Of a stretch of 64,000 nucleotides of DNA, positions 1 to 64,000 are shown piece after piece. Source of the DNA: Pseudonocardiales bacterium (GTDB lineage: Bacteria > Actinomycetota > Actinomycetes > Mycobacteriales > Pseudonocardiaceae); contig JAHEXI010000005.1 in NCBI GenBank assembly GCA_023252195.1, positions 213,999 through 277,998 of the forward strand, read 5' to 3'. The stretch's first letter is position 1. Each line of letters starts with the position of its first letter. The notes beneath the pieces are model-generated. The model did not search any database. It saw only the letters and a program-made list of their open reading frames with translations, and had not been told where the DNA came from. Both the position numbers and the translations under genes were made by a program.

Positions 1-82
1 CACCCCGGCGCTCAAGGTAGACAACCTCACCGGGCTCGGGCCAATCGGCCACGAGCTCGGTGATCAACTCGCTGCGATTCAG
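1..82 (-). CDS. Start of an unidentified gene downstream of hypE (runs off the left edge)
   Basis: Only about 27 codons are visible. The reading frame is open to the edge, has strong third-position GC, and begins just after a good ribosome binding site (AGGAGGT at 92-86 on the minus strand) located behind the hypE stop. The start is ambiguous: a CTG at 82 is only 3 bases from the Shine-Dalgarno sequence, and the next in-frame TTG is at 67. The peptide contains ELVADWPEPGEVVYL, which I do not recognise. Its place, co-directional and immediately after hypE, suggests a further hydrogenase accessory gene, but the sequence does not show what it does. Confidence 0.5.
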   Translation of the reverse strand, partial: MNRSELITELVADWPEPGEVVYLERRG

Positions 83-102
83 CGGACCTCCTAGCGATGT
101 CC

Positions 103-1296
103 TCAGCAGATCCGCGGAAGCGGGTCGCCGACCAGCAGATCGATGATGCGGGTGCCGCCGAACCCGGTCTTGAGCAAGACCAGTCCAGGAGGATCCACGG
201 CAACGCGACCGACAACGGTGGCTCCGGCACCGAGTGGATGGGCCTGCAATGCTGCGACCGCAGCATCGGCCGCGGCAGGATCGACGATCACCACGATGCG
301 CCCTTCACAGGCGACGTAGAGCGGGTCGATGCCCAGTAGCTCGCAGGCACCGCGCACCTCCGGGCGTACCGGAACGGCTTCCTCCTCAACCACCACGGCC
401 ACGCCAGCAGCCGTGGCCACCTCGTTGAGGATCGTCGCGACACCACCACGGGTGGCATCGCGCATCGCTCGGACATCCGGGCCCACCGCATCGAGCAGTC
501 CCTGGACCAGCTCGTACACCGATGCGGTATCGGAGACCAGATCGGCCTCGAGGTCGAGTTCACCACGTTCCAGCATGATGGTGATGCCGTGGTCGCCCAC
601 CGGCCCTGAGACGATCACAACGTCGCCTGGACGGGCAGTGGCCACGCCCAGGTTCAGGCCGCTGGTGATCAATCCCACTCCGGCTGTGTTGATGTAGCAG
701 CCGTCACCTTTGCCGCGCTGCACAACCTTGGTGTCGCCGGTGACGATCGAAACCCCGGCTGCGGTAGCGGCCGCAGCCATCGAGGCCACGATCCGCCGCA
801 GGTCCTCGACCGGGAATCCTTCCTCCAGGATGAACCCGGCGGACAGATGCGCCGGCCGCGCACCGGAGACAGCCAGGTCGTTGACCGTGCCGTTGACTGC
901 GAGGTCACCGATGTTCCCACCCGGGAAGAACAGCGGCGACACCACATAGGAGTCCGTGGTGAACGCGAGCTGAACATTGCCGGCCGTCACCGTCGCGGCG
1001 TCCTCGAGCGGCTCCAGCAGGGGATTGCGGAAGGCGTCAAGAAATATCGCCTCGATCAGCGACTGGGTGGCCTTGCCACCGGCGCCGTGCGCGAGGGTGA
1101 TGAGTTTCTCCCGCACCCGGGGACGGGCCCGCCTCGCTCGATCGATGCGTTCGAGCACCAGCTGCTCCCGGCTGGCGGGAGCAGCCCCGACTGTGGCATG
1201 CGCGAGGTGTCCTGTGTCATTTTCCTCGGCGTGCTCGGCGACGGCCGCCTCCGCCCAGTCAGCTTGGTGCTGCTGGGTGGTGTCCTGATGCGTCAT
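103..1296 (-). CDS. hypE: Hydrogenase maturation protein HypE
   Basis: HypE takes the carbamoyl group delivered by HypF on its C-terminal cysteine and dehydrates it to a thiocyanate, the source of the cyanide ligands on the NiFe-site iron. The 397-aa product ends in the diagnostic PRIC tail, so the modified cysteine is the last residue. The AIR-synthase-like core starts near residue 60 (LITLAHGAGGKATQ). The roughly 55 residues before it are longer than in most HypE proteins and rich in His, Glu and Ala, so a later start is possible. The start codon overlaps the hypD stop by four bases (ATGA), which indicates translational coupling. HypF is not in the window and must lie elsewhere. Confidence 0.95.
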   Translation of the reverse strand: MTHQDTTQQHQADWAEAAVAEHAEENDTGHLAHATVGAAPASREQLVLERIDRARRARPRVREKLITLAHGAGGKATQSLIEAIFLDAFRNPLLEPLEDAATVTAGNVQLAFTTDSYVVSPLFFPGGNIGDLAVNGTVNDLAVSGARPAHLSAGFILEEGFPVEDLRRIVASMAAAATAAGVSIVTGDTKVVQRGKGDGCYINTAGVGLITSGLNLGVATARPGDVVIVSGPVGDHGITIMLERGELDLEADLVSDTASVYELVQGLLDAVGPDVRAMRDATRGGVATILNEVATAAGVAVVVEEEAVPVRPEVRGACELLGIDPLYVACEGRIVVIVDPAAADAAVAALQAHPLGAGATVVGRVAVDPPGLVLLKTGFGGTRIIDLLVGDPLPRIC

Positions 1297-2441
1297 GCCC
1301 TGCTCGTCTCGATGCTGACTTCACGGATCCGCTCACGGCTGAACCGGCCGAAGTTGTAGTACGCCGCGCAGGCTCCCTCCGAGGAGACCATGCAGGTGCC
1401 GATCGGCATCTCAGGCGTGCACGCGGTGCCGAACACCTTGCATTCCCACGGCTTAAGCACACCCTTGAGCACCTCGCCGCATTGGCAGGCCTTCGGGTCG
1501 GCGACCCGGACGCCGGGAAGCGTGAAGTGCCGCTCCGCGTCGAAGGCCGCGTATTTTTCCCGGACCTGCAGTGCGGAGTGCGAGATGAACCCGAGGCCAC
1601 GCCACTCAAAGTAGGGACGCAGCTCCATCACCTCGCCCATCGCCCGCAGCGCCACCGTGTTGCCGTCCCACGGCACCACCCGGGAGTACTGGTTTTCCAC
1701 CTCGCAGCGCCCGTCGGCCAGCTGCTGCAGCAGCATATACACCGACTGCAGGATATCCAGCGGCTCGAACCCCGCCGTCACGATCGGCTTGCCGTACTCC
1801 GCTGGGATGTACTCATACGGCCGGCAGCCGATGACGGTGGAGACGTGGCCAGGGCCGATAAACCCGTCCAATCGCAGGTCGGGGGAGTCCAGGATGGCCT
1901 TGATCGCCGGGACGATCATGACGTGGTTGCAGAAGATCGAAAAGTTCTCGATGCCCTCAGCCGCCGCCCTCAGCACGGTCATCGCAGTAGACGGCGCGGT
2001 AGTCTCCATCCCGATCGCCATGAAGATCACGTGCTTGTTCGGGTTCTGCCTGGCGATCTTCAGCGCGTCGAGCGGGGAATAGACCATCCGAATGTCGGTG
2101 CCGGCGGCCGAGGAGTCGAAGAACGACCCGCGCCCGCCGGGCACCCGCATCATGTCGCCGAAGGACGTCATGATCACATCTGGCTGCTCGGCCAGTGCGA
2201 TCGCATCGTCCACTCGACCCATCGGGAGCACGCACACCGGGCAGCCAGGCCCGTGCACCAGGGTGATTGACTCCGGAAGATAGTCCTCCAGCCCATGCTT
2301 GTAGATGGTGTGCGTGTGGCCTCCGCAGACTTCCATAAATTTGTAGTGTCGCCCCGGCTCGCACAGCGCTGCAATCTTGGCCGCCAGCGTACGAGCTTTC
2401 TCGGCATCCCGGTACTCATCGACGAATCGCATACCACTCAC
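1293..2441 (-). CDS. hypD: Hydrogenase maturation protein HypD
   Basis: HypD is the iron-sulfur scaffold on which, together with HypC, the Fe(CN)2CO group is assembled. The 382-aa length is normal. Family motifs are present: EVCGGHTHTIYKHG near residue 38, GPGCPVCVLP near 85, GFEPLDIL in the centre, and a C-terminal cluster-binding region with several cysteines (CQCGEVLKG, CKVFGTACTPEMPIGTC). It overlaps hypC upstream and hypE downstream by four bases each, giving a tight hypCDE unit within the hydrogenase operon. Confidence 0.97.
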   Translation of the reverse strand: MSGMRFVDEYRDAEKARTLAAKIAALCEPGRHYKFMEVCGGHTHTIYKHGLEDYLPESITLVHGPGCPVCVLPMGRVDDAIALAEQPDVIMTSFGDMMRVPGGRGSFFDSSAAGTDIRMVYSPLDALKIARQNPNKHVIFMAIGMETTAPSTAMTVLRAAAEGIENFSIFCNHVMIVPAIKAILDSPDLRLDGFIGPGHVSTVIGCRPYEYIPAEYGKPIVTAGFEPLDILQSVYMLLQQLADGRCEVENQYSRVVPWDGNTVALRAMGEVMELRPYFEWRGLGFISHSALQVREKYAAFDAERHFTLPGVRVADPKACQCGEVLKGVLKPWECKVFGTACTPEMPIGTCMVSSEGACAAYYNFGRFSRERIREVSIETSRA

Positions 2442-2719
2442 TGCCTTTCGTCGATTCGCGACTCGAGCAGGGCGGCGATCTCATCCTCGTAAGCCTGACC
2501 GATGCCTATCAAGAAGTCCATCGCTGCCTTGGCCTCCTTCTCGTCGATTTTAGAGAGCGCGAAACCGACGTGAATGAGAATCCAGTCGCCGGGAACAGGC
2601 GGATCATCGGTCAACAGACCGATATTAATCGCGCGCTTGACCCCGCTGACGTCGACCCTGGCCAAATCGGGGTGCTCGGGCATGAGCTCGATCACCTCGC
2701 CTGGGATGCCGAGGCACAT
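2438..2719 (-). CDS. hypC: Hydrogenase assembly chaperone HypC
   Basis: The 93-aa protein begins MCLGIPGEV, the canonical HypC start in which Cys2 becomes the N-terminal residue and carries the Fe(CN)2CO unit between HypD and the large-subunit precursor. The rest fits the small OB-like beta barrel (VDVSGVKRAINIGLL, GDWILIHVGFALSKID) followed by a C-terminal helix. The stop overlaps the hypD start. A second, divergent HypC-like gene sits far upstream in the same operon (10575-10838). This copy is the conventional one. Confidence 0.95.
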   Translation of the reverse strand: MCLGIPGEVIELMPEHPDLARVDVSGVKRAINIGLLTDDPPVPGDWILIHVGFALSKIDEKEAKAAMDFLIGIGQAYEDEIAALLESRIDERQ

Positions 2720-2748
2720 GGGCTTTACCTCCGTGGTGGGAGTTGGGG

Positions 2749-2862
2749 TTACATCTCGCTTATCTGCTTGTAGCGAGCCACGTCCTTAGAAACCTGTACC
2801 GCTACGGTGACCAGGCCGATCGCTGACCCCCAGAACAGCAGCCGACGCACCAGACGGAACAT
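2749..2862 (-). CDS. Very small single-pass membrane protein in the hydrogenase operon (DUF6893-like)
   Basis: A 37-codon frame encodes a peptide beginning MFRLVRRLLFWGSAIGL: a basic N-terminus, one hydrophobic segment of about 15-18 residues (LLFWGSAIGLVTVAVQV), then a charged tail ending DVARYKQISEM. A purine-rich ribosome binding site (AAGGAAGGAAGTGAAGCG) directly precedes the ATG. It lies between the protease gene and hypC, and its first 77 bases overlap the end of the protease gene in another frame. From memory, actinobacterial group 1h hydrogenase clusters often carry a 'DUF6893 family small protein' at this point. That assignment is recollection, not a search result. Its role, perhaps membrane anchoring, is unknown. 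Confidence 0.6.
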   Translation of the reverse strand: MFRLVRRLLFWGSAIGLVTVAVQVSKDVARYKQISEM

Positions 2863-3340
2863 TCGCTTCACTTCCTTCCTTGTCAGTGAGCAGATCCAGA
2901 ACCACCGCGACAGCCCTGTCGACGGCTGACTCGACGATGCTGGTCAACCCGATACCTTCCTCGGTGTTGGCCGGCTCACAGCCGACCAACAGGGTCCGCC
3001 CCGCGCTGCCGCCGAGGTTTTCCAGCAGCGCGAGCACCGCGTCCGGAGTCATCCCGTGCGCGTCGACAGCTGACGGCTCGATGCCCGGCACGTCGCCCGC
3101 GCCGATCTCGAGCACGTAAATCGTTCCCGGTTCGCCGCCGCGAGAAACGGCGTCGAGCAGGATCGTGGTGTCCGGAGCCATATCGAGGAGGTCGTAGGCT
3201 AGATGCATCCCACGAATCCCATAATCAGTAACCCGTACACCGTCTGGAACCGTCTCGGAGGTGAGCCGGCGAGCCAGCTCGACGCCGAATGCGTCGTCCC
3301 CAAGAAAGATGTTACCGATTCCGGCCACCATCGTGGTCAT
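2786..3340 (-). CDS. hupD: Hydrogenase maturation endopeptidase (HupD/HyaD, M52 family)
   Basis: This nickel-dependent protease removes the C-terminal peptide of the large subunit after the NiFe site is filled. The 184-aa product carries GIGNIFLGDDAFGVEL at residues 7-22, containing the first metal-binding acidic residue, and the DYGIRGMHLAYDLL block with the second. A Cys-Glu pair lies in VGCEPANTEEGIGL, which is typical for the family. The last 25 residues (after DKEGSE) look unconserved and overlap the small membrane ORF in another frame. The functional protein may effectively end there. The start overlaps the stop of the next upstream gene by four bases. Confidence 0.9.
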   Translation of the reverse strand: MTTMVAGIGNIFLGDDAFGVELARRLTSETVPDGVRVTDYGIRGMHLAYDLLDMAPDTTILLDAVSRGGEPGTIYVLEIGAGDVPGIEPSAVDAHGMTPDAVLALLENLGGSAGRTLLVGCEPANTEEGIGLTSIVESAVDRAVAVVLDLLTDKEGSEANVPSGASAAVLGVSDRPGHRSGTGF

Positions 3341-4656
3341 GACTGTTCCGATTGGGCCGTCAGCGGAACGATCTCGTCGGGGGAGAAGTACTGGAACCGG
3401 CCCTGCAGCAGCGATAGGTCGGCGCCCGGATCATCATCGAGGGTGACCGCGACATGCGTGTTGCCGTCGACATCGAGCAACACGGCGGCAACGGTGGCAG
3501 TGCGCCCGTCAAGGAACATGTCCTGAGCGTCCGTCCCGTGCAACCGCGGCGTGAGCACCACCTTGCTACCCTTGGCCACCTCGACTCCGGCGACGAGCAC
3601 GCTGTCGGTGTCCGGGTCTACCGAGGAATCCGCGCCGGGATCCCACCACGGCGTGCCTGGAGTGGTGAACGTCTCGACCGGATCCGGCTCACCGGGACTA
3701 CGCGAGGTCCGGGGAGTCTCGCCAAGATATCGGATCGCTCCATGCAGCTTGTCGAGCATCTCCGGCGGCATCGAGTCGACGCGATCCATCAGCTTCCGGG
3801 CGCGCTCGTCAGTGGCCCGCGCTTCGGCCTTCTCCTCATCGGTAAGGGTCATCGTGCGTAACGTGAGAATCTCATCGATCTCGGTGCCATCGAACAAGTC
3901 GCCGGGGCTTTCCGGCGCAATCGTTGGATAGTCGTAAAGAATGATCGGCGAGATCAGGAAAACGTCCCGGCTTCCTGGTTCGCCGATCATCACTGGCCAG
4001 GTGCGTTCGTTGCGACAGCTCTTGACGGCGGGTTTTGCCCACTCCGGCGGGTCGAGCAACGAGATGAACTCCCCGTCGGTGACCGCCAGCACCGTATGGG
4101 CAGCGATCAGCGAGTGCCGCAGCGCCACGTGTCGAGCTGCCTCCGCATCCACCCACGGCGCGGTGTTAATGACCTCGAGGCTGAGGTGCAAAATGCCGTA
4201 CGGGCCTTCCAGCCGCTGTCCGGACAGCCGGACCTCGCCGGTCAGCGGCCACCGCTGGCGGGTGATGCCGTCGGTGGTCTCCGTACCGCCAGGGATGGTG
4301 ACCGGGATCACCTGTTCGCTCTCCAACAACTCCGCTACTGATACCACGGAGTCGATCTCGTGCTCCTCCGCCTCGTCGAATTCGGGAACTGGTCCGTCTC
4401 CACCACTGCGGTGCTGCAATTGGAGGAATCGCAACCGGATGTGCAGTACCGGGTCGGCGCCGGGCTCCAGCAAGAACTCGCTGTGTGAGCTGGCGTGCTC
4501 ACCATGCCCGGCTGCGGCATAGGCGGAGGGCATCAGCACCCCCCACTGCCAGCGGATCTGATTCTTGGCTGCCGACGCCCGGTACGGATAGAGCAAGTAC
4601 CCCTCGTAGAGGACGGCGTCGGCCACCTCCCGGGCGATGTCCATCGGAGCTGTCAT
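3337..4656 (-). CDS. Hydrogenase-operon protein of unknown function (439 aa)
   Basis: I do not recognise a named domain. The protein is soluble, acidic and has no signal peptide. Residues 1-280 are a mixed alpha/beta region (YEGYLLYPYRASAAKNQ, RWQWGVLMPSAYA, FLISPIILYDYPTIAPES). A charged linker with ARATDERARKLMDRVD follows, and the C-terminal 90 residues look like a small beta barrel (SKVVLTPRLHG, DGRTATVAAVLLDVDGN, GRFQYFSPDEIVPL). It is coupled to the protease gene (four-base overlap) and abuts the DUF6084 gene. That fits the set of conserved accessory genes known in actinobacterial group 1h hydrogenase loci. An assembly or electron-transfer role is inference from position only. Confidence 0.85.
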   Translation of the reverse strand: MTAPMDIAREVADAVLYEGYLLYPYRASAAKNQIRWQWGVLMPSAYAAAGHGEHASSHSEFLLEPGADPVLHIRLRFLQLQHRSGGDGPVPEFDEAEEHEIDSVVSVAELLESEQVIPVTIPGGTETTDGITRQRWPLTGEVRLSGQRLEGPYGILHLSLEVINTAPWVDAEAARHVALRHSLIAAHTVLAVTDGEFISLLDPPEWAKPAVKSCRNERTWPVMIGEPGSRDVFLISPIILYDYPTIAPESPGDLFDGTEIDEILTLRTMTLTDEEKAEARATDERARKLMDRVDSMPPEMLDKLHGAIRYLGETPRTSRSPGEPDPVETFTTPGTPWWDPGADSSVDPDTDSVLVAGVEVAKGSKVVLTPRLHGTDAQDMFLDGRTATVAAVLLDVDGNTHVAVTLDDDPGADLSLLQGRFQYFSPDEIVPLTAQSEQS

Positions 4657-5325
4657 TCAGCCTCCCTCCCCTGTGCTTTCGCCGATCACAGTGCGCTCGC
4701 GGGCCGTGTCCAGTACGGCGATGATGGCATCGTCCCAAGTAGGCAACGCGCGCGCGGCCCGAAAGTCGGCTAGGGCGTCGATCGTGTCTCGACGCAACCG
4801 CAGCCATCCGCTGCCGGGGAAGTGGATGTCCATCATCTCACGCCACACCGCTACGGGCATTTTATATCGGGTCTCGGCGTGCCACGGCACCTGCTCGATC
4901 CACATCCCATTCTCGCCGTCACCGAAAATAGTGCCGCTGAACAACAGGATAAACGGGACCTCGCCGTCTTCGAGGGCGTGAAAATATCGTCCTGCGGTGA
5001 CCTCCATGTCATAGCTGCACGGGACGGTTATGTCCAGCTCAATCCAGTCGTTGAAGCTGGGAACAACCGTCGAGGTGTTGGCGAACTGGAATGGTTTGAC
5101 CGTGTCACCCCAGCGTCCGCGCTCGCCGAACAACTCGAGCAGCCGCGCTGCCTCTTTGTCGCCGTATCCACGGCGCGCCGGCTCGATCCTGATCTGGCAA
5201 CGCAGCGCGATGGCGCGCACTCGTTGCCCGCCCGCGGCGCCGACCCGCAGCCGGAACAGCAACGTGGGCGCCGCGGCGTAGCGCTCGGGTTGTACATCGA
5301 GGCAGGTGAAGGACAGCTCAGCCAT
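4657..5325 (-). CDS. DUF6084-type hydrogenase accessory protein
   Basis: The 222-aa product begins MAELSFTCLDVQPERYAAAP. The first 110 residues look like a beta-sandwich (PTLLFRLRVGAAGG, IALRCQIRIEPARRGY) and the family-like block NGMWIEQVPWHAETRYKMPV lies in the second half. The ATG at 5325 was chosen because it overlaps the end of the upstream gene by eight bases and because the sequence before it in this frame is an unconserved, arginine-rich shadow. I associate this protein with DUF6084, which travels with DUF5947 and group 1h hydrogenases. The family name is from memory. The biochemical role is unknown. Confidence 0.8.
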   Translation of the reverse strand: MAELSFTCLDVQPERYAAAPTLLFRLRVGAAGGQRVRAIALRCQIRIEPARRGYGDKEAARLLELFGERGRWGDTVKPFQFANTSTVVPSFNDWIELDITVPCSYDMEVTAGRYFHALEDGEVPFILLFSGTIFGDGENGMWIEQVPWHAETRYKMPVAVWREMMDIHFPGSGWLRLRRDTIDALADFRAARALPTWDDAIIAVLDTARERTVIGESTGEGG

Positions 5326-5956
5326 CAGCGACCGCCATCCTTTCGCTGCGTTCCCGTAGGCTCGCGAAGAACTCGTGGATCGCCGTCCAGGCCTCTTCCC
5401 CGCCGTCGAAGCCCTTCCAGTGCATCCGGACCAGACCAACGAGCTCGTAGCAGGCATCAATCGGGATCGCGAAACACTCGAACTCGCCTTCTGCCTTGTG
5501 GACCAGCAATCCCTCGACATCGGGTAGCAGGTCGGCCAGGGTCGGAGTCGCGGCGAGCAGATCCGTCCAGGCCTCCAAGGACAACAGCGATTCGGTCGCT
5601 CCGGCAGGGCTCGGATAGAAAGCCATAGTCTGACCGAGCTTGCTGTTGGTGAAGAAGAACGCCATCGCGACCGGGATCCCGATCGAATCCCAGGTTGCCT
5701 CGGCGAGCGGTACATTCGCGGCGTACCGGTAACGCTCGGGAACTGCCCGGAAGCGTCCGTTAGCCGCGCCCTCTTTGGTGAACAGCAGGGCGCAGGGACG
5801 GCAGGTGCACATCAGACCGCGGCCCTCGACGTCGACCACGTGCCCATGCCAATCGGTGATTGGTTCAGCGCACATCTCGCAACGCTGAACCTTCGGCTCG
5901 GCGGGAGGCGGAGGGGAAGCGGCGCCCCCAACGAAGCGCCGCAGCCCCCCTTTCAC
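5318..5956 (-). CDS. DUF5947-type hydrogenase accessory protein with a four-cysteine knuckle
   Basis: The 212-aa product starts at a GTG that overlaps the stop of the NifU-like gene (GTGA). Near residue 30 it has CEMCAEPI, followed about 25 residues later by CTCRPC: paired cysteines that resemble a zinc ribbon or a redox metal site. The remainder (FYPSPAGATESLLSLEAW, CYELVGLVRMHWKGFDGG) matches what I recall of DUF5947, a partner of DUF6084 in group 1h loci. A part in cofactor insertion or electron transfer to or from HhySL is plausible but not demonstrated by the sequence. Confidence 0.8.
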   Translation of the reverse strand: MKGGLRRFVGGAASPPPPAEPKVQRCEMCAEPITDWHGHVVDVEGRGLMCTCRPCALLFTKEGAANGRFRAVPERYRYAANVPLAEATWDSIGIPVAMAFFFTNSKLGQTMAFYPSPAGATESLLSLEAWTDLLAATPTLADLLPDVEGLLVHKAEGEFECFAIPIDACYELVGLVRMHWKGFDGGEEAWTAIHEFFASLRERSERMAVADG

Positions 5957-6864
5957 GACACCGCCTGCGCGGGGACCGCAATGCGAACCCCGCCATTCTC
6001 GGTTAATAGCGGCAGCGGATCGAGGTGCACTCCAGCCGCCTTGTCGCTTCCACTCGAGCCACGACCGGCTCGGACCACGTTGTAACGCTGCGCACAGCCG
6101 GGGCAGGCCAGCAAGGCCCCGTCCAGCTCCGCACCGGTCAGGCCGGAGCCGCACACCGCGCAGCGGTCAGCGTAGGCGTACAGACTCCCTGCCACGTTGC
6201 ACACCACCGCTGCGGTGTCGCCAACCAGCATGGGAACCAGCTGACCCTGACCGAGTCCCTCGATCCCGTCGACCTGAACCCACGTCGCAGCCGGTGCCTC
6301 CGGCTGCTTGCTCACCTGCATCAACGGGAGCATGGTGGCCCCTTCGGGCACTGCTCCCGCAGTGAGCGGCGAAGCTGGATCGGGCGCGACGCCCTCCACC
6401 TCCACCTTGGTGACTTCCGGAGCGACGTCCTCAATTCCCTTCTCGATCGCCATCTTGACGGTGAGGGCCGAGGACGGGCAGCCATCACAGCTGCCCGCCA
6501 ACCGCAATCGCACGGTGCCGTCGGGGTCCAGCCCGAGGTACTCGACGTCGCCGGCATGCGAGCCCAGGTAAGGCCGGACCCGCTCCAGCGCGGCGAGGAC
6601 ACGCTCCTCGGTGCTCTGCGGGTGCAGGTCGTGCAGCACCAACAGCCCCGCCACCATCTTGTCGGCCAGCAGCGGAGTGACGGCCTGCTCGTCGAGCAAA
6701 TCCAGGATGCGGGCCAAGCCCGCACCATAGAAGTCAACGAGCAGACCGACCAGCTCCTCGGCTCGCCCGGCGGTAGTGGGGTCGGAGGTCGAGGCGAACT
6801 GCGCGAGCAGCGCCTCGACCCTTTCCCCAACCGCCTGGATATCCGGTGTGTTACTAGTGGGCAC
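5953..6864 (-). CDS. NifU-like / Rieske-like fusion protein of the hydrogenase operon
   Basis: The 303-aa protein has three parts. An N-terminal helical region covers residues 1-90. A NifU C-terminal-type domain follows, with the cluster-binding motif GSCDGCPSS near residue 130. The C-terminal domain (about 190-290) has the layout of a Rieske ferredoxin. Its metal motif is CAVCGSG followed by CPGCAQRYN, so both histidines expected of a true Rieske site (CxH...CxxH) are cysteines. The fold may therefore hold a rubredoxin-type iron, zinc or an all-cysteine cluster. The gene lies 3 bases after hhyL. In mycobacteria a protein at this position is thought to carry electrons between Hhy and the respiratory chain. 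The exact role here is inferred. Confidence 0.85.
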   Translation of the reverse strand: MPTSNTPDIQAVGERVEALLAQFASTSDPTTAGRAEELVGLLVDFYGAGLARILDLLDEQAVTPLLADKMVAGLLVLHDLHPQSTEERVLAALERVRPYLGSHAGDVEYLGLDPDGTVRLRLAGSCDGCPSSALTVKMAIEKGIEDVAPEVTKVEVEGVAPDPASPLTAGAVPEGATMLPLMQVSKQPEAPAATWVQVDGIEGLGQGQLVPMLVGDTAAVVCNVAGSLYAYADRCAVCGSGLTGAELDGALLACPGCAQRYNVVRAGRGSSGSDKAAGVHLDPLPLLTENGGVRIAVPAQAVS

Positions 6865-6867
6865 GAC

Positions 6868-8682
6868 TCATCCGCCAGTCGTCGAGAACGCGTGTGGCGT
6901 GTGCAACCGCTGCAACTCCTGGCCCTGTCCGAGATACATGTGGACGCCACAGGGCAGGCATGGGTCGAAGCTGCGTACCGCACGCATGATGTCGATGCCC
7001 TTGAAGCTCGCCGGTGGGTTCTCCTCGAAGATCGGCGTGTTCTGCACGGCGTCCTCGTAGGGGCCCGGCGTTCCGTAGATATCGCGGACGCTGCCGTTCC
7101 ACGGTGTGGGCGGGTAGGGGTGGTAGTTGGCGATCTTGCCGTTCTGGATCACCATGTGGTGCGAAAGCACACCACGGACCGCCTCAGTCCATCCACAGCT
7201 GATTGCTTCCTTGGGCACCTTGAAGGGCTCCCAGGTCTTGGTGCGACCAGCACGCACCTCGGCCAGGGCCTTCTCGATGAAGTGCAGCGCGAGTGCTGCG
7301 GAGTAGGCCTGGAAGTAGGTCCGGGCCCGGTTACGCTCGATCGCGTTGGACAGCGGCTTGCCAGCCTTGTCGTACGGGATCTTCCACTCGAACGAGACCG
7401 CAGGCTTGGTCATCGTCCGTGGCAGGTTGATCTGCACGCTGTGGCCGGTGGCCTTGACGGTGCCGGTGTCGACCAATCCGGACAGAGCCGTCGGCCACAA
7501 CCGGGCGAGCGGTCCGCCGCCGGTGTCCAGGGCGAGGTAATCCTTGCCGTCGAACCACCGAGGCGACATGGTCCAGCTGTAGGCGCCGGCGAAGTCGCGC
7601 TTGGCCGGCCGCGGGATGGTGTGCTGGTTCCACGGGTGCTTCCGGTCGACCGGGTTACCCAGGGGGTCCTTGTCGACGAAGATCTCCTGGCCATCCCAGT
7701 CCTCGTAGAACGAGGAACCGAGCAGGATTCGCAACCCGAGGTTGATCTTCACCAGGTCATTGGTGACCAGCTTGCCGTCCACCACCACACCGGGGGTGAC
7801 GAACATCTTCCGGCCCCAGTTGGTCATGTTGCGGTAGTTGAAGTCGCAGTGCTCCGGGTCGTTGAGAGCGCCCCAGCAACCCAGCAGCACCCGGCGCCGA
7901 CCAACTTCTTCATAACCAGGCATCGCGTCATAGAAGAAGCTGAACAGATCGTCGTGCAGCGGAACGATCCGCTTGCAGAACTCCACATACCGCATGAGGC
8001 GGGTGTAGTAGTCGGTGAACAGCTGATGGGTGGCAACGGTGCCGACGCCGCCCGGGTACAGCGTGGAGGGGTGCACGTGGCGACCCTCCATCAGGCAGAA
8101 CATCTCTCGCGTGTAGCGGGAGACCTGGAGTGCCTCGCGGTAGAATTCACCCGAGAGCGGGTTGAGCGCCCGCATGATGTCGCCGATGTACTTGTACCCG
8201 TGGGCCTCGGACTGCGGCGCCGGCGTGCGGTTGGCCAGGTCCAGAACACCGGGGTTGGTCTCGGCGACCATCTTCTCGCAGTAGTCGACCCCGACCAGGT
8301 TCTCCTGGAAGATGTTGTGGTCGAACATGTACTCGGCGGCTTCGCCGAGGTTGATTACCCATTCACCGAGGTGCGGCGGCGCTACCCCATACGCCATGTT
8401 CTGGTTGTAAACCGAACAGGTGGCGTGGTTGTCACCGCAGATCCCACAGATACGACTGGTGATGAAGTGGGCGTCGCGTGGGTCTTTACCCTTCATGAAG
8501 ATGGAGTACCCACGGAAGACCGATGAGGAGCTGTGGCACTCAGCCACTGTCTTTGCCCCGAAATCGATCTTGGTGTAGATACCGAGACTGCCGACGATCC
8601 GGGTTACCGGATCCCACACCATCTCGGTGAGTTGCCCTTTTGCAGCTCCTGCGCTGCCATGTCTTGGAGCGGTGGTTGTCAT
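6868..8682 (-). CDS. hhyL: Group 1h [NiFe] hydrogenase large subunit
   Basis: The catalytic subunit of a high-affinity, oxygen-tolerant uptake hydrogenase oxidises H2 at trace levels and passes electrons to HhyS. The 604-aa protein has the L1 motif RICGICG at residues 77-83 (C79, C82) and the L2 motif DPCLPCGVHM at 573-582 (C575, C578). Together these four cysteines bind Ni and Fe. About 22 residues follow the L2 histidine (ending PHAFSTTGG) and form the presumed peptide for HupD to remove. The N-terminal block MVWDPVTRIVGSLGIYTKID is characteristic of the actinobacterial type. It lies 32 bases downstream of hhyS. Confidence 0.97.
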   Translation of the reverse strand: MTTTAPRHGSAGAAKGQLTEMVWDPVTRIVGSLGIYTKIDFGAKTVAECHSSSSVFRGYSIFMKGKDPRDAHFITSRICGICGDNHATCSVYNQNMAYGVAPPHLGEWVINLGEAAEYMFDHNIFQENLVGVDYCEKMVAETNPGVLDLANRTPAPQSEAHGYKYIGDIMRALNPLSGEFYREALQVSRYTREMFCLMEGRHVHPSTLYPGGVGTVATHQLFTDYYTRLMRYVEFCKRIVPLHDDLFSFFYDAMPGYEEVGRRRVLLGCWGALNDPEHCDFNYRNMTNWGRKMFVTPGVVVDGKLVTNDLVKINLGLRILLGSSFYEDWDGQEIFVDKDPLGNPVDRKHPWNQHTIPRPAKRDFAGAYSWTMSPRWFDGKDYLALDTGGGPLARLWPTALSGLVDTGTVKATGHSVQINLPRTMTKPAVSFEWKIPYDKAGKPLSNAIERNRARTYFQAYSAALALHFIEKALAEVRAGRTKTWEPFKVPKEAISCGWTEAVRGVLSHHMVIQNGKIANYHPYPPTPWNGSVRDIYGTPGPYEDAVQNTPIFEENPPASFKGIDIMRAVRSFDPCLPCGVHMYLGQGQELQRLHTPHAFSTTGG

Positions 8683-8714
8683 CGTCTAGATGCCTTTCTC
8701 GAGCCGGTCGGCGA

Positions 8715-9782
8715 TCACCAGGACGGCTTGTAGCCGGTTTCGAGCGTGCGGCCCTTCTTGCGCCACTTGGGCTCGGTGTCGGTCTTCTTCATCGTGATAT
8801 TGCGCAGCGACCGAATGACCGAGCCATAGGCCAGACTTGCGGTCCCCGAAACCAACGAACCCGGAGGCGCGTCCATGAACGGCATGAACTTGTCCGGGAA
8901 ACCGGGCATGGTGCAGCCGATGCAGATACCACCCACATTCGGGCAACCACCCACACCATTGATCCAGCCCCGCTTGGGCACGTTACACTTCACTACCGGG
9001 CCCCAGCAGCCGAGCTTCACCAAACACTTCGGTGAGTCATAGGTAGTGGCGAACTCGCCCTGCTCGTAGTATCCGCCCCGGTCACAACCCTCGTGCACGG
9101 TGGCGCCGAACAGCCACTGCGGACGCAGGTGCTCGTCCAACGGGATCATCGGAGCCTGCCCGGCAGCCTGGTAGAGCAGGTACAGGATCGTCTCCGACAG
9201 GTTGTCCGGGTGCACCGGGCAGCCGGGCACACAAACGATCGGGATACCGGCCTTGGACTTCCAGTCCCAGCCCAGGTAGTCCGGCACACCCATCGCACCG
9301 GTCGGGTTTCCCGCCATACCGTGGATACCGCCGTAGGTGGCGCAGGTGCCGACCGCGAGAATAATCGTCGCCTTGGGCGCTAACCTGTCGATCCACTCAT
9401 TGATCGTGACCGGCTGGTTGGTGTCGGGATGCCTCCCGAAACCGGTGAAGTAACCGTCTCCGTTGATCGCCTCGTTCGGGATGGAACCCTCGAGGACGAG
9501 TACGAACGGTTCCAGCTCGCCCCGGTCGGCCTTCCAGAACCACTCGATGAAGTTGTCGCCACCCGTGTCCGGGCCACATTCAAAGTCGATCAGCGGCCAG
9601 TGCACCGCGATCTTGGGCAGTCCAGGAAGAGCGCCCAGCGCAATTTCCTCGATGCTGGGCTGGGTCGCCGCGGTCAGGGCTACCGAGTCACCATCACAGG
9701 ACAACCCGCAGTTGATCCACAAAATGTGGATCGGGGCTTCTTCTTCCTTGGTGGGAGTGGCTTGTGCAGTTGGTCTTGTCAT
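8715..9782 (-). CDS. hhyS: Group 1h [NiFe] hydrogenase small subunit
   Basis: The 355-aa iron-sulfur subunit relays electrons from the active site. It has no twin-arginine signal, as expected for the cytoplasmic group 1h enzymes. Proximal-cluster residues include C25 and C29 followed by D30 (INCGLSCDGDS), GTCATYGG and VPGCPVHPDN. In the related Ralstonia actinobacterial-type enzyme the proximal cluster is held by three Cys and one Asp, and this motif allows the same. Medial and distal cysteines lie in CLVKLGCWGPVVKC and GGCPNVGGICIGCTMPGFPD. The ATG at 9782 was chosen because the upstream in-frame sequence overlaps the next gene. Long form and gene order support HhyS. Confidence 0.96.
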   Translation of the reverse strand: MTRPTAQATPTKEEEAPIHILWINCGLSCDGDSVALTAATQPSIEEIALGALPGLPKIAVHWPLIDFECGPDTGGDNFIEWFWKADRGELEPFVLVLEGSIPNEAINGDGYFTGFGRHPDTNQPVTINEWIDRLAPKATIILAVGTCATYGGIHGMAGNPTGAMGVPDYLGWDWKSKAGIPIVCVPGCPVHPDNLSETILYLLYQAAGQAPMIPLDEHLRPQWLFGATVHEGCDRGGYYEQGEFATTYDSPKCLVKLGCWGPVVKCNVPKRGWINGVGGCPNVGGICIGCTMPGFPDKFMPFMDAPPGSLVSGTASLAYGSVIRSLRNITMKKTDTEPKWRKKGRTLETGYKPSW

Positions 9783-9789
9783 GACTCCC

Positions 9790-10578
9790 CTACTCCACGA
9801 GCGACCTCCGGCCGCTCTCTCGTTCCGGATGTCGCTTTGTGCTGACGAGCTCTTCGAGCGTGAGCTCCCACAGCGTGTGGTAAATCGTGGTCTGCGCCTC
9901 CTGAATCCGATGCACGGAGTCAGAAGGCACCACGAATAAATGGTCGATGTTGCCCAACTCGGCCATCGCCCCGCCCTCGTAGCCCGCCAAGCCGACGGTG
10001 AGCAGGCCGCGCCTGCTCGCCTCCTCGAAGGCGCGTACAAGGTTGGTGGAGTTACCCGAGGTGGACAACCCGACGACGACGTCACCACGCCGCCCGAAAG
10101 CTGCGATCTGGCGGGCGAAGACGACGTCGAATGAGACGTCGTTCGACAGCGCCGTCAGCACCGCGATGTCCCCGGTAAGCGCGAAGGCGGGCAATGCCCG
10201 CCTTCGCGGACCCGGGTGCAGGAACAGGCTAGCGAGGTCGGCTGCGTCGGTGCAGCTGCCCCCGTTGCCGATGGCGAACAGTCGCCCGCCGGTGGCGAAC
10301 GACGCCGCCATTGCCGAGGCGCACACGGCCAGCCGCTGACTATCGCGAGCCAGGACCTCCTGCCGGAGCGCCACGATCTGGTGCGCCTTGTCCACTGTGG
10401 ACCGACGCACCTCGGCCAAGACCGCCTCGAGATCTCCAGCTCCGGGGCTGTCATGGCCGACGTTTTCAGGGTGTGCATACAGGAATGGGTACAGGGATGC
10501 CAGATCATCGGACTGGGACTGGGCGGCCGATCGGGTGGCTGGACCAGTGTCGCCGTGGCCGTTTCTTACGGGGCTCAT
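9790..10578 (-). CDS. SIS-domain phosphosugar isomerase-like protein (GmhA type)
   Basis: The 262-aa protein has a GmhA-like SIS fold: phosphosugar-binding motifs FAIGNGGSCTDAADLASLF near residue 100 and GLSTSGNSTNLVRAFEEA near residue 170, and a C-terminal helix with QTTIYHTLWELTLEELV. It starts at an ATG overlapping the HypC-like stop by four bases and ends 7 bases before hhyS, so it belongs to the hydrogenase operon. No heptose pathway genes are nearby. The conserved SIS motifs suggest it still binds a phosphosugar. Why it sits in a hydrogenase operon is not evident. The roughly 70-residue N-terminal extension (SDDLASLYPFLYAHPENVGHD) is unlike GmhA. Confidence 0.85.
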   Translation of the reverse strand: MSPVRNGHGDTGPATRSAAQSQSDDLASLYPFLYAHPENVGHDSPGAGDLEAVLAEVRRSTVDKAHQIVALRQEVLARDSQRLAVCASAMAASFATGGRLFAIGNGGSCTDAADLASLFLHPGPRRRALPAFALTGDIAVLTALSNDVSFDVVFARQIAAFGRRGDVVVGLSTSGNSTNLVRAFEEASRRGLLTVGLAGYEGGAMAELGNIDHLFVVPSDSVHRIQEAQTTIYHTLWELTLEELVSTKRHPERESGRRSLVE

Positions 10579-10838
10579 TCCGGGACTCGATCCGTGGCTT
10601 TTCCGGTGCCTTCGACGGTGCGTTCTTCTGGGCGCAATAAGACCGCGATGGCTTCCTTGGCATGGACGAGGATCTCGTCTCCGATCCCGGCCGACACCAA
10701 AGCGACACTCACTTCTTCCACGCCGGATCCGGTATCCACCATAGCCAGTTCGTGGGGGAGTAACTCGACGACGCGCACCGCGACGGCCTGATCCGAGCAC
10801 GTGATGCAGACCTCGCCATGGCACTCCGGAGCGGTCAT
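10575..10838 (-). CDS. Divergent HypC-like small protein
   Basis: The 87-aa product resembles the HypC/HupF barrel in its second half: VDTGSGVEEVSVALVSAGIGDEILVHAKEAIAVL aligns by eye with the GDYVLVHAGFAI region of HypC (split here only for description: VEEVSVALV, GDEILVHAKEAIAVL). The N-terminus lacks the essential Met-Cys and instead reads TAPECHGEVCITCSDQA, with three closely spaced cysteines and one histidine. It is therefore unlikely to act like HypC at the Met-Cys terminus, but it could bind metal or a partner. It is four-base coupled to SIS genes on both sides, so the three proteins are probably made together. Confidence 0.75.
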   Translation of the reverse strand: MTAPECHGEVCITCSDQAVAVRVVELLPHELAMVDTGSGVEEVSVALVSAGIGDEILVHAKEAIAVLLRPEERTVEGTGKATDRVPE

Positions 10839-11488
10839 GCGACTGCCCTCGGCTCTAGCAGGTCAGGATGTTGGAAGAACACGTGAACCAGCTCCCACAG
10901 CACGTGGTACGCGGTAACGTGCACTTCCTTGATCACTCGCGGGTCGCCGGAATGAGCTACCACGATGTGGTCGGCGGCCTCTAGCGACACGATGCGGCCG
11001 CCGTCACCGCCGACGAGCGCGATCGTGAGCATGCCCAACTCCCGGGCAGTCGCCAATCCACGCAGCACGCTAGTGCAGTTGCCGTCAGGCGAGATGCCCA
11101 GCGCAATATCGCGGGCGGAAGCGAGGTGGCTCAGCTGGTGGGCGAAGATCTCGTCGAAGCCTTCCGCACCGGCGATTCCGGTCACCGTCGCGACATCAGC
11201 GGTCAGCGAGATCGCCGGCAACGCACGCTTGCCCATGACCACCGGGTGGACGAACTCCACCACGACGTGCTGGGCGTCCGTGCTCGCTGTGCCGTTGCCG
11301 AAGACGACGAGAGTGCCTCCACGGTGGAAGCGAACGGCCATGGCGTGGCATGCGGTGGCGATGGCCCCGGCGTCGTCCGCGAGTTGGTATAGGGGTAGTA
11401 CCCGCCGCTCGAACAAATCCGCGGCGGTGGCGGTCCCGGCAGCTGCCCTGGACACGCCGCACACCTCCCGACCTGGTTGGCCATGCAC
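10835..11488 (-). CDS. SIS-domain protein with degenerate sugar-binding motifs; first gene of the hydrogenase operon
   Basis: The 217-aa protein is a paralogue of the SIS protein at 9790-10578 (shared FFxGNG...D...FVHP...LTADVA...FDEIFAHQL pattern). Key loops differ: GNGTASTDAQ replaces GNGGSCTDAA and GISPDGNCTS replaces GLSTSGNSTN, which weakens the Ser/Thr-rich phosphate-binding sites. A regulatory or structural partner of the intact SIS protein is a reasonable inference. The GTG at 11488 is the longest start. A GTG 33 bases later (VSRAAAG) is possible. This is the most upstream gene of the minus-strand operon. The promoter should lie in 11489-11790. Confidence 0.8.
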   Translation of the reverse strand: MHGQPGREVCGVSRAAAGTATAADLFERRVLPLYQLADDAGAIATACHAMAVRFHRGGTLVVFGNGTASTDAQHVVVEFVHPVVMGKRALPAISLTADVATVTGIAGAEGFDEIFAHQLSHLASARDIALGISPDGNCTSVLRGLATARELGMLTIALVGGDGGRIVSLEAADHIVVAHSGDPRVIKEVHVTAYHVLWELVHVFFQHPDLLEPRAVA

Positions 11489-11790
11489 GTGAGTGACATC
11501 ACGATAGGGGTGCCTGGATCAATGAGCAAGGGCCGCACCGCCAGACGTGTAACCCAGATTTCATCAGACCGCCGCGTTGCGGCACGCACAGGACCCTTGG
11601 TTGCCTGCCATACTGGTCGTATCGCTCAAATCGGACATTCAGCGGACTAACATGCGGGTTCGCTGATGTTGATCTAGACGCAGTGCGCGCATTGGGGAGC
11701 GAAGTCGCCGGGTCAGGCGTTACTGGATATGAGGCGACATGTGGGAGTGCGCATCGCGCTCGATCCGTTCGACCCGAGGGAGTTCGTGCC
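11489..11790. promoter_or_regulatory. Divergent promoter region between the hydrogenase operon and fxsA
   Basis: This 302-base gap separates two divergently transcribed units, so it must carry the promoter of the 11-kb hydrogenase operon (leftward) and that of fxsA (rightward). It is noticeably more AT-rich between about 11560 and 11700 than the flanking genes. I could not identify convincing -35/-10 boxes, an operator palindrome or an RNA structure by eye. Confidence 0.5.
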
Positions 11791-12234
11791 ATGCCAGTCC
11801 TGCTGGTCCTGTTCGTCGCCACCGTCGTAGAGCTGGCTGTGCTCATCGCGGTGGGGCACGCGATCGGCGTCCTAGCGACAATCGGGCTGTTGATTCTCAC
11901 CTCGCTGGTGGGCACGGCCTTGCTGCGACGTGAGGGTGCCCGCACCCTGGGCGCCTTCGTCGACGCACTGCGCGCCCGCAGACCCCCGCACCGGGAGCTG
12001 CTGGACGGCATGTTGATCACCGCAGCCGGAGTGCTTGTCGTTGTGCCCGGTTTCGTTTCTGACGTCCTGGGGCTGCTCCTGCTGCTGCCGCCGATCCGCG
12101 CGCTGGTTCGGCGACGCATCCTACGTTCAGCGTCACGGCGCACTCCCGCACGCTATGCGCCAGGCGACGTCGTCGAGGGCGAGATCGTCGACGAGCCTCC
12201 CGCGCCCCGCTCCGCAAGCGGCGAGCTTCGCTGA
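11791..12234 (+). CDS. fxsA: FxsA family membrane protein
   Basis: The 147-aa protein begins MPVLLVLFVATVVELAVLIAVG and shows the FxsA layout: TM1 (residues 3-22), TM2 (GVLATIGLLILTSLVGTALL), the cytoplasmic helix REGARTLGAFVDALRARRPP, and a third hydrophobic segment (GMLITAAGVLVVVPGFVSDVLGLLLLLPP). The tail is basic, then acidic. FxsA proteins are inner-membrane proteins known for affecting phage exclusion in E. coli. Their actinobacterial role is not established. The ATG at 11791 was chosen over upstream starts because it begins exactly at TM1. In M. tuberculosis fxsA also lies near ppm1/rbpA. Confidence 0.88.
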   Translation: MPVLLVLFVATVVELAVLIAVGHAIGVLATIGLLILTSLVGTALLRREGARTLGAFVDALRARRPPHRELLDGMLITAAGVLVVVPGFVSDVLGLLLLLPPIRALVRRRILRSASRRTPARYAPGDVVEGEIVDEPPAPRSASGELR

Positions 12235-12319
12235 CAGTGGCGGACCGTTTCTCAGACGTTGCCGGTAGCGGGGAGCCGATCAATGAAGCGATCTGGGTGA
12301 GCGGGAATACTGCCGGACC

Positions 12320-13852
12320 ATGAGCACTTCGTTACTGCTGGGCGGTCGCATCCCGTCGGTCGCCGGGGCCACCGCGCTGGCCGTCATGGATGGGATGGTG
12401 GCCTGGGCCGGGGATGACAGCACCGGCCGCGCGTGTTTCAGCGATGCCGACGAAGTGCTCGAATTGCGCGGCGCACTGGTCACTCCCGCCTTCGTCGACG
12501 CGCATGTGCACGCCACCTCGACAGGCATGCTGGCAATCGGTCTGGATCTCACCGGCTGCGCCACGCTCGCGCAGTGCCTGGAGCTGGTCGCTCAGCAGTC
12601 CCGCCCGGGCACCGTGCTGTGGGGACACGGGTGGGATGAGACGTTGTGGCCGGAGGGTCGGCCGCCGACCCGCGCTGAACTAGACCGGGCCTCGGGTGAC
12701 GCGCCGGTGTACCTGTCCCGGATAGACGGGCACAGCGCCGCGGTCTCCTCAAGACTTCTGGATCGAGCCGCGGCGGCGATCGGCGCGCAGGGTTGGGCGG
12801 CCGAGGGCACACTGACCTGCGAGGCACATCACCACGCCCGCCGTGCGGCCTGGGAATCGATCACAGCGGGTCAGCGCCGTGCCGCCCAAGAAGCGTTCCT
12901 GACCGGGGCGGCGGCCCGCGGGATCGCGGTAGTGCATGAGTGCGCAGGCCCGGACGTCTCGGGAGTCGAAGATCTCGCCGACCTGCTGGCGGCAGATCAC
13001 GGCGTCGAGGTGGTGGGTTACTGGGGTCAGGCCGTCAGCACGCCCGTGGAGGCACGCGAACTGCTGGCAGCCACTGGGGCGCACGGGCTGGCCGGAGATC
13101 TGTTCTGTGACGGGGCGATCGGTTCGCGGACCGCCGCATTGCGCATGCCCTATTCCGACGCGCCCAGCACCAGTGGCATGGCCTATCTCGACGTGGCGCA
13201 GATAGCTGCGCATGTCCAGGCCTGCACCCAGGCCGGCATCCAGGCTGGGTTCCATGTGATCGGAGATGCCGCGACCGATGCGGTGATGGCCGGCTTCGAG
13301 GCTGCTGCCGCTGCGATTGGCGCGACCGCGCTGAGGCAGCGCCACCACCGGCTCGAACATCTCGAGATGGTGGATCCCGACCAGGCCCGCCAGTTGGCGG
13401 CCTGGGGTGTGGTGGCCAGCGTGCAGCCCGCCTTCGACGCTGCCTGGGGCGGCGCGGAGGGGATGTACGCGCTACGGCTGGGGGCCTCTAGAGCTGCGGC
13501 GATGAACCCCTTCGCGCTACTCGAGAAGGCCGGCGTCGTGCTGGCGTTCGGTTCCGACGCGCCGGTTACCCCGGGCGACCCGTGGGACGCGGTGCGCGCC
13601 GCGGTGGGACACCGCAGCCCCGGCTCAGAGATCGGTGCGATGGAGGCTTTCGCGGCGCACACCTACGGCGGATACCGCGCCGCCGCCGCAGCTGACCCGC
13701 TGGCCGGTTCTCTGGTCCCCGGTGCTCCGGCCTCCTACGCGATCTGGGCCGGTGACGAGTCCGCTGGATTCCCTGGGGTCGAGTCACCCTCGTGCCTGCG
13801 CACCGTGCATCACGGCCGCGTTCTGTTCGAGTTGCAAGACGCCCTGTTGTGA
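12320..13852 (+). CDS. Amidohydrolase 3 family metal-dependent hydrolase (YtcJ-like)
   Basis: The 510-aa enzyme has the urease-superfamily metal ligands in order: DAHVHATSTG (HxH) near residue 59, GFHVIGDAATDAVMAG near 310, HHRLEHLEMVDP near 340, and FGSDAPVTPGDPWDAV near 410 with the catalytic Asp. This matches YtcJ/Amidohydro_3 proteins, which hydrolyse N-acyl or related C-N bonds. The substrate cannot be read from the sequence. The stop codon overlaps the lnt start (GTGA), so the two are translationally coupled and probably co-transcribed with fxsA. Confidence 0.88.
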   Translation: MSTSLLLGGRIPSVAGATALAVMDGMVAWAGDDSTGRACFSDADEVLELRGALVTPAFVDAHVHATSTGMLAIGLDLTGCATLAQCLELVAQQSRPGTVLWGHGWDETLWPEGRPPTRAELDRASGDAPVYLSRIDGHSAAVSSRLLDRAAAAIGAQGWAAEGTLTCEAHHHARRAAWESITAGQRRAAQEAFLTGAAARGIAVVHECAGPDVSGVEDLADLLAADHGVEVVGYWGQAVSTPVEARELLAATGAHGLAGDLFCDGAIGSRTAALRMPYSDAPSTSGMAYLDVAQIAAHVQACTQAGIQAGFHVIGDAATDAVMAGFEAAAAAIGATALRQRHHRLEHLEMVDPDQARQLAAWGVVASVQPAFDAAWGGAEGMYALRLGASRAAAMNPFALLEKAGVVLAFGSDAPVTPGDPWDAVRAAVGHRSPGSEIGAMEAFAAHTYGGYRAAAAADPLAGSLVPGAPASYAIWAGDESAGFPGVESPSCLRTVHHGRVLFELQDALL

Positions 13853-15618
13853 GCCAGTATGGCCGGCTGCTGCGGGTAGGTACCGCCGCCGGTGCCGGCC
13901 TGCTGCTGTACGTCGGTGCACCCCCGCGGGAGTTGTGGTGGCTTGCGCCGGTGGTTTTCGCGGTGTTATGGGCGGTCTTGCATGGACGCCCGGCCCGTGC
14001 CGGCTTCGGCTACGGGCTCGCCTTCGGGCTCGGCTTCTTCGTGCCGCTGCTGTCGTGGGCGGGGGAGTTCGTTGGCCCACTGCCGTGGCTGGCGCTGGCC
14101 ACCGTCGAGGCGCTGGTGCTGTCGCTGGCCGGTGCCGGCGTTGCCGTGGTATCCCGGTTGCCGGCCGCGCCATTGTGGGCAGCGGGAGTGTGGGTGGCGG
14201 CCGAGGCGCTGATCGCCCGGGTTCCCTTCGGCGGCTTTCCCTGGGGTCGGGTGGCCTTCAGCCAGCCCAGCGGGATATTCCTCCCGGTGGCTGCGATCGG
14301 CGGAGCCCCGCTGCTCACCGCGGCCGTGGTGCTGACCGGCTTCGGGACCGGCGAACTGATTCGCCGGGTCGCCCACGGGCGCGTCCCGCAGTTTTTCGGG
14401 TTCGTGCCCAACCCTGCGGTTCCCGAACTCCACAGTAGAGCTGTTCAAGGGCGCCTGGGCAGCTCTGCTGTGGAGTTCGGGAGACTCAGAGCGATCGTGG
14501 TGCCGGCGCTGCTTGCGATAGGCCCGGTGGTGGCAGGGATTGTTGCGGCGCCGGTGGTGGCGACGACGACCGTCGACGGGTCGGCGGTCGTCGCACTGGT
14601 CCAGGGAAACGTGCCTCGAGCGGGACTGGACTTCAACGCCCAGCGTCGCGCCGTACTGGACAACCATGTCGCGCGCACCATCACTCTGGCGGCCGACGTT
14701 GCGGCTGGTCGCTACCCGCGGCCAGCGCTGGTGATCTGGCCAGAGAACTCCTCTGACATCGATCCATTGCGCAACCCGGATGCCCGGGCGGTGATCGATC
14801 GAGCGGCCCGGGCGATCGGTGTACCCATCCTGGTCGGCGCTGTCCTGCGCACTGACGACGGGCACACCACGAATACCGCCATCGTGTGGAACCCGCGCAC
14901 CGGACCAGGTCAGCGTCACGACAAGCGCCCGATGCCCTTCGCCGAGTACATCCCCTACCGGGACTTCTTCCGGCTGTTCAGCCCCTATGTCGACCGCGCG
15001 GGCGACTTCGTCCCGGGCAACGGCGACAGCGCCGTAGACCTCGGGCCGGCCCGGGTCGGGATAGCCATCTGCTCCGAGGTGATGTTCGACGATCTGGTCC
15101 GCCAAAGCGTGCGATCCGGGGCCCAGCTGCTGGCCGTGCCCACGAACAACGCCACCTTCGGCTTCACCGAGATGACCTACCAGCAGCAGGCGATCTCGCG
15201 GGTCCGGGCGGTGGAGCACGGCCGGACCGTGCTGGTGGCGGCCACCAGCGGGATCAGTTCCGTCATCGCCCCTGACGGCGCCGTCGAGCAGCAGACAAAG
15301 CTGTTCACGCCGGACGCGCTGGTGGCGCGGGTCCCGCTGCGTTCAGGTACTACGCTGGCTACCCGGCTGGGCCCCGCGCCGGAGTGGATGCTGGTCGCCC
15401 TGGGCTTGTTGGGCGTGGCAGCCGCCCTGGTGGTGCAGAGCAGAGCTAAGGCAGGGCGGCGACGGGGACCCGTGCCCCCCAAGGAGGACGTCGATGGCGG
15501 ATCAGCAGGACGACGGAGACGCCGAGGGCGCCGGCCTGACGATCGTCGTGATCCCGACCTACGACGAGCGGGCCAGCCTGCCGACGGTCCTGCGCCGGCT
15601 GCACGAGGCGGTACCTGA
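13849..15618 (+). CDS. lnt: Apolipoprotein N-acyltransferase
   Basis: Lnt transfers a fatty acid from phospholipid to the N-terminal cysteine of lipoproteins at the outer face of the membrane. The 589-aa protein has about six to seven N-terminal TM segments (to residue ~240), then a nitrilase-type catalytic domain: Glu in VIWPENSSDID, Lys in HDKRPMPFAEYIPYRDFF and the nucleophile Cys in GIAICSEVMFDD. A last TM (MLVALGLLGVAAALVV) ends the domain. The GTG start overlaps the amidohydrolase stop. Two oddities: a 22-bp inverted repeat inside the gene (14421-14482), and a roughly 60-residue Arg/Gly-rich tail of which 125 bases overlap ppm1 in another frame. In M. tuberculosis Lnt and Ppm1 are one fused protein. 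Confidence 0.92.
   Translation: MSQYGRLLRVGTAAGAGLLLYVGAPPRELWWLAPVVFAVLWAVLHGRPARAGFGYGLAFGLGFFVPLLSWAGEFVGPLPWLALATVEALVLSLAGAGVAVVSRLPAAPLWAAGVWVAAEALIARVPFGGFPWGRVAFSQPSGIFLPVAAIGGAPLLTAAVVLTGFGTGELIRRVAHGRVPQFFGFVPNPAVPELHSRAVQGRLGSSAVEFGRLRAIVVPALLAIGPVVAGIVAAPVVATTTVDGSAVVALVQGNVPRAGLDFNAQRRAVLDNHVARTITLAADVAAGRYPRPALVIWPENSSDIDPLRNPDARAVIDRAARAIGVPILVGAVLRTDDGHTTNTAIVWNPRTGPGQRHDKRPMPFAEYIPYRDFFRLFSPYVDRAGDFVPGNGDSAVDLGPARVGIAICSEVMFDDLVRQSVRSGAQLLAVPTNNATFGFTEMTYQQQAISRVRAVEHGRTVLVAATSGISSVIAPDGAVEQQTKLFTPDALVARVPLRSGTTLATRLGPAPEWMLVALGLLGVAAALVVQSRAKAGRRRGPVPPKEDVDGGSAGRRRRRGRRPDDRRDPDLRRAGQPADGPAPAARGGT
14421..14482. repeat. 22-bp inverted repeat with an 18-base loop inside lnt
   Basis: The arms 14421-14442 (starting TCCCGAACTCCACAG) and 14461-14482 (ending CTGTGGAGTTCGGGA) are reverse complements over 22 bases with one mismatch. 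The element keeps the lnt frame open and encodes a non-hydrophobic stretch between the last N-terminal TM segment and the catalytic domain. The position and symmetry suggest a small palindromic unit inserted in frame rather than a terminator. Confidence 0.8.
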
Positions 15619-16318
15619 CGCGCACGCGCTGGTGGTTGACGACGACAGTCCGGATGGCACGGGGGAGCTGGCCGACGCACTCGCCGCTACCGACAGCCGG
15701 GTGCATGTCCTGCATCGCGCCACCAAGGCCGGCCTCGGCGCGGCCTACGTTGCCGGCTTCCGGTGGGCGCTGCAGCGCGGCTATGACGTCGTGGTGGAGA
15801 TGGACGCCGACGGCTCGCACGCTCCGGAGGATCTTCCCCGGATACTTGCTGCGCTGACTGACGACCCACCAGGCACCGCCGCCGACGTCGTTCTGGGCTC
15901 CCGATATGTGCCCGGCGGCCGAGTGGTCAACTGGGCGCGATACCGCGAATGGATCTCCCGCAGCGGTAACTACTACTCACGAATGGCGCTGGGAGTGCGC
16001 ATCCATGACGTCACCGGCGGATTCCGCGCCTACCGTCGCGAGGTGCTGGAGGATCTTGACCTCAGCACGGTCGCCTCGCAGGGCTACTGCTTCCAGGTCG
16101 ACCTCGCCTGGCGCTCGGTGCGCGCCGGTTTCACCGTGGTGGAGGTGCCGATCACATTCACCGAGCGGGAGTACGGCCAATCGAAGATGACCAGCTCCAT
16201 TGTCCTGGAGGCGCTGTGGCGGGTGACCGTCTGGGGTGCGCAGCGCTGCGTGCCGAACCTGCGACGGCAGTCCGACACTGACTCGACAAGCAACGCCACG
16301 CAGCCCAGCCAGCTTTGA
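15494..16318 (+). CDS. ppm1: Polyprenol monophosphomannose synthase (Ppm1 catalytic domain)
   Basis: This GT2 glycosyltransferase makes polyprenyl-phosphate-mannose from GDP-mannose, the donor for lipoglycan and protein mannosylation outside the membrane. The 274-aa protein has IVVIPTYDERASLPTVL near residue 18, VVDDDSPDGTGELAD near 47, the catalytic VVEMDADGSHAPEDLP near 99, a GSRYVPGG block, and the acceptor-loop region GGFRAYRREVLE. It has no TM segments, and so corresponds to domain 2 of mycobacterial Ppm1. A strong AAGGAGG lies 8 bases before the ATG, inside the lnt tail. Its stop faces the rbpA stop 13 bases away. Confidence 0.93.
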   Translation: MADQQDDGDAEGAGLTIVVIPTYDERASLPTVLRRLHEAVPDAHALVVDDDSPDGTGELADALAATDSRVHVLHRATKAGLGAAYVAGFRWALQRGYDVVVEMDADGSHAPEDLPRILAALTDDPPGTAADVVLGSRYVPGGRVVNWARYREWISRSGNYYSRMALGVRIHDVTGGFRAYRREVLEDLDLSTVASQGYCFQVDLAWRSVRAGFTVVEVPITFTEREYGQSKMTSSIVLEALWRVTVWGAQRCVPNLRRQSDTDSTSNATQPSQL

Positions 16319-16331
16319 CTTGCCCAGCTTC

Positions 16332-16676
16332 TTAGGCAGACCGAGAGCGGCGACCACGCAGCTCGGTCAGTCGCTCATCCAGCAGTTCTTCGAGCTGCTG
16401 GACACTACGCCGTTCCATGAGCATGTCCCAGTGCGTGCGCGGCGGCTTGATCTTCTTTGGCTCCGGTGCAGCACCGTCGACCAGCCTGGCCTCGTTGCCG
16501 TGCAACCGGCACTCCCAGACCATCGGTGATTCGGCATCATCGGCGAATGACACGGTGAAGTCGTGGCCCTTGGGGCAGGCGTAAACCACTGATCGGCGAG
16601 GAGCAAGATCATGGTCACGGTCCGTCTCGTAACTGACTGTTCCGAGCCGGCTGCCACGAAGTACGCGATCGGCCAT
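16332..16676 (-). CDS. rbpA: RNA polymerase-binding protein RbpA
   Basis: RbpA is the actinobacterial protein that binds the sigma factor and RNA polymerase and stabilises the open promoter complex. The 114-aa protein (M. tuberculosis form 111 aa) has the N-terminal tail with RGSRLG, the core domain with SVVYACPKGHDFTVSF and WECRLHGNEA, the basic linker EPKKIKPPRTHWDMLMERR and the sigma-interaction helix VQQLEELLDERLTELR. The ATG at 16676 matches the family start; upstream codons are unconserved. It is convergent with ppm1, as in mycobacteria. Confidence 0.96.
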   Translation of the reverse strand: MADRVLRGSRLGTVSYETDRDHDLAPRRSVVYACPKGHDFTVSFADDAESPMVWECRLHGNEARLVDGAAPEPKKIKPPRTHWDMLMERRSVQQLEELLDERLTELRGRRSRSA

Positions 16677-16851
16677 GGCGTCTCCTCTCTCCGGGCCAGA
16701 GACCGGTGGGTCTCCGGATCCAGCCCATCGGGTGCAACGCCGAAGAAGGCCTCGACGTTCCCGGACCACCGTCGGCCCGGACCCGATGACGTCTTCACCC
16801 CCAACAAGCATCCCCCACACAGGTTGAATCGAAGGCGCAATGTGATCTGTT

Positions 16852-16866
16852 ACCTCACGATGAGGT
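16852..16866. promoter_or_regulatory. 6-bp inverted repeat upstream of rbpA / downstream of the MFS gene
   Basis: ACCTCA-CGA-TGAGGT is a perfect 6-3-6 palindrome in the 241-base gap between the rbpA start and the MFS stop. It could be an operator for the leftward rbpA promoter or part of the MFS gene's 3' end. A direct repeat of GGCCTAG follows immediately. No other signal is clear in this gap. Confidence 0.3.
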
Positions 16867-16917
16867 GGCCTAGACTACCCATTCGGCCTAGCCTCTGCTG
16901 CCGTCCTGCGGTGGGCC

Positions 16918-18324
16918 CTAGACAACCACCGGCTCTGCGTTACCGGCTGCGCGAATCGCTCGGCGGACCGGGACCAGCAGTACCAGGACGAACCCGATGA
17001 GGAAGAAGGCCACCAAAGACAGGATGGCAGGCCGAAAGGAGCCGGTGGCCGCCCCGATGACTCCGAAGAGTATCGGCCCCACCGTCGACGTGGCCTGCTC
17101 GCCGATCTCGTACACCGAGAAGTATTCCGCTTCCTTGCCGGCGGGCACCAGCTGGCTGAACAACGACCGAGACAGCGCACTGGTGCCGCCCAGTACCAGC
17201 CCGATGCCCACGGCCACGGCATAGAACTGAAGCTCGTCGCCGGCCTGGATGAAGTAGGCCGCCGTGATCACCCCAATCCACACCAGCAGGCTGGCCAGGA
17301 TTGTGCGCTTGGCGCCGATCCGGCGGGCTACCCAGCCGTGCAGCAACGCGCCGAAGAACGCCACGAACTGCACCATCAGGATGGTGCTGATCAGGATGCT
17401 GCTGGCCAGCCCCAATTCAAGATCGCCATATTGGCCGGCGACGCTGGCCACCGTGCCGATGCCATCAGCGTAGATCAAGTAGGCCGCCAAGAAGGCTAGA
17501 GTCAGCGGGTAGCTCCGCGCGTTACGCAGCGTGCCGAAGAGCTGACGAAAGCCGCCGGTCAGCACCGACAGACCCCGCTCGCTGCCCTGCGGAGGCCGGT
17601 AGCGGCGCATCCGGGACAACGGGATGAGCGTGAAGGCAGCCCACCACAGCCCGGCGGTGACGAAGCAGACCCTTACCGCCGCCGACTCGGACAGTCCCAG
17701 CGCATCACGCCCGAGGTAGGTCGCCAGATTGACGGCCAGCGCGATGCCGCCACCCAGAAAGCCGAAGGCCCAACCGCGGGAGGACAGCTCGTCGCGCTCA
17801 TCAGCTGTGGCTATCTCCGGGAGCACCGAGTAGTAGATGACCACCGATGCGTAGTAGCCGGTGGTCGCGACGATGAACAGCACGACGCCGAGTCGCCAGT
17901 TGGTTCCGGTCACCAGCGCGAGCAGGGCGGTCGCGCTTGCCCCGGTGAACGCGAACAGCCCGAGCATCCGCCGTTTGTGCTGGGTGCGGTCGGCGATCGC
18001 GCCAGTGAGCGGTAGTACCAGCACCTGCAGCAGAGTCGACGCCGCCAGCAGGTAGTCGAACAGTGAACCGGCCGGAAATCCCCAGCCGAACAGCGAGATG
18101 TCGCAGTCGACCAGGGCATTGCGGGTCAGGCAGGGCTGGCCGGCGGCGAGCGCGTCGTTGCGTGCCACCGTGGTGAGGTAGATCGAAAGGAACACGGTGA
18201 TGATCGAGGTGGGAAACACCGAATTCGCCCAGTCATACCAGCACCAGGCACGTTGATCACGGCGGCGATTAGGCTCATCCAGCGTGCCGCCGGGGGAGGG
18301 CTGGACCGGCTCGCGCACCCGCAC
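16918..18324 (-). CDS. MFS transporter, UMF1 (Atg22-like) family
   Basis: The 468-aa protein has about 12 TM segments. Family features are the N-terminal WCWYDWANSVFPTSIITVFL (WYDWANS is typical of UMF1 transporters), TGAIADRTQHKRRMLG between TM2 and TM3, and SSRGWAFGFLGGGIALAVN in the middle. Actinobacterial members are annotated as Atg22-like efflux proteins, but their substrate is not known. The stop is 241 bases from rbpA, and the start lies 37 bases downstream of the GDPD stop on the same strand, so co-transcription with GDPD is likely. Confidence 0.9.
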   Translation of the reverse strand: MRVREPVQPSPGGTLDEPNRRRDQRAWCWYDWANSVFPTSIITVFLSIYLTTVARNDALAAGQPCLTRNALVDCDISLFGWGFPAGSLFDYLLAASTLLQVLVLPLTGAIADRTQHKRRMLGLFAFTGASATALLALVTGTNWRLGVVLFIVATTGYYASVVIYYSVLPEIATADERDELSSRGWAFGFLGGGIALAVNLATYLGRDALGLSESAAVRVCFVTAGLWWAAFTLIPLSRMRRYRPPQGSERGLSVLTGGFRQLFGTLRNARSYPLTLAFLAAYLIYADGIGTVASVAGQYGDLELGLASSILISTILMVQFVAFFGALLHGWVARRIGAKRTILASLLVWIGVITAAYFIQAGDELQFYAVAVGIGLVLGGTSALSRSLFSQLVPAGKEAEYFSVYEIGEQATSTVGPILFGVIGAATGSFRPAILSLVAFFLIGFVLVLLVPVRRAIRAAGNAEPVVV

Positions 18325-18361
18325 CGCCTTCCGTCACCGCGGCGCACTCTACGGGGCCGCA

Positions 18362-19186
18362 CTACTGAGCCTGGGCTGCTGCTCCCGGCCATACCCCGCG
18401 GACGCGCAGCACGTCGCGCAGCACGTCCGGCCGATCGGTGATCAGGCCGTCGACGCCGAGATCGAGCAGGGCGTGCATCTCGGCTGCCCGGTCGACGGTC
18501 CAGGCGTGTACCTCCAGACCACGGTGGTGCGCGTAACGCACCAACGCTCGGTCCACCACCCGCACTCCGCACATCCGCACCGGCAGTTGGGCCAACCTGC
18601 CGCGGATCGGCATCGTGGCGGCTTTTCTCGCGCCGCGCCGCGACAACGACACTGATCGCAGCCGCAGCGCTACGGCTGATGCAGTGCCCATCGACGTCAG
18701 CAGCCTGGGTCCGGCGGCCGTACGCAACCGCTGCAGCCGGGCCTCGGAGAACGACGCGAGGCACACCCGGTCCCACCTGCGAGCGCGATGCAGCAGGTCC
18801 AGCACCGGCGCGACCGCCGAGTCCGCCTTGACGTCGATGTTGAGCAGCATCCCGGGAAGCTCTTCGAGCAGATCGGACAGCCGGCAGATCGGCTCTCGAC
18901 CGGCCACCCGAGCGGTTCTCACCGCTGCCCAGTCCAGTTTCTCGATGTCGCCAGAGCCATCGGTGGTGCGGTCCAGCGTCGCGTCATGAATGACCACGAC
19001 CACACCGTCCCGGGTGGCGCGAACATCGGTCTCCAAGTAGCGGTAGCCCTCCGCAGCGGCGCGGCGGAAGGCGGCCAGTGAGCTCTCCATGCCGGCCAGC
19101 TCGCCGAGATGCCAACCGCGGTGCGCGAAAGCCCGGGGCAACGGCCCGTCCAGAAACGGATGCCGAGACGAGACCACGTTCCCCAT
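18362..19186 (-). CDS. Glycerophosphodiester phosphodiesterase
   Basis: This enzyme cleaves glycerophosphodiesters to glycerol 3-phosphate and an alcohol. The 274-aa TIM-barrel protein has the catalytic start AFAHRGWH (HRG) near residue 19, GYRYLETDVRATRDG (E and D metal ligands), VVIHDATLDRTTDGSG (general acid His), NIDVKAD, and VHAWTVDRAAEMHALLDLGVDGLITDRPD near the end. No signal peptide is seen, so it is probably cytoplasmic. The ATG at 19186 starts a sequence typical of actinobacterial GDPDs. Upstream codons are unlike the family. Confidence 0.92.
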   Translation of the reverse strand: MGNVVSSRHPFLDGPLPRAFAHRGWHLGELAGMESSLAAFRRAAAEGYRYLETDVRATRDGVVVVIHDATLDRTTDGSGDIEKLDWAAVRTARVAGREPICRLSDLLEELPGMLLNIDVKADSAVAPVLDLLHRARRWDRVCLASFSEARLQRLRTAAGPRLLTSMGTASAVALRLRSVSLSRRGARKAATMPIRGRLAQLPVRMCGVRVVDRALVRYAHHRGLEVHAWTVDRAAEMHALLDLGVDGLITDRPDVLRDVLRVRGVWPGAAAQAQ

Positions 19187-19284
19187 TGTGCCCGGCCCCC
19201 GGCGGTCGTTGTCGCGGGAGTGTGCCGAGCTGCGACACTGGAGTTGGAGAGCGGATTGGACGGTCCGGGGCAGGGGAGTGGGGG

Positions 19285-20760
19285 ATGACGACACACGAGA
19301 GCGTCGAGCTGCAGCTGCTGGCTGCAGAGTTCACCGCCCTGCTGGGTCCCGCGGCGGTGATCAGCGACCGGCAACGCCTGCGCACCTACGAGTGTGACGG
19401 GCTGGCGCAATATCGGGTGGTACCGGGGCTCGTGGTGCTGCCGGAGTCCGCCGAGCAGATCGCCGCGGTGGTCCGAGCCTGCGCTGCCGCGAAAGTGCCG
19501 TTCGTGGCCCGCGGCTCCGGTACCGGGCTGTCCGGGGGCGCGCTGCCACATGCGCAGGGTGTCTTGATCGTGACGTCCAGGATGCGTCGGATCCTGGAGA
19601 TCGACCCCGCCAACGAGCGTGCGATCGTCGAGCCCGGAGTGATCAATCTCGACGTCACAAGAGCCGCTGTGCCCCAGGGCTGGTACTTCGCCCCAGATCC
19701 GTCCAGCCAGCAGATCTGCTCGGTGGGTGGCAATGTCGCGGAGAACTCCGGCGGAGCGCACTGCCTGAAGTACGGGTTCACCACTCACCACGTGCTCGGC
19801 GTCGAGGTCGTCACCCCGGACGGGGAGCTGGTGTGGCTGGGCGGTACGACTCGTGATGCGCCCGGATACGACCTGCTCGGCGCGTTCGTGGGCAGCGAGG
19901 GCACCCTCGGGATCGCCACCAAGATCGTGGTGCGGCTGCTGCGGAGCCCGGAGTCGGTACGCTGCCTGCTCGCCGCCTTCCCCGGCGTGGACGAGGCAGG
20001 TACCGCGGTGTCGGAGATCATCGCCGACGGCGTCACACCGGCCGCCGTCGAGATGATGGACGCGTTGGCGATCGAGGCGGCCGAGGCCGCCGTGGCCTGC
20101 GGTTACCCTGAGGGCGCCGGTGCGGTTCTCATCGTGGAACTCGACGGCCCGGACGCCGAGGTCGAACACACCTTCGCCGCCGTGCAACGGCACTGCACCG
20201 ACGCGGGCGCCTTCGAGATCCGGGTCGCTCGCGACGCTACCCAGCGAGCGTTGTTCTGGAAGGGCCGCAAGTCCGCGTTCGCCGCGGTAGGCCGGATCAG
20301 CCCCGACTACATCGTCCAAGACGGGGTGATCCCCAGAACGGCGTTGCCGGCCGTGCTGCGCAAGATCGCCGCTCTGTCGGCCGGTACCGGGATCCGGGTA
20401 GCCAACGTCTTCCACGCCGGTGACGGCAACCTGCATCCGCTGGTCCTTTTCGACGAAGCCAACCCCGGCGAGGCGCAGGCCGCCGAGGAGGTCTCGGGGG
20501 CGATCCTCGACCTGTGCATCGAATACGGTGGTTCGATCACCGGCGAGCATGGCGTCGGCTCGGACAAGGTTCGATACATGCCGCGGATGTTCACCGCTGA
20601 GGATCTGGACACCATGCAGCGACTGCGCTGCGCCTTCGATCCCTCCGGGGTGTGCAACCCTGGCAAGGTGTTCCCCACTCCCCGGCTGTGTGGGGAAGTG
20701 CCAGGCAAGCACAAGGGTGTGCACCCGCTCCAAGCCGCTGGCCTGGCCGAGCAGTTCTGA
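19285..20760 (+). CDS. glcD: Glycolate oxidase FAD subunit GlcD
   Basis: GlcD is the FAD-binding subunit of the glycolate oxidase complex, which converts glycolate to glyoxylate. The 491-aa protein has the PCMH flavin-binding block ARGSGTGLSGGALPHAQG near residue 77, SVGGNVAENSGGAHCLKYG near 153, GSEGTLGIATKIV near 209, and the C-terminal VFHAGDGNLHPLVLFD and GEHGVGSDKVRYM motifs. It is followed without a gap by glcE (TGATG overlap) and glcF. The arrangement glcDEF plus the electron-carrier subunit supports glycolate over D-lactate, although related D-lactate dehydrogenases have a similar GlcD. Confidence 0.92.
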   Translation: MTTHESVELQLLAAEFTALLGPAAVISDRQRLRTYECDGLAQYRVVPGLVVLPESAEQIAAVVRACAAAKVPFVARGSGTGLSGGALPHAQGVLIVTSRMRRILEIDPANERAIVEPGVINLDVTRAAVPQGWYFAPDPSSQQICSVGGNVAENSGGAHCLKYGFTTHHVLGVEVVTPDGELVWLGGTTRDAPGYDLLGAFVGSEGTLGIATKIVVRLLRSPESVRCLLAAFPGVDEAGTAVSEIIADGVTPAAVEMMDALAIEAAEAAVACGYPEGAGAVLIVELDGPDAEVEHTFAAVQRHCTDAGAFEIRVARDATQRALFWKGRKSAFAAVGRISPDYIVQDGVIPRTALPAVLRKIAALSAGTGIRVANVFHAGDGNLHPLVLFDEANPGEAQAAEEVSGAILDLCIEYGGSITGEHGVGSDKVRYMPRMFTAEDLDTMQRLRCAFDPSGVCNPGKVFPTPRLCGEVPGKHKGVHPLQAAGLAEQF

Positions 20761-21983
20761 TGGTCACCTCCACAATCGGCGGGTTGCGGGCAGCCTGCGA
20801 TGACGTGGCGCAGGCCACCGCCGACGACACGGTGGATGGGGTGCCGGCGCGCTGGGTGGCCCGTCCCGGGAGCACTGAGGAGGTCGCGGCGGTGCTGCAC
20901 GCGGCGGCCGGGCTGGGGCTGCGGGTGGTCGCTCGAGGCCGTGGCACCCGGTTGGCCTGGGGCGTCGCACCGACCGCGGTGGACCTGATCGTGGACACCG
21001 GCCGGATGGACGCGGTGCTCGCGCATGCCGCCGGTGACCTGGTCGTCACCGTGCAGGCCGGCTTGCCGATGGGCGTATTGCAGCGCGCGTTGGCGCCGTA
21101 TCGGCAGCGGCTGGCACTGGACTATGACAATCCTGAGGGAACAATCGGGGGCACCATCGCCACCGCCGCGTCGGGCCCGCTGCGCTACCGGTACGGCTCG
21201 GTGCGCGATCTGCTCATCGGCATCACCGTGGTGCTCGCCGACGGCAGCGTCGCCCACTCGGGAGGCAAGGTGGTGAAGAACGTCGCCGGTTACGACCTGG
21301 GCAAGCTCTACACCGGTTCGCTGGGCACCCTCGGTGTGATCACCGAGGCGGTGTTCCGGCTGCATCCGCTGCCCGAGGCGAGTCGTTGGATCACCGTGCC
21401 AGCTGTCGACGCCACGCGCGCCGCGGCCGCCATCGCCGCGATCCGGGGGTCCCAACATGACCCGGTGGCTCTCGAAGTGGACCGAGCCGCGCCGGGTGGT
21501 CCAGTGACCGTGGCGACCGCTGTTGAGGGCGTCGCCGGGGCCATCGGTGCCCGCGCCGACGCGGTCGCCGACTTGGTCGCCTCGGCGGCCGGGACGCCGG
21601 CCACGGTAAGCGAGCAGCCACCGGACTGGTGGGGTCGCGCGCCGTATCCTCCGCCGGGTCCCGCCGCGACGGTCAGCTGCGAGCCCACCGGGCTGGCTGA
21701 CCTGCTCAGTACCGCCCCGGGAACACTGCGTGGCAGCGCCGGGGCCGGCGTGCTCGTCGCCGGCCTGACTGGTGGTGCCCGGCTGGGTGTCGAGCTGGCG
21801 CAGCTGCGTGAGATCGCCTACCGGCACGGCGGCAGCGCGGTACTACGGTGCGCGCCTTCGGAGCGCAAAGCTGATCTTGATGTGTGGGGACCGGTGCCCG
21901 CCCTGGTGTTGATGCGCCGGCTGAAGGACCAGTTCGATCCGGAGCACCGGCTTTCGCCCGGACGGTTCGTAGGAGGGATCTGA
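20760..21983 (+). CDS. glcE: Glycolate oxidase subunit GlcE
   Basis: This second FAD_binding_4 subunit of glycolate oxidase has 407 aa. The flavin domain includes VVARGRGTRLAWG near residue 55, GTIGGTIATAASGPLRYRYG near 125, GGKVVKNVAGYDLGKLYTGSLGTLG near 165 (split: VVKNVAGYDLGKL, GSLGTLGVI) and a C-terminal LKDQFDPEHRLSPGRFVGG typical of GlcE. It overlaps glcD by one base and abuts glcF directly. Confidence 0.92.
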   Translation: MVTSTIGGLRAACDDVAQATADDTVDGVPARWVARPGSTEEVAAVLHAAAGLGLRVVARGRGTRLAWGVAPTAVDLIVDTGRMDAVLAHAAGDLVVTVQAGLPMGVLQRALAPYRQRLALDYDNPEGTIGGTIATAASGPLRYRYGSVRDLLIGITVVLADGSVAHSGGKVVKNVAGYDLGKLYTGSLGTLGVITEAVFRLHPLPEASRWITVPAVDATRAAAAIAAIRGSQHDPVALEVDRAAPGGPVTVATAVEGVAGAIGARADAVADLVASAAGTPATVSEQPPDWWGRAPYPPPGPAATVSCEPTGLADLLSTAPGTLRGSAGAGVLVAGLTGGARLGVELAQLREIAYRHGGSAVLRCAPSERKADLDVWGPVPALVLMRRLKDQFDPEHRLSPGRFVGGI

Positions 21984-23270
21984 ATGAGTGCGGGCGCTTT
22001 CGATGACCATCACCCGCCGCAGCCTGAGCTGATCAAGGACTGCGTGCACTGCGGGTTCTGCCTGCCGTCCTGCCCCACCTACGTGCTGTGGGGGGAGGAG
22101 ATGGATTCACCGCGTGGCCGCATCCACCTGATGAAATCCGGCCTGGAGGGGGAACCGCTGTCGGCGTCGATGGTGGGGCACTTCGACGCCTGCCTGGGGT
22201 GTATGGCCTGCGTACCGGCCTGTCCGTCTGGCGTGCAGTACGGCACGCTGATCGCTGACACCCGGGCTCAAGTGCAGCGCCGCTACCAGCGGCCCCGCCG
22301 GGAGCGGCTGCTCCGCGAGGCGATCTTCTGGTTGTTCCCATACCCGAAGCGGTTGCGGGCATTGCGCGGCCCGCTGGCGCTGTACCAGCGCAGTGGGCTG
22401 GACCGGCTGCTGCGGAGGACCGGGCTACTGGACCGGTTACCGCCGACGCTGCGGGTGATGGAGTCACTGACCCCGACGGTGACCCGGCGCCACCCGCTGC
22501 CGGAGCGGGTGCCCGCCCGGGGGCGGCGCCGTGCGGTGGTGGGGATGCTTACCGGCTGTGTGCAGGATGCGTTGTTCCCGGAAGTCAACGCCGCCACCGC
22601 GCGGGTGCTCGCCGCTGAGGGCTGCGACGTCGTGATCCCCCGCGGGCAGGGCTGCTGTGGGGCGTTGTCGCAACACATGGGTCGCGAGGACGAGGCGATT
22701 ACCTTCGCCCGGGCGCTGATCGAGCGATTCGAGGCCGCTGGGGTGGATCATGTCGTGGTCAATGCCGCGGGCTGCGGCTCGGCGATGAAGGAGTATGCAC
22801 ACCTGCTGCGCGACGATCCCCACTACGCCCAGCGCGCACGGGCTTTCGTGGAGCGCACCCGCGACGTCTCCGAACTGCTCGTCGAGCTGGGCCCGGTGGC
22901 GACGCGCCACCCGTTGGAGGTCGCGATCGCCTACCACGATGCCTGCCACCTCGGTCACGCCCAAGGCATCCGGTCCCAACCCCGCGAGCTGCTGCGGGCC
23001 ATACCCGGGCTGAAACTGACCGAGATCGCCGAAGCGGATCTGTGCTGCGGTTCGGCGGGGGTCTACAACCTGATCAACCCCGAGCCGGCCACCGAACTGG
23101 GGGACCGTAAAGCGCGCAACGTGCTCGCTACCGGGGCGTCGGTGTTGGTGACCGCCAACCCGGGATGTCTGATGCAGATCGCGGCCAGCGCCCGGCGGCA
23201 GGGCGAGCACCTGGCCCTAGCGCACACTGTCACGGTGCTGGACGCCTCCATCCGCGGTGTGCCGCTGTGA
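21984..23270 (+). CDS. glcF: Glycolate oxidase iron-sulfur subunit GlcF
   Basis: The 428-aa protein carries two N-terminal [4Fe-4S] ferredoxin motifs, CVHCGFCLPSCPTY near residue 20 and CLGCMACVPACPSG near 71. Two CCG-type cysteine-rich domains follow (GQGCCGALSQHMGRED and AEADLCCGSAGVYNLINPE), with YHDACHLGHAQGIRSQPRELL between them. This is the layout of GlcF/HdrD-type electron-transfer subunits that hand electrons to the membrane quinone pool. It starts on the base after the glcE stop and overlaps the following TetR gene by four bases. Confidence 0.93.
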   Translation: MSAGAFDDHHPPQPELIKDCVHCGFCLPSCPTYVLWGEEMDSPRGRIHLMKSGLEGEPLSASMVGHFDACLGCMACVPACPSGVQYGTLIADTRAQVQRRYQRPRRERLLREAIFWLFPYPKRLRALRGPLALYQRSGLDRLLRRTGLLDRLPPTLRVMESLTPTVTRRHPLPERVPARGRRRAVVGMLTGCVQDALFPEVNAATARVLAAEGCDVVIPRGQGCCGALSQHMGREDEAITFARALIERFEAAGVDHVVVNAAGCGSAMKEYAHLLRDDPHYAQRARAFVERTRDVSELLVELGPVATRHPLEVAIAYHDACHLGHAQGIRSQPRELLRAIPGLKLTEIAEADLCCGSAGVYNLINPEPATELGDRKARNVLATGASVLVTANPGCLMQIAASARRQGEHLALAHTVTVLDASIRGVPL

Positions 23271-23944
23271 TTCGATCCTCCCCGCCGGACCTGCCGAGCG
23301 CCGCAGGCGTCCGACGCCGACTGTCGTCCCAGGCCAGACGCGGTGAGCTGCTCGATGCGGCACTGCGGGAGTTCGGTAGCCGAGGTTACTACCTGACCCA
23401 GATGGAACACGTCGCTGCCACCGCCGGGGTGAGCAAGGCGCTGGTCTACCAGCACTTCCCGAGCAAGGAGGAGCTCTTCGCGGCGGTCACCGAGCAGGTC
23501 GTGGAGGGCTTCATGAGCCGGCTACCCGAAGTGCTGGGCAATGCCGGCGACGCGCTCGGCGCCTGGCGCGGTGCGGTCCGGCTGCTGTGCGACGTGGTTA
23601 CCGAACGTCCCGAAGCCTGGGCGCTGGTCGCACGACATCTGGACAATCCGGAGCTCGGCGCGTCGCTGCGCGGACTCCGGGACCAGGTCACCGAGGTGTT
23701 CGCGACGGTGCTCGCCAGCTATTACGCCCCTGAGCGAGGGAGTACGGCCCCTCGGGAGGAGGTGCTGGAGCAGGCGCGGCTCACCGTCCCGCTGGTCGTT
23801 GGCGCGCTGCAGGGACTGATGTCTTGGTGGCTGGACCACCCGGAGGTACCGCGGGCGAAGGTCGAGGCGCGGGCGGTGGACTTCGGATGGCTGGGCCTGG
23901 ACCGCATTCGTCGAGGTGAGTGGCTTCCGCTTGCTGATAACTGA
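23267..23944 (+). CDS. TetR family regulator coupled to glcF
   Basis: The 225-aa protein has an N-terminal HTH (LLDAALREFGSRGYYLTQMEHVAATAGVSKALVYQHFPSKEELF, in pieces: FGSRGYYLTQMEHVAATAGV and SKALVYQHFPSKEELF) and a ligand-binding domain rich in Leu/Ala helices. The GTG start overlaps glcF by four bases. Its own 3' end contains a perfect 20-bp palindrome (23937-23956) placed just upstream of the diiron oxygenase gene, which is probably its operator. It could therefore control that gene, the glc operon, or both. The effector is unknown. Confidence 0.9.
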   Translation: MIRSSPPDLPSAAGVRRRLSSQARRGELLDAALREFGSRGYYLTQMEHVAATAGVSKALVYQHFPSKEELFAAVTEQVVEGFMSRLPEVLGNAGDALGAWRGAVRLLCDVVTERPEAWALVARHLDNPELGASLRGLRDQVTEVFATVLASYYAPERGSTAPREEVLEQARLTVPLVVGALQGLMSWWLDHPEVPRAKVEARAVDFGWLGLDRIRRGEWLPLADN

Positions 23945-23956
23945 CTAGTCAGTTAT
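23937..23956. promoter_or_regulatory. Perfect 20-bp palindrome, probable TetR operator
   Basis: ATAACTGACTAGTCAGTTAT reads the same on both strands. It overlaps the stop codon of the tetR gene, lies 55 bases before the diiron-oxygenase start, and is followed by TATATT, a plausible -10 region. The ACTNAnnnnTNAGT-like symmetry with a central CTAG is typical of TetR-family sites. Confidence 0.75.
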
Positions 23957-24010
23957 ATTAGAGGTGACCCGCTTACGGTGGAGTTCCCCCGCTTGTCAAG
24001 GAGGCCGCAG

Positions 24011-24928
24011 ATGTCCACGGTTAGCGCAGCTGACGCGACGACCAGTCAAGTCCCCGACCGCGAACTCACCGCACAGCGACTGCTGCGGACCTCGGCCAAG
24101 CATTCCTACGACCCGGCCGTCGAAATCGACTGGGACGCACCGCTCGCGCCGGACCGCTACTTCTTCGACCCTCGGCGCAGCTCCCTCTACGGCACGCCGC
24201 TATGGGATCGGATGAGCGAGGAGCAGCGCATCGAGCTGACCAAGCACGAGTTGGCGAGCCTTTACAGCGTCGGTATCTGGTTCGAGACGATCCTCATGCA
24301 GATGCTCGTTCGGCACATCTACGACCGTCCCACGGGCAGTGCGCACGCCCGGTACGGGTGGACCGAGATCGCCGACGAGTGTCGGCACTCTGTGATGTTC
24401 TCCCGGGCCGCGGAGAAATTCGGTGGCTCGGAGTACCGCCCCGGTTGGCTCGTCCACCAGCTCGGACGGTTGTTCAAGACGACCTCCAACGGCACTCTGA
24501 CCTTCGCGGGGACGATCTACGTCGAGGAGATCCTCGACGCCTTGCAGCGCGAGCAGATGGCGGATGAGTCGCTGCAGCCGATCGTCCAGAAGGTTTCGTG
24601 GATCCACGTCGTCGAGGAGGCCCGCCACATCCGCTACGCCCGCGACGAGACGTACCGGCAGTGGCCCCGGCTGGGCCGGCTGGGCCGGGCATACAGCCGC
24701 TTGGTCCTCGCCATAGTGGTCTACTGCGCCACAATCAGCCTGATCGACCCGAAGGTGTACGCGGCAGTCAATCTGGACGTCAAGGAGGCCGTCGCAGCGG
24801 CGGCCGCGAACCCGCACTGGCGCGAGACCAGGCAGTTCGCCGCCCATAAGGTGATCAAGTTCTTCAACGAGGTGGGGCTCATCGCCGGCCCCGGAAAGCT
24901 GCTCTGGCGCCGCGCCGGAGTGCTGTGA
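24011..24928 (+). CDS. AurF-like diiron oxygenase
   Basis: The 305-aa helical protein matches the AurF (p-aminobenzoate N-oxygenase) family of non-haem diiron enzymes. Likely iron ligands are the glutamate in TKHELASLY near residue 77, EIADECRHSVMF near 117-128 (ExxH), IYVEEILDALQ near 169, and IHVVEEARHIRYARDE near 200 (EExxH). Most AurF-like proteins in actinomycetes have unknown substrates. The ATG at 24011 follows a perfect AAGGAGG (23998-24004). A start at 23978 lacks a good ribosome binding site. It sits alone behind the palindromic TetR operator, so it is probably inducible. Confidence 0.85.
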   Translation: MSTVSAADATTSQVPDRELTAQRLLRTSAKHSYDPAVEIDWDAPLAPDRYFFDPRRSSLYGTPLWDRMSEEQRIELTKHELASLYSVGIWFETILMQMLVRHIYDRPTGSAHARYGWTEIADECRHSVMFSRAAEKFGGSEYRPGWLVHQLGRLFKTTSNGTLTFAGTIYVEEILDALQREQMADESLQPIVQKVSWIHVVEEARHIRYARDETYRQWPRLGRLGRAYSRLVLAIVVYCATISLIDPKVYAAVNLDVKEAVAAAAANPHWRETRQFAAHKVIKFFNEVGLIAGPGKLLWRRAGVL

Positions 24929-24954
24929 CGGCTGCGCACATCAGTCCGGACTCG

Positions 24955-24988
24955 CTAGGTGGCGCTCGGGCCTAGGTGGCGCTCGGGC
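24955..24988. repeat. 17-bp tandem duplication at the 3' end of vapC
   Basis: CTAGGTGGCGCTCGGGC occurs twice head to tail. Because 17 is not a multiple of three, the second copy is read in a different frame in vapC and supplies the last residues and the stop. Confidence 0.9.
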
Positions 24989-25377
24989 GCAACAACCACG
25001 TCTAGATCCGTCTGTGGGAAGTCGTCTCCGGTGCACAGCAACGGGCGTCCCGCGACTCGGCAGGTCGCGTAGGTCAAGCAGTCCCCGAAGTTCAGTGCGG
25101 CGGGGTGGCGTCCCTTGCCATAGCGGGTGAATGCCTCGACCGCGATCGGCCAGTGCGCAGCCGTGTACGGGATGGTCTCGGCCCCAGCCTCATACAGCAG
25201 TCGCGCCAGCAGCGACCTACCCGCGACCCCAAGGCGGGCGGTGAGCACGATGCCGGTCTCAGCCAGTGTGGGTGCGCCGACTCCGACGACGGGCACTCTC
25301 GCGAGGTAGTCCACGAGCATCTGGTACTCCGGCTCCATCAAGACAATTGCCACCAGTGCCGAACTGTCGACGATCAC
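24955..25377 (-). CDS. vapC: VapC-type PIN-domain toxin
   Basis: VapC toxins are PIN-domain endoribonucleases that cut tRNA or rRNA when their antitoxin is lost. The 140-aa protein has the acidic PIN residues in order: IVDSSALVAI (D4), TLAETGIVL, and LNFGDCLTYATCRV, followed by TGDDFPQTDLD. The GTG start overlaps vapB by four bases. Its last codons lie in a 17-bp tandem duplication (24955-24988), so the C-terminal residues after HLG come from a frame-shifted second copy of the repeat. Confidence 0.9.
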   Translation of the reverse strand: MIVDSSALVAIVLMEPEYQMLVDYLARVPVVGVGAPTLAETGIVLTARLGVAGRSLLARLLYEAGAETIPYTAAHWPIAVEAFTRYGKGRHPAALNFGDCLTYATCRVAGRPLLCTGDDFPQTDLDVVVAPERHLGPSAT

Positions 25378-25643
25378 ACGCCCTCCGGGCCGTAGCCGAG
25401 AATGGCTTCGCGTTCCCGCTTGCTCAGGCCGCCGCGCACTTCCACCGGAACCTGCGGCCACACCTCGTCGACAAGGAAGCGGTGCAACCGATCCACCGGA
25501 TCGTCCGCCTTCGCCGACGCGCGAAGCCGGTCGAGCCGCTCTCGAAGAGCGCGGCGCACCGCCCCAGTCTTGGTCTCGCCGGCCAACGCCGCGACCTCGC
25601 CGGCGAGCCGTTCGGTCTCGGGGTCCTTGATATTGAGCGCCAT
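25374..25643 (-). CDS. vapB: VapB-type antitoxin (PSK family)
   Basis: The 89-aa protein begins MALNIKDPETERLAGEVAAL, the start typical of the Rv0623/PSK-type VapB antitoxins, with GETKTGAVRRALRERLDRLR as the ribbon-helix-helix DNA-binding part. The acidic and aromatic C-terminal half (DRLHRFLVDEVWPQVPV) should wrap the toxin. The ATG at 25643 was chosen because the family starts here. The gene precedes and overlaps vapC, the usual order, and such antitoxins repress their own operon. Confidence 0.9.
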   Translation of the reverse strand: MALNIKDPETERLAGEVAALAGETKTGAVRRALRERLDRLRASAKADDPVDRLHRFLVDEVWPQVPVEVRGGLSKREREAILGYGPEGV

Positions 25644-25713
25644 GGGCACCCATGGTACCAATAGATACAGCATGGTGTAATGATTAGATCGGTGAACAAG
25701 TCGAAATGGTCGG

Positions 25714-26033
25714 TTACCGAAGCCGGCTCATGCAGCGCGGCATCGGTACTTTGACTAATGGTGGCGGTATCCGGCCGGTGATGAGGTCCTTGGTCTCCGC
25801 GAAGGGCCCGTTGGTGACCGGCGGTCGGCCCTCCCCGTCGTACCGGACGAACGTGCCCTCGGCCGAGAGCGCCTGGCCGTCGACATACTCACCGCTGCCC
25901 TCGAGCCGGGTGGCGAAGTCGGCCATGTACTGCAGGTGATCCTCGATCTCCGCTGGGGTCCATTGGTCCATCGGGACGGCGTTGACGGCCTCGGGGCGCC
26001 GCGGTAGTGCTTGAGAAACAGGTACTTCGTCAT
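25714..26033 (-). pseudogene. YCII-related protein, frameshifted and truncated
   Basis: The start is well preserved (MTKYLFLKHYRGAP at 26033 downwards) but then runs out of frame. The sequence continues one frame over as EAVNAVPMDQWTPAEIEDHL and then LSAEGTFVRYDGEGRPPVTN and GPFAETKDLI. Adding one base after GCCCCG restores the frame, so a single-base deletion explains the break. After ETKDLI the homology ends abruptly (GRIPPPLVKV...), so the last third of the usual roughly 120-residue protein is missing. These YCII-like proteins often accompany ECF sigma factors, and none is present here. Confidence 0.8.
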
Positions 26034-26445
26034 GCTGGGTCTCCTTGGTGTGGTGCGGCCACGGTGTCCGCATCTGGCCCTGGGACGGAGCCGCCAGGCC
26101 GGTCTCGACATCCTCGGCGACATCTTCTTCGAGAATCTCTGACGCAGCACGGCCCGAGCCACACATCGATCCCCTTACGGGACGGCTTCTGGCTCGGCGG
26201 TCGGTGGCTCGGCGAGGTCGAGGCGGGTGTCCCAGCCCTGGGCCGTCGGAGGGCGCCGGCGCGTGTTGCGACGTACTGGGCGTAGGTCGCGGCTGATGCG
26301 ATGGCGTGGCGTTCGATCGTTGTCGGGTGGTAGCCGAGGGCGTCAGCGATAGCGCAACTCACGATAAATACGATCCGATAAGCGACATTATGACAAATCG
26401 GGATGCCGCGCATGTCTAGTGATCAACATCGCTACCCTCGCCCCG
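26034..26445. other. Gap with no intact gene
   Basis: About 410 bases between two pseudogenes. Apart from the possible integrase tail at 26255-26359, I see no coding frame with convincing similarity, and no terminator or tRNA. Confidence 0.5.
26255..26359 (-). pseudogene. Possible integrase C-terminal remnant
   Basis: In one minus-strand frame the peptide AIADALGYHPTTIERHA continues IASAATYAQYVATRAG. This resembles the conserved tail of a family of actinobacterial recombinase/integrase-like proteins (ALGYH..TT.R.A..AG..W.RYA). Nothing upstream shows the catalytic part. It may be a last fragment of a mobile gene, which would fit the decayed surroundings. The assignment rests on 35 residues and memory of the family. 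Confidence 0.3.
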
Positions 26446-27721
<1,276 letters not shown>

Positions 27722-28162
27722 ACTCGAAGGATAAGACCAGTGGATGCAGCCGATGCACGCCGTTGGTGCCGCTATCCAGCGGGTCGCAGGATGAGATAAA
27801 TTGCACTCCACAGCAGCTTCATGGGGTGTTTGGGTCAGCTCGAAATGTTGCGAAAAATCGCCCTGATCGCGACGATACTAAATGAGCTCGTGCGAAGCAG
27901 CTAATGTGTGATAACACAGAGGGTAGTCCTGGCCTCACCGTTGCGCGTAGGTACTAAGCGTCTAGCACCTACGTCACCGTTGCGGTTGGCTACGTATTCG
28001 AAAAACGACTCCCGGCTACGTAGCCAACCGGGAAGATTTACGTGCGGCTACTGATTGCCCGTGGCGGTACACCTGGGCAGGGTATGGGAAGCCGAATCGG
28101 GAATGCCACCGATGCGGTGCGTTTCCCGGCTAGTACCGGGACGACTTTCCTAGGAGGATTTC
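27722..28162 (+). promoter_or_regulatory. Hairpin-rich leader upstream of the glycine-rich peptide gene
   Basis: This 441-base gap carries no gene that I can support. It is less GC-rich than its surroundings to about 27930. It then contains two stem-loops, each preceded by TCACCGTTGCG (27935-28030), and further on a short hairpin CCCGG-ctagta-CCGGG at 28125-28140, just before the AGGAGG (28152-28157) of the peptide gene. A structured 5' leader, repeated protein-binding sites or a small RNA are all possible. Confidence 0.5.
27935..28030. repeat. Two repeat-plus-hairpin modules
   Basis: TCACCGTTGCG occurs at 27935-27945 and again at 27974-27984. The first copy is followed by a hairpin (GTAGGTACTA at 27947 paired with TAGCACCTAC ending 27972, 9 of 10 bases). 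The second leads into a perfect 14-bp inverted repeat, CGGTTGGCTACGTA (27983-27996) and TACGTAGCCAACCG (28017-28030), with a 20-base loop. The same layout twice in 96 bases is unlikely to be chance. Confidence 0.75.
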
Positions 28163-28438
28163 ATGTCTGACGCAGTGGGTTTTGTGGAGATCGACGGGCA
28201 GCGCGTGGAGCTGCTGCCGGCCCGCACCGTGATGTCGATGTTCAGCGCCGGTGGCGTGGGTGGCGGCCGTGGCGGCAACGGCGGCGTGGGCGGCGCGGGC
28301 GGCGTAGGCCGCGGTGGCCTCGGTATCAACGCCCTGAACATCAACGCGTTTGGTGACCAAACCAACAGTGCCGGTGACGGCACCGGTGGCGCGGGCGGCA
28401 GCGCCGCCGGCGGTGCCGGCGGGTCTGTGTCCGGCTGA
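28163..28438 (+). CDS. Short glycine-rich peptide of unknown function (possible peptide precursor)
   Basis: The 91-aa product has a perfect ribosome binding site (AGGAGG, 5 bases before ATG). Residues 1-27 form a non-repetitive, charged head: MSDAVGFVEIDGQRVELLPA then RTVMSMF. Residues 28-91 are about 45% glycine in GG-x repeats (GGNGGVGGAGGVGRGG; GGAGGSAAGGAGG) split by the asparagine-rich island INALNINAFGDQTN. There is no signal peptide, TM segment or cysteine. The repeats recall mycobacterial PGRS regions, but no PE domain is present. A conserved leader followed by a low-complexity core is also the look of a ribosomally made, modified peptide. A flavin oxidase gene follows 305 bases downstream. 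I do not know the function. Confidence 0.8.
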   Translation: MSDAVGFVEIDGQRVELLPARTVMSMFSAGGVGGGRGGNGGVGGAGGVGRGGLGINALNINAFGDQTNSAGDGTGGAGGSAAGGAGGSVSG

Positions 28439-28743
28439 TAAGTCGCGGCGGTGCCGTTGGATGACGACGTACGGTGCCGTTGGCCAGGGAGGGGTGGTTT
28501 CGACGCGGCCACCTCTCCCGTCATCATCGAATTACGGAGTATCGGCAGGAGGCGATTGCAATGTGCGATTGTCAGTGTCTCCGGTCGGGCTCTGCAGTCG
28601 AGGGACGTGTGCATCAACCCTACTAAAAATGATGGTGGCCGCAGCCTGAGCAGCGCTGGCAGGCTCGCTAAGGTCCCGGCAATCCAACTGAAGCTGCACC
28701 GGGCGAGCGCCGGGTGCTCACCCGAAGCCCTGGAGTTGTTTTC
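28439..28743. other. Gap between the glycine-rich peptide and the flavin oxidase
   Basis: An open frame of 98 codons (28451-28747, GTG start) crosses this gap but lacks a ribosome binding site, runs into the oxidase start and has an arginine- and cysteine-rich, non-protein-like sequence, so I do not call it. No clear terminator is seen after the peptide gene, which leaves co-transcription with the oxidase possible. Confidence 0.4.
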
Positions 28744-30141
28744 ATGATGCAAGTCTCGTCTCATCATCTGGAAGCACTTCGCACGGTGCTGGCCGGGAAA
28801 GTGATCACGGCAGAGGATGCCGACTATGACACCGCGCGCATACAGTGGAATAACGACATCGATCGCAATCCGTTAGCAATCGCTCGCTGCGCGTCGCCGG
28901 CCGACGTCGCGGCGGCGCTCACCTTCGCCCGGGAACAAGAATTGGAAATCTCGGTTCGTGGCGGGGGCCATGCCTTCTCCGGGACCGGTGTTTGTGATGA
29001 CGGACTGATGATCGACCTCAGCGCGATGCGCCAGGTCTCGATCAGTCCTGACGCTCGCCTGGCCCGGGTGGGCGGCGGTGCCACCGTGGCAGAGTTGGAC
29101 GCGGCAACCCAGGTGCATGGGCTCGCGGTACCCACCGGAGTAATCAGCCACACTGGCGTCGGTGGACTGACACTCGGTGGCGGCATCGGATGGCTGACCC
29201 ACAAGGCGGGATTGACCATCGACAACTTGGTCTCAGCAGAGGTAGTGCTCGCCGACGGCCGCTGCGTGCATACCTCCCTTAACGAGCACGCGGATCTGTT
29301 CTGGGCGCTACGCGGCGGGGGCGGCAACTTCGGCGTCGTCACGACTTTCGAATACCAGCTGCTCCCGGTCGGACCAGAGGTGCACTTGGGATTGTTTTTC
29401 TGGGGGATGGATCAGGGCGAGCAGGTGCTGCGGTTGGCCCGCGACGTCGTCCCGAACCTGCCCGGCGAGGCCGGCGCTCAGATCGCGATTGGGCTCAACG
29501 CCCCGCCCGCACCGTTCGTACCTCCGCAATACCACTTCACCCCCGGCTATCTGCTCATCATCGTCGGGTTTTCCTCCGCGGAGGAACACGCCCGCATCGT
29601 CGCGCCGATTCGTGACGCGCTTCCGCCACTGTTCGAGCTCGTCACCCCGATCCCGTATGTGGCATTGCAGCGAACGCTCGATGAGACCGCGCCGTGGGGA
29701 CTCCTCGGCTATCAGGAAGTGATCTACCTCGACGAGCTGACTGACGACGTGATCGCGCGGATCGTGACTCAGCTGCCGGCAAAGCGTTCGCCAATGAGCT
29801 TCTGCCTGATTTTCCGGCTGGACGGAGCATATTCGGCGGTCAGCGACGAGCAGACGGCCTTCGGCGGTCGACGCTCACCGCGATATGTCGTCAACATCGC
29901 CGGCATCGGGGCCAGCCCCGCGGTCTTGAACGCTGACCGGGCCTGGGTCCGGTCGTTGTGGAGCGCGTTGCGGCCCTTCGCCAGAGACTCCGGTGGCTAC
30001 GTGAACTCGATGACGGAAAACGACGACGACCGGGTGCGGGCGTCTTACGGCCCGACCAAGTATGGGCGGCTGGCCCGGATCAAGGCCAAGTATGACCCGG
30101 CCAACGTCTTTCACCTCAACGCCAACATCAAACCCGCCTGA
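28744..30141 (+). CDS. FAD-linked oxidase, berberine-bridge-enzyme type
   Basis: The 465-aa protein has the PCMH flavin fold: VRGGGHAFSGTGVCDDGLMI near residue 78, with the histidine that usually binds FAD covalently, GVGGLTLGGGIGWLTHKAG near 140, and DLFWALRGGGGNFGVVTTFE near 186. It ends with the BBE C-terminal helix motif YGRLARIKAKYDPANVFHLN. The second covalent Cys of bicovalent enzymes is replaced by Val in GVGG, so a single covalent link is expected. Such enzymes oxidise alcohols, sugars or aromatic and peptide-like intermediates in secondary metabolism. The ATG at 28744 is preceded by GGAG. An ATG three bases later is equally possible. Confidence 0.88.
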   Translation: MMQVSSHHLEALRTVLAGKVITAEDADYDTARIQWNNDIDRNPLAIARCASPADVAAALTFAREQELEISVRGGGHAFSGTGVCDDGLMIDLSAMRQVSISPDARLARVGGGATVAELDAATQVHGLAVPTGVISHTGVGGLTLGGGIGWLTHKAGLTIDNLVSAEVVLADGRCVHTSLNEHADLFWALRGGGGNFGVVTTFEYQLLPVGPEVHLGLFFWGMDQGEQVLRLARDVVPNLPGEAGAQIAIGLNAPPAPFVPPQYHFTPGYLLIIVGFSSAEEHARIVAPIRDALPPLFELVTPIPYVALQRTLDETAPWGLLGYQEVIYLDELTDDVIARIVTQLPAKRSPMSFCLIFRLDGAYSAVSDEQTAFGGRRSPRYVVNIAGIGASPAVLNADRAWVRSLWSALRPFARDSGGYVNSMTENDDDRVRASYGPTKYGRLARIKAKYDPANVFHLNANIKPA

Positions 30142-30268
30142 ACGTCCGGGCGTAAGCCCGTCGAGCACATGACCTCCAGCGGCGATCCTGCCGAATCCGA
30201 CGGCTGCCGGGCGACGGTACGCTTGGCACCGGGGCGCGGCGTTGCATCGCATCTGGAGGAGATCGGCC

Positions 30269-30949
30269 GTGACTGACCTGGCCCGCACGCCACCCCGCGG
30301 ACTGCGCACCCGCCTGTTGGTCACAGTGCTCGTGTTGGGCGTAATGTGCGTCGCTGCCGTCGTGCTGCCGGTACCCAGCCCATTACAAGTGCGCGACTGG
30401 TCGCAGTCGGTCGGCATCGCGGCGCCATTGCTGTTCCTGCTCGGACACACCCTGGCGACGGTGGCGCCGGTCCCCCGTACGGTGTTCACCCTCGCTGCCG
30501 GGTTGCTCTTCGGACCGGTGCTGGGGGTAGGCCTCTCGCTGGTGGCGACGGTGCTGTCCGCGGTGCTGGCCTTCGGTCTCGTTCGCCGGTTAGCTCGCGG
30601 ATTTGTCTTGCCTCATCTGGATCACAACTTGCTGCGGGCGGTCGATGCGCGGTTGCGCCGTCGAGGCTGGCTTGCGGTGGCGTCACTGAGGTTGATCCCG
30701 GCAGTGCCCTTCTCGGTGCTCAATTACTGCAGCGCGCTGTCGTCGATCCGGTTCCGGCATTATCTGGCCGGTACCGTGGGCGTCCTGCCTGGCACGGTAG
30801 CGGTGGTGGTGCTCGGCGACGCACTCACTGGAACTACCTCGCCGGCCTTGCTCGCGATTTCGCTGACCGGCGCGGCGATCGGAATGATTGGACTGATCGC
30901 CGAGGCCCGCTCCCCCATCTCGGTCACCCAGGCGAAGGCTGCACCATGA
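30269..30949 (+). CDS. TVP38/TMEM64 (DedA-like) membrane protein
   Basis: The 226-aa integral membrane protein shows the SNARE-associated/DedA fold: a first TM (LLVTVLVLGVMCVAAVVLPV), then FTLAAGLLFGPVLGVGLSLV with the re-entrant loop, VRRLARGF, SLRLIPAVPFSVLNYCSAL with the conserved R-x-x-P, and a final YLAGTVGVLPGTVAVVVLGD. Such proteins are thought to move lipids across the membrane. The GTG at 30269 has a strong GGAGGAG before it. It overlaps the amidase gene by four bases. Confidence 0.9.
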   Translation: MTDLARTPPRGLRTRLLVTVLVLGVMCVAAVVLPVPSPLQVRDWSQSVGIAAPLLFLLGHTLATVAPVPRTVFTLAAGLLFGPVLGVGLSLVATVLSAVLAFGLVRRLARGFVLPHLDHNLLRAVDARLRRRGWLAVASLRLIPAVPFSVLNYCSALSSIRFRHYLAGTVGVLPGTVAVVVLGDALTGTTSPALLAISLTGAAIGMIGLIAEARSPISVTQAKAAP

Positions 30950-32352
30950 GCAGCCCCGCGGACCTCACGGCCGTCCAGCTCGTCGCCGCGTACCGCACGG
31001 GTGAGCTGTCTCCGGTCGAGGCCACCCAGGCCGTGTTAGATCGTGTCGATCAGCTCGACGGCCAGGTGCGCGCCTTTTGCTTCGTGGACGTCGACCGTGC
31101 GCTCCAGGACGCCAAGGCCTCCGAGCTGCGCTGGCACCAGGGCTTGCCGCAGGGTCTGGTCGATGGCGTGCCGACGTCGATCAAGGACGTGTATCTCACC
31201 CAGGGGTGGCCGACCCTGCGCGGTTCGAGGTTGGTCTCCCCGGGCCAGGAATGGCCCCTCGACAGTCCGCCTGTCGCCCGGTTACGCGAGCACGGCGCGG
31301 TCCTGTTTGGCAAGACGACCACCTCCGAGCTGGCCTGGAAGTGCGTCACCGACAGCCCGCTGACCGGCGTGACGGTCAATCCCTGGGACACCAGCCGGAC
31401 ATCGGGCGGGTCAAGCGGCGGTAGTGCGGTAGCGGTCGCGCTGGGTATGGGTCCGCTGTCGATGGGCACCGACGGGGGTGGTGCGGTCCGCATCCCAGCA
31501 TCCTTCACCGCGACGGTGGCGATCAAGCCGACCTTTGGCCGGGTGCCGCACTGGCCGTCCAGCCCGTTGGGTACCTTGATCAGCCCCGGGCCGATGGCCC
31601 GCACAGTGGCCGATGCCGCGCTGCTGCTCGATGCGGTATCCGGCTACGATCCGCGAGATTGGTCCGCGCTACCACCTATCACTCGCCCGTGCTCCAGCGT
31701 GCTGGGCAACGGTGCGCTGGGGTTGCGGATCGCGGTGAGCCCGACGCTGGGCTACGTCGAGGTCGATTCGGACGTCGCCGATGCAGTTCAGGCCGCCGCC
31801 GGGGTGTTCCGCGACCTCGGCGCGGAGGTCGAGTTCGCCGATCCGGGTTTCGCTGACTGCGCGCGGGAATTCCAGGTGCTCTGGTTCACCGCCATGGCCA
31901 AGACGGTCGAGCGCCTGACGCCGCGCGAGCTCGATCTCATGGAGCCGGCGCTGCAGGAGATCATCACACAGGGCCAGCGCTGCTCAGCGCTGGACTACCT
32001 CACTGCCACCGCGACCAGGATGGCGATGGGCGCCACGATGGGCACTTTCCACGAACGCTACGACCTGTTACTCACCCCGACGGTTCCGATCACGCCCTTC
32101 GTCGCGGGTGAGGAGGTGCCGATCGGCTGGCACTCGCAGCGGTGGACGAGCTGGACGCCGTTCACCTATCCGTTCAACATGACCCAGCAACCCGCCGCCA
32201 GCGTGCCATGCGGATGGACCAGCACTGGACTGCCGATCGGATTGCAGGTGGTCGGGCCGCGCCACGCCGACGACCGGGTGCTCGCCGCATGCGCGGCCTA
32301 TGAGCAGGTCGAGCCATGGGTCTACCAGCGGCCCCCGTTATTGCTCCGCTGA
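30946..32352 (+). CDS. Amidase signature family hydrolase
   Basis: The 468-aa protein has the Ser-cisSer-Lys triad of amidases: Lys in DGVPTSIKDVYLTQGWP near residue 78 and the two serines in RTSGGSSGGSAVAVALGMGP and MGTDGGGAVRIPASF near 150-180. The glycine/serine-rich signature is complete. Substrate is unknown: members include aryl-acylamidases, nylon oligomer hydrolases and GatA. No gatB or gatC gene is nearby, so GatA is unlikely. It is coupled to the TVP38 gene (ATGA) and its stop overlaps the SPFH gene by 15 bases, tail to tail. Confidence 0.9.
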   Translation: MSSPADLTAVQLVAAYRTGELSPVEATQAVLDRVDQLDGQVRAFCFVDVDRALQDAKASELRWHQGLPQGLVDGVPTSIKDVYLTQGWPTLRGSRLVSPGQEWPLDSPPVARLREHGAVLFGKTTTSELAWKCVTDSPLTGVTVNPWDTSRTSGGSSGGSAVAVALGMGPLSMGTDGGGAVRIPASFTATVAIKPTFGRVPHWPSSPLGTLISPGPMARTVADAALLLDAVSGYDPRDWSALPPITRPCSSVLGNGALGLRIAVSPTLGYVEVDSDVADAVQAAAGVFRDLGAEVEFADPGFADCAREFQVLWFTAMAKTVERLTPRELDLMEPALQEIITQGQRCSALDYLTATATRMAMGATMGTFHERYDLLLTPTVPITPFVAGEEVPIGWHSQRWTSWTPFTYPFNMTQQPAASVPCGWTSTGLPIGLQVVGPRHADDRVLAACAAYEQVEPWVYQRPPLLLR

Positions 32353-33591
32353 CGGGTCATCCCCGGCCGAATCGGGTGGTCCGGTCGGGGACGACTGCGG
32401 ACGGGGCACATGGTGCGCCGCGCCGGGTTGACCGCTGAACGTCGGCCGTACCGAAGGTCCCAGCGATGGGGTCGTCCCGACCTCCGGCCGCGGCACCTCC
32501 CTGCGCGCCACCTCCTCCGCGGCCCGCACCGCAGCCGCCACGTCCGGGTCGGTGGCGGTATCGAACCACCCGGCAACGGCCTCGTCGTCGTCCTCTGGCC
32601 GGCTGGCGGCCACGTATTCCCGGCTTGGTTCGTACCGGAAGACCCCGTCATCCCCCGGTGCTCCGAGCATCTTGGTGAATCCTTCGAGTGCCTTGCCGAA
32701 GTCGCTGGGCACGATCCAGACCTTGTTCGCATCGCCCTGGGCCATTTGCGGTAGCGTCTGCAGGTACTGATAGGCCAACAACTCCGGCGTTGGGCGACCC
32801 TCTTTGATCGCGGCGAACACCTTCTCGATCGCCTTGGCCTGACCCTGTGCCTGCAGATACCTCGCGGCCCGTTCGCCCTGGGCTCGCAAAATACGAGACT
32901 GCCGCTCAGCTTCCGCGGTGAGAATCGCGGCTTGTTTGGCACCCTCAGCGGAGAGGATCGAGGCCTGCTTCTGCCCCTCCGCGGTCTTGATCGCCGATTC
33001 GCGCTGGCCCTCGGCGGTGAGGATGGTGGCGCGCTTCTCCCGGTCTGCGCGCATCTGCTTCTCCATCGAGTCCTGGATGGACGGCGGTGGGTCGATAGCC
33101 TTGAGCTCGACGCGCCCTACCCGTATCCCCCACCGCCCGGTCGCCTCGTCGAGCACTCCGGACAGCTGGCCGTTGATGAAGTCCCGGGAGGTCAGGGTGT
33201 CTTCAAGGCTCATCCCGCCGACGACGTTTCGCAGCGTGGTGGTGGCCAACTGCTCGACTGCCGCGATGTAGTTGGAGATCTCGTACACCGCGTCCTTGGG
33301 GTTGGTCACCTGGAAATAGACGACGGTGTCGATGTCGACCGTCAAGTTGTCCTTGGTGATCACCGATTGCGGCGGGAAGGACACCACCTGCTCCCGCAGA
33401 TCGATCCGGTCCCGGATCCGGTCGATGAAGGGCACCAGGAAGTTCAGCCCGGGGGTGAACGTGCCGCGGTAGCGGCCGAGCCGCTCGACGACCGCGGCGG
33501 ACGCCTGTGGGATCACCACCACGGATTTGACCACGGTGGCGACGATCGCCAGCACGATCACCACTATCACTACGAGCAGCGCAACACTCAT
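32338..33591 (-). CDS. SPFH (stomatin/prohibitin-like) membrane protein, Rv1488-like
   Basis: The 417-aa protein has an N-terminal membrane helix (residues 3-25), the SPFH domain (VVERLGRYRGTFTPGLNFLV, DIDTVVYFQVTNPKDAVYEI, GRWGIRVGRVELKAIDPPPS), and a coiled-coil region of four repeats of about 11 residues built on ILTAEGQRES / IKTAEGQKQA / ILSAEGAKQA / ILTAEAERQS. A Pro-rich disordered tail follows. These proteins scaffold membrane microdomains and work with NfeD proteins. The nfeD-like gene directly upstream overlaps by four bases, as in M. tuberculosis Rv1487-Rv1488. Confidence 0.93.
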   Translation of the reverse strand: MSVALLVVIVVIVLAIVATVVKSVVVIPQASAAVVERLGRYRGTFTPGLNFLVPFIDRIRDRIDLREQVVSFPPQSVITKDNLTVDIDTVVYFQVTNPKDAVYEISNYIAAVEQLATTTLRNVVGGMSLEDTLTSRDFINGQLSGVLDEATGRWGIRVGRVELKAIDPPPSIQDSMEKQMRADREKRATILTAEGQRESAIKTAEGQKQASILSAEGAKQAAILTAEAERQSRILRAQGERAARYLQAQGQAKAIEKVFAAIKEGRPTPELLAYQYLQTLPQMAQGDANKVWIVPSDFGKALEGFTKMLGAPGDDGVFRYEPSREYVAASRPEDDDEAVAGWFDTATDPDVAAAVRAAEEVARREVPRPEVGTTPSLGPSVRPTFSGQPGAAHHVPRPQSSPTGPPDSAGDDPSAEQ

Positions 33592-34016
33592 GAAGGCTCC
33601 CCCAAAACGACGGCAGTGGCTCCGGAGATGGACATCACCGTCACCGTGTGGCCTGGCTCGAGTACCTCGGTTTCGTCGAACGCCCGCGCGGACCAGAACT
33701 CCCCGCGTAACTTGATCTTGCCGCCGCGCGCGTCAACGGTGCTCACCACAATCGCTCTATCGCCGATCAACGCATCGACGTTAGTCGGCACGTGGGCAGT
33801 GTGCAGCCGGCGCTTGAGCACCGGGCGGCCCACGGTGATCAGGGCCACCGAGGTGCCGGCGAAAGCGGCGACCTCCGGCAAGGGCCCAGCGCCTAGCGCC
33901 GCGAACCCTGCGGCCACCAGTGCCCCCGCCCCGAACATGATCAGCACGAAGCCACTGGTCAGTACCTCGGCAGCGATCAGCAGCAGCCCTGCAACGAGCC
34001 ACACGACAGCGGCCAT
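33588..34016 (-). CDS. NfeD-like membrane protein, Rv1487-like
   Basis: The 142-aa protein has two to three TM segments in the first 70 residues (VVWLVAGLLLIAAEVLTSGF; FVLIMFGAGALVAAGFAALG) and a C-terminal OB-fold (GDRAIVVSTVDARGGKIKLR, GEFWSARAF, GHTVTVMSISGATAVVLG). This is the short NfeD1b form that lacks a protease domain and partners with the SPFH protein encoded next. It sits 57 bases from the DUF3097 gene. Confidence 0.92.
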   Translation of the reverse strand: MAAVVWLVAGLLLIAAEVLTSGFVLIMFGAGALVAAGFAALGAGPLPEVAAFAGTSVALITVGRPVLKRRLHTAHVPTNVDALIGDRAIVVSTVDARGGKIKLRGEFWSARAFDETEVLEPGHTVTVMSISGATAVVLGEPS

Positions 34017-34073
34017 GTGACCATCTTGACAGATCTTCGGGCTGGATTCTGCGGTGATCGTGATCTCGTTTTG

Positions 34074-34931
34074 CTACCCGGCCGTGACGAAGTCGATGAG
34101 CTGCTCGACGGCACCCAGCAGCGCCGGCTCAAGATCACGAAAGCTGTCCACGGCGCCCAGTACCCGCGCCCATCCCTGTGCTGGGTCCGCGAACCCGGTC
34201 CCGTCCACCCAACCCAGCGCCTGGCACACGCCGTCTTTCCACGGGACCCCGCGCGGGACGTCAGGCCAGCCTGGGATGCGCAGCGTCGCGGGTCGCACAG
34301 CTTGCCAGATATCGACATAAGGGTGGCCGGTCACCAGCACGTGCGGCGAGCGCACCGCCGTCACGAGCCGGCTTTCCTTGCTACCGGCGACCAGATGATC
34401 GACCAGCACGCCGAGTCTCCGGTCTGGGGCGGGATCGAACTCCGCGACCCGGTCGGCCAGGTAGTCCACACCATCGAGTGGCTCCACGACCACACCGTCC
34501 ACCCGCAGATCGTGGCCCCAGACCCGTTCCACGAGCTCCGCGTCGTGCTTGCCCTCCACCCAGATCCGGCTGGCCCGAGCAGTCCGGGCCCGTGTCCGCG
34601 CCACCCGGACCGATCCCGACGCCGACCGGATCATGCCCGCGGTGGGCTGGTGCACGGGACGGACCAGCGTGACCGGATCGCCGTCAACCAGGAACGCGGC
34701 ATGCCGAAGGGGAAAGGACCGGACCACGCCCCGGGCGTCCTGAAGTTCCACCGCGTCACCCTCGCAGTGGAGCACCGCGCCGCAGAACCCGCTCGCGGCA
34801 TCCTCCACCACCACACCCGCCTCGGCGGGCAGTTGCGGCACCTCGCGGCGCCGGCGTGGTTGCTGCAGCACGTCTGGTCCATAGCGTGCGCTACGACCCG
34901 GTGAGTTGCTCGGTAGGTCACGGGAGCGCAT
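34074..34931 (-). CDS. DUF3097 family protein, Rv1486c-like
   Basis: The 285-aa soluble protein matches the actinobacterial DUF3097 family: VVVEDAASGFCGAVL near residue 45, RASRIWVEGKHDAELVERVW near 132, VLVDHLVAGSKESRLV near 182, LVTGHPYVDIWQAVRP, and GWPDVPRGVPWKDGVCQALG. The EGKHDAELVE and LVDHL blocks resemble TOPRIM-type acidic motifs, so a nucleic-acid-related activity is conceivable, but the function is unknown. The ATG at 34931 (MRSRDLPS) fits the family start. Confidence 0.88.
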   Translation of the reverse strand: MRSRDLPSNSPGRSARYGPDVLQQPRRRREVPQLPAEAGVVVEDAASGFCGAVLHCEGDAVELQDARGVVRSFPLRHAAFLVDGDPVTLVRPVHQPTAGMIRSASGSVRVARTRARTARASRIWVEGKHDAELVERVWGHDLRVDGVVVEPLDGVDYLADRVAEFDPAPDRRLGVLVDHLVAGSKESRLVTAVRSPHVLVTGHPYVDIWQAVRPATLRIPGWPDVPRGVPWKDGVCQALGWVDGTGFADPAQGWARVLGAVDSFRDLEPALLGAVEQLIDFVTAG

Positions 34932-35019
34932 GGGTTCGACGGTAACCGGGGGTCTGAATTCCGCAGCGCAGCCACGCCGGATGTGCATATTGCGAGTCCG
35001 CGTTCTACGCTCCTACTCC

Positions 35020-35814
35020 GTGCCATGCCCCAGCGCGACATTCACCGTGTGGGCCTCGGCCTGGCTGCACGGCTGCGCCGCCCCTGACGCTGTGATCGAC
35101 GGCCTGCACACCTGGGCCGGTCTGCACGAGGTGGTGGCAATAGACGAGGCCACCGCACGGCAGCTTGATCTGCCGGCACCCGACGAAGTCCCGACCTCTG
35201 TGGTGGGTCTGCTGGCCACGGCCCGACGGGCTGGGGCCGGCGTGGGCCAGCTGTTGTTGCCGGTGCCCGGTGACGTCCGCGGGCTGCCGCCGCAGGGACC
35301 GCTCGCGGCGGCGGCGCTGCGCAGCGGTGAGGTCGCCGTCTTTACTGGCGCGGAACTGGCGGCGGTGCCGAATGCGGTCGCCGAGGGGGTGCTTCGCTGG
35401 ACGGTGTTCGCCAGTGGCCCGCTGCCCCCCGCTCCCGAACCTGAACTGCCGGATGCCGAGCATGGTCTGCGCGGCGCGGTCCGCCAGGCGGCGACGACGC
35501 TGGTGGAGCTCGACCTGGCCCGGCACCGCCCCGGCGTACGCGCCGAGATCGCCGAAACTCTGGAACTCCGGGTCCGCCCGCCCTGGCCCGAAGGCACCCC
35601 GCCCCGCGCGCTACGGGTGCTCGAGCAGGCCGACGAGGTGGAGGCGATACTGCGTGCCGCGGACACCGACAACCTCGGCGGTGCGCTGTCCGCGTCGGTG
35701 GCGGCGGCCCGTTCCGCCGCGCTGCGACCCCTGTTCACCGCCGTACGTGAAGCCCGCCGCTCCGCCGTCGCCGAAGCAGTCCGAGCCCTAACCCCCCGCG
35801 CCGGCCGTCGCTGA
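35020..35814 (+). CDS. Conserved actinobacterial protein of unknown function
   Basis: The 264-aa, Ala-rich soluble protein has no TM segment. The first half looks alpha/beta (ATFTVWASAWLHGCAAPDAV; HEVVAIDEATARQLDLPAPD; GVGQLLLPVPGDVRGLPPQG) and the second half is helical (ALRVLEQADEVEAILRAADT). I recall such proteins next to DUF3097 and hemH in actinomycetes, but know no function. The GTG at 35020 was chosen because upstream codons are arginine-rich and unlike a protein. An upstream ATG at 34981 is possible. It is divergent from DUF3097. Confidence 0.75.
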   Translation: MPCPSATFTVWASAWLHGCAAPDAVIDGLHTWAGLHEVVAIDEATARQLDLPAPDEVPTSVVGLLATARRAGAGVGQLLLPVPGDVRGLPPQGPLAAAALRSGEVAVFTGAELAAVPNAVAEGVLRWTVFASGPLPPAPEPELPDAEHGLRGAVRQAATTLVELDLARHRPGVRAEIAETLELRVRPPWPEGTPPRALRVLEQADEVEAILRAADTDNLGGALSASVAAARSAALRPLFTAVREARRSAVAEAVRALTPRAGRR

Positions 35815-35832
35815 GCAGCCTTTCTCAAGCGC

Positions 35833-35890
35833 GTTCTGGATGCAGACTGCGTTGATTGGGCACCGAATTACTACAGTCTGCATCCAGAAC
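35833..35890. terminator. Perfect 17-bp inverted repeat between convergent genes
   Basis: GTTCTGGATGCAGACTG (35833-35849) and CAGTCTGCATCCAGAAC (35874-35890) are exact reverse complements separated by 24 bases. It lies between the stops of the rightward unknown gene (35814) and the leftward hemH gene (35923), so it may serve both as a terminator. There is no T-run, and the long arms with a long loop also fit a dispersed palindromic repeat. Confidence 0.6.
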
Positions 35891-35922
35891 TCGGTGACGC
35901 GATCGAGCGGGCGCAGCGCGCG

Positions 35923-36945
35923 CTACCGCACTGGTTCGCAACAGTGCGTTGTGCAGGGCGTGCCGTTGGTGCCTTGACCGGCTGCCGGGACCTGGGAGCA
36001 CCGGCGGGCGGGTGCACCGTGTACCTGCTCGGCGACTAGCTCCACCACCATGTCTGCAAAGCGGGGGTCGGTGCCCGGGGTGGCGGCGCGCACGAAAGTC
36101 ATCCCGAGCGTGGCTGCCCGTTGCCGAGCCTCATGATCGAGATCCCACACCACCTCGAGGTGGTCGGAGATGAATCCGATGGGCGCCACCACGACGCCGG
36201 GCACCCCAGCGGCGTGCAGCGCGTCGAGATGGTCGACCACGTCCGGTTCGAGCCAGGGCACTTGAGGCGGCCCGGAACGGGACTGCCAGACCACGTCGTG
36301 GGAGTCCACCCCGGCCGCCGCGGCGACCAGCCGCGCGGCCTCGGCGACCTGCTCGGAGTAGCGGTGACCACCCTGCGCAGCAAGCCCGGCGGCAGCGTCT
36401 GCGGCCAGCGGCACCGAGTGCGCCGTGAACACCACCTGGGCGTCAGCACCAGCCTGGTCACGGGCGGCGCGGAGCGCGTCGGCGCACGCTGCGATGAACA
36501 GCGGATGATCGAAGAACTGCCTCAGCTTGATCAGATCGGGCGCCCCAGGACCGACGGCGTGCCGGGCTCGGGCGATGTCCTCGTGGTACTGCCGACAACC
36601 CGAGTACCCGCCCCACGCCGAGGTGGTGAACACCGCTGCGCGGCGTACCCCGTCGGCGGCCATCGCGGCGACGGTGTCCTCCACCATCGGGTGCCAGTTG
36701 CGGTTGCCGAAGTACACCGGCAGGCCAAGCCCGGCGGTGGTGAGCGCCTGCTCTATCGCGGTGATCAGGGTGCGGTTGCAGTGGTTTATCGGCGACACTC
36801 CCCCGAAGTGCATATAGTGCTGCGCAACCTCGTCCAAGCGTTGCGGCGGTACACCCCGGCCGCGAGTGACGTTGTCCAGGAACGGCCGTACCTCGTCGGG
36901 TGCCTCGGGGCCCCCGAAGGACAGCACCAACAGCGCGTCGGTCAA
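35923..36945 (-). CDS. hemH: Ferrochelatase (actinobacterial, [2Fe-2S] type)
   Basis: HemH/CpfC inserts Fe2+ into coproporphyrin III in the actinobacterial haem pathway. The 340-aa protein begins at TTG with [18 protein letters not shown], which matches the family start. It has [28 protein letters not shown], the cysteine-containing [30 protein letters not shown] with the catalytic His, and [17 protein letters not shown] with the second active-site region. A C-terminal cysteine cluster (CTTHCC plus an upstream Cys) together with the SGC cysteine is the [2Fe-2S] site typical of actinobacterial enzymes. It follows the fabI gene by 11 bases. Confidence 0.93.
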
Positions 36946-36956
36946 CGCCGAGATGC

Positions 36957-37724
36957 CTAGACGCCGATGGCGTGGAAGCCACCGTCGGCCCACACCATCG
37001 ACCCGGTGGTGGCAGGTAGCCAGTCGGACAGCAGTGCACAGACCGTGCGAGCCACCGGGGTCGGATCGTCGATGTTCCAGCCCAGCGGAGCGCGACCGTT
37101 CCAGGCATTCTCGAACGCGCCGAAGCCGGGGATGGACTTCGCCGCCAAGGTGCGTACCGGGCCGGCCGCCACCAGGTTGACCCGGACACCGTGCGGTCCG
37201 AGGTCACGGGCGAGATAGCGGCACACCGACTCCAGCGCCGACTTCGCCACTCCCATCCAGTCATAGGCGGGCCAGGCCTGCCGGTTGTCGAAGTCCATCC
37301 CAACGATCGAGGAACCAGGGCCCAGCAGCGGCAGGCACGCCATCGCCAGCGACTTGAACGAGTAAGCGGAGACCTGCAACGCGGTGGCCACGTCTTCCCA
37401 CGGCGCGTTGAGGAACTCGCCCCCGAGGCAGGACGCGGGGGCGAAGCCGATGGAGTGCAGCACTCCGTCCAGCCCGTCGACATGCTCACCGAGTCGCTGC
37501 GCCAGCGAGTCCAACTGGCCCTGGTCGGCCACATCGAGCTCCAATACCGGCGCTGGCTGGGGCAGCCGCTGCGCGATCCGCTCTACCAGCCGTAACCGGC
37601 CGTATCCGGTGAGCACCACCTGGGCGCCTTGCTCCTGCGCCACCCGCGCCACATGAAAAGCGATCGAGGCATCAGTGATCACCCCTGTGATCAGCAGTCG
37701 CTTGCCGTCGAGTAGACCCGCCAT
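36957..37724 (-). CDS. inhA: Enoyl-ACP reductase (InhA/FabI type)
   Basis: This NADH-dependent enzyme reduces the trans-2-enoyl-ACP in fatty acid elongation and is the isoniazid target in mycobacteria. The 255-aa protein (M. tuberculosis InhA 269) has [20 protein letters not shown] near residue 7, [32 protein letters not shown] with the catalytic Tyr followed seven residues later by Lys (YDWMGVAK), [19 protein letters not shown] and [20 protein letters not shown]. It is shorter than InhA in the substrate loop, so it may prefer shorter chains. Whether this organism makes mycolic acids cannot be decided here. It lies 19 bases after fabG1. Confidence 0.93.
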
Positions 37725-37743
37725 CTGTCCCCCTCCCCCGAAC

Positions 37744-38527
<784 letters not shown>

Positions 38528-38533
38528 CAGCCC

Positions 38534-39517
38534 TCAGGGCAGTCGTTGCCCGATGGCTAAGGCGCCGGCGGCAGCGATTATCGCGGCCAGGGTGCCCGCG
38601 ATCAGCCATGGCTTACTGGCGTCGGCTCGCTTGGTCTCATAGCCGATCTGCTCGCCCAGAGTGCTCACGACATCGCTGAGCTGCCCAGCGCTGGCAGCGT
38701 CGTAGAACTGACCGCCGGACAAGTCCGCGATCCGTCGGATCGAGTCGTCGTCGGCGGGCACCGGCTGGCGCTCCCCGTTGATTTCCACCTGACCGTACGC
38801 AGTGCCGAAGGAGATCGCCGAGATCGGGACCTTGGCTGCAGCCGCGGCGCGAGCTGCGGTGAACCCCCCGCGCGAGTCGTCGCCGTCCGGGGTCGGCACC
38901 GTCTGTTTGCCGTCGGTGAGCAGTACGATGCGCGCCGGTGGCGGTCCTTGGACATCTGGGACTACGGCGCCGAAGGCCTCGATCGAGGACAGCGCAGCGA
39001 AGATCGCCTCACCGGTGCCGGTTGCTTCGGCAAGCTTGAGGTTGTCGATGGCTCGCATCACCGAGACCCGCTCAGTGGTCGGCGACACCAGGACGGTGGC
39101 CGAACCGGCGAAGGACACCAGCCCGAGGTTCACCCCAGGGGTGAGGTCATGGGCGAACCTCTTCGCCTCCCGTTGTGCCGCGGCGATTCTGGTCGGTTCG
39201 ATATCAGTAGCCCGCATGGACAGCGACACGTCGATCACCAACATGACGGTCGCCCGGTTGCGTGGCACCTTCTGCTCCGCGGTGGGACCAGCCAACGCGA
39301 CGGTGAACAGCACCAGGGCAGCGAGCAGCAGCGCCACCGGCAGGTGCCGATACCAGCCCTGCTGATTGGGCGCGACCCGTTCGAGCATGGCGAGATTGGC
39401 AAAGCGCAGCACCTGTCTACGTCGTCGGCGCTGCATCCACACATAGCCGGCCGCCAGCGCAGCGACCACCACCAGCAGCAGGAACCACAGCGGAGTGGTG
39501 AACCCGGTCAGGCTCAC
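38534..39517 (-). CDS. VWA-domain membrane protein (BatA-like, Rv1481-like)
   Basis: The 327-aa protein has two N-terminal TM segments (TPLWFLLLVVVAALAAGYVW; LPVALLLAALVLFTVALAG), a von Willebrand A domain with the complete metal site (VMLVIDVSLSMRATD as DxSxS; ATGTGEAIFAAL; VLLTDGKQTVPTPDGDDSRG), and a C-terminal TM (LIAGTLAAIIAAAGALAIG). The GTG start overlaps the DUF58 stop. With MoxR ATPase and DUF58 it forms the MoxR-BatA system, a chaperone-like complex with poorly known clients at the membrane. Confidence 0.92.
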   Translation of the reverse strand: MSLTGFTTPLWFLLLVVVAALAAGYVWMQRRRRRQVLRFANLAMLERVAPNQQGWYRHLPVALLLAALVLFTVALAGPTAEQKVPRNRATVMLVIDVSLSMRATDIEPTRIAAAQREAKRFAHDLTPGVNLGLVSFAGSATVLVSPTTERVSVMRAIDNLKLAEATGTGEAIFAALSSIEAFGAVVPDVQGPPPARIVLLTDGKQTVPTPDGDDSRGGFTAARAAAAAKVPISAISFGTAYGQVEINGERQPVPADDDSIRRIADLSGGQFYDAASAGQLSDVVSTLGEQIGYETKRADASKPWLIAGTLAAIIAAAGALAIGQRLP

Positions 39518-40476
39518 GTGCCACCGCCCGACCAGTGCCGCTTGCGGGTGACCGCGAAACGCACCATGTCGGAAACCCAGTCCGAGTCGGTGCGCAGCGT
39601 CAGCTGTCCAGCACCGCATCGCCGCAGCGTCGCGGCGACCTCGTCGCGATGTGCGGCCGCTGCCGCGGCGAACTCCCGGCGCAGCAGCGGTGTGGTCACG
39701 ACCTCCTTCTGCCGCCCGGTCTCTGGATCCGCGAGCACCACAGTGCCCATGTCGGGCAGTTCGAGGTCCCGTGGGTCTAGGACTTCGATCGCGATCAGGT
39801 CGTGCCGGCCGGCCAACCCGCGCAGCGGCCGCTCCCAGTCGAACACATCCCCAGATCGCGGACCGAGGAAATCCGAGATCACCGTGACCAGACCGCGACG
39901 CCGCGGCGGGCGGCGCAGCTGCTCGAGCAGGCCGGCGAGATCGCCGCGGGTGCCTTCGGTGGCGCGCGGCACCTCGGCGATCCGGCGGATCATCCCGCGG
40001 GCGTGCGGCTGACCACCTCGGGCGGGTATCCGCAGCATCTCGGCGCCGGTGCTGACCACGGCACCGACCCGGTTCCCACCGCCCCTGGTCAGGTGCGCCA
40101 CGGCGGCGCAGGCGGCCACCGCGAGCTCCCGCTTGTCACATTCCGCGGTGCCGAAGTCCAGGCTGGCCGACAGATCCACCGCCAGCCACGTTTCCAGCTC
40201 GCGGTCGGCGACGGTGTCGCGGATATGCGGCTCGGTGGTGCGCGCGGTAACCGCCCAGTCCATCCGCCGGACGTCGTCGCCGGGCTGGTATCGCCTGGCT
40301 TCGCCCGGCTCGGTGCCCGGCCCGGGCACCAGGCCGAGGTGATTGCCCTGTAGCAACCCGTCCAACCGGCGCCGCACGGTGAGCTCCAACGCGCGTAGCC
40401 CGGCCTCCATGCGCCCCTCCCGTAGCGCTGGCGGCGCCCAATGGTGCCGCTGCCCCCACTCGCTGCGCGCCGTCAT
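39514..40476 (-). CDS. DUF58 family protein (Rv1480-like)
   Basis: The 320-aa protein has the DUF58 signature RRYQPGDDVRRMDWAVTART near residue 62 followed by a degenerate VWA-like domain (ETWLAVDLSASLDFG as DxSxS, and GLVTVISDFLGP). These proteins lie between moxR and the VWA gene in many actinobacteria and are thought to be part of the same complex. It overlaps the VWA gene by four bases and follows moxR after 8 bases. Confidence 0.92.
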   Translation of the reverse strand: MTARSEWGQRHHWAPPALREGRMEAGLRALELTVRRRLDGLLQGNHLGLVPGPGTEPGEARRYQPGDDVRRMDWAVTARTTEPHIRDTVADRELETWLAVDLSASLDFGTAECDKRELAVAACAAVAHLTRGGGNRVGAVVSTGAEMLRIPARGGQPHARGMIRRIAEVPRATEGTRGDLAGLLEQLRRPPRRRGLVTVISDFLGPRSGDVFDWERPLRGLAGRHDLIAIEVLDPRDLELPDMGTVVLADPETGRQKEVVTTPLLRREFAAAAAAHRDEVAATLRRCGAGQLTLRTDSDWVSDMVRFAVTRKRHWSGGGT

Positions 40477-40484
40477 CGGGTCAG

Positions 40485-41588
40485 TCAGCTCGGGCCCGCG
40501 ACCCCGGCAGGCGTTCCTGGGTCAGCGGCAACCGGGCCGGTGCCTTGCGGACGGGCGGACACCTGTGGCAGCAGCACGGTCTGCAGTACCCGGGTGACGA
40601 TGTGTTCGACCGGCACACCATCGGCCAGTGCGTCGTAGGACAGCACCAGGCGGTGTCGTAGCACGTCAGCCGCTACGTCCACGACATCCTGCGGCAAGAC
40701 GTAGTCCCGCCCGCGGATCAACGCCAACGCTCGGGCTGCCGCGACGATCCCCAGGCTGGCCCGTGGGGAGGCGCCGTAGGCGACCCAGCCGGCCACGTCG
40801 GACAGGCCGTGTTCAGCTGGCGTCCGAGTGGCGAGGACCAATCGCACCACATAGTCGATCAGTGCGTGATGCACGAACACCTGTGCCGCGACCTCTTGCA
40901 GCCGGATCAGCTCCGCAGGGTCCAGCACCTGGCGCGGCTCGGGAGGATGCACACCCATCCGGTAGATGATCTCGCGCTCCTCCTCTACCGTGGGGTATTC
41001 CACCTGGATCTTGAACAGGAACCGGTCGCGTTGCGCTTCGGGAAGTGGGTAGACGCCCTCGTTCTCGATGGGGTTCTGAGTGGCCAGCACGAGGAACGGC
41101 GTGGGCATCGGGTAGGTGGTGCCGCCGATGGACACGTGCCGTTCGGCCATCACCTCCAGTAACGCCGACTGCACCTTGGCCGGAGCGCGGTTGATCTCAT
41201 CGGCGAGCACGAAGTTCGCCACTACCGGTCCCAGCTCAACGTCGAACTGCTCCCTGGCCTGCCGGTAGATCCGGGTGCCGAGGATGTCGGCGGGAACCAG
41301 GTCAGGAGTGAACTGGATGCGCGAGAACGAACCGCCCACTACCCGGGCGATGGTCTCTACAGCGAGGGTCTTGGCCACTCCCGGCACGCCCTCGAGTAGC
41401 AGGTGGCCCCGGGCCAGCAAGCCGACCAGCATGCGCTCGACCAAGCGATCTTGCCCTACGATCACCCGCTGGATCTCGAAGACCGTCCGCTCGATGAGCT
41501 GCGCGTCCCTGGCTGGGGTGGCTACTCGGCCGGGATGGGCAGACCGGCCGGACGCTGGCGGGGACTCCCCGCCATCGGCCTTACTCAC
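40485..41588 (-). CDS. moxR: MoxR family AAA+ ATPase (MoxR1-like)
   Basis: The 367-aa AAA+ ATPase has Walker A GVPGVAKT near residue 68, Walker B NFVLADEINRAPAKVQSAL (DE), sensor 1 LVLATQNPIENEGVYPLPEA with AQRDRFLF, and the C-terminal AAA lid (SDVAGWVAYGASPRASLGIV). MoxR ATPases act as chaperones for the VWA and DUF58 partners encoded next. The GTG at 41588 was chosen for its GAGGAGGAG ribosome binding site and position relative to the family start. Confidence 0.94.
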   Translation of the reverse strand: MSKADGGESPPASGRSAHPGRVATPARDAQLIERTVFEIQRVIVGQDRLVERMLVGLLARGHLLLEGVPGVAKTLAVETIARVVGGSFSRIQFTPDLVPADILGTRIYRQAREQFDVELGPVVANFVLADEINRAPAKVQSALLEVMAERHVSIGGTTYPMPTPFLVLATQNPIENEGVYPLPEAQRDRFLFKIQVEYPTVEEEREIIYRMGVHPPEPRQVLDPAELIRLQEVAAQVFVHHALIDYVVRLVLATRTPAEHGLSDVAGWVAYGASPRASLGIVAAARALALIRGRDYVLPQDVVDVAADVLRHRLVLSYDALADGVPVEHIVTRVLQTVLLPQVSARPQGTGPVAADPGTPAGVAGPS

Positions 41589-41725
41589 GGGCTCCTCCTC
41601 GCACGGGTCCGACTGGGACACCAATCTGGGGCACCAATCCAACTGGGGCGCAAATCCGACTGCAGCAGATCCACAGGGTCCAGCCAGACCCAACCGCCGC
41701 ACCGGTGTGGCGGCTGTGAAGATAG

Positions 41726-43057
41726 TCAGAGCACCCGGACGACGTAGGGCATGATACCGCTGTAGCGCACCGAGGTGACCCGGACCGCGGCTCCGGAATA
41801 TGGTGCCTCAATCATCTGTTCGCCGCCGATATAGAGCGCCACATGGTGGATGTCACCGTCGGTGCTCCAGAAAAGCATATCGCCCGGGCGTTTCTGGGCC
41901 AGCGGTATTTTGCGGCCCGTGTTGTACTGAAAGCCAGTGTAGTGCGGTAGCGATCCACCGAGCGCGTGCGAGAACGCGTAGATCATCAGGCCGGAGCAGT
42001 CGAAACCTACCTTGCGGTAGTCGCCGTAGGTGTCCGCGACGCCGCCGTCGCGAACGCCGACCGTGGGTCCGTCGGCGTTGCCGCCACCCCACGAATAGCG
42101 CACGCCGAGCTGAGCCATCGCCCGATTGATCACTGACTGGACAGAGCCGGTGGCAGACCGAGAGCTGCCGGTGACCGCGGAACTTCTTTCGGCGGCGGCT
42201 GCTGCCGCTGCTGCCGCGGCTGCCGCCGCAGCCTGTTCTCGATCGCGTTCCGCGCGCCACTCCTCGTAACGCTGCCGCTGCCCGCGCAGTCCCGCAACGG
42301 CGTTTTGCGCATCGTAAAGCTGCCGCTCAAGATCGGTCTTGTGGTTCTGCAGGGCGGTGGATTTTGCGGATTGCGCTGCCTCAGTATCAATGGCGACCCG
42401 GTAGGCGGTGTCCAGCGCCGTTTTGGCGTCAGTGGCAGCTTGCTTGGCGGCCTGAGCTGCTGCCAGGGCTGCCCGGGTCTGCGAGTCCTTGTTCGCGGCA
42501 TCGACGCGGGCTCGCCGCATGTTCTCCACCGCGTGCAGCTGAGCCCCTCCCACCGCGTCCAGCAGCTCGGCCCTGGCGAGCAGGTCCTTCGGACTGGTCG
42601 AGCCGAGGAAGGCCGACAGCGATCCGACGGTGTTGCCCTGACGAAAACTCGCGGCCGCGAACTGGTCGAGATCCTGATGCGCCACCGCGATCTGCGCCAC
42701 CGCGGCATCGGCTTCGGCGCGGGCGCTGTCTGCTGCGAGGTTCGCCGCGGCGGCGGCGTTGTCCGCAGCCTGCAGGTTGATCAGCGCCTTATTGGCCTGC
42801 TCGTGCCGGAGCTCCACCTGCGATTGACTTGCCACCAGGTCGGCGTCCGCCTGGGCGACCTGGTTGGCTAATTGACCTACCCGGGTCGCGGTCGCGTCGA
42901 CGTGGCCCTGACTGGATTTGAGATCGTCGTCGCTGGGATTGGGCGGAGGCGGCGGCAACGCTTGCCCTACGGCCGGATGTCCCACTAGCGCCAGCACCGT
43001 GAGTGTCACTGCGACAAACCCACGGCCGGCGAGGTGACGTCGAGTCCGGACGCTCAC
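41726..43057 (-). CDS. ripA: NlpC/P60 peptidoglycan endopeptidase (RipA-like)
   Basis: RipA cleaves the D-Glu-mDAP bond of cell wall stem peptides during septum splitting. The 443-aa protein has a signal peptide (TRRHLAGRGFVAVTLTVLAL then VGHPAVGQA), a long N-terminal coiled coil (about residues 45-280), a run of 14 alanines before residue 295, and a C-terminal NlpC/P60 domain: catalytic C354 in FDCSGLMIYAF and H404/H405 in DGDIHHVALYIGG. A single gene stands where M. tuberculosis has tandem ripA and ripB. It lies 137 bases upstream of moxR on the same strand. Confidence 0.93.
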   Translation of the reverse strand: MSVRTRRHLAGRGFVAVTLTVLALVGHPAVGQALPPPPPNPSDDDLKSSQGHVDATATRVGQLANQVAQADADLVASQSQVELRHEQANKALINLQAADNAAAAANLAADSARAEADAAVAQIAVAHQDLDQFAAASFRQGNTVGSLSAFLGSTSPKDLLARAELLDAVGGAQLHAVENMRRARVDAANKDSQTRAALAAAQAAKQAATDAKTALDTAYRVAIDTEAAQSAKSTALQNHKTDLERQLYDAQNAVAGLRGQRQRYEEWRAERDREQAAAAAAAAAAAAAAERSSAVTGSSRSATGSVQSVINRAMAQLGVRYSWGGGNADGPTVGVRDGGVADTYGDYRKVGFDCSGLMIYAFSHALGGSLPHYTGFQYNTGRKIPLAQKRPGDMLFWSTDGDIHHVALYIGGEQMIEAPYSGAAVRVTSVRYSGIMPYVVRVL

Positions 43058-43223
43058 ACCTCACTCCTCCCCCGGTGCCCTCGGCAGGCGCCAGTCCTCC
43101 CTGACGCGAGCAGATTTCGTCAAGTAGGCATGCGGATGCACTCTGTCACGACCACCTCATAAACACCAACAAGCCCATAGGTAACTTAGACAACATCAAC
43201 CACATGGGCTACATGCGGAGGGG

Positions 43224-43242
43224 CCGTCACAGTAGGTGACGG
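43224..43242 (-). terminator. Hairpin behind the acyl-CoA synthetase gene
   Basis: CCGTCAC-agtag-GTGACGG forms a perfect 7-bp stem 28 bases past the leftward synthetase stop and about 170 bases before ripA. There is no T-run, as is common for actinobacterial terminators. The rest of the 213-base gap (to 43058) is unusually AT-rich around 43141-43200 and should hold the ripA promoter. I could not recognise a c-di-AMP riboswitch there. Confidence 0.45.
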
Positions 43243-43270
43243 GAGGGTCGATGGTGGGCCGGGGCCAGAG

Positions 43271-44809
43271 TCAGTTCACCTGGCGCTCCCGGCCCTCCCA
43301 ATACTCCTGGCGCAGCTTGAACTTCTGGATCTTGCCGGTGGCGGTACGCGGAATGGCCTCGCGAAACTCCACCGACGTCGGTGCCTTAAAGCCAGCCAGC
43401 CGTTCCTTGCAGTAGGCGATCAGCTCCTGTTCGGTAACCTGCTGCCCCGCGGCGACGACGACCAGCGCTTTGACGGTCTCACCCCAGCGCTCCGACGGAG
43501 CGCCGATCACCGCGACCTCGGCCACTGCCGGGTGACTGAACAGGCAGTCCTCCACCTCGATGGAAGAGACGTTCTCACCGCCGGTGATGATCACGTCCTT
43601 TTTCCGGTCGATGATGGACAAGTAGCCCTGGTCATCCACCAGCCCGCCATCGCCGGTGTGAAACCAGCCGTCCACGAGCACTTCGCTGCTGGCCTGCGGG
43701 CTGTCCCAGTAGCCGGCCATCACGACATTGGAGCGGGCCAAGACCTCTCCGGACTCGGAGGTACGCAATTGCACGCCCAGCGCAGGGGCACCGGCCCGGG
43801 ACAGCCGGCGGGCGCGATCAGCGGCGGGCAGCTCATCGTCGGCGGGTCCGCTGCGGTTGAAGGTCAGCAATGGCGCAGTCTCAGACAGCCCGTAGAGCTG
43901 CATGAACTCCCAACCGAGTTCCTCGCCGACCCGTTGGATCAGCCTGGTGGGCGGTGGCGCACCCGCGCAGACCAGCCGCACCCGCCCTCGTCCCGGAATC
44001 TCGCCATCCCAGCTCGCAGCGGCGTCGAGCACTGCGTTCCACACCGCGGGAGCGCCACACATCAGCGTCACGTTGTGCTGGTCGATCCGTCGCAGGATTT
44101 CGGCGCCATCTATCCTGCGTTGCACGACCTGCTTGGTTCCCAACCCGACGAGGCCGAAGGGCATGCCCCAGCCGTTGCAATGGAACATCGGCAAGGTATG
44201 CAGGTAGACGTCACGTTCCCAGACACGGGTGTGCATGGCGAAGGTGACCGCGTTGATCCAGATGTTGCGATGGGTCAGCTGCACTCCCTTGGGCCGCGCG
44301 GTGGTGCCCGAGGTGTAGTTGATCGTCGCCGTGGCGTCCTCGTCAGGCTCGGCCCAAGGGTGCGGCTCGGTGTCGAAGCGCATCAGCTGCTCGTCGGTCT
44401 CGGTGCCGAGTACGAACCGGTGCGGCGCGGTCACCGCCTTGAGGGCATCGTCGAGTTCCGGGTCTACCAACAGCACCGACGAGCCGCTGTGCGAAACGAT
44501 GTAGTCGACCTCTTCGGCGCGCAGTCGGAAGTTCACCGGCACGCAGATGCGGCCGCTGGCCGGGACCGCGTGCAGTAGCTCGAGCATCCGAGTCGAGTTG
44601 TGGCTGACCACCGCCACCCGCTGCCCTGGACCCACCCCGAGCGCGTCCAGGCCGGCCTGCCAGGCGCGGACCCTGCTGCCCAGCTCCTGAAAGGTCGACG
44701 TGGGCACCGGTGACGCTGGTTGATCGGGATCGTCGATCACCGCGATCGACTGCGCGAACGCCGTCTCGCCGCGGGCCAGGAAGTCGGCGACGGTCAAAGG
44801 CACCCGCAT
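43271..44809 (-). CDS. Acyl-CoA synthetase (FadD-like, AMP-forming)
   Basis: The 512-aa adenylating enzyme has the P-loop TINYTSGTTARPKGVQLTH near residue 165, the A5 motif QLYGLSETAPLLTFN near 300, WFHTGDGGLVDDQGYLSIID near 385 (A7/A8), RKKDVIITGGENVSSIEVED and the C-terminal catalytic Lys in RTATGKIQKFKL. The best fit is a medium/long-chain or unusual acyl-CoA ligase. The substrate cannot be read from the sequence. In the compared M. tuberculosis order no fadD separates ripA from acn, so this gene is an addition to the block. The ATG at 44809 begins at the family start (MRVPLTVADFLARGE). Confidence 0.9.
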   Translation of the reverse strand: MRVPLTVADFLARGETAFAQSIAVIDDPDQPASPVPTSTFQELGSRVRAWQAGLDALGVGPGQRVAVVSHNSTRMLELLHAVPASGRICVPVNFRLRAEEVDYIVSHSGSSVLLVDPELDDALKAVTAPHRFVLGTETDEQLMRFDTEPHPWAEPDEDATATINYTSGTTARPKGVQLTHRNIWINAVTFAMHTRVWERDVYLHTLPMFHCNGWGMPFGLVGLGTKQVVQRRIDGAEILRRIDQHNVTLMCGAPAVWNAVLDAAASWDGEIPGRGRVRLVCAGAPPPTRLIQRVGEELGWEFMQLYGLSETAPLLTFNRSGPADDELPAADRARRLSRAGAPALGVQLRTSESGEVLARSNVVMAGYWDSPQASSEVLVDGWFHTGDGGLVDDQGYLSIIDRKKDVIITGGENVSSIEVEDCLFSHPAVAEVAVIGAPSERWGETVKALVVVAAGQQVTEQELIAYCKERLAGFKAPTSVEFREAIPRTATGKIQKFKLRQEYWEGRERQVN

Positions 44810-44987
44810 GGTTGCCACCTCCGGGGTGTTCTCGTTACGCAAGAGACCCAGCGTATGACGTATCACCATGGTGATTCGTGCGCATCACCTGATCGTTAAG
44901 ACCGCGCCCACTGATCACGCCGGCGGATGCCCAGACGTAGAGTCACAGTGGAGGGCGTCGGCCTAGCCCTCCCCCGAGGAGGTGTCA

Positions 44988-47828
44988 GTGACCCACGCAG
45001 CAGCCAGCGCCGACAGCTTCGGCACCCGCGGCACCCTGTCCGTCGGATCCGCCCGCTACGAGGTGTTCCGGTTGGCCGAGCTGGACCGGCGCCTTGGCAC
45101 CCAGTGGCGCGCCCTGCCGTACAGCTTGAAGGTACTGCTGGAGAACCTGCTGCGCTGGGAATCAGGCACCGTCGGTGCACATGTCACGGCTGAACACATC
45201 GCGGCGCTTGTGGGTTGGGACGCGCAGGCGCAGTCGTCCACTGAGATCCAGTTCACTCCGGCTCGGGTCATTATGCAGGATTTCACTGGGGTGCCCTGTC
45301 TGGTCGATCTGGCCACGATGCGCGAGGCGGTGACTGCTCTGGGCGGTGATCCGCACGCGGTCAATCCGCTGGCGCCGGCTGAGCTGGTCATCGATCACTC
45401 CGTGATCGCCGATGTGTTCGGCCGTCGCGATGCTTTCGAGCGCAATGTCGACTTGGAGTACCAGCGAAACTGGGAGCGCTACCAGTTCCTGCGCTGGGGT
45501 CAGGGTGCATTCGACGAGTTGAAGGTAGTCCCGCCGGGGACTGGAATCGTGCACCAAGTCAACATCGAGCATCTGGCCCGAACCGTGATGATCCGCAACG
45601 GCCAGGCATATCCGGACACCGTGGTGGGTACCGACAGCCACACCACGATGGTCAACGGGCTCGGCGTGCTGGGATGGGGCGTGGGCGGCATCGAGGCCGA
45701 GGCGGCGATGCTAGGCCAGCCGGTCTCGATGCTCATCCCGCAGGTGATCGGCTGCAAGCTCACCGGCTCCATCCCGCCGGGGGCAACCGCCACCGATGTC
45801 GTACTCACCCTGACCGAGATGTTTCGCAGGCACGGCGTGGTCGGCAAGTTCGTGGAGTTCTACGGCGAGGGCGTGGCTGCGGTGCCGCTGGCCAACCGCG
45901 CCACCATCGGCAACATGAGCCCCGAGTTCGGTTCCACCTGCGCAATCTTCCCGATCGACCAGGAGACGCTGCGCTACCTGGCGCTGACCGGTCGCCCCGC
46001 CGAGCAGCTCTCCTTGGTCGAGGCCTATGCCAAGGAGCAGGACCTCTGGCACGACCCGCACCGCGAAGCCACCTACTCCGAGTATCTCGAGCTGGACTTG
46101 TCCACGGTGGTCCCGTCCATCGCCGGACCCAAGCGCCCGCAGGATCGGATCTCGCTGTCCGACGCGAAGTCGGCATTCCGGCAGGCGCTGGCCGGTTACG
46201 CCTGCGCCGCGGAGTCCACGGTGGACCAGGCCGGCGTTGACTCCTTCCCGGCCAGCGACGCTCCCGCGGTGAGCAGCGGCAACGGTGCCGGTGCGCGGTG
46301 TCCGACGATCTCGGCTGCGGCTGCGGCGCAGGGCCGCCCCAGCTCCCCGACGCCAGTGCGGCCCGCCGAGGGCGCTGGCTACGAGATCGACCACGGTGCA
46401 GTGGTGATCGCTTCGATCACCTCGTGTACCAACACGTCCAACCCATCGGTGATGATCGGAGCAGCGCTGCTGGCCCGCAACGCCGTCGAACGGGGTCTGA
46501 CCGTCAAGCCATGGGTGAAGACGTCGATGGCGCCGGGCTCGCAGGTAGTCACGGACTACTACGAGAAGGCCGGTCTGTGGCCGTACCTGGAAAAGCTTGG
46601 GTACTACCTGGTCGGCTACGGCTGCACCACCTGTATCGGCAACTCGGGTCCGCTGCTCGAAGAGGTCTCCCAAGCCGTCCATGACGCCGACCTCGCGGTG
46701 GTCAGTGTGCTGTCCGGTAACCGCAACTTCGAGGGCCGGATCAATCCGGACGTCTCGATGAACTATCTCGCCTCACCGCCCTTGGTGATCGCCTATGCGC
46801 TGGCTGGAACGATGGATATAGACTTCGCCAGCGACCCGCTGGGGCACGACCGCGACGGCCAACCGGTCTATCTCACGGATATCTGGCCGAGGCCGGAAGA
46901 AATCCAGAAGGTGATCGAGTCCACGATCAGCCAGGAGATGTTCGCCAAGGACTACGCCGACGTCTTCGCCGGCGATGCTCGCTGGCAGTCACTCCCCACG
47001 CCGGAGGGCGAGACCTTCACCTGGGATCCGGAGTCGACCTACGTGCGCAAGCCCCCGTATTTCGAGGGAATGACCGCCCAAGCGCTGCCGGTGCGAGACA
47101 TTTCGGCAGCGCGGGTGTTAGTGCTGCTCGGGGACTCGGTGACCACTGACCACATCTCACCCGCCGGGACCATCACGGCGGATTCCCCGGCCGGTCGCTA
47201 CCTCGCCGAGCGAGGTGTGGAACGTAAGAACTTCAACTCGTATGGATCCCGCCGCGGCAATCACGAGGTGATGATCCGAGGTACCTTCGCCAACATTCGG
47301 CTGCGCAACCTGCTGCTCAACAACATCAGCGGCGGCTACACCCGCGACTTCACTACGAAATCCGAAGGTGAGCAGCCGGTCTCCATTTACGACGCGGCTC
47401 AACATTACGCTGCCCACGGGATCCCGTTGCTGATCGTCGGGGGCAAGGAATACGGCTCGGGTTCCTCGCGGGACTGGGCGGCAAAGGGCACCCGACTGCT
47501 CGGCGTGCAGGCGGTGCTGGCCGAATCCTTCGAGCGCATCCACCGCTCCAACCTGATCGGAATGGGCGTGCTGCCGTTGCAGTTCCCGGCTGGCGAATCG
47601 GTTTCGTCGCTGGGCCTCGACGGTACCGAAACCTTCGACATCTCCGGTGTCACCGCCCTGAACAACGGCTCCATCCCAGCAACGGTGCGCATCAAAGCCA
47701 CCCGCGAAGATGCCGATCCGATTGATTTCGACGCTGTACTGCGCATCGACACCCCCGGTGAAGCCGAGTACTATCGCAACGGCGGCATTTTGCAATACGT
47801 ATTACGCGATATGGCCCGCCGCGGCTAG
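44988..47828 (+). CDS. acnA: Aconitate hydratase A
   Basis: Aconitase converts citrate to isocitrate in the TCA cycle; actinobacterial forms can also bind RNA when iron is low. The 946-aa protein has cluster ligands in [19 protein letters not shown] near residue 480 and [14 protein letters not shown] near 545, substrate-binding [18 protein letters not shown] and [20 protein letters not shown], and [20 protein letters not shown] in the swivelling domain. An internal insert near residue 415-465 ([20 protein letters not shown]) is low-complexity. The GTG at 44988 follows AGGAGG (44977-44982) by 5 bases. It is divergent from the synthetase gene. Confidence 0.95.
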
Positions 47829-47839
47829 CCGGTGGACCA

Positions 47840-48079
47840 TCATCCCTTGCCAGGCTGGTAGCTGCCCGGTACTGATCGAGCTGCGATGGCCAACCGGTTC
47901 CAGGTGTTGATGACAGCGGCGGCCCAGACGATCTGACCGACCTCTTTCTCATCGAACACGCGGCGAGCCTGCTCGTACACGTCGTCTGATACGTGGCCGC
48001 CGGTGATAAGCGTGATCGCCTCGGTCAGCGCCAGCGCTCTAGCCTGTAAGTACGTGAAGCGGGTCACGCGTACGACCAC
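47840..48079 (-). pseudogene. C-terminal fragment of a carboxymuconolactone decarboxylase/AhpD-like gene
   Basis: The 79-codon frame matches only the second half of AhpD-like CMD proteins: RALALTEAITLITGGHVSDD, VYEQARRVFDEKEVGQIVWA and AVINTWNRLAIAARSVPG. The CxxC-bearing N-terminal half is missing, and the codons before ARALAL are unrelated. It is either a dead remnant or a short antioxidant-like protein of new start. Its stop lies 11 bases from the acn stop. Confidence 0.7.
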
Positions 48080-48138
48080 CCGTCGGTGGGCATCCCTGGA
48101 GCAGAAGTGTTGGCGTCGACGGGAAGCTGAGGTCAGGT

Positions 48139-49155
48139 ATGACTCATCGTCAGGTTGTGGTGATCACCGGGGCGAGCGCCGGGATCGCCCGCGCTACCGC
48201 GCGGCAGTTCGGCGCCCGAGGAGCGCAGGTGGCGCTGTTGGCCCGCGGGCAGGCAGGGCTGGACGGCGCGGCCAAGGATGTGGAGAACGCCGGCGGCAGT
48301 GCTTTGGCCATCCCCACCGACGTCGCGGACTACGACCAGGTCGATGCCGCCGCCACCCAGGTCGAGGACACCTTCGGGCCGATCGATGTGTGGATCAATG
48401 TGGCGTTCACCTCGGTTTTCGCCCCGTTCCACGAGATCGGTCCCGAGGAGTTCCGCCGGGTCACCGAAGTCAGTTATCTGGGCTTCGTCTACGGCACCAT
48501 GGTTGCGCTGGCCCGGATGCGGCCGCGCGACCAGGGCACCATCGTTCAGGTGGGCTCCGCGCTCGGGGAACGCAGCATCCCGCTGCAGTCTGCTTACTGC
48601 GGCGCGAAGCACGCTATCAACGGGTTCACCGAGTCGCTGCGAACCGAGCTGATGCACGACGGCAGCAACATCGCGATCACGGTGGTGCAGATGCCAGCGG
48701 TCAACACCCCGCAGTTCTCTTGGGTGCTCTCCCGCCTACCGAACCACCCGCAGCCGGTGCCACCGATATACCAGCCCGAGGTGGCCGCGCGTGGCGTGGT
48801 GTTCGCGGCCGACCACCCGCGACGCAAGCAGTACTGGGTGGGTGCGAGCACCGTGGGCACCCTGCTCGGCCAGAAGATCGCCCCAGCGCTGCTGGACCGC
48901 TATCTGGCCAAGACCGGCTACCAGTCACAGCAGACCGGGGAGAAGGTCGGCCCGGACCGACCCCACAACCTGTGGGAACCCGTCGACGGCAAAGACGGGC
49001 ACGACCACGGCGCGCACGGGGTGTTCAACTCCCAGGCCCATGGGTACTGCGTGCAGCTGTGGTTCTCACACCATGCCCGGCTGGCCTCGAGCCTGCTGGC
49101 AGGAGCTGGGATGGCGGGACTGGCCACCGCGATCGCCTGCGGCTACCGCCGCTGA
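48139..49155 (+). CDS. SDR family oxidoreductase with C-terminal extension
   Basis: The 338-aa protein has SDR motifs VVVITGASAGIARATARQFG near residue 5, IDVWINVAFTSVFAPFHEIG (with VAF in place of the usual NAG), VQVGSALGERSIPLQSAYCG and YCGAKHAINGFTESL with the catalytic Tyr and Lys. About 90 residues follow the Rossmann core, including DGKDGHDHGAHGVFNSQAHG, a histidine-rich stretch, and a hydrophobic C-terminal helix (LLAGAGMAGLATAIACG). This long SDR form is common in actinobacteria with unknown substrate. The last 131 bases overlap the end of the ABC permease gene on the other strand. Confidence 0.88.
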   Translation: MTHRQVVVITGASAGIARATARQFGARGAQVALLARGQAGLDGAAKDVENAGGSALAIPTDVADYDQVDAAATQVEDTFGPIDVWINVAFTSVFAPFHEIGPEEFRRVTEVSYLGFVYGTMVALARMRPRDQGTIVQVGSALGERSIPLQSAYCGAKHAINGFTESLRTELMHDGSNIAITVVQMPAVNTPQFSWVLSRLPNHPQPVPPIYQPEVAARGVVFAADHPRRKQYWVGASTVGTLLGQKIAPALLDRYLAKTGYQSQQTGEKVGPDRPHNLWEPVDGKDGHDHGAHGVFNSQAHGYCVQLWFSHHARLASSLLAGAGMAGLATAIACGYRR

Positions 49156-49942
49156 GCAGCACAAGGGCATAGCCGCCGGTGGCCACGGCGAGGATGGCGA
49201 AACTCGGTGGCAGCGCCGGGACGGTGTAGCTGAGTGCGAGACCTGCCCACATCTCCCCTACCGCAAGACCGGCGGAGATGAGCAGTGCGGAGTACGGCCG
49301 AGTGGTGAGGCGTTGAGCGGTCCCGGCGGGTGCGGCGAGCAGGCCGAGCAGCAGCAGTGCACCGACGGCTTGGCTCGCCTCGGCGGCGGCGGCGCCGACC
49401 AAGACGAGAAAGACATAGCCGAGCATGCGGACCGGAATACCTCGGGCGGCGGCAACGGCGTTGTCGATGCTGGCGAACAGCAGCGGCCGGGCAATGGTGA
49501 CCATGCCAGCGGCGATGAGGGCGGCGACGACGACCGCGGTGACCGCCTCGGAGCGGTTCAAGCCGAAGATCGAGCCGAACAGGACGTTGACGCCGGCATT
49601 GCCGTCGCCGGCGCTGTTGTTGGTGGTGTACATGGTCAGGAAGAACACGCCAAGCCCGAGGACCCAGGCGAACACATTGCCGATCACGACGTCGTCAGCC
49701 CGGCCCCGTCCGCCGAGGGCGCCGAGGGCGACGCCCACGCCAATGGTCGCCGCGAACAGCCCGAACCGCTCGTCGATGCCCAAAGCCAGCGCCGCCAGGG
49801 CACCCGTGAACGCCACATGGCTCAGCGCGTCGCCGGTGAAGACCTGGGTCCGCAGCACCATGAAGTAGCCGACCAGTCCGGCGGCCGCGGCGATGGCGGT
49901 GCCCGCGAGCAGGGCGTTGACCAGGAATGACGGCCAGATCAT
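49025..49942 (-). CDS. Metal ABC transporter permease (ABC-3 family), second copy
   Basis: The 305-aa protein has about eight TM segments and ABC-3 family features: FMVLRTQVFTGDALSHVAFT near residue 28, GNVFAWVLGLGVFFLT, and VGALLLLGLLAAPAGTAQRL near 215. It pairs with the preceding permease, ATPase and binding protein to form a zinc or manganese importer. The last ~35 residues (RRRSRWPVPP...) are Arg/Ser/Pro-rich and lie opposite the SDR gene, so the functional end may be near 49140. The start overlaps the other permease by four bases. Confidence 0.88.
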   Translation of the reverse strand: MIWPSFLVNALLAGTAIAAAAGLVGYFMVLRTQVFTGDALSHVAFTGALAALALGIDERFGLFAATIGVGVALGALGGRGRADDVVIGNVFAWVLGLGVFFLTMYTTNNSAGDGNAGVNVLFGSIFGLNRSEAVTAVVVAALIAAGMVTIARPLLFASIDNAVAAARGIPVRMLGYVFLVLVGAAAAEASQAVGALLLLGLLAAPAGTAQRLTTRPYSALLISAGLAVGEMWAGLALSYTVPALPPSFAILAVATGGYALVLLSGGSRRRSRWPVPPSQLLPAGSRPAGHGVRTTAARSTHGPGS

Positions 49943-50847
49943 CGCGCGATCCCGATTGGCATGGGGCTCGTCTCGGTGCTTGCGGCCCGCCACCGGGGCC
50001 GCGTATGGCGGACTGCCTGGGCGGCAACGAAGCCGGCGAAGGCGAAGCTGGTCACGAAGAACCCGACCGGAAATGGGGTGTAGTAGGCCACGCTCAGGCC
50101 GAGCCACGTGACGGCCAGCCCGATGGTGGCTGTCAGAGCCAGGGCGCGGCCGGGTCGAGCGGTCAACGCCTGCGCGGTCGCAGCTGGCATCACCAGCAGG
50201 GCGAACACCAGTAGGGTCCCGGTGATCTGGCTGGCTTCGGCCGTCGCGGCACCGAGGAGCACCAGAAATGCCACCGACAGTGCACGCACCGGGACGTTGC
50301 GGGCAGTCGCCACGTCGGGATCGATCGAGGCGAAGGCCAGCGGGCGCCCGATCACTGCCAGGGCGGCAAGCGACAACGCGGCGACGATTCCCAGGAGACT
50401 CACCTGGCCGGCGCTGATGCCCAGGAAGTTGCCGAACAGCAGCGAATTGATGCCGTTGAGGAATCCCTTGTAGAGAGCGACGAGCAGAAACCCGCACGCT
50501 AAGGCGAAAGCCTGGACGGTTCCGGTGACCGCCGACTCCTCGGAGTAGCCACCAGGTCCGGCGCGCGGCAACGCTGCGATGACCAGGGCGCCGGCCAGGC
50601 AGAACGCGAAGTAGCCGTAGCTGGCAGAGACACCGATCAGGACCGCGCCGGCTGCGCCAGGAAAACCGATCAGCGACAGGGTGTGGCCGGCGAAGCTCTG
50701 CCGACGCAACACCATGAACCAGCCCATCACCCCGGCCAGCACCGCGACGATGGTGCCGGCGCGAAAGGCGTTGACCATGAACGGGAACGACCACATCTGC
50801 TGCAGATCGATGATCGGGTTCCAGCTCGGACCCGCGGCGAGGATCAC
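49939..50847 (-). CDS. Metal ABC transporter permease (ABC-3 family), first copy
   Basis: The 302-aa membrane protein has about eight TM segments and ABC-3 motifs: GWFMVLRRQSFAGHTLSLIG near residue 50, SLLFGNFLGISAGQVSLLGI, and ITGTLLVFALLVMPAATAQA. With two permease genes in one operon the transporter probably uses a heterodimeric channel, as in MntABCD/TroABCD systems. It starts at a GTG overlapping the ATPase stop by four bases. Confidence 0.9.
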   Translation of the reverse strand: MILAAGPSWNPIIDLQQMWSFPFMVNAFRAGTIVAVLAGVMGWFMVLRRQSFAGHTLSLIGFPGAAGAVLIGVSASYGYFAFCLAGALVIAALPRAGPGGYSEESAVTGTVQAFALACGFLLVALYKGFLNGINSLLFGNFLGISAGQVSLLGIVAALSLAALAVIGRPLAFASIDPDVATARNVPVRALSVAFLVLLGAATAEASQITGTLLVFALLVMPAATAQALTARPGRALALTATIGLAVTWLGLSVAYYTPFPVGFFVTSFAFAGFVAAQAVRHTRPRWRAASTETSPMPIGIAR

Positions 50848-51752
50848 GGCTGCTGCCCGGCGTGGTCCTCGCACCGTGCTGGATGGCCGATGACGACCAT
50901 CCCGCCGTCGGAGGCGGTGAGCACCTCGATCGGGGTGCCGAACAGCTGGGTCAGCGTCGGACCAGTGATCACGTCCCGGGGTGAGCCGATCTTTGAACCG
51001 CCCGGAGCGAGATAGACCACGGTATCGAGATGAGACAAGATCGGGTTGACGTCGTGCGCCACCATGATCACGGCCACCCGTTGCGCACGGCTGATTGTCG
51101 CGATGAGGGCGGCGACGGCGCCCTGATTCGGCAGATCGAGGCTGTCCAGTGGCTCGTCGAGCAGCAGCAGATCGGGAGCGGGCGCCAGCGCCTGGGCGAT
51201 CAACAGGCGTTGCTGCTCTCCCCCGGAGAGTTCTCCGACCGGGCGATCAGCGTAGCCGCCGGCGCCGACGAGATCGATGACCTCCTCGACCCGCGCGGTG
51301 GCTGCACGCCGCGCCGTCGCGCCTGGCCACGGCCACCAGGCCGGCAGTGGGAAGCCCCACTGATGCCCGTCTAAGCCCAGCCGCACGATGTCGCGGCCGC
51401 GCACCCGCAGAGATGGGTCGAAGCTGCGGCGTTGGGGCAGGTATCCAATCCGCTCGTTGGCTCGTCCAGCAGCGCCGCCCAGCACCCGCACCTCGCCCTC
51501 GATCAGGGGTAGCGCCCCCAGAATGACCTGGACGAGGGTGGATTTGCCGACCCCGTTGGGTCCCAACACCGCAACGAACTCGCCGGCGGCAACGGTCAGA
51601 TCCAGCCCACTCCACAGCCGCCGGCCGCCTCGCTCGACCGCCGCATCACGCAGGGTGATCACGGATGCGACCGGCCGCTGATCCTCCTTCCGTGGCGCGA
51701 CGGTGTTGCTGGATTGTCGATCCACGTCGGAATCCAGCGAGTGGGCAGTCAT
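50844..51752 (-). CDS. Metal ABC transporter ATP-binding protein
   Basis: The 302-aa ATPase has Walker A GPNGVGKST near residue 64, Q-loop YLPQRRSFD, signature LSGGEQQRLLIAQAL, Walker B DLLLLDEPLDSLD and H-switch MVAHDVNP. This is the standard ATPase of zinc/manganese importers. A 20-residue insert after the Q-loop (WGFPLPAWWPWPGATARRAA) is typical of actinobacterial members. It overlaps the binding-protein gene upstream and the permease downstream by four bases each. Confidence 0.93.
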   Translation of the reverse strand: MTAHSLDSDVDRQSSNTVAPRKEDQRPVASVITLRDAAVERGGRRLWSGLDLTVAAGEFVAVLGPNGVGKSTLVQVILGALPLIEGEVRVLGGAAGRANERIGYLPQRRSFDPSLRVRGRDIVRLGLDGHQWGFPLPAWWPWPGATARRAATARVEEVIDLVGAGGYADRPVGELSGGEQQRLLIAQALAPAPDLLLLDEPLDSLDLPNQGAVAALIATISRAQRVAVIMVAHDVNPILSHLDTVVYLAPGGSKIGSPRDVITGPTLTQLFGTPIEVLTASDGGMVVIGHPARCEDHAGQQP

Positions 51753-52711
51753 CGGGCCGCTGCCTGCGACAACGCCCGATCGATGCCTTCGAGCTGGCCG
51801 ACCTGCCAGTCCTGGAAGCTGGCGGTGGCCGGGACGAGTGTCTCGGTGACCTTTGCCACCGGGATGCCCTGGTCCTTCGCCGCGGTCACCAGAGCCGCCA
51901 CGTCCGGGGTCGAGTTCTGGCTGTTGAACACGAAGACCTTGATCTGCTTGGCCTTGATCTGGTGATCCACCGTGATCTTGTCAGCCGCGGTCGGATCGGT
52001 GCCTTCGCTCACCGCGTCCAGGAACGGCTCCGGGGTGGCCATCTTCAATCCCAGGTCTTCCGCCAACGGGGTCACGATCGATTCCGAGGCGCCGATCGAG
52101 GTTCCACCGTACTTGCTCTTGATGCCGGCGATCAGCTGCTTATAGCGAGCGAGATCCCGGGTCTCGTAGTCCTGCTTCCGCTGATCGAAATAGTTGGCGT
52201 CGGCCGGGTCGATCCTTTTGTAGTCGGCGGCGATCCGCTCGATCACCTGGTGTACGTCATCCGGGGAGTACCAGCGATGCGGGTTGCCGCCCTTCTTGAC
52301 CCCCACCAGATCCCCCACCGTCAACACCAACCGCGCCGGCGTCGGGTTCGCATCGACCAGCTTGGCGACCCACGGGTCGTAGCCGGCCCCGTTCTCGATC
52401 ACGTATTGGGCAGTCGCCAGGGCTCGTCCGTCGGCCGGCGTCGGCTCATAGTCGTGCGGGTCGGCGTCCGGGCTCGCGACGATGCTGCGCACGGCGACGT
52501 GCTCGCCACCCAGCTGCGTGGCGATGCTGCCCCAGAAATTCTCCGCCGCCACCACCGCGATTTTCGGGGGGCCGTCCGACTCACCCGCAGGGTGTGCGGC
52601 CGGCGTTCCGGTCGCACACCCTGCCAGCACGCCGACGATCGCGACCGCGGCTGCCCCAATGGGCGAGACGAACCGACGCCTAACTCCAGCTTCACCCACT
52701 CCGCTCCTCAC
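51749..52711 (-). CDS. Metal-binding lipoprotein of the ABC importer (ZnuA/MntA type)
   Basis: The 320-aa substrate-binding lipoprotein has a signal peptide ending in the lipobox VLAGC (C32). The metal ligands are in DADPHDYEP (H86), GNPHRWYSPDDVHQV near residue 147, IGASESIVTP (E in place of the usual His) and a late acidic position. The long His-rich loop of high-affinity ZnuA proteins is absent, which would fit Mn/Zn rather than strictly Zn, but the Zur-like box upstream argues for zinc control. The first gene of the operon; the GTG at 52711 is the only start upstream of the signal peptide with reasonable spacing. Confidence 0.9.
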   Translation of the reverse strand: MRSGVGEAGVRRRFVSPIGAAAVAIVGVLAGCATGTPAAHPAGESDGPPKIAVVAAENFWGSIATQLGGEHVAVRSIVASPDADPHDYEPTPADGRALATAQYVIENGAGYDPWVAKLVDANPTPARLVLTVGDLVGVKKGGNPHRWYSPDDVHQVIERIAADYKRIDPADANYFDQRKQDYETRDLARYKQLIAGIKSKYGGTSIGASESIVTPLAEDLGLKMATPEPFLDAVSEGTDPTAADKITVDHQIKAKQIKVFVFNSQNSTPDVAALVTAAKDQGIPVAKVTETLVPATASFQDWQVGQLEGIDRALSQAAAR

Positions 52712-52736
52712 CTGATAAGCCGAGCGTAAACGAACC

Positions 52737-52750
52737 TGATAATCATTTCA
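52737..52750 (-). promoter_or_regulatory. Zur/Fur-like box upstream of the metal importer operon
   Basis: TGATAATCATTTCA lies 26 bases before the start of the binding-protein gene, in an AT-rich patch surrounded by GC-rich DNA. It is a near-palindrome of the form TGAtAAT-ATTtTCA that mycobacterial Zur and related Fur proteins bind. Repression of the importer when zinc is ample is the expected effect. Confidence 0.6.
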
Positions 52751-52812
52751 ACTCTTGCCGTGCCCTGCGTGCCAAGAGCGCGAGTCGCTTCCGATTGGCG
52801 CTCAGATGTGAC

Positions 52813-53790
52813 CTAGGCCGCCTCGGCGAGGACAAGGGCGAATCGGTCGTTGCAGTCGGTCCAGCACGTCTGGTCGGCGAAGCCGGCTTCAGCTAGCTCG
52901 GCTTCGAGTTCGGTGCGCTGAAACTTGGTGGAGACTTCGGTGCGCATCTGCTCACCCTCGGCGTAATGCACCGTCATGTTGACGGCGGGCAACCGTACGG
53001 TCATCGCGTGGCGGGCCCGCAGTCGCATCTCGATCCGCCCTTGGGGGGCGTTCCACGCCGCGACATGATCAAACGCATCGACATCGAAGTCGCTCCCAAG
53101 CTCTCGATTGAGTACGCGCAACACGTTGCGGTTGAACTCGGCGGTCACGCCGGCGGCGTCGTCGTAGGCCGGCACCATCACTGCCGGGTCGGTGACCAAT
53201 CCGGCGCCCAGGAGCATCAGCTCACCGGGGTCCAGCGCGGCGCGTAGTGCAGCGAAGAAGCCCGCCCGCTCGACCGGCAGCAGATTGCCGATGGTGCCGC
53301 CGAGGAAAGCGACCATCCGGCGTCCACCCTGGCTGGCCGGCAGCAGCTCCAGATGCTCGGTGAAGTCGCCGACCACACCGTGCACCGCGAGCGCCGGGTA
53401 CTCCCGTGCCACTGCCGCCATCGCGCCGCGCAATGCTGACTCCGACACGTCCAACGGCACGTAACGCTGCAACGACCCGGTCGCGGCGAATGCGTCAAGG
53501 AGCAACCGAGTCTTCTCCGAGGAGCCCGAACCGAGCTCGACGAGGGTGTCCACAGCCGCCCGTGCGGCGATTTGCCGCACACTGCGCCGCAACAGTTCCC
53601 GTTCGGTGCGGGTCGGGTAGTACTCGGGCAACGCGGTGATCTCCTCGAATAGCTCGCTGCCGCGGGCGTCGTAAAACCACCTGGGCGGCAACCATTTGGG
53701 GTCGGCCGACAGCCCGACGCGCACATCGTGATGCAGCGCGTCAGCGGCATTGGAGTCGGACAGGTGGACCTCGAGCACGGGTGCGGTCAT
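52813..53790 (-). CDS. egtD: Histidine N-alpha-methyltransferase EgtD
   Basis: EgtD trimethylates histidine to hercynine with SAM. The 325-aa protein has PRWFYDARGSELFEEITALP near residue 37, YYPTRTERELLRRS, LVELGSGSSEKTRLLLDAFA with the SAM-binding glycines, VAFLGGTIGNLLPVERAGFF, and AGLVTDPAVMVPAYDDAAGV. A short acidic C-terminus follows. The gene is last in the egtABCD operon and overlaps egtC by four bases. Confidence 0.96.
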   Translation of the reverse strand: MTAPVLEVHLSDSNAADALHHDVRVGLSADPKWLPPRWFYDARGSELFEEITALPEYYPTRTERELLRRSVRQIAARAAVDTLVELGSGSSEKTRLLLDAFAATGSLQRYVPLDVSESALRGAMAAVAREYPALAVHGVVGDFTEHLELLPASQGGRRMVAFLGGTIGNLLPVERAGFFAALRAALDPGELMLLGAGLVTDPAVMVPAYDDAAGVTAEFNRNVLRVLNRELGSDFDVDAFDHVAAWNAPQGRIEMRLRARHAMTVRLPAVNMTVHYAEGEQMRTEVSTKFQRTELEAELAEAGFADQTCWTDCNDRFALVLAEAA

Positions 53791-54572
53791 GGCTCCTCGG
53801 TAACGGTCGGGTCGGCATGGGCCATATCAGCAGGGATCGGCACGACATCCACAGCGGACGATGTCGCGGTGAGCAGATGACGGTCCGCGACCGGTTCCCA
53901 GTCGGAGGAATCGTCGGTCGGCTCGGAGCAGACCAGCACTGCCCCGTCGCCGACTCGCACCGCTAGCGCGTGGTGCACTGTGGTCGCGGCGAGGGTGACG
54001 CCGTCAGTGATCAGCAGGTTCAGCCGCGAACTCGGGGCGCAGCCAAGCACCTGGGCCGCAACAGTGCCTACCGCGCAGCCCAGCGTTTCACCGGCCGCCA
54101 GCCGGCTGCGGACCAGCGCCCACAGCAGCGCGGAGTCCGTGGGTGCGTCGAGCGTGAGCAGGTCGGTCACCGGCAGGCGGCGGGCCAGTGTCGCCACGCT
54201 GTCCGGCCACCCTGCGATTCGCCCGTTGTGGCTGAACAGCCAGCGGCCGGTGCCGAAGGGGGCGCAGGCGGTGTCCACGATGGGCATTCCCACCGTGGCC
54301 GAGCGCACCGCGGCGAGCACCGCACCGCTGCGCACCTCGGTGGCCAGCGCGGCGAACGTCGCGTCGGTCCACAACGGGACAGCCCGCCGGTACCGGATCG
54401 GCGTGATGGCGCCGTCGGGGTACCAGCCTGCGCCGAACCCGTCGGCATTGATCGTGCCGCCGCCACGCATGTCGACCGGCGCGTAGCTCTGCCGCAGCAG
54501 CGAGTGCGGCGGGGCGAGCAGCAGCGTGGCGAGGTCGCGCGGCGGCCCGAGGTAGCCCAGGTGTCGACACAC
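53787..54572 (-). CDS. egtC: Gamma-glutamyl hercynylcysteine sulfoxide hydrolase EgtC
   Basis: EgtC is a class II amidohydrolase that removes glutamate from the EgtB product. The 261-aa protein begins MCRHLGYLGPP, so Cys2 is the N-terminal nucleophile after Met removal. It has GAGWYPDGAITPIRYRRAVP near residue 49, HNGRIAGWPDS (Asn oxyanion) and DSALLWALVRSRLAAGETLG. It lies one base from the egtB stop and overlaps egtD. Confidence 0.95.
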   Translation of the reverse strand: MCRHLGYLGPPRDLATLLLAPPHSLLRQSYAPVDMRGGGTINADGFGAGWYPDGAITPIRYRRAVPLWTDATFAALATEVRSGAVLAAVRSATVGMPIVDTACAPFGTGRWLFSHNGRIAGWPDSVATLARRLPVTDLLTLDAPTDSALLWALVRSRLAAGETLGCAVGTVAAQVLGCAPSSRLNLLITDGVTLAATTVHHALAVRVGDGAVLVCSEPTDDSSDWEPVADRHLLTATSSAVDVVPIPADMAHADPTVTEEP

Positions 54573-54573
54573 G

Positions 54574-55908
54574 TCAGGTCAGGTCCCCCGGGTCGGCGTC
54601 CCGGGCGCAACGGAAACCGGTGAAGATCTGCCGGCGCACCGGGTGATCCCAGTTGCGGAAGGTCCCACGGCAGGCGGCTGCATCGGTCCCGAACGAGCCG
54701 CCGCGCAGCATCCGGTAGTCCCCGCCGAAGAACGCCTCGGAGTACTCCCGGTACGGGAACGGGGCGAAACCCGGGTATCCGGAGAACCCCGAAGACGTCC
54801 ACTCCCACACGTCGCCGATCAGCTGGTGCACGCCCAGCGGGGAGGCGCCAGCCGGGTAACTGCCCGCTGGGGCGGGCTGCAAGTGTCGTTGTCCCAGGTT
54901 GGCGTGCGCCGGAGTGGGATCCTCATCACCCCAGGGAAAGCGGCGGGATCGGCCAGTGGCCGGATCGAACCGGGCGGCCTTCTCCCACTCCACTTCGGTG
55001 GGCAGGCGCTTGCCGGCCCATGCCGCGTAGGCCTGGGCCTCGAAGAAGCAGACGTGCACGACGGGCTCGTCTGGCGCAACCGGTTCGATGACGCCGAACC
55101 GGTTGCGCCACCACGACCTGCCGTCGAGGTACCAGAACTGCGGGCCGACCAGGCCCGTCTCGCACCGGTGCGCCCAGCCCCGCTCACTCCACCACCGCGG
55201 GTCGTCGTAGCCACCATCAGCCAGGAATTGCTGGTACTCCCCGTTGGTCACTGGAACGGTGTCCAACCAGTACGCACCGGTATAGGCGCGGTGCGCGGGC
55301 CACTCATTGTCCAGCGCCCACGGCTCGGTGGACGTGCCCATAGTGAACTCGCCGGCGGGCACCAGTACCTCGCCGGGAAGGTTCCGGGAGCGCTGCGGCT
55401 GAGGTGTGGGGGCCTGCAACGCAGCCGGGCCGGTCCGAAGCTGGTGAGTAGCCAGCATCGTCTCGTCGTGCTGCTGTTCGTGCTGGACGATCATCCCGAA
55501 CACGAATCCGTGCTCTACCAGCCTGCGCCCCTCCAGCGGGGCGCTATCCAGAACGTCGAGCACCTTGCAGCGGACCTCGCTGAGGTACCGTCGGGTCTGG
55601 GTGGGGTCGAGCAACGGCAGCGCGGGCCGGTTGGGCCGGGGGTGCTTGAACGCGTCGTAAAGCTGGTCGATGTCGGCCCGGACCGCGTCGCGGCCACCCA
55701 CGTCGCGAACCAACCAGAGTTCCTCCTGGTTGCCGATGTGAGCGAAGTCCCAGATCAGCGGGGACATGATGCGGGAGTGTTGGCAGACCAACTCGCCGTC
55801 ATCGATCGCGTCGGTCAGCGCGGCGCTGCGGGCCCGGGTGCGCGCGAGCTCAGCGGCGAGATGGTCGCGCAGGCCTGCGCTGCCCCGCTCAGTGGTCGGC
55901 ATGGTCAC
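54574..55908 (-). CDS. egtB: Hercynine oxygenase EgtB (sulfoxide synthase)
   Basis: EgtB uses iron and O2 to join hercynine to gamma-glutamyl-cysteine. The 444-aa protein has an N-terminal DinB-like domain with the iron ligands H57 in WDFAHIGNQEELW and HEQQHDETML (two His), and a C-terminal formylglycine-generating-enzyme-like domain: VLVPAGEFTMGTS near residue 188, RLPTEVEWEKAARFDP, GDVWEWTSSGFSGYPGF and RMLRGGSFGTDAAACRGTFR. All four expected regions are intact. It overlaps egtA by four bases. Confidence 0.96.
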   Translation of the reverse strand: MTMPTTERGSAGLRDHLAAELARTRARSAALTDAIDDGELVCQHSRIMSPLIWDFAHIGNQEELWLVRDVGGRDAVRADIDQLYDAFKHPRPNRPALPLLDPTQTRRYLSEVRCKVLDVLDSAPLEGRRLVEHGFVFGMIVQHEQQHDETMLATHQLRTGPAALQAPTPQPQRSRNLPGEVLVPAGEFTMGTSTEPWALDNEWPAHRAYTGAYWLDTVPVTNGEYQQFLADGGYDDPRWWSERGWAHRCETGLVGPQFWYLDGRSWWRNRFGVIEPVAPDEPVVHVCFFEAQAYAAWAGKRLPTEVEWEKAARFDPATGRSRRFPWGDEDPTPAHANLGQRHLQPAPAGSYPAGASPLGVHQLIGDVWEWTSSGFSGYPGFAPFPYREYSEAFFGGDYRMLRGGSFGTDAAACRGTFRNWDHPVRRQIFTGFRCARDADPGDLT

Positions 55909-57221
55909 AGCGGATGCCCTCCGTGGAGTCGGGTCGGGCCGGCCATGGCACTGACGGGATCGTCTGCTGGGCAGCGACCGCGCCTGACCCGGTGCTCGGT
56001 GATCTCTTCCACGAGCAGCTGCACCTCGGCTGGCGCGTCCAGCGCCGGCAAGGCCTGGCAGGCCAACTCGAATACCGCGATTGCCGCCGCGGCCAGCGTG
56101 TCGTCACGCAGGCCACGTCGGGCAGCTGGTAACCACCGCTCGACGGTGGGCGCGCAGGCATCCCGGGCGGCCGCGGTGACCGCAGGATCGGAAAGAAGGG
56201 CGGCGATGACCGCCACCGGCACCAGCCACTGCCCCGTTGGCTGCGTGTCGAGGTAGCGGACCTCAAGGTGGCCCTGCGGACGGACCGGCGGGAACAACGT
56301 GGTCAGGTGGTAGTCCAGGTCAGCGGTGCTGGGGCGCCCGGGTAGCGCCCCGGACAGCCAGTCGGCAAAGGTAACCCCGCTAGGCACGTGCCAACTTCCC
56401 CAGGGACGGCGCTGGCACAGCACCGCGGTGTCCAGCGCGCGGCGGGCCCAATCCACCGCGGGGTCCCACCCCACAGTCAGGCCCCACGGCACCCGGCTGG
56501 GCTGAGTGCGAGCTGGATCCAGCGCGAACCATGCCTGCATCCGGGACGATACCCACCCGGTGCGGCGACCACCGAGCCAGGGGGAGTTGGCGAAGGCCGC
56601 CAGCAGCACGGGCCCGAGATCGTGTAGTGCGGCCCAGCGCAGCGCCACCTCGGTGGCAGTGCCCGCGTCCAGGCACACCTGCACCGCGGCGGTGGAGCAC
56701 ATCATCGCCCGGCCCATCGGACCTATCCGGTCGAAGGCAGTCTCCATGGCGGCGTAGCGCGGAATGTCGATCAGCCGGCGGGACGGGCGATGCGGGTCGG
56801 AGCCCAATCCGGTGAGGATCAGACCCGCCGGATCGAGCAGATCGGTCAGTGCGGCGGTATCGCCTTCCACGGTGGCGATGAGCTCGGTCAGCGAGGCACA
56901 GGGCGGGCTGGAGATCTCGAGCTGACCACCGGGTTCGACCGTGACGGTGGAGCCGTGTGGCAGAAGGGACTGGGGGCTGTCGGGGACGAGGGAACTGGGC
57001 ACGTGGGCGCCGAGCGCGTCGGCGAGGTGGCGGGCCTGCAACGGGCGATGGGGATTGCCGGAATGCTGTACCACCCACTCGAGCTCGGCGCCGAGCAGCT
57101 TGGGAGGTCCGTGCTTGAAACACACCGACGCTACGTACACCTCGGCCTCTGTCCGACTGCGCAGCACCGTTGGCGGTGCCACCGCCGGTGATGCCCAGGG
57201 CAACGTTGCCTCTGGTGTCAC
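55905..57221 (-). CDS. egtA: Glutamate-cysteine ligase EgtA
   Basis: EgtA makes gamma-glutamylcysteine for EgtB. The 438-aa GCS2-type ligase has LLGAELEWVVQHSGNPHRPL near residue 43, GGQLEISSPPCASLTELIAT near 97, MGRAMMCSTAAVQVCLDAGT near 169, and HLEVRYLDTQPTGQW near 337, all typical of the family. The first gene of the operon, preceded by a 93-base gap from the ABC exporter. EgtE, the final lyase, is not in the window, and in many actinobacteria it is encoded apart. Confidence 0.95.
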   Translation of the reverse strand: MTPEATLPWASPAVAPPTVLRSRTEAEVYVASVCFKHGPPKLLGAELEWVVQHSGNPHRPLQARHLADALGAHVPSSLVPDSPQSLLPHGSTVTVEPGGQLEISSPPCASLTELIATVEGDTAALTDLLDPAGLILTGLGSDPHRPSRRLIDIPRYAAMETAFDRIGPMGRAMMCSTAAVQVCLDAGTATEVALRWAALHDLGPVLLAAFANSPWLGGRRTGWVSSRMQAWFALDPARTQPSRVPWGLTVGWDPAVDWARRALDTAVLCQRRPWGSWHVPSGVTFADWLSGALPGRPSTADLDYHLTTLFPPVRPQGHLEVRYLDTQPTGQWLVPVAVIAALLSDPAVTAAARDACAPTVERWLPAARRGLRDDTLAAAAIAVFELACQALPALDAPAEVQLLVEEITEHRVRRGRCPADDPVSAMAGPTRLHGGHPL

Positions 57222-57314
57222 ATCAACCTCCCGCGAATCGGCAAGCCGAGCCCACGCTACCTAGTTGTTCCGATGCCTGCAGCGTTACGCGGTGAGTAAA
57301 TAAGTACTGGTGGG

Positions 57315-59168
57315 TTACACGAGCGCGAACTGGGTGTTGTACAGCTGCGCGTAGCGCCCGCTGGCGGCCAACAGCTCCTCGTGCGTGCCGCGCTCGACAA
57401 CCAGGCCGTCCTCGATCACCAGAATCTGATCGGCGGCGCGGATGGTGGATAGTCGGTGGGCGATGACCAGGGCGGTGCGCCCGTGCAGCGCTTCGGCGAG
57501 CGCGGCCTGCACCGCCGCCTCGGACTCCGAGTCCAGATGCGCGGTGGCCTCGTCGAGGATCACCACTCGCGGTCGGGCCAGCAGTAATCGGGCGATGGTC
57601 AGCCGCTGCCGCTCCCCACCGGACAGCCGGTACCCACGGTCGCCTACCACGGTGTCCAAGCCGTCGGGCAGCGACCGCACCAGCTGCTCCAGCCGGGCTC
57701 CCCGCAGCGCTTCCCACAGCTGCTCTTCCAGCGCATCCGGCGCCGCGAAACGCAGGTTGCCCGCGATGCTGTCGTGGAACAGATGCCCGTCCTGGGTCAC
57801 TACGCCCACCGTGTCCCGCAGTGCGGCAAAGGACAGGTCGCGGACGTCCACCCCGTTGAGCCGGATCGTTCCGGCGTCGACGTCGTAAAGCCGCGGTACC
57901 AGCGACGCGATGGTAGATTTGCCCGCGCCCGAGGAGCCGACCAGCGCCACCAGCTGTCCCGGTTCCGCGCGGAAATTCACTCCGTGGAGCACCTCGGCAC
58001 CACCCCGCGCGTCCAACGTCGCCACCTCCTCCAACGAGGCCAGCGACACCTGGTCGGCCGACGGGTAGGAGAAGTGCACATCGTCGAACTCCACCGACAC
58101 CGCACCGACCGGCACCGTCCGAGCATCCGGTCGTTCAGTGATCATCGGGCGGACGTCGAGCACCTCGAAAACCCGTTCGAAGGCGACCAACGCGGTCATC
58201 ACGTCGACCCGGGCGTTGGCCAGCGCGGTCAGCGGCGAGTAGAGCCGCGTCAGGAGCAGCGCGAGGCTGACCACAGTCCCCGGTGCGATGTCGCCGCGTA
58301 GCGCCAGCCAGCCACCGAGTCCGTACACCAGAGCCTGCGCCAGCCCGGAAACCGTAGTCAGGGCGGTGAGAAACACTCGCGCGGACATCGCGCTGCGGAC
58401 ACCGATGTCGCGTACCTGGGTGGCCCGGTAGCCGAATTCAGCGGCTTCGGTCTCCGGCCGTCCGAAGAGCTTGACCAGCGTGGCGCCCGGGGCGGAGAAC
58501 CGCTCGGTCATCTGAGTGGTCATCGCAGCGTTGTGCGTCGATGCCTCCCGCCGCAGCTCGGCCATCCGCGCACCCATCCCCCGCGCCGGTATGACGAAGA
58601 TCGGCAGCAACACCAACGCCAGCACGGTGACCTGCCATGACAGCGTCAGCATCACCGCCAGCGTGAGTACCAGCTGGATCGCGTTGGTGAGCACTCCAGA
58701 CAGCGTGGAGGTCAGCGCGGTCTGCGCGCCTATCACATCGTTGTTGAGCCTGCTGACCAGCGCCCCGGTGCGGGTGCGAGTGAAGAACGCCACCGGCATC
58801 CGCTGCACGTGATCGAACACCGCGCGGCGCAGGTCCAGGATCAGCCCCTCACCGATCCTTGAGGACTGCCAGCGCGACGCCAGACCGATCCCCGAGTCGA
58901 TCACGGTCAAGAGCGCGATGAGCGTGGCCAGGCCGACGACCAACGCCGCGCCCGCGTGCGTGACGATCCCGTCGACGACCCGTCCGGCCAGCACCGGAGT
59001 GGCGACGGCGAGGAACGCGGAGACTGTGCTCAACGTAAGGAAGATCAGCAGCGACGTGCGGTGCGGCTTGGCGAACTTGACGATCCGGCGCAACGTCCCC
59101 GGCGCGAGGGCGCGCGGTGTGCTGCCCTGGCGCATCGAGCTGTTCAGCAGACTCCATGAGTTGTCCAT
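57315..59168 (-). CDS. ABC exporter with fused membrane and ATPase domains
   Basis: The 617-aa half-transporter has six TM segments in residues 40-330 (LLIFLTLSTVSAFLAVATPV; AALVVGLATLIALLTVIDSG) and an ATPase domain: Walker A LVALVGSSGAGKST near residue 405, Q-loop VVTQDGHLFHD, signature RLSGGERQRLTIARLLL, Walker B RVVILDEATAHLDSE and H-loop VIAHRLSTIRAAD. It should act as a homodimer exporting lipids, drugs or peptides. The ATG at 59168 has GGAGGA before it. Upstream frame codons are not conserved. It is divergent from the flavin monooxygenase/TetR pair, which may mark a drug-response unit. Confidence 0.92.
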   Translation of the reverse strand: MDNSWSLLNSSMRQGSTPRALAPGTLRRIVKFAKPHRTSLLIFLTLSTVSAFLAVATPVLAGRVVDGIVTHAGAALVVGLATLIALLTVIDSGIGLASRWQSSRIGEGLILDLRRAVFDHVQRMPVAFFTRTRTGALVSRLNNDVIGAQTALTSTLSGVLTNAIQLVLTLAVMLTLSWQVTVLALVLLPIFVIPARGMGARMAELRREASTHNAAMTTQMTERFSAPGATLVKLFGRPETEAAEFGYRATQVRDIGVRSAMSARVFLTALTTVSGLAQALVYGLGGWLALRGDIAPGTVVSLALLLTRLYSPLTALANARVDVMTALVAFERVFEVLDVRPMITERPDARTVPVGAVSVEFDDVHFSYPSADQVSLASLEEVATLDARGGAEVLHGVNFRAEPGQLVALVGSSGAGKSTIASLVPRLYDVDAGTIRLNGVDVRDLSFAALRDTVGVVTQDGHLFHDSIAGNLRFAAPDALEEQLWEALRGARLEQLVRSLPDGLDTVVGDRGYRLSGGERQRLTIARLLLARPRVVILDEATAHLDSESEAAVQAALAEALHGRTALVIAHRLSTIRAADQILVIEDGLVVERGTHEELLAASGRYAQLYNTQFALV

Positions 59169-59209
59169 GAACCGTCCTCCGCTGCCGCGCGAATCGGTCG
59201 CCGCCTCCC

Positions 59210-59223
59210 TTGCAACGTTGTAA
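59210..59223. promoter_or_regulatory. Near-perfect 14-bp palindrome upstream of the ABC exporter
   Basis: TTGCAACGTTGTAA is symmetric except for one base pair and lies 42 bases upstream of the exporter start. An operator for a TetR-like or LacI-like regulator is plausible. Confidence 0.4.
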
Positions 59224-59349
59224 GCACTCCGTTGTTCCGCTTCCAGCCCTTGCCACATCCGCCATTCGGCTCGAATGGCGCTCTTCGGCGTCGCCAGACT
59301 GCGATTCGGCTCCGAATGGTGCATGACCACTTGCAGGGCTGAACAGTTG

Positions 59350-59383
59350 ACGTTAGTGTCTAACAAAAGATAGTCGCTAACGT
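59350..59383. promoter_or_regulatory. Nested inverted repeats before the flavin monooxygenase: probable TetR operator
   Basis: ACGTTAG (59350-59356) and CTAACGT (59377-59383) form an outer inverted repeat, and GTTAG-TGT-CTAAC (59352-59364) an inner one. They end only 4 bases before the ATG at 59387. This is a likely binding site for the TetR protein encoded downstream, covering the start of transcription or translation. Confidence 0.6.
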
Positions 59384-59386
59384 TTT

Positions 59387-60942
59387 ATGGAGCGTCTGAT
59401 GGAGTGTGAAGTCCTCATCGTCGGTGCCGGGCCTACTGGGCTCACGCTTGCTTGTGACCTGCTGGCCAGCGGCGTAGGCGTCCGGGTAGTCGATAAAGCG
59501 TCCGGGCGCCATCGACGACCTCCCGGGCACTGGGGCTGATGCCGCGAGGTATCGAGGTGCTCGACCGAGCCGGCGCACTCGGTGACCTTGAGCAGCGGGC
59601 GAACCCGATCCGCCGGGTCGTCGTAGACCACGGCGGCCGCCAGGCTGCCCACCTGCGGCTGGGCCAGACAACGAAACTTGTCACGCGCCCCGGTCTGCTG
59701 ATCTCCCAGGCAGAGATCGAGGGCAGCCTGCGCCGCCGTCTCGGTGAGCTTGGCGGTGCCGTCGAGTGGAGCCGGGAAGTGCTGCACGCCAGCCAGGATG
59801 CCGACGGCGTGCGCGTGCAACTGACCGACGGGCGTACCGCGCGGTGCCACTGGATGGTCGGGTGCGACGGTGCACACAGCCGAGTCCGTAACGTGGCAGG
59901 CATCGGCTTCCCCGGTGTACAGATCATCGACCGCTTCCTGCTCGCTGACGTCGTCGCCGAGCTGCCGGTGCCGCGCGACGCCGCCGCGGTGTGGCTGCAT
60001 GGCACGGAGATGATGGGCGCCTTCCCGTTGCCTGGCAACGATCTGTGGCGGCTGATGGCGCCCGTAACCGACGCCGCACCCTGCGATCTGAGCTCGTCGC
60101 AGGTGCTCGACCTGCTGGCGAGGCAACTGCACGAACGCAGCGGTTGTCCTGTCTCGGCCGTCCGCGGCGCGCAGTGGACCTCCACTTTCCGGATCCACCG
60201 ACGGTTGGCGCATCGGTTCCGTCAGGGCCGGATGCTGCTGGCCGGCGATGCGGCCCACATCCACAGTCCCTTCGGCGGCCAGGGCATGAACACTGGCATC
60301 GGAGACGCGGAGAACCTGGCCTGGAAACTGGCCCTCGTCGTCTACGACCACGCCGATCCGGCGCTACTGGACAGCTACGAAGCCGAACGGCGCCCCATCG
60401 CCACTGAGGTGCTCCAGTCGACTAGCGCCTTGACCGCGATGGCCCTTGGCGACACCCGGCTGGCGAGGACTCTGCGGGACCATGTCTTCGTGCCTTCCCT
60501 GAACCTCTCGATCGTCCAACGGCTGGTCTGGGAGTCAGCGTCGCAGCTCAAGATCAGCTATCGGACCGGGCCATTGGCCAGGACCTCTCGCTGGTCGCTT
60601 CGCAGCGGTCCGCGACCGGGCGATCGTGTGCCCGACCAGCCTTGCCTGCGCCGCAACGGCAGCCTTACCCGGTTGCACGCAGAACTGGGTGCACGATGGG
60701 CGCTACTCATCCCATCCACCGCCTCGGCTCAGCAGACGCAGACCTACAGTGACCGTGCCCGCGACCGACTCGGCGCCGGCACCGTGACCGTCCTGAAGTC
60801 ACAGGCCGGACGCTTGGGGCAGGTGATGCTGGTTCGCCCAGATGCCCACGCGGGCAGCTGCGGCCTGTCGCCCACATCGCTTGACGCTTGGCTCGCCGGC
60901 ATCCTCGGCCGCGATTCGACCACCGCAACGGTGGGTTCATGA
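59387..60942 (+). pseudogene. FAD-dependent aromatic monooxygenase with one frameshift
   Basis: The frame from ATG 59387 encodes a perfect Rossmann start (VLIVGAGPTGLTLACDLLAS GVGVRVVDKASG in two pieces) but ends at a stop near 59540. The remaining protein continues one frame over as STTSRALGLMPRGIEVLDRA, with DWMVGCDGAHSRVRNVAG-like DG motif, [20 protein letters not shown], and a C-terminal thioredoxin-like domain to 60942. One missing G in the GGG run near 59505 (GGGG expected) explains the break. This could be real inactivation or a homopolymer sequencing error, because everything else in the gene is intact. Repaired length would be about 518 aa, normal for PgaE/RdmE-type hydroxylases. Confidence 0.85.
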
Positions 60943-61556
60943 CGAATTCTCGGCCCCGCAGCGGTGGCTTGCGGGAACGCAAGAAGGCCGAAACCCGCAG
61001 CAGGATCCAAGAGCACGCGCTGCGACTGTTCCTGCGCCAAGGCTACGACGCCACCACCGTCCAGGAGATCGCCTCAGCCGCAGGCGTGTCCCACATGACG
61101 TTCTTCCGACACTTCCCCACCAAGGAAGCGGTCGTCGAAAGCGACGACTACGACCCGCTCATCGCTGAGCTGATCCGCCGTCGACCGCGCGACGAGGAAC
61201 CGCTGATCGCCATCCACCGCGCCCTGTCACAGGGTCTGGCCGCCGTCTACGACACCGACCAGGCCGTCCTGCTCACTCGCACGAAGTTGGTCTTCAGCAC
61301 ACCGGCGTTGCGGGCGCGCATGGCCAACAACCAATACGCCACCGAACGCCTGTTCGCCGAGTCCCTCGCTGCCCGCGGTCACGCCGCCGGGGATCACCCG
61401 GAGATCACACTCGAACTTCGAGTCCAAGCGGCGGCCGCGCTAGCTGCAGTGACCGTCGCGCTCAGCGCGTGGGTGCAGTCCGAGGGTGCCGACCAGCTGC
61501 CCACGCTGGTCGACCGCGCTTTCCACGCCCTGCGCCGACAGCCCTCGGGGCCATGA
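60939..61556 (+). CDS. TetR family regulator of the monooxygenase
   Basis: The 205-aa protein has an N-terminal HTH: ALRLFLRQGYDATTVQEIAS near residue 30 and AAGVSHMTFFRHFPTKEAVV. The ligand domain is Ala/Leu-rich and ends AWVQSEGADQLPTLVDRAFHAL. The ATG overlaps the monooxygenase stop by four bases (ATGA), so the two are co-expressed. It probably represses its own operon through the inverted repeats at 59350-59383 and perhaps the divergent exporter. Confidence 0.9.
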   Translation: MTNSRPRSGGLRERKKAETRSRIQEHALRLFLRQGYDATTVQEIASAAGVSHMTFFRHFPTKEAVVESDDYDPLIAELIRRRPRDEEPLIAIHRALSQGLAAVYDTDQAVLLTRTKLVFSTPALRARMANNQYATERLFAESLAARGHAAGDHPEITLELRVQAAAALAAVTVALSAWVQSEGADQLPTLVDRAFHALRRQPSGP

Positions 61557-61571
61557 CGACGCCGCGCCGGT

Positions 61572-61781
61572 CTACTTCTTCTTCGTGCGGGTAGCGCCGC
61601 CGCGACCACGCAGCGTAACACCGGACTCCGAGAGCACCCGGTGAACGAAGCCGTAAGACCGCCCGGTTGACTCCGCGAGCGCCCGAATGCTGGCGCCCTT
61701 CTCGTACTTCTTTTTCAGCTCCGATGCGAGCTTGTCCCGGGCTACGCCGGTGATCCGGCTGCCCTTCTTCAGGTCGGCCAC
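61572..61781 (-). CDS. Small helix-turn-helix protein, Rv1473A-like
   Basis: The 69-aa basic protein has one HTH unit: LASELKKKYEKGASIRALAE then STGRSYGFVHRVLSESGVTL, followed by a Arg/Lys-rich tail (RGRGGATRTKKK). The basic tail and single HTH fit a small DNA-binding regulator or nucleoid protein. It sits directly behind the ABC-F gene on the same strand, as Rv1473A does behind Rv1473 in M. tuberculosis. Confidence 0.85.
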   Translation of the reverse strand: MADLKKGSRITGVARDKLASELKKKYEKGASIRALAESTGRSYGFVHRVLSESGVTLRGRGGATRTKKK

Positions 61782-61987
61782 CTCGAAACGCCTTCCTTCC
61801 GACGCTAGATGGGCCGGTCACGGCCCTTGCGGCAATGATCGACCAGGTTAGCGATCTCCGCTAGACGATCTCCGAATGGATCTGTGAGCGGTCGCTGCAG
61901 CGGGCCCAAATGCGCAATCGGAACAGTTAGGCAAGGTCATCAAGCGGTTGCCGACTAACCACTCTGCGTAAGCAAAGGGCGTGCTCG

Positions 61988-63613
<1,626 letters not shown>

Positions 63614-63750
63614 GATGCGGAGACTCCAAAGGTGGTCGCTGGCAGGGATAGGTTCCCCACGCGCCGTGACGCGTAGGGCCGGCAGCGCATCAGCTTGTCG
63701 CGACCACGACCCCATACTACCGACGGCTGCACCCGGATTACGGTGCCGCC

Positions 63751-64000
63751 ATGACCACGGACGGCATGGGTACCGAGGACTTCACCGGCCGAGTGGCTCT
63801 GGTGTCTGGTGCCAGCCGCGGCATCGGGTACGCAATCGCCGCCGCACTGCTGGTTCGTGGCGCCGCGGTGACGATCACCGCGCGCAAAGCCGACGAACTG
63901 GCCGCGGCAGCCGATGAACTGGCCCACACCGTTGAGGGCGGCGCCGACCGCGTCCTCGCCGTGCCCGGCAACGCTGGTGATGGCGCCGCGCGTGCCGAGG
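63751..64000 (+). CDS. SDR family oxidoreductase, N-terminal part (runs off the right edge)
   Basis: The first 83 codons are visible. The protein has GRVALVSGASRGIGYAIAAA near residue 13, the NAD(P)-binding TGxxxGIG form of classical SDRs, and VTITARKADELAAAADELAH. The catalytic region lies outside the window. It is divergent from the ABC-F gene, with 137 bases between. Confidence 0.88.
   Translation, partial: MTTDGMGTEDFTGRVALVSGASRGIGYAIAAALLVRGAAVTITARKADELAAAADELAHTVEGGADRVLAVPGNAGDGAARAE

Follow-up and report, generated by a model that had tools for sequence, protein, structure and literature searches.

The window, which is the whole 64,000-nucleotide stretch of DNA analysed here, carries one copy of a multi-copy family of leader-tagged glycine-rich polypeptides, which on balance are probably processed in trans by a protease with an RRE-like domain and released outside the cell. 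We propose that the protease acts on a dispersed set of polypeptides, mostly glycine-rich and all carrying the leader, of which the window peptide is one. Most copies would be self-contained cassettes of operator repeats, a promoter, a 5' element, an ORF and often a terminator-like stem, and they are probably switched on together. The 27-residue head, with the core VELLPARTV, would be read by the RRE-like N-terminal domain of an intramembrane site-2-type metalloprotease. After removal of the head, the variable tail would be freed towards the cell surface, most likely as an extracellular polypeptide. The BBE-type oxidase encoded next door would be a neighbour of the window cassette that may share its promoter.

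The peptide gene and its relatives

The features of the window locus are as follows.

27946..28030, no strand assigned: operator-like repeats (the two hairpins of the original prediction) with a repeated CTACGTA motif, 5' of the predicted -35 box; putative function
28055..28083, + strand: promoter-like block TTGCCC - 17 nt - CAGGGT, from conservation and model R1
28097..28112, + strand: small 5'-UTR hairpin TCGG...CCGA, from RNAalifold of 57 sequences, with modest support
28153..28158, + strand: ribosome-binding site GGAGGA, read directly
28163..28438, + strand: gene of the 91-aa leader-tagged glycine-rich peptide, with an ATG start and the head as residues 1-27
28487..28519, + strand: terminator-like stem-loop GGGAGGGGTGG...CCACCTCTCCC, 3' of the peptide gene, folded with 11 pairs including one G-U
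28744..30141, + strand: BBE/PCMH-type FAD oxidase adjoining the window peptide copy (PF01565, PF08031)

The original prediction placed a 91-aa ORF with a ribosome-binding site, a head ending in RTVMSMF and a GGx tail with an Asn island at this locus, and all of these are present at 28163-28438. AGGAGGA ends 4 nt before the ATG, the GGx tail is interrupted by the Asn-containing island GINALNINAFGDQTNSAGDG, the C-terminus is SVSG, and Cys, Tyr, Trp, His and Lys are all absent from the tail. Compared with seven orthologs, the dN/dS of the tail varied from 0.11 to 0.39, while that of the head, which has few sites, varied from 0.14 to 0.74 in six comparisons and was 1.2 in one. Judged by these values, the window ORF behaves like a real gene. 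Sequence searches of the peptide against Pfam (E ≤ 1), NCBIfam and PDB gave no match, and none of the scanned family members was above the cut-off of any Pfam or NCBIfam family. No match was found in the Rfam search of the window and the leader or in the protein-mode search of a plasmid collection, and no paper on the family was found in the open-licence literature. The AlphaFold model of the peptide (26 rows) was of low confidence (mean pLDDT of 44) and contained only a strand pair, formed by residues 6-10 and 13-17.

The peptide had also been described as an orphan, which is rejected by its copy number. Searching its own genome (4.74 Mb, 48 contigs) yielded 22 match rows at E ≤ 1, in which one place was split into two rows and the last row had an E of 0.14. 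With A1, a head-only profile built from 18 own-genome copies, matches at E ≤ 1e-4 numbered 21 in the own genome and 26, 20, 8, 18, 11, 5, 14, 17, 20, and 15 in G001 to G010, respectively. The head is therefore found in 11 of the 11 genomes searched from its uncultured Pseudonocardiales genus, at 5-26 copies each, these genomes being drafts that are 87-98% complete. Two own-genome arrays contain four copies each (C5:193448-195877 and C31:28585-31043), and the remaining copies are single or paired, with neighbours that look unrelated by eye. The named relatives (47 loci) came from Pseudonocardiales and Pseudonocardiaceae MAGs, one "Actinobacteria bacterium" MAG and Pseudonocardia bannensis. The head is rare outside the family: it was found in 9 of 396 genomes of a phylum sample at E ≤ 0.01, with the own genome alone below 1e-5, and in 8 of 397 genomes of an order sample at E ≤ 1e-4, seven of which belong to the same family.

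In 117 copies, head positions Q13, E16, L17, L18, P19, R21, T22, and S25 are at least 96% fixed. The tails of these copies are 34-99 residues long and contain 38.5% Gly and 0.7% Cys, with Cys present in 28 of the 117. Tail ends are diverse among the listed copies (125 rows, some of them cut or duplicate), and no C-terminal Thr is invariant. A conserved head over very different tails in several short ORFs is what characterizes a leader over a variable core in RiPP-type precursors. The leader-plus-low-complexity-core design that had been suggested for the window peptide is borne out by this pattern and by the co-occurrence of the head with an RRE-like protease, which is described below. PE_PGRS proteins of mycobacteria are glycine-rich surface proteins that form a multi-copy family with a (GGx)n low-complexity tail. 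The peptides described here resemble them in tail type and copy number, but the window peptide has no Pfam match at E ≤ 1, hence no PE domain, and the family is linked to an RRE-like protease.

Upstream block and cassette architecture

Most copies look like self-contained cassettes, given that a promoter-like block precedes the majority of them and a terminator-like stem follows more than half. For the upstream alignment, 115 copies with enough upstream sequence were thinned to 78, and the window was aligned with 56 of them. The TTG and CA...T columns are invariant across these 57 selected sequences, although this apparent invariance is favoured by the exclusion of 22 aberrant- or redundant-looking ones. 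In the window, the corresponding predicted boxes are TTGCCC at 28055-28060 and CAGGGT at 28078-28083, and transcription would be predicted to start near 28090, some 7 nt beyond the second box. A sigma-70 consensus scan of 27800-30400 found no promoter, so the promoter call rests on conservation. The promoter columns are followed in the alignment by GCCGAATCGGcAATGCC-CCGATGAGGTG and then by the ribosome site, and GGAGGA is found 3-8 nt ahead of the ATG in 99 of 115 family copies. The small 5'-UTR hairpin predicted from the same 57 sequences has four pairs, one of which has both sides changed in seven sequences and is G-U in 16.

The sequence-only model of this block, R1, was built from some of the very copies it detects, and its match to the window (28022-28161, 80.8 bits) is to one of its own 57 members. 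In the 11 genus genomes, 133 of the 150 R1 matches listed are followed by a listed head within 60 nt, and for 130 of these the gap is 1-10 nt. The other 17, which have no listed head nearby, include one headed copy (G008:C81), three oxidase-linked matches and one headless promoter (L015). Conversely, an R1 match is absent among the matches listed for 24 of the 150 listed heads. When R1 was run on 16 loci, the one clear match was at L147, the sole locus from the genus, and the 15 outside-genus loci gave three matches of at most 14.4 bits.

Downstream, at least eight perfect pairs were found within 120 nt after the stop codon in 63 of 113 copies, compared to 4.2% of dinucleotide shuffles. The window copy scores only 5 by this perfect-pair measure, yet it folds into the 11-pair stem with one G-U, and this stem is visible in all eight orthologs with an intact peptide in the alignment of orthologous regions.

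Further upstream, both inverted repeats that had been described as a twin-hairpin leader exist (27946-27956/27963-27973, 11 nt, 91%; 27983-27996/28017-28030, 14 nt, 100%). CTACGTAG occurs in 11 of 11 orthologous regions, although in L147 it is aligned at a later position, before the oxidase, and an exact copy of the earlier CTACGTA is present in 8 of the 11. The repeats are 5' of the putative promoter and therefore would not be transcribed from it as a leader. It is more likely that they are operator DNA, at which a common regulator may act, than an mRNA leader; hairpins acting as a riboswitch or leader RNA were rejected on account of this position.

The intramembrane protease and related systems

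The four-copy array on contig C5 of the own genome (G000) is followed, after 325 nt, by the gene of a 447-aa membrane protein with the motifs HECGH and RLDGYY, and this protease is also encoded beside another peptide copy on C44. Both motifs are invariant in 11 protease sequences. We suggest that this protease cuts off the head. Heads (E ≤ 1e-4) and the protease were each counted in 200 family genomes, in the same draw as far as listed. Heads were found in 23 genomes and a protease of at least 486 bits in exactly those 23. These genomes fall in 5 of 46 genera and are related, so the counts are not independent and the co-occurrence is inflated. In 14 other family genomes, the protease had only a relative of at most 343 bits, and no head passed the threshold applied. 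In each of g240, g261, and g282, some species have both the head and the protease, and others have neither the head nor a high-scoring protease. Of the 13 outside-genus head regions fetched, eight contain the protease gene immediately preceded by a head in the same orientation (L090, L131-L135, L140, and L190); at L090, the Pseudonocardia bannensis locus, two heads precede it. The protease was not seen in the other five (L136-L139 and L189). Head tag and membrane protease travel together, and removal of the tag is probably the role of the protease.

One of the 14 genomes without a head at the threshold, G421, was left out of the count of head-bearing genomes. A motif search revealed variant heads of the ELLPxREAL and ELLPxRVAL kinds beside its lower-scoring proteases (L181). 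The tails at L181 are not glycine-rich, and the leader-protease pair is therefore broader than the glycine-rich product.

Genes for a lipoprotein, whose DUF2807 domain is adhesin-like, and for a LuxR-type regulator follow the protease gene at C5. Among 21 protease loci compared, relatives of the DUF2807 lipoprotein were found at 10 and relatives of the LuxR/AbsR2-like regulator at nine, and the lipoprotein starts 4 nt after the protease reading frame in five displayed genus loci with an intact start.

The N-terminal domain of the protease, of about 110 aa, is RRE-like and may be an RRE. An 18-row profile of this domain compared with 20 PqqD sequences of the same family gave a probability of 84%, an E of 8e-6 and a score of 33.8, compared with 10.0 for the reversed control and a maximum of 16.5 among 20 column shuffles. 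The comparison of the whole-protease profile A3 with PqqD gave 43% and an E of 2.5e-4. In a PDB profile search, PqqD (3g2b) ranked sixth with an E of 0.5, below five unrelated chains, and a Pfam search of the 18 N-terminal segments found no PqqD at E ≤ 10. The NCBIfam matches of these segments were weak, with models of RRE-containing proteins at the top: ApyI in eight (best E of 0.0017), the daptide protease in six, PqqD in two (E of 0.0021), and a second PqqD model and ScmD in one each; three unrelated models also matched one segment each.

The closest known arrangement is provided by the daptides. In the daptides as reported, an RRE is fused to the intramembrane site-2 protease MpaP, the leaders have the motif ELExMEAP, the precursors have an invariant C-terminal Thr, and the clusters encode an aminotransferase, an oxidative decarboxylase and a methyltransferase (PMC10036551). 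Both in the daptides described there and in the family studied here, several short ORFs that share an N-terminal motif lie beside a site-2 protease, whose N-terminal domain is an RRE in the daptides and RRE-like here. In contrast to that description, the leader motif of the glycine-rich family is AELE/D.Q.VELLPARTV, its C-terminal Thr is not invariant, its tails are glycine-rich and it has 5-26 copies per genus genome. The best NCBIfam match of the protease is daptide_HExxH, with 98.6-101.3 bits in three proteases, or about 100 of the required 300 bits. A scan of neighbouring genes, covering some of those around the own array and around a few relatives, revealed no aminotransferase, oxidative decarboxylase or methyltransferase of the daptide kind. 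The system would work like the leader-removal end of the daptide pathway, but we do not file it as a daptide. The second NCBIfam match, with 38-48 bits in five proteases and a cut-off of 225, is to the LiaK/YydH epipeptide maturation metalloproteases (NF058609), with which the protease domain shares a weak profile similarity.

The family could also be a diversified RiPP system similar to that of the prochlorosins, in which dispersed precursors share one leader and enzymes encoded elsewhere yield small bioactive products. Up to 30 prochlorosin (ProcA/ProcM) precursors with diverse cores are reported from one strain (PMC6363468), and the glycine-rich family resembles that account in its many precursors and diverse tails. 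A single conserved leader over hypervariable cores in 5-26 copies per genome and the RRE-like protease are as expected of such a system. Unlike the prochlorosins of that account, no lanthionine synthetase was seen among the neighbours scanned and Cys is rare in the family tails; nor was any other known RiPP tailoring enzyme recognised among these neighbours. Given the Gly and Cys contents of the 117 tails, we regard small bioactive products as somewhat doubtful and favour the release of leader-tagged glycine-rich polypeptides outside the cell.

It is improbable that the copies represent a cytoplasmic or selfish cassette family, in which the head and the promoter spread as a duplicating unit and the tails have no secreted function. 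The dissimilar neighbours of the own-genome copies and the existence of a headless promoter and of decayed copies are consistent with such spreading, but the purifying selection on the tail among the orthologs of the window copy and the co-occurrence with the protease argue against it.

The neighbouring oxidase and the proposed role of the family

The BBE-type oxidase that had been predicted beside the peptide is encoded at 28744-30141 and contains the FAD-binding and BBE domains above the Pfam cut-offs (PF01565, E of 2.4e-33; PF08031, E of 3.2e-10). In berberine bridge enzyme, FAD is held bicovalently by His and Cys. Read by eye, the oxidase has the His motif RGGGH, but the expected Cys-ligand site is GVISHTGVGG. 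With no Cys at the ligand position of berberine bridge enzyme, the FAD is probably mono-covalent.

The oxidase ortholog (84-100%) is found in 11 of 11 genus genomes, while the peptide gene ahead of it is intact in eight; G004 and G008 retain a truncated piece of the peptide gene, and G006 has lost it. In all three genomes without an intact peptide, a peptide-type promoter is retained before the oxidase (R1 matches of 61.1, 60.7, and a partial 33.7 bits). Because the promoter outlasts the peptide, the oxidase may be read from it, and co-regulation at the window locus is possible. L055 and L082 have the peptide-oxidase pair without VTT or amidase matches alongside, which favours a link between the two.

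Head homologues, which the original prediction had proposed to look for, were found, and among the 13 other own-genome regions fetched an oxidase relative is present in one (L016, on C41; E ≤ 1e-15). This second relative, also present at the related loci L063, L084, and L091, is about 2.6 kb from two heads; it was set aside as support for the link, given that two genes intervene. In the 17-kb region retrieved around two array paralogues, which share 85% and 78% identity with the window peptide and resemble it in their tails, no oxidase relative was found. The oxidase was therefore rejected as a general partner of the peptide family. We regard it mostly as a neighbour of one peptide copy and consider tailoring of the peptide unlikely because 3 of 11 genomes keep it after loss of the intact peptide and it has a relative at only one of the 13 own-genome regions fetched. 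The claim that the oxidase modifies the peptide, or that both serve one pathway, is thus very improbable, also considering the stem-loop after the peptide gene and the lack of Cys, Tyr, Trp, His and Lys in the tail.

RRE-fused site-2 proteases end RiPP pathways by removing leaders. In the genome studied here, such a protease seems to act on some 20 dispersed substrates, most of them glycine-rich and probably under common regulation. We tentatively raise the possibility that interchangeable leader-tagged cassettes form a regulon spanning the genome and supply one or two RRE-fused intramembrane proteases in trans, which would produce an extracellular material from diverse glycine-rich polypeptides. 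RRE-guided leader removal would then serve to secrete and assemble structural polypeptides instead of small natural products. If this is true, pairing an RRE with an intramembrane protease would amount to a general device for tag-dependent export, and most substrates would escape genome mining that is confined to the surroundings of the enzyme gene. Cultivated Pseudonocardia would offer testable substrates for this family, which is unnamed in the Pfam and NCBIfam copies searched.

Broken pieces, a repeat-bearing head copy and a headless promoter block

Upstream of the glycine-rich peptide in the window, positions 27202-27811 on the minus strand hold what we take to be broken pieces of FAD monooxygenase-like coding sequence, in which the one frame tried was interrupted by seven stops. 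At L018:7025-7471, a copy of the head, i.e., the conserved N-terminal leader of the peptides, adjoins the second protease. This copy has a long tandem repeat (GDK/AATR) in which four residues are unknown, probably reflecting an assembly gap or an expanded repeat. A piece of the protease N-terminal domain that adjoins a head copy at L017:7081-7600 looks like a decayed second locus, and at L015:7985-8110 the family promoter block is present with no head gene downstream.

A GG-rich protein between divergent head genes

In region L132, a secreted-looking protein with GG-rich stretches (9406-10701) is flanked by divergent head genes. Its relatives are present in L131, L133 and L135, and scans against Pfam and NCBIfam returned no match.

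Variant leaders and a candidate precursor type

Small ORFs of region L181 (G421:C1; 4065-5102, 6755-7039 and 11304-11504) have variant leaders of the ELLPxREAL and ELLPxRVAL kinds, tails that are not glycine-rich and lower-scoring protease relatives adjoining them; in scans of three of these, no Pfam or NCBIfam family scored over the cut-off. At L182:7025-7726 and L185:6300-6932, an ORF of 211-234 aa (beginning DELAAEGAIALPDKEVYSLLDLNVDLDL) ends approximately 10 nt ahead of a protease relative and is possibly another type of precursor.
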